A stretch of 16,838 bases of DNA from Actinomycetota bacterium. GTDB lineage: Bacteria > Actinomycetota > Thermoleophilia > Gaiellales > Gaiellaceae. Below the pieces are notes generated by a model. That model was not told the DNA's origin, did no database searches, and saw nothing but the letters and a program-made list of their open reading frames with translations. The position numbers and the translations under genes were made by a program. The stretch spans positions 46,663-63,500 of the forward strand of contig PMMN01000075.1 of NCBI GenBank assembly GCA_003162235.1, in the 5' to 3' direction. Shown here in pieces: positions 1 through 16,838 of this stretch; position 1 is the first letter of the stretch, and each line of letters starts with the position of its first letter.

Positions 1-857
1 ACGGCCCAGCTGGCGCGCACGTCGTAGATGATCTTGGCGCCCGGCTCCTTGGCCAGAAAGATCTCGGCAAACAGCGCCGTGATGAAGTCTCCTGGTACGA
101 ACTCGCCCGTCTCGTCGACGAAGAAGCAGCGGTCGGCGTCGCCGTCGAAGGCGATACCGAGATCGGCCTTCTCCTCTTTCACCTTGGCGACGATGAACTC
201 GCGGTTCTCGGGCAGGAGCGGGTTCGGCTCATGGTTCGGGAAGTTGCCGTCCGGCTCGAAGTAGCAGCGAACGGCCTCGATCTGCGGAAGTCGCTCGAGC
301 ACGGGCTCGAGCATGCGCCCGCCCATGCCGTTGGCCGCGTCGACCACGACGCGGAGCGGCTTGACGGCGCTCGGATCGATGAAAGAGAGGACACGCTCGA
401 GGAACGCGGGCCAGATGTCCTCTTTCTCGACGCTGCCCTTGCCGGCGACTTCGCCGAAGCCCTTCAGAGCGCGGTCGCGAATTTCAGGGAGTCCCGAGTC
501 GCCTCCAACGGGCAGGGCGCCAGCGCGCACGATCTTGAAACCGGTGTACTCCTTGGGGTTGTGCGAGGCGGTGCAGGTGATGCCGCCGTCGAGCTCCAGC
601 GAATCGACTGCGAAGTAGAGCATCTCCGTACCGATCAACCCGATGTCGATCACGTCGGCGCCTCCTTCGGTTGCTCCCTCCGTCAGCGCCGCCACCATCT
701 GCGGGCCCGAGACGCGCATGTCGTGCCCGACGGCGATCCGCTTCGGGCTGAATTCCTCGACATAGGCCCGCCCGATCGCGTAGGCGCCCTCCTCGTCGAT
801 CTCGGTCGGGTAGATCCCGCGAACGTCGTAGGCCTTGAAGACATCGGGCTCGAGCAT
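1..857 (-). CDS. Phosphomannomutase/phosphoglucomutase, N-terminal part (runs off the left edge)
   Basis: Alpha-D-phosphohexomutase family enzyme that interconverts hexose 6-phosphate and hexose 1-phosphate (mannose and/or glucose) in the cytosol, feeding nucleotide-sugar and cell-envelope synthesis. The reading frame was derived from the reverse complement. It starts MLEPDVFKAYDVRGIYPTEI, the usual N terminus of the family, with the substrate-contacting YDVRG motif at about residues 10-14. The phosphoserine loop TASHNP is at about 96-101, with Ser98 as the likely catalytic residue. The metal-binding loop DGDADR is at about 238-243. About 285 residues are present out of the roughly 450 usual for the family, so the sugar-binding and C-terminal domains lie outside the window. 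ATG at 857 was chosen because family homology begins there; no convincing ribosome binding site precedes it. Mannose versus glucose preference cannot be told from this part. Confidence 0.93.
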   Translation of the reverse strand, partial: MLEPDVFKAYDVRGIYPTEIDEEGAYAIGRAYVEEFSPKRIAVGHDMRVSGPQMVAALTEGATEGGADVIDIGLIGTEMLYFAVDSLELDGGITCTASHNPKEYTGFKIVRAGALPVGGDSGLPEIRDRALKGFGEVAGKGSVEKEDIWPAFLERVLSFIDPSAVKPLRVVVDAANGMGGRMLEPVLERLPQIEAVRCYFEPDGNFPNHEPNPLLPENREFIVAKVKEEKADLGIAFDGDADRCFFVDETGEFVPGDFITALFAEIFLAKEPGAKIIYDVRASWA

Positions 858-934
858 GGTCGGGATGCTATCGAGAGTCGGCGCCGGAGCGGACTGTTGA
901 TCTAAGCCAGGGCGCGGCGCCCCGAGAGACCGCG

Positions 935-947
935 CTGACAGTGTCAG
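935..947. promoter_or_regulatory. 13-base dyad CTGACA-G-TGTCAG, possible operator
   Basis: A near-perfect inverted repeat with 6-base arms around a single G lies in the 180-base gap between two divergent genes (starts at 857 and 1038). A one-base centre cannot form a hairpin, so a dimeric DNA-binding protein site is more plausible than a terminator. No regulator is identified, and a chance dyad of this size is possible. Confidence 0.25.
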
Positions 948-1024
948 AAAGCCGGGCTCCGCGAGTTCCGGTCTCGAGCACTTTTCCGATCTCTCGCGAG
1001 TAAAGGAACGTCCGATACGACGCC

Positions 1025-1030
1025 TAAGCT
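1025..1030 (+). promoter_or_regulatory. Possible -10 box (TAAGCT) for a leaderless transcript
   Basis: TAAGCT fits the actinobacterial TANNNT pattern and lies 7 bases before the GTG at 1038. Transcription would then begin at or next to the start codon. No good -35 box or Shine-Dalgarno sequence is visible. Confidence 0.35.
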
Positions 1031-1037
1031 TGACCCG

Positions 1038-1265
1038 GTGAGCAAAGCGCCGTCCAGGATCGAGCTGCTCGAGCTCGACATCGACACGAGGCTCTGCGAT
1101 CTCTGGCGTGAGGCGCTCGAAATCCAAGATTGGAACCTAGAAGTGGTGGCGGCCTTCATGCGCGCTGCCTATGGCAAGGGTTACTGCGACGCCCTGACCG
1201 AGGACGATCTCGGCCGTCTCTGTGCCGATCACGGCTATCGCGTACCGGACCGTCGCGCCGCCTGA
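1038..1265 (+). CDS. Small hypothetical protein, 75 residues
   Basis: I do not recognise this protein. It is a short, probably helical, cytosolic protein with no signal peptide or membrane segment. It is rich in Leu, Glu, Asp and Arg in the first half (ELLELDIDTRLCDLWREAL), with an aromatic/Gly patch (AAYGKGYCDAL) near residues 44-54 and a basic tail. It uses a GTG start with no Shine-Dalgarno sequence but with a TANNNT box 7 bases upstream, which suggests leaderless translation. It is divergent from the phosphomannomutase gene. Its stop codon touches the 3' end of structured element A, which lies on the opposite strand. The composition looks like a genuine protein rather than a shadow frame, and no competing frame in this stretch has recognisable homology. 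Confidence 0.6.
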   Translation: MSKAPSRIELLELDIDTRLCDLWREALEIQDWNLEVVAAFMRAAYGKGYCDALTEDDLGRLCADHGYRVPDRRAA

Positions 1266-1435
1266 GGGCTTATCCCGCCAGATCTGCACGCCCGAAGCGG
1301 CCGCCCCGCGGCGCCAGTGGCCACCCAGACCGTTCGACGCACTACCAGTGCGCCTTCAAGGCCCGTCCGACCTTTGGAACTCGTCTCAATACGAAGCACT
1401 CCGCCGCTTGGCCGCGCTCGGCGGCGCAGAGGCTC
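1266..1435 (-). ncRNA. Structured intergenic element, copy A (candidate non-coding RNA)
   Basis: The reverse complement of 1266-1435 matches element B (15367-15529, plus strand). About 107 bases at the 3' side align without gaps, with roughly 80 identical by eye. Predicted stems on this strand: P2 (1410-1417 with 1286-1293), P3 (1365-1370 with 1325-1330), a GCACT-ggt-AGTGC hairpin (1339-1351) identical in both copies, and P5 (1319-1324 with 1297-1302). Against copy B, P3 has a C-G for U-A exchange and P5 a G-C for A-U exchange, both compensatory. Several other changes only swap Watson-Crick for G-U pairs on this strand, which sets the orientation. The outer closing stem is weaker here than in B (a five-pair CCGCC/GGCGG remains). 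No strong promoter is seen, so this may be a degenerate or differently controlled copy. Boundaries are approximate. Confidence 0.5.
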
Positions 1436-1519
1436 GTTACGACTCGGTCGTTACGGCATCTGAGCCAATAGCGAGCGGCGAGAGGGGGAGTCCGAGCTTC
1501 GCTGACGAAGTCGCACTCG

Positions 1520-2671
1520 ATGGTTCGGCGCATCACATTCGCCGTGCTCTGCGTGCTCCTGCTCGCTTCCTCCGCTGGCGCGGAGACAGGTCGGGGAAAG
1601 GTCATACGGCTGCAGCAAAAAGTTGAGAACGCAAACAAGCGGGAGGGTGTCCTCACCTCGAGCATTGCCGCGATGAACGCGCGCGTCCATTCGCTCCGCG
1701 GTAGCGTCGTCAGCGCGGAGTCAAAGCTGACGCGACTCCAGGTCGAGGTCGGTCGGCATGAGCAGCGCCTAGGTCAGGTCAAGACGGTGTACGAGCAGCA
1801 GTCGCACTTACTCGGGCTGGCACAGCGCCAGTTCGACGCGGCCCAGCACCGGCTCGCCCAACGCATCGTTGCTGATTACGAGAGCGACCCACCCGACACG
1901 GTCGCGGTCATGCTCTCGGCTCGGAGTTTGTCGAACGCGGTTGATCGGCTCGAGTATCTAGGTGCCTTCTCGGATCTCGATCAGCGCGTCGCGCGGGAGG
2001 CGCTGGTGGCCAAGACCCGCATATCGGCGATCCGTAGGCGAACGGGCCGCTTGCTGGCGCGGATCGATGCCGAGACTAGAACGGTGACCTTGCGGGCTTC
2101 CCAGGTTCTCGAGACGCGCGATCGGCTGAGCTCGACCCGCGACCGGTTGCGAACCGAGCGAAACAAGCAGAAGCGAACGCTCGCCAGCGTGCGCGAGTCG
2201 AAGGAGAAGTGGTTGAGCGATATTGCTGCGCTCCAGGCCGGAAGCGCTAACATCGCCGCTCGCATCCGCAGCGCCGGCTCACACTCCAGCGCAACTCCCT
2301 CGGCGGCGGGACTGATCTGGCCGGTGCAAGGTGTGATTACCAGTCCTTTCGGGATGCGTTGGGGACGCATGCACGAGGGCATCGACATCGGCGCCGCAAC
2401 CGGGACTCCGATCTATGCGGCAGCCGGAGGAACCGTGATCTACGCGGGCTGGGAGAGCGGCTACGGCAACCTGACGGTGATCGACCACGGCAACGGTCTC
2501 GCAACCGCCTACGGCCACCAGTCGCAGATCGCCGTATCGAACGGACAGACAGTCTCTCGCGGCCAGCTGACCGGCTATGTCGGCTCGACCGGGCACTCGA
2601 CCGGTCCGCACCTGCACTTCGAGGTGCGTGTCAACGGAACGCCTGTCAACCCGCTGTCCTACCTCTCATGA
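1520..2671 (+). CDS. Secreted M23 (LytM/EnvC-type) murein endopeptidase with coiled-coil domain
   Basis: Exported zinc peptidase or amidase activator acting on peptidoglycan cross-links outside the membrane. Residues 1-21 form a signal peptide (MVRRITFAVLCVLLLASSAGA), with a likely cut after Ala-Gly-Ala. Residues about 24-240 are a long coiled coil rich in Gln, Arg, Leu and Glu, as in EnvC and PcsB-type hydrolases. An Ala/Ser linker leads to an M23 domain from about 262 to 383. Zinc ligands of an active enzyme are present: His285 and Asp289 in HEGID, and His366 in the HLH motif (364-366). His333 in YGHQS is the usual catalytic histidine. The complete metal site suggests a true endopeptidase rather than a degenerate activator. 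No Shine-Dalgarno sequence precedes the ATG at 1520. The last 26 bases overlap the tail of the convergent hpt gene. Confidence 0.92.
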   Translation: MVRRITFAVLCVLLLASSAGAETGRGKVIRLQQKVENANKREGVLTSSIAAMNARVHSLRGSVVSAESKLTRLQVEVGRHEQRLGQVKTVYEQQSHLLGLAQRQFDAAQHRLAQRIVADYESDPPDTVAVMLSARSLSNAVDRLEYLGAFSDLDQRVAREALVAKTRISAIRRRTGRLLARIDAETRTVTLRASQVLETRDRLSSTRDRLRTERNKQKRTLASVRESKEKWLSDIAALQAGSANIAARIRSAGSHSSATPSAAGLIWPVQGVITSPFGMRWGRMHEGIDIGAATGTPIYAAAGGTVIYAGWESGYGNLTVIDHGNGLATAYGHQSQIAVSNGQTVSRGQLTGYVGSTGHSTGPHLHFEVRVNGTPVNPLSYLS

Positions 2672-3212
2672 CGTGGATGTCGGGCAGGTTGCGCAGGCGC
2701 TCGTCGATATCGAAGCCGTAGCCGACGAAGAGCTCGTCGGGAATAGTGAAGCCGACGTAGCGAACGGGCAGGTCTTCGACCAGGCGCCGGTACGGCCGGT
2801 CGAAGAGGGTCGTGATTGCGACCGACGCGGGCGCTCGCAATGCCAGTACCCGAGTCAGATAGTTGAGGGTCAGGCCGGTGTCCACGACGTCCTCGACGAT
2901 GATCAGATCGCGTCCGGTGACGTCGCAGTCGACGTCCTTGAGCAGGCGGATGCGTTGATGGCCACCGCTCGCCGCCGCCGCGAAGCCCGACAGCTCGACG
3001 AAGTCGATCGTGTGGGCGATCGGAATCGCTCGCGAGAGGTCGACAAGGAAAACAACGCTCGCCTTCAGCGGTGCAACGAGGATCGGCTCTTTTCCCGCGT
3101 AGTCGCGGGCGATCTCCGCTCCCAGCTCGCGCACGCGGGCGGCGATTTCCTCGCGGCGCAGGTAAATCTCGCCGATCTGCTGGTCGCCTGACGAGCTCTC
3201 AGTCATCGTCAC
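2646..3212 (-). CDS. hpt: Hypoxanthine phosphoribosyltransferase
   Basis: Purine salvage enzyme that joins hypoxanthine (and usually guanine) to PRPP to give IMP or GMP in the cytosol. The PRPP-binding motif LIIVEDVVDTGLTL is at about residues 103-116. The PLKAS segment (48-52) and the C-terminal FVGYGFDIDERLRNLP segment (162-177), which packs over the base, are both typical. Length is 188 residues, normal for the family. GTG at 3212 is preferred because a GAGG sequence lies six bases upstream; an ATG two codons later (3206) is the alternative. It converges on, and overlaps by 26 bases, the M23 peptidase gene, so the two transcripts are partly antisense to each other. It is probably co-transcribed with the PD-(D/E)XK-like gene 71 bases upstream. 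Confidence 0.93.
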   Translation of the reverse strand: MTMTESSSGDQQIGEIYLRREEIAARVRELGAEIARDYAGKEPILVAPLKASVVFLVDLSRAIPIAHTIDFVELSGFAAAASGGHQRIRLLKDVDCDVTGRDLIIVEDVVDTGLTLNYLTRVLALRAPASVAITTLFDRPYRRLVEDLPVRYVGFTIPDELFVGYGFDIDERLRNLPDIHVMRGRTAG

Positions 3213-3283
3213 GCGTCACCTCGGCCTCAACTCCTTCTCGATCCAACTCCGCGCGGGGGCGGCGAGTCATGCGAGCGCCCGAT

Positions 3284-3652
3284 TCAGGAAGCCAGGTCGA
3301 GGCGGTAGCGCTCGGCCAGGCGCTGAACGTCGCGCCGGTAGAAAAGCTTGATGCGGACGTCCGGGTAACGCTCGCGCAGTTTGCGCAACTTGCGGTTCTT
3401 GCGCGTCACCAGCGACTGCTTCATGACGGTGATCTCCACGTAGAGACCCTGCTCGGGAAGGTAGAAGTCGGGCGTGAAGGCCTCGCTCACCCGGCCTGTC
3501 TCGTCCCGCTCGAGTACGAACGAGGTCGGCTCGTACTCCCAGGGGATCCGGTGGTAGTCAAGGATCCGGGCGCACTCAACCTCTGCCTGGTTGGCGAAAC
3601 GAGGGGGTGTCGAGCCACGATATGCCTGGAAATCGAGGTTTTCGAAGCCCAT
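3284..3652 (-). CDS. Small PD-(D/E)XK nuclease-like protein
   Basis: A 122-residue cytosolic protein whose pattern matches the restriction-endonuclease-like fold. Glu24 lies in an early helix (NQAEVECARILDYH), followed by IPWEYEP. Asp62 follows in TPDFYLP, then Glu73 in YVEIT. The usual lysine of the E-x-K step is replaced by Thr75, with Lys78 three residues later as a possible substitute. The C-terminal half is strongly basic (RKNRKLRKLRERY), compatible with nucleic-acid binding. Fold assignment rests on motif spacing only. Substrate and activity are unknown, and it could be a catalytically altered member. It is upstream of hpt on the same strand and divergent from the diphosphoglycerate operon. 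A TAGGCT box nine bases before the ATG suggests a very short leader. Confidence 0.7.
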   Translation of the reverse strand: MGFENLDFQAYRGSTPPRFANQAEVECARILDYHRIPWEYEPTSFVLERDETGRVSEAFTPDFYLPEQGLYVEITVMKQSLVTRKNRKLRKLRERYPDVRIKLFYRRDVQRLAERYRLDLAS

Positions 3653-3661
3653 CTGCGCGCA

Positions 3662-3667
3662 AGCCTA
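3662..3667 (-). promoter_or_regulatory. Possible -10 box (TAGGCT) for the PD-(D/E)XK-like gene
   Basis: On the minus strand TAGGCT matches TANNNT and ends nine bases before the ATG at 3652. There is no Shine-Dalgarno sequence between, so a leaderless or near-leaderless transcript is suggested. No clear -35 box is seen. Confidence 0.3.
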
Positions 3668-3715
3668 GCAGTAGGGTCGGACGCTCCGTCCGGGCCGGCG
3701 GTCGGTCGTCAAGTC

Positions 3716-3724
3716 GGGAGGGAG
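3716..3724 (+). promoter_or_regulatory. Shine-Dalgarno sequence that fixes the start of the metallophosphoesterase
   Basis: GGGAGGGAG ends nine bases before the ATG at 3734. It is one of the strongest ribosome binding sites in the window. It supports starting the gene here instead of at the much earlier codons of the same open frame, which would run through the antisense of the PD-(D/E)XK-like gene. Confidence 0.65.
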
Positions 3725-3733
3725 TTTCGCAGA

Positions 3734-4567
3734 ATGGTGTTCACGGAATACACTTCGGCCATGCCCGGCCGGAACGACGGTCGCGTTTTTCGTATCGCCC
3801 AGATCTCGGATCTGCACTGCGGCGGTGTGCACTTCGTGCCCAACCTGCTCGAGCGTGCCGTTTCCGAGATCAACGACCTGGCGCCGGACGTTGTCGTCTG
3901 CTCGGGCGATCTGACCACTTTCGGTTTCAAGGGCGAGTACGCGCAAGCCAAGGCCTACCTCGACCGCATCAACTGTCCAAACCTGGTCGTTATCCCCGGC
4001 AACCACGATGCGCGCAACGTCGGCTATGTCCACTTCGAGCAACTCTTCGGCGAGCGCAGCTCCGTTCTGCACGTCGGTAGCGTCAGCATCGTCGCTGTCG
4101 ACTCGACCGTTCCTGATCTCGACTACGGGCAGATCGGGCGCGGCCGCTACCGCTGGATCGAGGAGCAGTTCGCACCTCCCGCCTCGTTGCGTATCTTCGT
4201 GCTCCACCATCACCTGCTTCCGGTGCCCGGCACCGGAAGGGAGCGCAACGTGGTGAACGACGCCGGCGATGCGCTCGAATGCCTGCAGCGCGCCGGAGTC
4301 AATCTCGTCCTGGCCGGGCACAAGCACGTTCCCTACGCCTGGAAACTCGAGAACATCTTCGTCGTCAACGCCGGAACCGTCTCCTCGCTGCGCCTGCGCG
4401 GGAACACGAGACCCTGTTACAACGTGATCGAGTTCAGCGGAAACAGGATCGAGGTCTATCGCAAGCACCCCTTCCACGGTACCGAGAAGATCATCGAGTT
4501 CGAGACCGACACGCTCGAGTTCCGCAAGTACACGGCCTCGATCGAAGGCGAGGTGACGATTCGCTAG
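3734..4567 (+). CDS. Calcineurin-like metallophosphoesterase, first gene of the diphosphoglycerate operon
   Basis: A 277-residue dinuclear-metal phosphoesterase of the CpdA/Icc-like group, predicted cytosolic. All metal motifs are present in order: Asp26 and His28 in ISDLH, Asp59 in SGDLT, Asn90-His91 in GNHD, the histidine run at 158-160, and GHKH at 195-198. It is therefore expected to be active. The last residues carry a short acidic extension (EIFETDTLEF-like region near 253-263) without a known role. The stop codon overlaps the GTG of the next gene by one base (TAGTG), so translation is probably coupled. The substrate is not shown by the sequence. Because its neighbours make 2,3-diphosphoglycerate and its cyclic form, hydrolysis of one of these is a reasonable guess, as is a cyclic-nucleotide or general phosphodiesterase role. 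The start follows a strong Shine-Dalgarno sequence; an ATG at 3761 is possible. Confidence 0.88.
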   Translation: MVFTEYTSAMPGRNDGRVFRIAQISDLHCGGVHFVPNLLERAVSEINDLAPDVVVCSGDLTTFGFKGEYAQAKAYLDRINCPNLVVIPGNHDARNVGYVHFEQLFGERSSVLHVGSVSIVAVDSTVPDLDYGQIGRGRYRWIEEQFAPPASLRIFVLHHHLLPVPGTGRERNVVNDAGDALECLQRAGVNLVLAGHKHVPYAWKLENIFVVNAGTVSSLRLRGNTRPCYNVIEFSGNRIEVYRKHPFHGTEKIIEFETDTLEFRKYTASIEGEVTIR

Positions 4568-5856
4568 TGCGCGCGCTAGCCTTGATCGACGGAGAGCACT
4601 ACCCGCCGGTCGTTCGTGACGCGCTTGCGGCCCTGCCCTACGAGTTCGCCTGCTGTGTGAACGTGGGTGGAGGCGAGAAGCTCCGGCTCGACGTCGAGCA
4701 GGACGACGCGGTCTACGGCGTTCCTCTGGTTGGCTCGATCGAGCAGGGGATCGAGTCTTACTCGCCCGAGATCGTCGTCGATCTCTCCGACGAACCGGTG
4801 CTCGGCCCGCGTGAACGCTTGGCGACAGCCAGTCGCGTGCTCGCGCTCGGGTTGACCTACACGGGCGCCGACTTTCGCTTCGATCCGCCTGCTCTTGAGC
4901 CCTTCGACCTACCCAGCGTGAGCGTGATCGGGACCGGCAAGCGGGTTGGGAAGACGGCGCTGGCGGTCCAGCTCGCGCGCATCTGCGCGCAGCACTTCGA
5001 GGTCGTCGTTGTGGCAATGGGACGCGGCGGGCCGCCGGAGCCCGAGCTGCGGGAGACGCCACCGAGCGTCGAGGAGCTGCTCGAGCTGGCACGCATGGGA
5101 AGGCATGCCGCCTCCGACTATCTCGAGGACGCGCTGCTGGGTGAGATCGTCAGCATCGGAGCTCGGCGCTGTGGTGGCGGCCTGGCCGGAGCAGTGGGGT
5201 ATTCGAATGTCGCCGAGGCCGCCCAGATGGCGCTCGAGCTCCGCCCGGACCTCGTCGTCTTCGAGGGAAGCGGCGCCGCTCTGCCCCCGATCGCAACCGA
5301 TCGGCGAGTACTCGTCGTCAGTGCCCATCAGGACGCCGAGCTTGCCTGCGGCTATTTGAACACCTATCGCGTCCTCGTCTCCGACCTGGTTGTGCTCAGC
5401 TTCGCCGAGCCCGGCGAGAGGCTCGATCAGCTGCGCGGGGCGCTCGCCTCGCTCCGTCCTGAGCTGCCGGTGATCGCCACCACGATGAAACCGCGCCCGC
5501 TCGTCCCGGTGGCGGGTAAGAAGACGGCTCTCTTCACCACCGCTCCGGAGCCGGCGCTGCCTCCACTTGCCGAGCACCTCGAGAGTGCGTACGGCGCCGA
5601 GGTGGTTCACGTCTCGGGCAACCTTGCCCGGCGCAAGGAGCTGCGCTCCGAGCTGGAGACAATCGAGGCCGACCTATTCCTGGTCGAGCTGAAGGCGGCG
5701 GCGGTCGACGTCGTTGTGGAGGAGGCGGTAGCCCGCGGTTGCGAGGTCGCCGTAGTCGACAACGAGCTCGTCACGCTCGCCGGCGAGCCCGATCTCGAAA
5801 GCGCGCTCCTGCGGCTCGGGGAGCAGGCGAGGGCGAAGGAGCCGGCTCCGCGATGA
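4567..5856 (+). CDS. cpgS: Cyclic 2,3-diphosphoglycerate synthetase
   Basis: ATP-dependent enzyme that closes the intramolecular phosphoanhydride of 2,3-diphosphoglycerate to form cyclic 2,3-diphosphoglycerate, the osmolyte/thermoprotectant first studied in Methanothermus fervidus and related methanogens. The start MRALALIDGEHYPPVVRDAL is typical of the family. A P-loop-like segment GTGKRVGKTALA is at about 122-133; its glycine spacing is unusual for a Walker A motif. A Walker-B-like strand DLVVFEGSG is at about 228-236. Length is 429 residues, close to the archaeal enzymes. The GTG start overlaps the preceding stop by one base, and its own stop overlaps the next ATG (ATGA). The kinase that makes its substrate is the next gene, which strongly supports the assignment. 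The assignment comes from remembered family features and context, not from a search. Confidence 0.82.
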   Translation: MRALALIDGEHYPPVVRDALAALPYEFACCVNVGGGEKLRLDVEQDDAVYGVPLVGSIEQGIESYSPEIVVDLSDEPVLGPRERLATASRVLALGLTYTGADFRFDPPALEPFDLPSVSVIGTGKRVGKTALAVQLARICAQHFEVVVVAMGRGGPPEPELRETPPSVEELLELARMGRHAASDYLEDALLGEIVSIGARRCGGGLAGAVGYSNVAEAAQMALELRPDLVVFEGSGAALPPIATDRRVLVVSAHQDAELACGYLNTYRVLVSDLVVLSFAEPGERLDQLRGALASLRPELPVIATTMKPRPLVPVAGKKTALFTTAPEPALPPLAEHLESAYGAEVVHVSGNLARRKELRSELETIEADLFLVELKAAAVDVVVEEAVARGCEVAVVDNELVTLAGEPDLESALLRLGEQARAKEPAPR

Positions 5857-6761
5857 CCCAGCACCGTCACAATCCCTTCCCGCTCGGCGACGAGAGCCTT
5901 CCCTATTCCAAGGGTCTGATGGCGCGCGCGCTGATCGCGGTCGGAGTCGGAGGTGTACGCGCCTACGAGTTGGCACGGCAGGTGGAGATCGACCTGGCGA
6001 AGCGAGACGAGCGCACGGTCGAGCTGGAGCGCCTACACGAGCTGGCGGTCGAGATCCTCGGGCCGGTTGAAGGGCACGAAGCCGTCGAGCGCCTGCGTCG
6101 TTACCGCGATCTCGATCAGCTCGACATGCCGGTGATCTTGCTCATCGGCGGCGCCACAGGCACCGGCAAGACGACGATCGCCGCCGAGTCGGCGCACCGG
6201 CTCGGGATCACGCGCCTCTCCTCGACCGACTTCATCCGCCAGACGATGCGCGCGTTCTTCTCGGAAGAGTTCATGCCCACGATCCACCACTCCAGCTTCA
6301 AAGCCTGGGAAGCGCTACCGGAGGCCGAGCGCGAGGAGGGTGATCCGCTTATCCGTGGCTTCCTCCAGCAGACGAAGAACGTGCTCGTGGGCGTTCGCGC
6401 CTCGATCGAGCGCGCGATCGAAGAAGGCTGGTCGATGGTGCTCGAGGGCGTGCACCTTGTGCCCGGGATGCTGCCCTCGGAGATCGAGGGAGCGCTCGTC
6501 GTCCAGTCGCTCCTCGTCGTCTACAACGAGGAAGTGCACGCATCGAACTTCTTCGTCCGGGATCTCGCCACAGAGGGCGTTCGCCCGGTAGAGAAGTATC
6601 TTCAGAACCTCGGTGAGATCCGCCAGGTACAGGACTTCCTGCTAAAACGTGCTCGCAAGTCGGGCGTTCCGGTGATAGAGAATGAGAACGTCGATCGTAC
6701 GGTCGGCGCCGTGATCGAGCTCGTGCTCGAAGGAGCCGAGCGTTTACAGAAGGTGAAATGA
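5853..6761 (+). CDS. pgk2: 2-phosphoglycerate kinase
   Basis: Phosphorylates 2-phosphoglycerate with ATP to give 2,3-diphosphoglycerate, the first step towards cyclic 2,3-diphosphoglycerate. The N-terminal 90 residues resemble an ATP-cone-like regulatory domain (PFPLGDESLPYSKGLMARAL near 8-27). The kinase domain follows, with Walker A GGATGTGKTT at 99-108. The segment SSTDFIRQTMRAFF, and EGVHLVPG further on, are characteristic of this family. The 302-residue length matches the archaeal enzyme of about 300. The ATG overlaps the synthetase stop (ATGA), and the stop overlaps the next start in the same way, so all four operon genes appear translationally coupled. The family is best known from methanogenic archaea; its presence in a bacterial carbon-metabolism operon is notable. 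Confidence 0.87.
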   Translation: MTQHRHNPFPLGDESLPYSKGLMARALIAVGVGGVRAYELARQVEIDLAKRDERTVELERLHELAVEILGPVEGHEAVERLRRYRDLDQLDMPVILLIGGATGTGKTTIAAESAHRLGITRLSSTDFIRQTMRAFFSEEFMPTIHHSSFKAWEALPEAEREEGDPLIRGFLQQTKNVLVGVRASIERAIEEGWSMVLEGVHLVPGMLPSEIEGALVVQSLLVVYNEEVHASNFFVRDLATEGVRPVEKYLQNLGEIRQVQDFLLKRARKSGVPVIENENVDRTVGAVIELVLEGAERLQKVK

Positions 6762-7783
6762 ATCCTCCGAAGACGCAGACGCCCAAGAAGAAGAGCGAGC
6801 CCGTCGTCGAGAAGACGGGCGCCGTTTGTAGCTGCGCGCACTACGCCCGTGCAACCGAAGCGGCGGCTCTTGCGAGCGCCCGCTGGCTGGGCCGAGCCGA
6901 CCGCGAGGGAGCCGAAGAGGCGGCCTTCGCAGCCATGCAGCAGGCGCTCAACGACCTACCGATCGACGGGCGCATCGTCGTCGGGGCGGCCGACGAGGGG
7001 CCGCTTGCGGCCGGGCAGCAGATCGGCGCCGGTGGCATCCCGGTCGATCTCGCCCTCGATCCACTCGAGGGGCGGGAAGTGGTTGCCCGTGGCGGCTCGG
7101 GCGCGATGTCGATGATCGCGATCGGAGAGCCCGGCGCGTTCGTGACGTTGCCCGACATGTACATGCGCCGAATGGCGGTCGGACCGCGCGTACGCGATCG
7201 GATCGATCTGCGCAAGCCCGTGGGCGAGAACATCGTCACGATCGCAAAGGCGTTCGGGCGCAACCCCAATGACATCACGACGATCGTGCTCGACCGGCCC
7301 CGTCATCACGATCTGATCGACGAGATCCGCCACTCCGGCGCGCGCATCAAGCTGATTCCCGACGGCGACGTGACCGCCTCGATCTCGGCCGCGATCCGTG
7401 GCACCAACGACCACCTGGCGATAGGCATAGGCGGCACGCGCCAGGCCGTGCTCACGGCCGCGGCTCTACGCTGCCTCGGCGGCGAGCTCCAAGCTCAGCT
7501 GTGGCCGGTCTCCAGGCGCGAGATCGAGCAGGCGAAGGCAACGGGCATCGACGACATCGAGCGTATCTTCACTACCAGCGATCTGGCGCCCGGTGAGGTG
7601 ATCTTCACCGCCACGGGAGTCTCCAACGGCGACCTCCTGCGGGGCGTTCGCTTCCTCGCCGATAGCGCTCGCACCCACACCTTGGTCATGTGTACGCGTT
7701 GCAACTGGGTGCGCTTCATCGACAGCGTCCACTTCTTCGCCCGCGAGCGCCGCGAAGAGGTGCGCCTGCTCGGTAGCGCCTAG
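6758..7783 (+). CDS. GlpX-family (class II fructose-1,6-bisphosphatase-like) protein with altered metal site
   Basis: Overall similarity to GlpX is clear: ATEAAALASARWLGRAD at about 32-48, ALDPLEG at 99-105, LPDMYM at 131-136, RPRHHD at 180-185, IPDGDV at 200-205 and GIGG at 223-226. Compared with E. coli GlpX from memory, metal ligand Asp85 is kept (Asp101). Asp33 is replaced by Glu (53/54), the Glu57 region is shortened and lacks the Glu (VVGAADEGP), Glu213 is Gln229, and Thr90 is Arg106. The protein also has a Lys-rich N-terminal extension and four extra cysteines: CSC at 24-26 and CTRC at 312-315, which could form a metal site or disulfides. It may act on a diphosphoglycerate or another bisphosphate, or be regulatory. 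Plain FBPase remains possible. The ATG overlaps the kinase stop (ATGA). Confidence 0.85.
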   Translation: MNPPKTQTPKKKSEPVVEKTGAVCSCAHYARATEAAALASARWLGRADREGAEEAAFAAMQQALNDLPIDGRIVVGAADEGPLAAGQQIGAGGIPVDLALDPLEGREVVARGGSGAMSMIAIGEPGAFVTLPDMYMRRMAVGPRVRDRIDLRKPVGENIVTIAKAFGRNPNDITTIVLDRPRHHDLIDEIRHSGARIKLIPDGDVTASISAAIRGTNDHLAIGIGGTRQAVLTAAALRCLGGELQAQLWPVSRREIEQAKATGIDDIERIFTTSDLAPGEVIFTATGVSNGDLLRGVRFLADSARTHTLVMCTRCNWVRFIDSVHFFARERREEVRLLGSA

Positions 7784-7792
7784 CCCGGCATC

Positions 7793-7798
7793 TACACT
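7793..7798 (+). promoter_or_regulatory. Possible -10 box (TACACT) giving a leaderless transcript
   Basis: TACACT lies six bases before the ATG at 7805. The first transcribed base would be at or next to the A of the start codon. There is no Shine-Dalgarno sequence. This would allow the Fe-S assembly gene to be expressed separately from the operon that ends 22 bases upstream. Confidence 0.4.
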
Positions 7799-7804
7799 GG
7801 CCTC

Positions 7805-8107
7805 ATGCTCACCGCCGACGACGTCACCGAAGCGCTGCGGCAAGTTTTCGATCCCGAGCTGGGGCTCGATATCGTCGAGCTCGGACTTCTTTACGACGTT
7901 CAAATCGCCGGCGGCGAGGTCACCGTCAGCTATGGCTTGACCTCGATGGGCTGCCCGGCGGGGCCGCTGATCCAGGAGCAGATCCTGGAAGCCGTCCGCG
8001 AGCTGCCGGGGGTCGAAAAGGTCGATCTGCAGCTGACCTGGGATCCTCCCTGGACGCCCGAGCGGCTGTCCGAGGACGCCAAGCTCCTGCTCGGCTTCGG
8101 CTACTAG
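7805..8107 (+). CDS. MIP18/DUF59-family iron-sulfur cluster assembly protein
   Basis: A 100-residue cytosolic protein of the SufT/PaaD-like family that helps mature Fe-S proteins. Family signatures are complete: DPELGLDIVELGLLYDV at about 16-32, TSMGCP at 46-51 with the conserved reactive cysteine (Cys50), and WDPPWTPERLSEDAK at about 79-93. The family is often found with suf genes; here it stands alone after the GlpX-like gene. The spacing suggests either readthrough from the operon or its own leaderless promoter. One possible local client is QueG, an Fe-S enzyme encoded about 700 bases downstream, but no direct link is shown. Confidence 0.92.
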   Translation: MLTADDVTEALRQVFDPELGLDIVELGLLYDVQIAGGEVTVSYGLTSMGCPAGPLIQEQILEAVRELPGVEKVDLQLTWDPPWTPERLSEDAKLLLGFGY

Positions 8108-8112
8108 CAATT

Positions 8113-8159
8113 CGGTGCCGGACTTCAGTCTGGCACCGGCGCTCAATTCGGTAGTACCG
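8113..8159. terminator. Hairpin pair between convergent genes, probable terminator without T-run
   Basis: An 11-base-pair stem (8113-8123 with 8128-8138, one G-U pair, TTCA loop) starts six bases after the stop at 8107. A second small hairpin, TCGGT-agt-ACCGA, follows at 8148-8160. CAATTCGGT occurs twice (8108-8116 and 8144-8152). No T tract follows on either strand. Position between convergent genes suggests a bidirectional stop or a 3'-end stabilising structure. Confidence 0.5.
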
Positions 8160-8230
8160 AGGCGCCCCTGAAACTGTGGTGCACGGCTTCGGTTCTGAGC
8201 GTCTCCAGGCCAACCGGGGAGTGCGCGTTC

Positions 8231-8638
8231 CTACCCCGGAGAGACTTGACCGACTACTTCGAGGCTGGCGAATAGAGGGGTCGGATCTTCTCCGGCGGCT
8301 AGCGCTGCGCTCAGACGATCGCGAGCGCGAGCGCTCGCACGGATTCCACGGACGCGGAGGCGTACTAAGCCCCGCAGCGACCTCGCCTCGATCGTGCACG
8401 GGCGAAAGCCGAGGAGGTCGGCGATCAATCGAACGGGGACGAGGAAAACCCCGGACAGCACGACGAAAACCGCTCCTATTGCGCCAAACACGAGCGTGCT
8501 TTCCACGTCGTAAGGAGCCAAGGCGTCGCCTTCGTCGAATAGCTCGCCGAGCTCCGATCCGGGCAAAGGGCCGATCAGTCGCCTGCGAACGGACCAGACC
8601 ACTCCGTCCGGCGCGGCAACCTTACGCATGCGTCCCAT
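8231..8638 (-). CDS. Small single-pass membrane protein, unknown function
   Basis: A 135-residue protein I cannot name. The N-terminal segment (RKVAAPDGVVWSVRRRLIG) is basic and resembles the start of small actinobacterial membrane proteins with a VRRRW-like motif. A hydrophobic helix covers about residues 46-76 (STLVFGAIGAVFVVLSGVFL and onwards). The C-terminal region is Arg-rich (RSLRGLVRLRVRGIRASARAR), suggesting a cytosolic tail by the positive-inside rule. It is divergent from queG and convergent with the Fe-S assembly gene. ATG at 8638 is used, with 8629 as an alternative start. There is no Shine-Dalgarno sequence. The well-defined membrane segment and placement support a real gene. Confidence 0.65.
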   Translation of the reverse strand: MGRMRKVAAPDGVVWSVRRRLIGPLPGSELGELFDEGDALAPYDVESTLVFGAIGAVFVVLSGVFLVPVRLIADLLGFRPCTIEARSLRGLVRLRVRGIRASARARDRLSAALAAGEDPTPLFASLEVVGQVSPG

Positions 8639-8835
8639 TCATATCCGGCCGAATCGCGCATCTTGCATTCACTCGCAGCGAGGAAAGCGCTTGGAGCCCG
8701 TTCATGCGGCTGATCGTAAACCGATTTCGATCAACCTGGGTCGGAGTGGCTCGGATACGGGCAGTCCGATTCGCCGTGGACTCCGGGAGCAATTCCGAGT
8801 ACTTGCCACAGTCACATTGCTCTTACTCGCGCCGT

Positions 8836-8841
8836 CACAAT
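8836..8841 (+). promoter_or_regulatory. Possible -10 box (CACAAT) before queG
   Basis: CACAAT lies six bases before the ATG at 8848, with no Shine-Dalgarno sequence, fitting the leaderless pattern seen elsewhere in the window. It departs from TANNNT at its first base, and no properly spaced -35 box was found. The rest of the 8639-8847 gap shows nothing else convincing. Confidence 0.28.
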
Positions 8842-8847
8842 GCGTCG

Positions 8848-9864
8848 ATGAACGCCGATCAGCTTCGCGAGATCGCCACTGAGTTGGGACTCGACGCGAT
8901 CGGCGTGGCGGCGGCCGAGCCCTACGAACGCGTCGAAAAAGCGATCGCCGAGCGCCGCGCGCAGGGGCTGTTCGCGGATCTGCGTTTCACCACGGCGCGC
9001 CCCGAGCTCTCATGTCATCCCGAGCGTCTGCTCGAGGGCGCGCGGAGTGTCGTCTCGGCGGCGCTTGTTTACTGGGAGCCCGGGCCGGAGCCGAAAGCGG
9101 GGGAGGGGCGCCTCGCCCGCCACGCCCGGCGCGACCGTTACGCCGAGTTGCGGACGGCGCTCGAGGCTCTCGGCGAGAGGATCGGCGGGGCATACCGCGT
9201 GCTCGTCGACGCGAACGAGCACGTCGACCGGGAGGCGGCGGTGCGTGCCGGAATCGGTTTCTACGGCAAGAACACGCTGGTAATCGCGCCCCGCCTCGGT
9301 TCCTGGATCGTGCTCGGGACGCTTGTGAGCGAGCTCGGGCTCGAGGCGTCCGACCCGCTCGAGCGCGATTGCGGCTCCTGCCGGCTCTGTCTCGATGCTT
9401 GCCCGACCGGTGCGCTTGTTCGGGCGGGCGTGCTCGATGCGCGCTTGTGTCTGTCCTACTGGACGCAAGCGCGGACGGCGATCCCCGAATCGATTCGAAC
9501 GGAGCTGGGCGCGACGGTCTACGGTTGCGATATCTGCCAGCAGGTCTGCCCCTGGAACCGCGGCGTAGAGAAACGACGCGCCGACGCGCCCGGCGGCGGC
9601 GAAGCGCTCGTCTCGCTGGAGGACTGGCTGACGGCGAGCGACGAAGAGCTGCTCGAGCGCTACGAGCGCCTCTACATCCCGCGACGAGATCCGCGCTTCC
9701 TGCGCCGAAACGCGCTGCTCGCGCTCGCTAGCACGGGCACGAGCGAGCACGAATCGCTGCTCGAGCGCTACATCAGCGACGACGACGAGTTGCTGGCCGA
9801 GTATGCCCACTGGGCTCTTCGTAGCCTGCGCGAGCGTCTCGGCCGCGAGACGGCACTCGGTTAG
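8848..9864 (+). CDS. queG: Epoxyqueuosine reductase
   Basis: Cobalamin- and Fe-S-dependent enzyme that reduces epoxyqueuosine to queuosine at the wobble position of GUN-anticodon tRNAs, the last step of the pathway. Two [4Fe-4S] sites are visible: Cys175, Cys178, Cys181 with Cys185 (CGSCRLCLDACP), and Cys227, Cys230, Cys234 (CDICQQVCPWN) with Cys201 nearby. The VDANEHVDREAAVRAGIGFY segment at 120-139 matches the active-site region ending in YGKNT. The C-terminal 80 residues look like HEAT-type helices. The 338-residue length is within the family range. ATG at 8848 is chosen because similarity begins there; the open frame continues upstream through non-homologous sequence. The gene ends five bases from the convergent WYL regulator. 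The partner queA is at the right end of the window. Confidence 0.93.
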   Translation: MNADQLREIATELGLDAIGVAAAEPYERVEKAIAERRAQGLFADLRFTTARPELSCHPERLLEGARSVVSAALVYWEPGPEPKAGEGRLARHARRDRYAELRTALEALGERIGGAYRVLVDANEHVDREAAVRAGIGFYGKNTLVIAPRLGSWIVLGTLVSELGLEASDPLERDCGSCRLCLDACPTGALVRAGVLDARLCLSYWTQARTAIPESIRTELGATVYGCDICQQVCPWNRGVEKRRADAPGGGEALVSLEDWLTASDEELLERYERLYIPRRDPRFLRRNALLALASTGTSEHESLLERYISDDDELLAEYAHWALRSLRERLGRETALG

Positions 9865-9869
9865 GACGC

Positions 9870-11867
9870 CTAAACCAGCACGCCGGCCAGCTCACGCGCC
9901 CGGTTGGCAACCAGGTCGCGCAGGTCGCCGGGCTCGAGCACGATCGCCTCGCCCAGGTTGGAGAGGATCTCTCCGACGAGCCATTCCGGGCTTCCCACCG
10001 CCGTTTCGGCGAGAACGGCACCGTCGGTGAGCGCGCAGGCGCCGCCGCGCTCCAGGCGCCAGCGGGCGACCCGGGGCGAGTACCAGATACGCGCCCGGCG
10101 GGCGTCGCGGAGCCCGCGTGGCTCGAATCCGGGCCGAGGTTCGAAGTGCTCGCCCGTGAGCTTTGCCCGGCGCATACGGTCGAGGCGAAAGCTGCGCTCG
10201 CCGCCGGTCGTGCGGTCCCATGTGTGCACGTACCAGTAGGGCAGCTTGCGCTCGAGAGCGTAGGGCTCGGTTAGGCGTAGCGACGGCTGCTCGTCGCCTT
10301 CCTTCAGATACTCGAGTTCGACCAGCTGACGCAGCCGGATGCCCTCGGCGAGGCGCGCGATCAGGTCTTCCTCGGCCTCGCTGACCTGGGTCTCGGGCGT
10401 CTGCTGCAGCTCGAACTGGCCGAAAGTCTCCTCGAGCTTACGGCGCACGCGCTCGAGCGGCGTGTGCGCGTCGGCGGCGATCATCGGGCCGACGAACTCG
10501 AGCGCGAGCCGGATTGCGCGCGCCTCGAGCGGCGTTAGGCGTGGCGAAGCCCGGAAGGTGTCACCGAAGAGCTCCTTGTCGACGCGTACCGACTCGCCGT
10601 CGAGCTCGGCGTAGACGGTGTAGCAACCGCCGCCGAAGTTGACGAGATTGAGCAGTGACAGATGCTCCTCGAGCTCGTCGAAGGGGATGCGCAGGCGCTC
10701 GACTATTTCGGCGGCTGGGATCACTGCTTCACTTCGGTCGCCGCAGGCGGCGAGAAGGTGGGCGAGCAAGGCCTGCAGAAGCGCGAATCGTTCCGGGGCG
10801 ACCGGCCCCGAGGGGTGGTCGGGGAGCTGCGAGCTTTCGCCCGGCTCGCTTCGCTCCGGCGCCGGCACGGGTTGCGCGGCAGTGTGGCGTTCCTCGACCA
10901 AGCTGAGAGCGCGCGTAACCTCCTCGCGCAGCTCTACGGGTTCGATCGGCACCGCTCGACCGTCCTGACGCAGAATCCAGGAGGCGAGCAGACGGAGTGA
11001 GGAGTACTCGGTCGTGAAAATCCCGTTCTCGACTCGGCCCGAGCTTTCGTAGGCGCGCTCGACCCACCAGGCGGTCTCGCGCCCGACCCGGATCTTCGCC
11101 TCGCCCAGCGGCGGGCCGATCTGCCAGGGCGCGCGACCGCGGTAGTCGTCGATGTCGAAGTCGGGTGGAACGCGGAAGTCACGCTCCTTGCGCGTGGCGA
11201 AGCGGATGTCGCTGCGGATGCGCGAGACGCGGAAGGTGCGCATCGCATCGCGCTCCAGGTCGTGGCCGATCACGTACCAGAGGCCGTTGTCGGAGAGAAG
11301 ACCATAGGGGTTGACGATTCGCTCGGAGTGCTCGTCACGTGAGATCGACCAGTAGTTGAACTTGACCGTGCGCTGCTTGGAGATCGCGGCCTCGAGCTTG
11401 CCGAGCCGTCCCGGCGTCTCGGGTGAGTAGTCGGGGTCGAGCACCTCGACGCGGACGGCGGTGGCGGTCGGGGGTTCACTGAAGCCGGGCCGTCCCAGGG
11501 CCAGGTTCTGGAGCGCGAGTCTGAGCGGCTCAGCGTAGGCGAACTTGCCCTCGAGCAGGTAGAAGGAGGTCTGTAGGGCGGCCAGCTCGTCGTTGGTCAG
11601 CTCGAGCGGTGGCAGGAAGTACTGCTCGGAGCGCAACGTGTATAGCTCTTCGCCTGTGAACTCGTCCCGCTGTGAGCGCAACGGCACTCCCAGCGAGGTC
11701 AGCTCGGAGCGATCGGCGTAGTAACGGCGGGCGAAGGCCTCGTCCGACATCTCGGAGTAACCCTCGACGTTGGATTTCACGTCGCGCGCCGTTACCGGAC
11801 GGCGCTCGGCCATCAGAAATGCGACCAGCGAGAGCTGGCGGATCAGCTTGTCGGCGTCGTGAGACAT
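9870..11867 (-). CDS. PafB-PafC-like fusion, WYL-domain transcriptional regulator
   Basis: A 665-residue protein made of two tandem regulator halves. The first half has an N-terminal winged-helix region (about 5-85) and a WYL domain at about 165-225, with the namesake-type motif LWYVIGHD (196-203). A Pro/Ser/Glu linker spans about 328-358. The second half starts with another helix-turn-helix-like region (about 358-440). It ends with a second WYL domain at about 515-570, with YWYVHTWD at 544-551. PafB and PafC are normally adjacent separate genes that together activate the RecA-independent DNA-damage response in actinobacteria. A natural single-chain PafBC is known from Arthrobacter. No proteasome genes are seen nearby. 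The WYL domains are expected to sense a ligand, possibly nucleic acid. The gene is alone on its strand, with a TAAGCT box nine bases before the ATG. Confidence 0.88.
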   Translation of the reverse strand: MSHDADKLIRQLSLVAFLMAERRPVTARDVKSNVEGYSEMSDEAFARRYYADRSELTSLGVPLRSQRDEFTGEELYTLRSEQYFLPPLELTNDELAALQTSFYLLEGKFAYAEPLRLALQNLALGRPGFSEPPTATAVRVEVLDPDYSPETPGRLGKLEAAISKQRTVKFNYWSISRDEHSERIVNPYGLLSDNGLWYVIGHDLERDAMRTFRVSRIRSDIRFATRKERDFRVPPDFDIDDYRGRAPWQIGPPLGEAKIRVGRETAWWVERAYESSGRVENGIFTTEYSSLRLLASWILRQDGRAVPIEPVELREEVTRALSLVEERHTAAQPVPAPERSEPGESSQLPDHPSGPVAPERFALLQALLAHLLAACGDRSEAVIPAAEIVERLRIPFDELEEHLSLLNLVNFGGGCYTVYAELDGESVRVDKELFGDTFRASPRLTPLEARAIRLALEFVGPMIAADAHTPLERVRRKLEETFGQFELQQTPETQVSEAEEDLIARLAEGIRLRQLVELEYLKEGDEQPSLRLTEPYALERKLPYWYVHTWDRTTGGERSFRLDRMRRAKLTGEHFEPRPGFEPRGLRDARRARIWYSPRVARWRLERGGACALTDGAVLAETAVGSPEWLVGEILSNLGEAIVLEPGDLRDLVANRARELAGVLV

Positions 11868-11876
11868 CGCTCCGCG

Positions 11877-11882
11877 AGCTTA
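11877..11882 (-). promoter_or_regulatory. Possible -10 box (TAAGCT) for the PafBC-like gene
   Basis: On the minus strand TAAGCT ends nine bases before the ATG at 11867. The intervening CGCGGAGCG contains GGAG only two bases from the ATG, too close for normal use, so a near-leaderless start is favoured. No other signal was seen in the 11868-12002 gap. Confidence 0.33.
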
Positions 11883-12002
11883 CAGCTAGCGGGATCGGAT
11901 TGGAGAGCTCGTGCGCTCGACATTTCGTACCGGCGCTGGGCAGGAAAGAATGACCACGCGCCAGAGGCGCTTGGGTCTCGGTTTTAAGGCGAAAACGAGT
12001 TG

Positions 12003-12452
12003 TCAGGCCGCGACTTTGGCCCGCTCGAGGTGCTGGTGCGAGGGGCAGTAGTCGCGCTCGGGAAGCGGTGTGCGCTGGCAGGCCTTACCCTTGCGGGTCG
12101 TCGCCTTGCAGCGTGCGATACCGCCGTCGAGAGCGCCGGCCTCGATCTGCTTCTGAATGAACTCGCCGGCCGCGTTGACGCCCTTCTCCACCGCCCAGCC
12201 GACCTGAGCCTGCACAGTGATCGGGTAGTAGCGTCGGATGTCCTGGAAGAGAGCTCGATCCGGCTTGGCGAAGTAGTGCGGATCGGTGGCCAGGCGCACC
12301 ATCGTCTGCTCGCAGGCGTCGAGTACGGAGCGCTTGAACTCGATTTGCTGATCGGGAGCGGCATAAGGATCGATGAGATCCTTGATCGAGCGATAGATCG
12401 CTCGCGAGTACTGGTACATGCAACTCACAAGCTGCGTGCTTTGCTTATCCAT
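12003..12452 (-). CDS. Hypothetical protein with C-terminal Cys3His zinc-binding motif
   Basis: A 149-residue cytosolic protein. The first 110 residues are helical and unrecognised, with aromatic and charged stretches (YQYSRAIYRSIKDLIDPY near 13-30). The C terminus has Cys115, Cys125, Cys136 and His139 in a CKATTRKGKACQR...YCPSHQ pattern. This resembles the short zinc-binding tails found on many actinobacterial proteins of unknown function, in which Cys-x(9)-Cys-x(10)-Cys-x2-His binds one zinc. Basic residues around the motif (RKGK) would suit nucleic-acid contact, but this is a guess. ATG at 12452 is the first good start. A GGAG about 14 bases upstream is too far to be a confident ribosome binding site. 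It stands alone, with gaps of about 135-140 bases on each side. Confidence 0.75.
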   Translation of the reverse strand: MDKQSTQLVSCMYQYSRAIYRSIKDLIDPYAAPDQQIEFKRSVLDACEQTMVRLATDPHYFAKPDRALFQDIRRYYPITVQAQVGWAVEKGVNAAGEFIQKQIEAGALDGGIARCKATTRKGKACQRTPLPERDYCPSHQHLERAKVAA

Positions 12453-12549
12453 GCGACTCGAATGTTCTCCTCTGATTCGGAGCGAGGCCCCACGCCAGGC
12501 GGCGAACTGGCCAAAGCCCTACTCGGCTTCCGCGGCGCGCGAACAGTGT

Positions 12550-12593
12550 AGCGGCTTTTCCGAGCTGTGACAAAAAACGCGAAGAAAGCCGCT
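12550..12593. repeat. Inverted repeat at the 3' end of the SPOR-protein gene
   Basis: Nine-base arms AGCGGCTTT (12550-12558) and AAAGCCGCT (12585-12593) pair perfectly around a 26-base loop. The right arm touches the stop codon of the SPOR-protein gene. Read on the minus strand, a run of six T lies inside the loop instead of after the stem, so this is not a classical intrinsic terminator, though it may still mark the 3' end. Confidence 0.4.
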
Positions 12594-13297
12594 CAGGAAG
12601 CTACGCGTTTCACGAAAGCCGTCTTGAAGCCGGCCTTACGCGCAGCGTGAAGACGCTTGAGGGCTGTGCTCTGATTGTCGAAGACACCGCTGAAGACAAC
12701 GTAGTAGTCGGGGTGAAGGCTGGAGTAGTCCGACGACTTGAGCACACCGACATCGCCGAGGCCGTCGTTCAGGGCCTCGAGCGCCTTCTGCCTCGCGCCG
12801 GCCTTGCCGCCCGAGATGGGTATCGATGCGAGCACGATCGTGTAACCGGGGGGGCCCGGCCAGGCGATCACGCCTGTGGCGTCGACCGGCGGCTTGGGCG
12901 GCTTATTGCTCGTCGTCGTGGCCGTCGTCGTCGTGCCCGTAACCGTATTGTTAGTGACAGTTCCGGTGCTGGCCGTGGTCGGATGAACTTTTGGCCCGAG
13001 CTCCTGCAGGGTCTTGGTCCGGTTGATCTGCGTGGCCAGGATCGCGAAGGTCGCGGCCAAGACTGCGATAGCCAGTGCGACAAGAACCGGCCAGCTCCAA
13101 CTTCCGTTCGAAAAAGGGAGGGCGTGTCGCCAGCGTTCCGCGAGACCGGCTGCGACCGCTCCCGCTTCGAAGAGCCGCTCGCCGCAGGAGAGGCAGTACT
13201 CCTGGTAGGGCTCGCAGACCGCGCCACAGTTCGGGCAAAGGCTTCTGACGTCGGAACGCGCCTCTTCGCCCGCAGGCTCCTCGGCGCCGGGGCTCAT
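12593..13297 (-). CDS. Membrane protein with N-terminal zinc ribbon and C-terminal SPOR domain
   Basis: A 234-residue predicted single-pass membrane protein. A cytosolic zinc ribbon is formed by Cys21, Cys24, Cys35 and Cys38 (CPNC...CLSC). A transmembrane helix covers about 67-90 (WSWPVLVALAIAVLAATFAI and onwards). A threonine-rich extracytoplasmic linker spans about 107-131, and a SPOR-like domain about 150-232 (GYTIVLASIPISGGK..., then YYVVFSGVFDNQSTA). SPOR domains usually bind septal peptidoglycan stripped of stem peptides, so a place in division or wall metabolism is plausible. The ATG overlaps the stop of the preceding gene (ATGA), so the two are translationally coupled. The open frame extends further upstream, but that part reads through the neighbouring gene and shows no homology. 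Confidence 0.83.
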   Translation of the reverse strand: MSPGAEEPAGEEARSDVRSLCPNCGAVCEPYQEYCLSCGERLFEAGAVAAGLAERWRHALPFSNGSWSWPVLVALAIAVLAATFAILATQINRTKTLQELGPKVHPTTASTGTVTNNTVTGTTTTATTTSNKPPKPPVDATGVIAWPGPPGYTIVLASIPISGGKAGARQKALEALNDGLGDVGVLKSSDYSSLHPDYYVVFSGVFDNQSTALKRLHAARKAGFKTAFVKRVAS

Positions 13298-14031
13298 CTC
13301 TCGCCGCCCTCGCGTTCGGCGGCCTCTTCCTCGGCTCCCTCCGCCGCCGGGATGGAATGGGAGATCGTCTGCTCGCCTGGTTTTTCCGGGCTGGCGGTGC
13401 CGCTCACCACGGCTCCGCAGTTGGCGCAGAAGCTGGCCCCTTCGGCGAGCGGCTGCAGGCAGCCGGCGCACAGTTCTCCGGTGCTGCCGAGATCGGTCGG
13501 GCGACCACAGCTCGCGCAGAAGCGAGCGCCGAAGAAAAGGGGCGCGCCGCAGGCGCAGTGCGGGCCGGAGGCGCTACGGCGCGAGTTTCCGCGCGCGAGG
13601 ATTGTCTCGAGCTCCTGGATGCGATTCTCGACGCCCATGGTCTGGGCGCAATGCTCGACGATCAGATCCTCGTGGAACTGGTCACGCCGGTACATCTCGA
13701 GCAGGAGCCCGCCGAGGTCGCGTATTCGTCGCTCGCGCTCGCGCACGAGTGCCCTGCGCTCGCGGCGTACGAGCGAGAGATTGGCGGCGGGAGGACGTGT
13801 CGCCCGAGCGCTCGCTCTCCGTTTCTTTCGGCTCTTCGGCTTCTCGCTCTCGGCTACCTGCGCGGGAAGCTCTTCCGCTCCGACCTCGGACGGCGGAAAC
13901 TCCGGCGACGGCTCGGTCTCCTCGGCTGGCCCGTCGTCTGGAGATTGCAGACCTTGCTCCGGGTCTTCGCCTGCGGACGAGCCCGCGTCTTCGGGGCGAC
14001 GCATGCGTGTGAACAGCTTTCGGCGCTCCAT
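13294..14031 (-). CDS. Double zinc-ribbon protein with acidic N terminus and basic helical middle
   Basis: A 245-residue protein without signal peptide or membrane segment. Residues about 13-64 are acidic and Pro/Ser-rich, probably disordered. Residues 66-105 are strongly basic and likely coiled (KSRKKRRASAR, then RRERRALVRERERR). Residues 105-148 look like a helical hairpin. Two zinc ribbons follow: Cys159/Cys161 with Cys172/Cys175, and Cys188/Cys191 with Cys202/Cys205 (double-zinc-ribbon type; the first knuckle is CAC instead of CxxC). The tail is acidic. The function is unknown; adaptor or nucleic-acid-binding roles are possible. A GGAG lies ten bases before the ATG at 14031. Its stop overlaps the start of the SPOR-domain membrane protein, itself with a cytosolic zinc ribbon, so the pair probably works together at the inner face of the membrane. 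Confidence 0.8.
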   Translation of the reverse strand: MERRKLFTRMRRPEDAGSSAGEDPEQGLQSPDDGPAEETEPSPEFPPSEVGAEELPAQVAESEKPKSRKKRRASARATRPPAANLSLVRRERRALVRERERRIRDLGGLLLEMYRRDQFHEDLIVEHCAQTMGVENRIQELETILARGNSRRSASGPHCACGAPLFFGARFCASCGRPTDLGSTGELCAGCLQPLAEGASFCANCGAVVSGTASPEKPGEQTISHSIPAAEGAEEEAAEREGGER

Positions 14032-14172
14032 TTAGCGGTTACTCCGGCGAGCAAAGTGCCGGGCGATAGACGTATTTGCCGCAACGACCACTAGCGGCGC
14101 GAGTGTAGCGCAGCTTCGAATGCTGTCGCAGACGCCCCGGTTCGGGATGTCCGTCTTTGCGCGCTGAATAAA

Positions 14173-14200
14173 GAAAGCCCCGGCGGTCGCCGGGGCTTTC
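14173..14200 (-). terminator. Intrinsic terminator of the aldolase gene
   Basis: A perfect 12-base-pair stem (GAAAGCCCCGGC with GCCGGGGCTTTC) closes a four-base loop about 25 bases after the aldolase stop. On the minus strand it continues into TTTATTC, giving the T-rich tail of a classical factor-independent terminator. Confidence 0.88.
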
Positions 14201-14224
14201 GCACTAAGCGAGTCTGCGGATTCG

Positions 14225-15256
14225 TTACTTGCGCAAAGTCGTCCCCGTCGAGCGCAGGTCCTCGCAGGCCTCGACGACGCGGGTTGCCATCGAGGTCTCG
14301 GCCGCCTTCATGTACGAGCGCGGGTCGTAGACCTTTTTGACGCCGACCTCGCCGTCCACCTTGAGGACGCCGTCGTAGTTCTTGAACATGTGATCGGCGA
14401 TCGCACGCGTGAGTGCGTACTGCGTGTCGGTATCGACGTTCATCTTGACGACGCCATAGTCGAGCGTCTCGCGGATCTCCTCCAGCGCCGAGCCCGAGCC
14501 TCCGTGGAAGACGAGCAGGAAGCGACCGGCCTCGCCGTACTTCTTTTCGACCGCCGCCTGGCCGTCGCGCAGGATCGTCGGCTTGAGCACGACGTTGCCG
14601 GGCTTGTAGACGCCGTGTACGTTGCCGAAGGTGGCCGCGAACAGGTAGCGGCCCTTCTCGCCGGTGCCGAGCGCATCGGCGACGGCAAGCATGTCCTCGG
14701 GGGTCGTGTAGAGCTTCTCGCGTGCGACGCCCTCGTTCGAGACTCCGTCCTCCTCGCCGCCGACGACGCCGGCCTCGACCTCGAGGATGATGTCTAGCTC
14801 GGCGCATTCGGCCAGGAGCTCCTTGGCGACGCGCATGTTCTCGGCCAGCGGCAGCGGCGAGCCGTCGTACATGTGGCTCTGGAAGAGCGGTCCCTTCCCG
14901 GCGGCAACCCGTTCGCGCGAGGCGGCCAGCAGCGGCCTCAGGAAGGTATCGACCTTCTCGGGATGGCAGTGGTCGGTGTGCAGGGCGATGTTGACCGGGC
15001 AGCGCTCGCCGACGATGTGGGCGAACTCGGCCAGAGCGATCGCGCCCAGGACGCCGTCCTTGACGGTCGCGCCGGAGGCGAACTCTCCACCGCCGGTGGA
15101 CACCTGCACGATGCCGTCGGACTTGGCCTCGACGAATCCGCGCAAAGCGGCATTCAGGGACTCCGAAGAGGAGACGTTAATCGCGGGATAAGCGAACTTG
15201 CCGGCCCTGGCGGCGTCGAGCATCTGGGCATAGGTCTTGGGGTCAGCGATGGGCAT
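14225..15256 (-). CDS. fba: Class II fructose-1,6-bisphosphate aldolase
   Basis: Zinc-dependent aldolase of glycolysis and gluconeogenesis that splits fructose 1,6-bisphosphate into dihydroxyacetone phosphate and glyceraldehyde 3-phosphate. Key motifs: LHTDHCHPEK at 92-101, with catalytic Asp95 and zinc ligand His96; ILEVEAGVVGGEEDG at 157-171; NVHGVYKPG at 212-220, with zinc ligand His214; HGGSGS at 251-256, with zinc ligand His251; and NVDTDTQYA at 273-281 for phosphate binding. At 343 residues it is the long class IIA form, like the E. coli enzyme. The ATG follows AGAGG with five bases between, a good ribosome binding site. It is monocistronic, with a strong terminator after it. The product steps connect it metabolically with the 2-phosphoglycerate branch encoded earlier in the window. 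Confidence 0.95.
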   Translation of the reverse strand: MPIADPKTYAQMLDAARAGKFAYPAINVSSSESLNAALRGFVEAKSDGIVQVSTGGGEFASGATVKDGVLGAIALAEFAHIVGERCPVNIALHTDHCHPEKVDTFLRPLLAASRERVAAGKGPLFQSHMYDGSPLPLAENMRVAKELLAECAELDIILEVEAGVVGGEEDGVSNEGVAREKLYTTPEDMLAVADALGTGEKGRYLFAATFGNVHGVYKPGNVVLKPTILRDGQAAVEKKYGEAGRFLLVFHGGSGSALEEIRETLDYGVVKMNVDTDTQYALTRAIADHMFKNYDGVLKVDGEVGVKKVYDPRSYMKAAETSMATRVVEACEDLRSTGTTLRK

Positions 15257-15339
15257 TGCAACCTCTCAGTCGATTCTTTTCGGGCAAGGGTAGTAAAGCC
15301 ACTAAGGTTGATAGCGAAATCGCCCGCCGGCTGCGTCGG

Positions 15340-15367
15340 TTGAGCGACTAAAAGCAGTCGGTATAAA
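15340..15367 (+). promoter_or_regulatory. Promoter of structured element B
   Basis: TTGAGC (15340-15345) and TATAAA (15362-15367) are separated by 16 bases, close to the housekeeping consensus and the best -35/-10 pair noticed in the window. Transcription would start near 15373-15375, inside the left arm of the closing stem of element B. It is divergent from the aldolase gene, and no reading frame of credible length begins just downstream on this strand, which fits an RNA gene. Confidence 0.6.
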
Positions 15368-15529
15368 GAGCCTATCCCGTTAGGAATGCGCGGCCGAGGT
15401 GGTCGAGGCGTGGATGCTAGGGGTTGGACGGGCTGCGAAGGCGCACTGGTAGTGCATCGAGCGGTCCAGGCAGCCGCTGGCGCCGCGAAACGGCTGCATC
15501 GGTTGTGCGGGCCTAGCGGGATAGGCTCT
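15367..15529 (+). ncRNA. Structured intergenic element, copy B (candidate non-coding RNA)
   Basis: A 163-base element closed by perfect 13-base arms (15367-15379 with 15517-15529). The stem continues inward through T-G and four more pairs to 15384/15512. Inside are P2 (15388-15395 with 15501-15508, three G-U pairs on this strand), P3 (15424-15429 with 15464-15469), the hairpin GCACT-ggt-AGTGC (15443-15455) and P5 (15470-15475 with 15492-15497). Copy A preserves P2, P3, P5 and the hairpin, with compensatory changes in P3 and P5. G-U pairs would become A-C mismatches on the other strand, so transcription on plus is favoured, in agreement with the promoter at 15340-15367. No T-rich terminator is seen; the element ends two bases from the stop codon of the convergent coiled-coil gene. 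I do not recognise it as 6S, SRP, tmRNA, RNase P or a known riboswitch. Confidence 0.58.
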
Positions 15530-15531
15530 AA

Positions 15532-15978
15532 TTACGCAGTCTCTCGCTCGACCTGATCGAGCTGATAGACCGTCGCCTCGCGCTCGCTCAGGCTCTGCTC
15601 GATCCGCGCCAGCCGCGTGTCCACGCCACACCAGCCCCCGGCGATCAGATCGACGAGCAGACCGAGATCCTCGACCCTGGCGAAGCGCTCGGCCTCGAGC
15701 GCCTGCTCGAGCTGGTCGAGGCGGCGGATGAGTTGGTTGGCCAGGCCGCGTAGCTCGGCGAGCTGGCGGGCGACCGGTACCGCTTCGGCCTGCAGGCCCT
15801 CGCGCACGGCCAGCCCGATCTGCTCGGGCAGCAGGCTCTCGAGCTCGGCGCCCATCTGTGCCAGAGCTTCCATCTGCGCCCGCGCGTGCTCGAAAGCCGC
15901 CTTCGTCTGAGCGGGATCGAGGAGGCTACGTGATGCCTGATCGAGGCGCTCGCGTGCTCGTGCCAGTGCGTCTTCCAT
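15532..15978 (-). CDS. Small coiled-coil protein, unknown function
   Basis: A 148-residue protein of almost entirely helical, heptad-like sequence rich in Leu, Ala, Glu, Gln and Arg (for example QLIRRLDQLEQALEAERFAR at about 82-101). It has no signal peptide, membrane segment or catalytic motif. A single Trp-Cys pair (GGWCG near 114-118) interrupts the helix before a last coiled segment. The function is unknown; oligomerisation or scaffold roles fit the composition. ATG at 15978 has no Shine-Dalgarno sequence, but a TAGCCT box lies eight bases upstream, suggesting a leaderless message. It is divergent from queA, with 27 bases between the start codons, and convergent with structured element B, which ends at its stop codon. 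Confidence 0.72.
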   Translation of the reverse strand: MEDALARARERLDQASRSLLDPAQTKAAFEHARAQMEALAQMGAELESLLPEQIGLAVREGLQAEAVPVARQLAELRGLANQLIRRLDQLEQALEAERFARVEDLGLLVDLIAGGWCGVDTRLARIEQSLSEREATVYQLDQVERETA

Positions 15979-15986
15979 GGAAATGA

Positions 15987-15992
15987 AGGCTA
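15987..15992 (-). promoter_or_regulatory. Possible -10 box (TAGCCT) for the coiled-coil gene
   Basis: TAGCCT on the minus strand ends eight bases before the ATG at 15978. It overlaps by two bases the divergent TAACGT box proposed for queA, so the two promoters could exclude each other. Confidence 0.3.
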
Positions 15993-15996
15993 ACGT
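15991..15996 (+). promoter_or_regulatory. Possible -10 box (TAACGT) for queA
   Basis: TAACGT matches TANNNT and ends nine bases before the ATG at 16006, implying a leader of zero to a few bases. The GGCGG just before the ATG is too close to act as a normal ribosome binding site. Confidence 0.3.
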
Positions 15997-16005
15997 TGGC
16001 GGCGG

Positions 16006-16838
16006 ATGCTCCTACGCGACCTGGACTACGAGCTCCCGTCCGAGTTGATTGCCCAGCGGCCACTCGATCGCCGCGACGAGTCGAAGCTGCTCGTGTTCGA
16101 GCGGGCGAGCGGAGAGATCCGCCGGCGCCGTTTCGGCGACCTCCCCGAGGAGTTGCACGGCGAGCTGGTCGTGGTCAACGACACCCGCGTCGTTCCTGCA
16201 CGGCTGCGGTTGCGGAAAGAGACTGGCGGGCAGGTCGAGGTGCTCCTGCTCGAGGCGCTCGGCGCCGGGGAGTGGGAGGCTCTTGCGCGTCCTTCCCGCA
16301 CGCTTCGCGCCGGGCAGCGGCTGGGCCCGGTCGAATTCCTGGAGGCGCTCGGAGAGGGGCGCTGGCGGATAGCGCTCGAGGGCGAGCCCGCGGGCGAGAC
16401 ACCGCTACCGCCTTATATCCACGAGAAGCTCGACGACCCGGAGCGCTACCAGACCGTCTTCGCGGAGCGCCTCGGCTCGGCGGCAGCGCCGACCGCAGGT
16501 CTCCACTTCACGCCCGAGCTGCTCGAGCGCCTCGACGTCGAGCGCGTCACCCTGCATGTCGGCCTCGACACCTTCCGCCCCGTGACGGTGGACGACCTCG
16601 ACCGGCATCACCTGCACGGCGAGCGCTACGAGGTGCGCCCGGGTAGCTGGGAGAGGATCAAGGCCGCCGAACGTGTGCTCTCGGTAGGGACGACGAGTGT
16701 GCGCGTGCTCGAGACTCTCGTTAGGGGCGCCCCGCTCAAGGGCCGGACGGAGCTGTTCGTGCAGCCGCCCTTCGAGTTCAAACGGGTCGACGCGCTCCTG
16801 ACCAACTTCCACCTGCCGCGCTCGACTCTACTCGCGCT
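16006..16838 (+). CDS. queA: S-adenosylmethionine:tRNA ribosyltransferase-isomerase, N-terminal part (runs off the right edge)
   Basis: Transfers and isomerises the ribosyl group of S-adenosylmethionine onto preQ1 in tRNA, giving epoxyqueuosine, the substrate of QueG. The translated frame starts MLLRDLDYELPSELIAQRPL, the typical N terminus. It contains DESKLLV, VNDTRVVPARL, PLPPYIHE, PTAGLHFTPELLE, LHVGLDTFRPV, HLHGERYEV, GTTSVRVLE and LLTNFHLPRSTLL, all in family order. About 277 residues are inside the window, of the roughly 340 usual, so the C-terminal end is missing. ATG at 16006 is preferred because homology begins at once and the coiled-coil gene diverges 27 bases away. Co-occurrence with queG supports a functional queuosine pathway at least from preQ1. 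Confidence 0.95.
   Translation, partial: MLLRDLDYELPSELIAQRPLDRRDESKLLVFERASGEIRRRRFGDLPEELHGELVVVNDTRVVPARLRLRKETGGQVEVLLLEALGAGEWEALARPSRTLRAGQRLGPVEFLEALGEGRWRIALEGEPAGETPLPPYIHEKLDDPERYQTVFAERLGSAAAPTAGLHFTPELLERLDVERVTLHVGLDTFRPVTVDDLDRHHLHGERYEVRPGSWERIKAAERVLSVGTTSVRVLETLVRGAPLKGRTELFVQPPFEFKRVDALLTNFHLPRSTLLA

Follow-up and report, generated by a model that had tools for sequence, protein, structure and literature searches.

A probable MITE of Thermoleophilia carrying a conserved, strand-specific RNA hairpin

The element found at positions 15367-15529 (plus strand) of the window, that is, of the whole stretch of 16,838 nucleotides analysed here, is probably a MITE (non-autonomous transposable element) of Thermoleophilia, with an RNA hairpin that is conserved and strand-specific. 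The data back its IS5-type ends, its TNA-type target duplication, its dispersal, the conservation of its core across genera with unlike ends and a selection for folding on one strand, from which we infer a function of the RNA. The original prediction had seen in this element (copy B) and in a relative on the minus strand (copy A) a non-coding RNA family, to which a mobile repeat was the alternative. Selection on structure was indeed recovered, but the copies are also dispersed, with inverted repeats at their ends and duplicated targets. An RNA family and a mobile repeat are thus no true alternatives: the element is both, and is not a stationary two-copy ncRNA gene.

Anatomy of the two copies

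Copy B is a complete element of 163 bases with TNA-type flanks. Its terminal inverted repeats of 18 bp, at 15367-15384 (plus strand) and 15512-15529 (minus strand), were delimited by unit extraction and by the end pattern, which both ends match with zero mismatches. The flanks are imperfect, the left target trinucleotide (15365-15367) being AAA and the right one (15529-15531) TAA, with a different first base. Between the repeats lies the structured RNA core (15385-15511, plus strand), equivalent to positions 1-127 of our model R1, which comprises the 127 central positions, ends removed, of 31 sequences of the window's genus plus L061 and L062 from family f8; copy B scores 125.8 bits, being itself one of these 33 model sequences. 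No open reading frame of at least 100 amino acids was found inside 15367-15529, hence no transposase gene within the element.

The predicted fold of copy B reaches -115.5 kcal/mol (z -9.9; none of 200 shuffles equally good), and that of the opposite strand -72 kcal/mol (z -5.3). The fold backed by the family is a single long imperfect hairpin, with 66 pairs in copy B, and over the minimum free energy pairs of B a mean of 91% of the family cells are paired. The perfect closing stem announced by the original prediction was recovered, with 18 uninterrupted pairs in the fold instead of 13. Among the proposed inner stems, P3 is poorly supported (49-97% per pair across the family), and P5 (80-98% per pair) may form an alternative local hairpin but falls outside the best fold. 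The apical hairpin GCACTGGTAGTGC (15443-15455 in copy B, plus strand) is identical in the alignment of A and B, as claimed.

Both copies are real and related, since bases 56-163 of B align by blastn with positions 1265-1372 of the window at 78% identity. Copy A had been placed at 1266-1435, of which 1265-1372 (minus strand) stands as the 3' two-thirds of an element lacking its 5' arm (R1, 53.9 bits over 1283-1402); the remaining 5' part, 1373-1437 (minus strand, limits approximate), belongs to a second dispersed repeat family, and the same replacement is seen in L014 and L029. The stability of copy A with its flanks, taken alone, is ordinary (z -1.05). This second family, with GAGCTCGTTT-type ends, was also met in L016, in L017 and in genome G001, where one copy (L108) occupies the locus orthologous to that of copy B. 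It is nested with the element both ways: L016 lies between pieces of the second family, and the same family interrupts the copy L028/L014.

The absence of a match to an existing RNA family was also confirmed: in Rfam 15, no family reaches its gathering score in the window or in 12 element-bearing loci, and the best matches remain far under it. The weak matches to rnk_pseudo and Bcj14 lie elsewhere in the window, not at the element, and two weak microRNA-type matches in L181 were similarly discarded (31.1 bits for a gathering score of 90, and 21.9 for 51).

Dispersal and target duplications

The claim of two copies did not survive a search of the assembly to which the window belongs (size 1.87 Mb, completeness 77%), in which copy B has at least 41 blastn matches; 40 of the 75 first-look candidates were scored, and the count includes fragments of a single interrupted copy (L014 and L028). 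Among 61 genomes, with up to 13 candidates scored in each, all six of the window's genus carry the element and the other 55 gave no match. From the copies with retrieved sequence, 70 end-bounded units (140-185 bp) were extracted, together with 10 shorter ones (42-66 bp). These short hairpins, such as L158-L161 (46 bp each, from position 101), L002, L024, L162 and L163, contain little beyond the two ends and are perhaps internal-deletion forms.

Occupancy of orthologous sites differs between genomes. The locus of copy B is filled in G003, with the 3' arm deleted, and holds another subtype in G002, while we read G001, G004 and G005 as carrying a short end-pair relic. The locus of copy A is filled in G003 and empty in G001 and G004, the three genomes compared, its neighbour gene not being found in G002 and G005. 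Insertion sites shared between species amount to four candidate pairs among the 70 units, some of them within the second repeat family. Copy number and the lost 3' arm in G003 rule out a housekeeping RNA. Outside their ends, L007, L041, L046, L052, L124 and L125 have flanking letters in common, ACACC to the left and TGTC to the right, as though a larger repeat had been copied with them.

In the genus units, the middle base of the TNA-like target is the same on both sides in 35 of 70 cases, for 21.4 expected from shuffling, and only 2 of 10,000 shuffles reached this agreement. Among 16 distant full elements it agrees in eight. Signs of recent movement come from G155 and G333, both of one distant genus, in which the same core sequence occupies five and three places, respectively. 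The identical copies of G155 all have matching 3-bp duplications (5/5: TAA, TAG, CAA, TCA, TTA), and duplications match in three of the four G333 copies with one end type. At least three unlike end types are in use in these two genomes, which we take as an exchange of ends. The element thus behaves as a MITE, given its 41 matches, its inverted repeats with TNA-type flanks, its IS5-type ends and its matching duplications.

Conservation of the core in Thermoleophilia

Model R1 matches 31 of 399 Thermoleophilia genomes (6 of the window's genus, 5 of genus g73 and 20 of family f10), with at most eight candidates scored per genome under stricter filters, and 3 of 396 genomes drawn from the whole phylum, all three Thermoleophilia. 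Named records with a match include Solirubrobacter (Thermoleophilia) and Svornostia, among them the cultured carriers Solirubrobacter phytolaccae KCTC 29190 (L232) and Svornostia abyssi J379 (L219). Among 80 loci of the matches listed, at least ten are clear (L201, L204, L210, L219, L232, L235, L238, L247, L264 and L267), all from the window's genus or from Solirubrobacterales. L249, from a record labelled Bifidobacterium breve, also matches, at the same place and with the same score as G262:C33. A Pseudomonas locus (L227) matches at E 0.002 only, and a Rokubacteria MAG (L270, 4916-5042) matches weakly on both strands, which may be chance.

Of the 63 distant places listed for R1, 61 were examined, in a table of 63 rows in which L313/L177 and L320/L174 each stand for a single place. 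The RNA strand folds better in all 61; both core motifs are present within two mismatches in 56, and at least 12 pairs join the outer 30-base flanks in 54. Fewer outer pairs were counted in the other seven (L323, L333, L344, L345, L179, L188 and L192), some of which are truncated, L188 having an extra hairpin. The outer arms and terminal repeats of distant members are often unlike in sequence and still paired.

In a MAFFT alignment of the 33 model sequences, 21 of 48 pairs show double changes, a number reached by none of 500 shuffles; sliding the structure by +2 leaves 20 such pairs, yet only 34.6% of cells are then paired, against 89.7%. Alignment A3 joins 23 distant rows to copies B and A and was fitted to R1, which already contains three of its rows (B, and L178 and L182, the same elements as L061 and L062). 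In this alignment, 44 of 48 pairs have changed on both sides and 92.7% of cells pair (856 Watson-Crick, 214 G-U, 8 A-C, 76 other), with a score of 0.670 against 0.199 when shuffled and at most 0.127 when slid.

Folding selection on one strand

Within the genus, 61 of the 70 units were aligned (length 158-166, score above 60), nine being left out, and over the 66 pairs of copy B they show 2912 Watson-Crick, 735 G-U, 102 A-C and 267 other cells. Changes were then counted on the branches of a tree for 61 pairs with at least 75% support. In the core, Watson-Crick pairs turned into G-U versus A-C in a ratio of 38:4 on internal branches and 98:45 on terminal ones, a bias stronger on internal branches (Fisher p 0.005). 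The corresponding ratios are 3:4 and 21:11 for the outer 12 pairs, and 3:2 and 12:2 for the six pairs between core and outer part; the overall G-U to A-C ratio does not differ significantly between ends and core (p 0.17). A DNA process symmetric for the strands would produce both changes equally, so that the large excess of G-U in the core argues for selection on the folding of one strand. It is as if the core fold mattered while a lineage spreads and was relaxed once a copy is inserted. Of the 70 genus units, 69 have the more stable fold on the plus strand, the sole exception, L041_979, being probably not a true copy. Selection on an RNA-like structure, proposed from two copies, is therefore supported far more strongly than two copies could show, by covariation, by the G-U to A-C ratio and by strand bias.

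Stop codons at the element ends and gene context

In 24 of 124 element ends a stop codon stands at offset 0 or -1 relative to the target, compared to 59 of 1934 control ends (Fisher p about 1e-11, with ends that are non-independent and genes called by a simple, crude procedure). The 124 ends come from 62 elements, 44 in the genus and 18 in distant members, and the remaining non-coding TNA sites within those loci served as controls. No gene start lies at these offsets in either set. At offset -1 the first G of the element is able to complete a TAG; for copy B, a stop codon is 3 bases away.

Such placement would suit a cis-acting 3'-end element, that is, a hairpin which, in read-through mRNA, protects or defines the ends of transcripts between genes, insertion at stop codons being harmless or useful. 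The 13 of 21 distant elements located between convergent genes point the same way. However, a co-directional gene precedes only 17 of 35 genus copies, without bias, and 15 of 21 distant members, which lean towards it, so that in many copies the wrong strand would be transcribed; moreover, the fold is less well kept on terminal branches. The orientation in the genus thus lends no support to a strict 3'-UTR role, and we consider the cis-acting explanation rather unlikely, while as a role of the RNA it ranks next after a service to the element itself.

Hairpins without the core

An ordinary hairpin MITE devoid of RNA function would owe its complementarity to a palindromic origin, and its compensatory changes would be corrections of the palindrome at the DNA level. 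The ends, the duplications and the short end-only forms are all MITE-like, and the 3' arm is missing from the G003 copy at locus B. This explanation nevertheless predicts as many G-U as A-C, against the 38:4 observed on internal branches in the core and the 214:8 cells of the distant members, and it leaves aside the internal motifs conserved across genera.

Hairpins that have such ends and no core also lack the strand bias. In seven of them, a small set, the two strands differ by 0.1 to 16.7 kcal/mol in either direction, whereas in the 16 distant full elements with the core (161-166 bp; 189 bp for L188) the RNA strand is always the more stable, by 20 to 47 kcal/mol; in this comparison L173 is given in the other orientation, and L178 and L182 are again the elements L061 and L062. 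A MITE without RNA function therefore appears improbable. A different long hairpin with the same kind of ends was seen in families f7 and f9 (L063 501-678, L064 501-679, L065 501-611), and has neither RNA core nor strand bias. Since coreless hairpins with such ends exist, movement does not in general require the RNA.

IS5-type transposases and matching ends

The end pattern, with up to one mismatch, is present in 59 of 399 Thermoleophilia genomes. Its reversed form, used as control, turns up in about 38 genomes, always as a single occurrence; a lone match may consequently be due to chance, while we read the table as showing at least two true matches, and as many as 65, in about 38 genomes. G178 contains a 928-bp element (L060 517-1444) with a perfect 21-nt repeat at each end; its transposase is encoded in two overlapping frames, possibly read by frameshift, and in this copy one stop lies within the second frame.

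The C-terminal piece of this kind of transposase, compared with 42 genomes, matches 11 of them: 7 of 18 end-rich genomes outside the genus (the other 11 having no match), 3 of 18 end-poor ones and 1 of 6 in the genus. The matches adjoin such ends in G158, G178, G149, G346, G111 and G333, the remaining ones being IS5-type without this kind of end. The pieces belong by their profile matches to the IS5 family: that of L068 scores 130.5 bits for NF033580 (cut-off 110), those of L060 and L082, which are partial, score under this cut-off, and Pfam DUF4096 and DDE_Tnp_1(_2) are over theirs. No transposase with matching ends was found in the six genomes of the genus, all incomplete. The IS5-type remnants L056 and L059 of G003 were rejected as autonomous partner, as they have no matching pair of ends. 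Among the 20 core-bearing genomes the transposase piece matches three, G111, G333 and, weakly, G155, and the RNA core had no match within 41 transposase- or end-bearing loci.

Strand-specific folding alone does not separate RNA from single-stranded DNA, and the selected form could be one strand of DNA, as in HUH transposons or integron attC sites. HUH and integron systems, however, recombine single-stranded DNA and are not known to leave such a target duplication, while 3-bp duplications and DDE transposases of the IS5 family accompany the same kind of end here, so that we regard this as slightly less credible even than the MITE without RNA function. A stationary ncRNA gene family of two or few copies, for all its real covariation and lack of an Rfam match, is very improbable in view of the copy number, the inverted repeats, the duplications and the differing site occupancy.

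A proposed transposon-borne RNA

The preferred reading remains a MITE with an RNA core, and movement by a DDE transposase acting in trans fits the evidence. An IS5-family transposase would act in trans on the inverted repeats and target TNA-like sites for insertion; these would often be stop codons, and there a stop would be retained or provided by the duplication or by the element's first G. The core would be a mobile RNA cassette able to take up new ends fitting other IS5-type transposases, and the plus strand would be transcribed, through read-through or from a putative promoter, into a hairpin of about 160 nt acting as RNA.

Among possible functions, the most likely, somewhat short of an even chance, is that the RNA serves the spread or the tolerance of the element itself, a role favoured by the stronger conservation on spreading lineages and the decay of single copies. 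More tentatively, the element may be a mobile RNA gene, in which a functional ncRNA cassette spread among Thermoleophilia genera as cargo of DDE-transposase ends, swapping its terminal repeats for those of different IS5-type transposases and inserting at stop codons that are kept or supplied, the RNA being needed for persistence or spread.

The built-in control of ends without core or strand bias, together with cultured carriers, makes a transposon-borne RNA function testable. As a caution, compensatory changes between two genomic copies do not distinguish a stationary ncRNA gene from a mobile repeat.

Comparison with known systems

We recognised no description of this element in the open-licence literature, which is weak evidence of novelty. 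MITEs are usually viewed as passive scraps of transposons. As in IS5-mobilised MITEs, the inverted repeats are IS5-type, the duplication is TNA-type, there is no transposase gene of its own and dispersed copies are numerous; what sets the element apart is its core, whose strand-specific structure is conserved and is maintained across genera with unlike ends. One fold, with nearly every pair covarying, has been kept while the ends recognised by transposases were replaced, which suggests that something selects the RNA itself.

By description, the element resembles Correia/NEMIS, ERIC, REP and related sequences, which are likewise small, palindromic and dispersed repeats with the ability to fold as RNA. 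To our knowledge, neither conservation across genera with exchanged ends nor placement at stop codons is a feature of these repeats. Palindromic repeats of this type are surveyed in PMC2267715.

The bcr1-bcr18 repeats of the Bacillus cereus group are likewise short, interspersed and intergenic, according to excerpts of two sources (PMC3446304; PMC6542083). In the first, bcr1-3 are MITE-like, and bcr10 and bcr18 are transcribed and have conserved secondary structures; in the second, mobility is tied to a TTTAT motif. This motif of bcr1-type repeats, as given in that excerpt (PMC6542083), is absent from the ends of our element, and the flanks read TNA in the copies examined. Compared on these descriptions, the bcr repeats thus differ by their phylum and by a TTTAT motif where the present element has TNA flanks and IS5-type ends.
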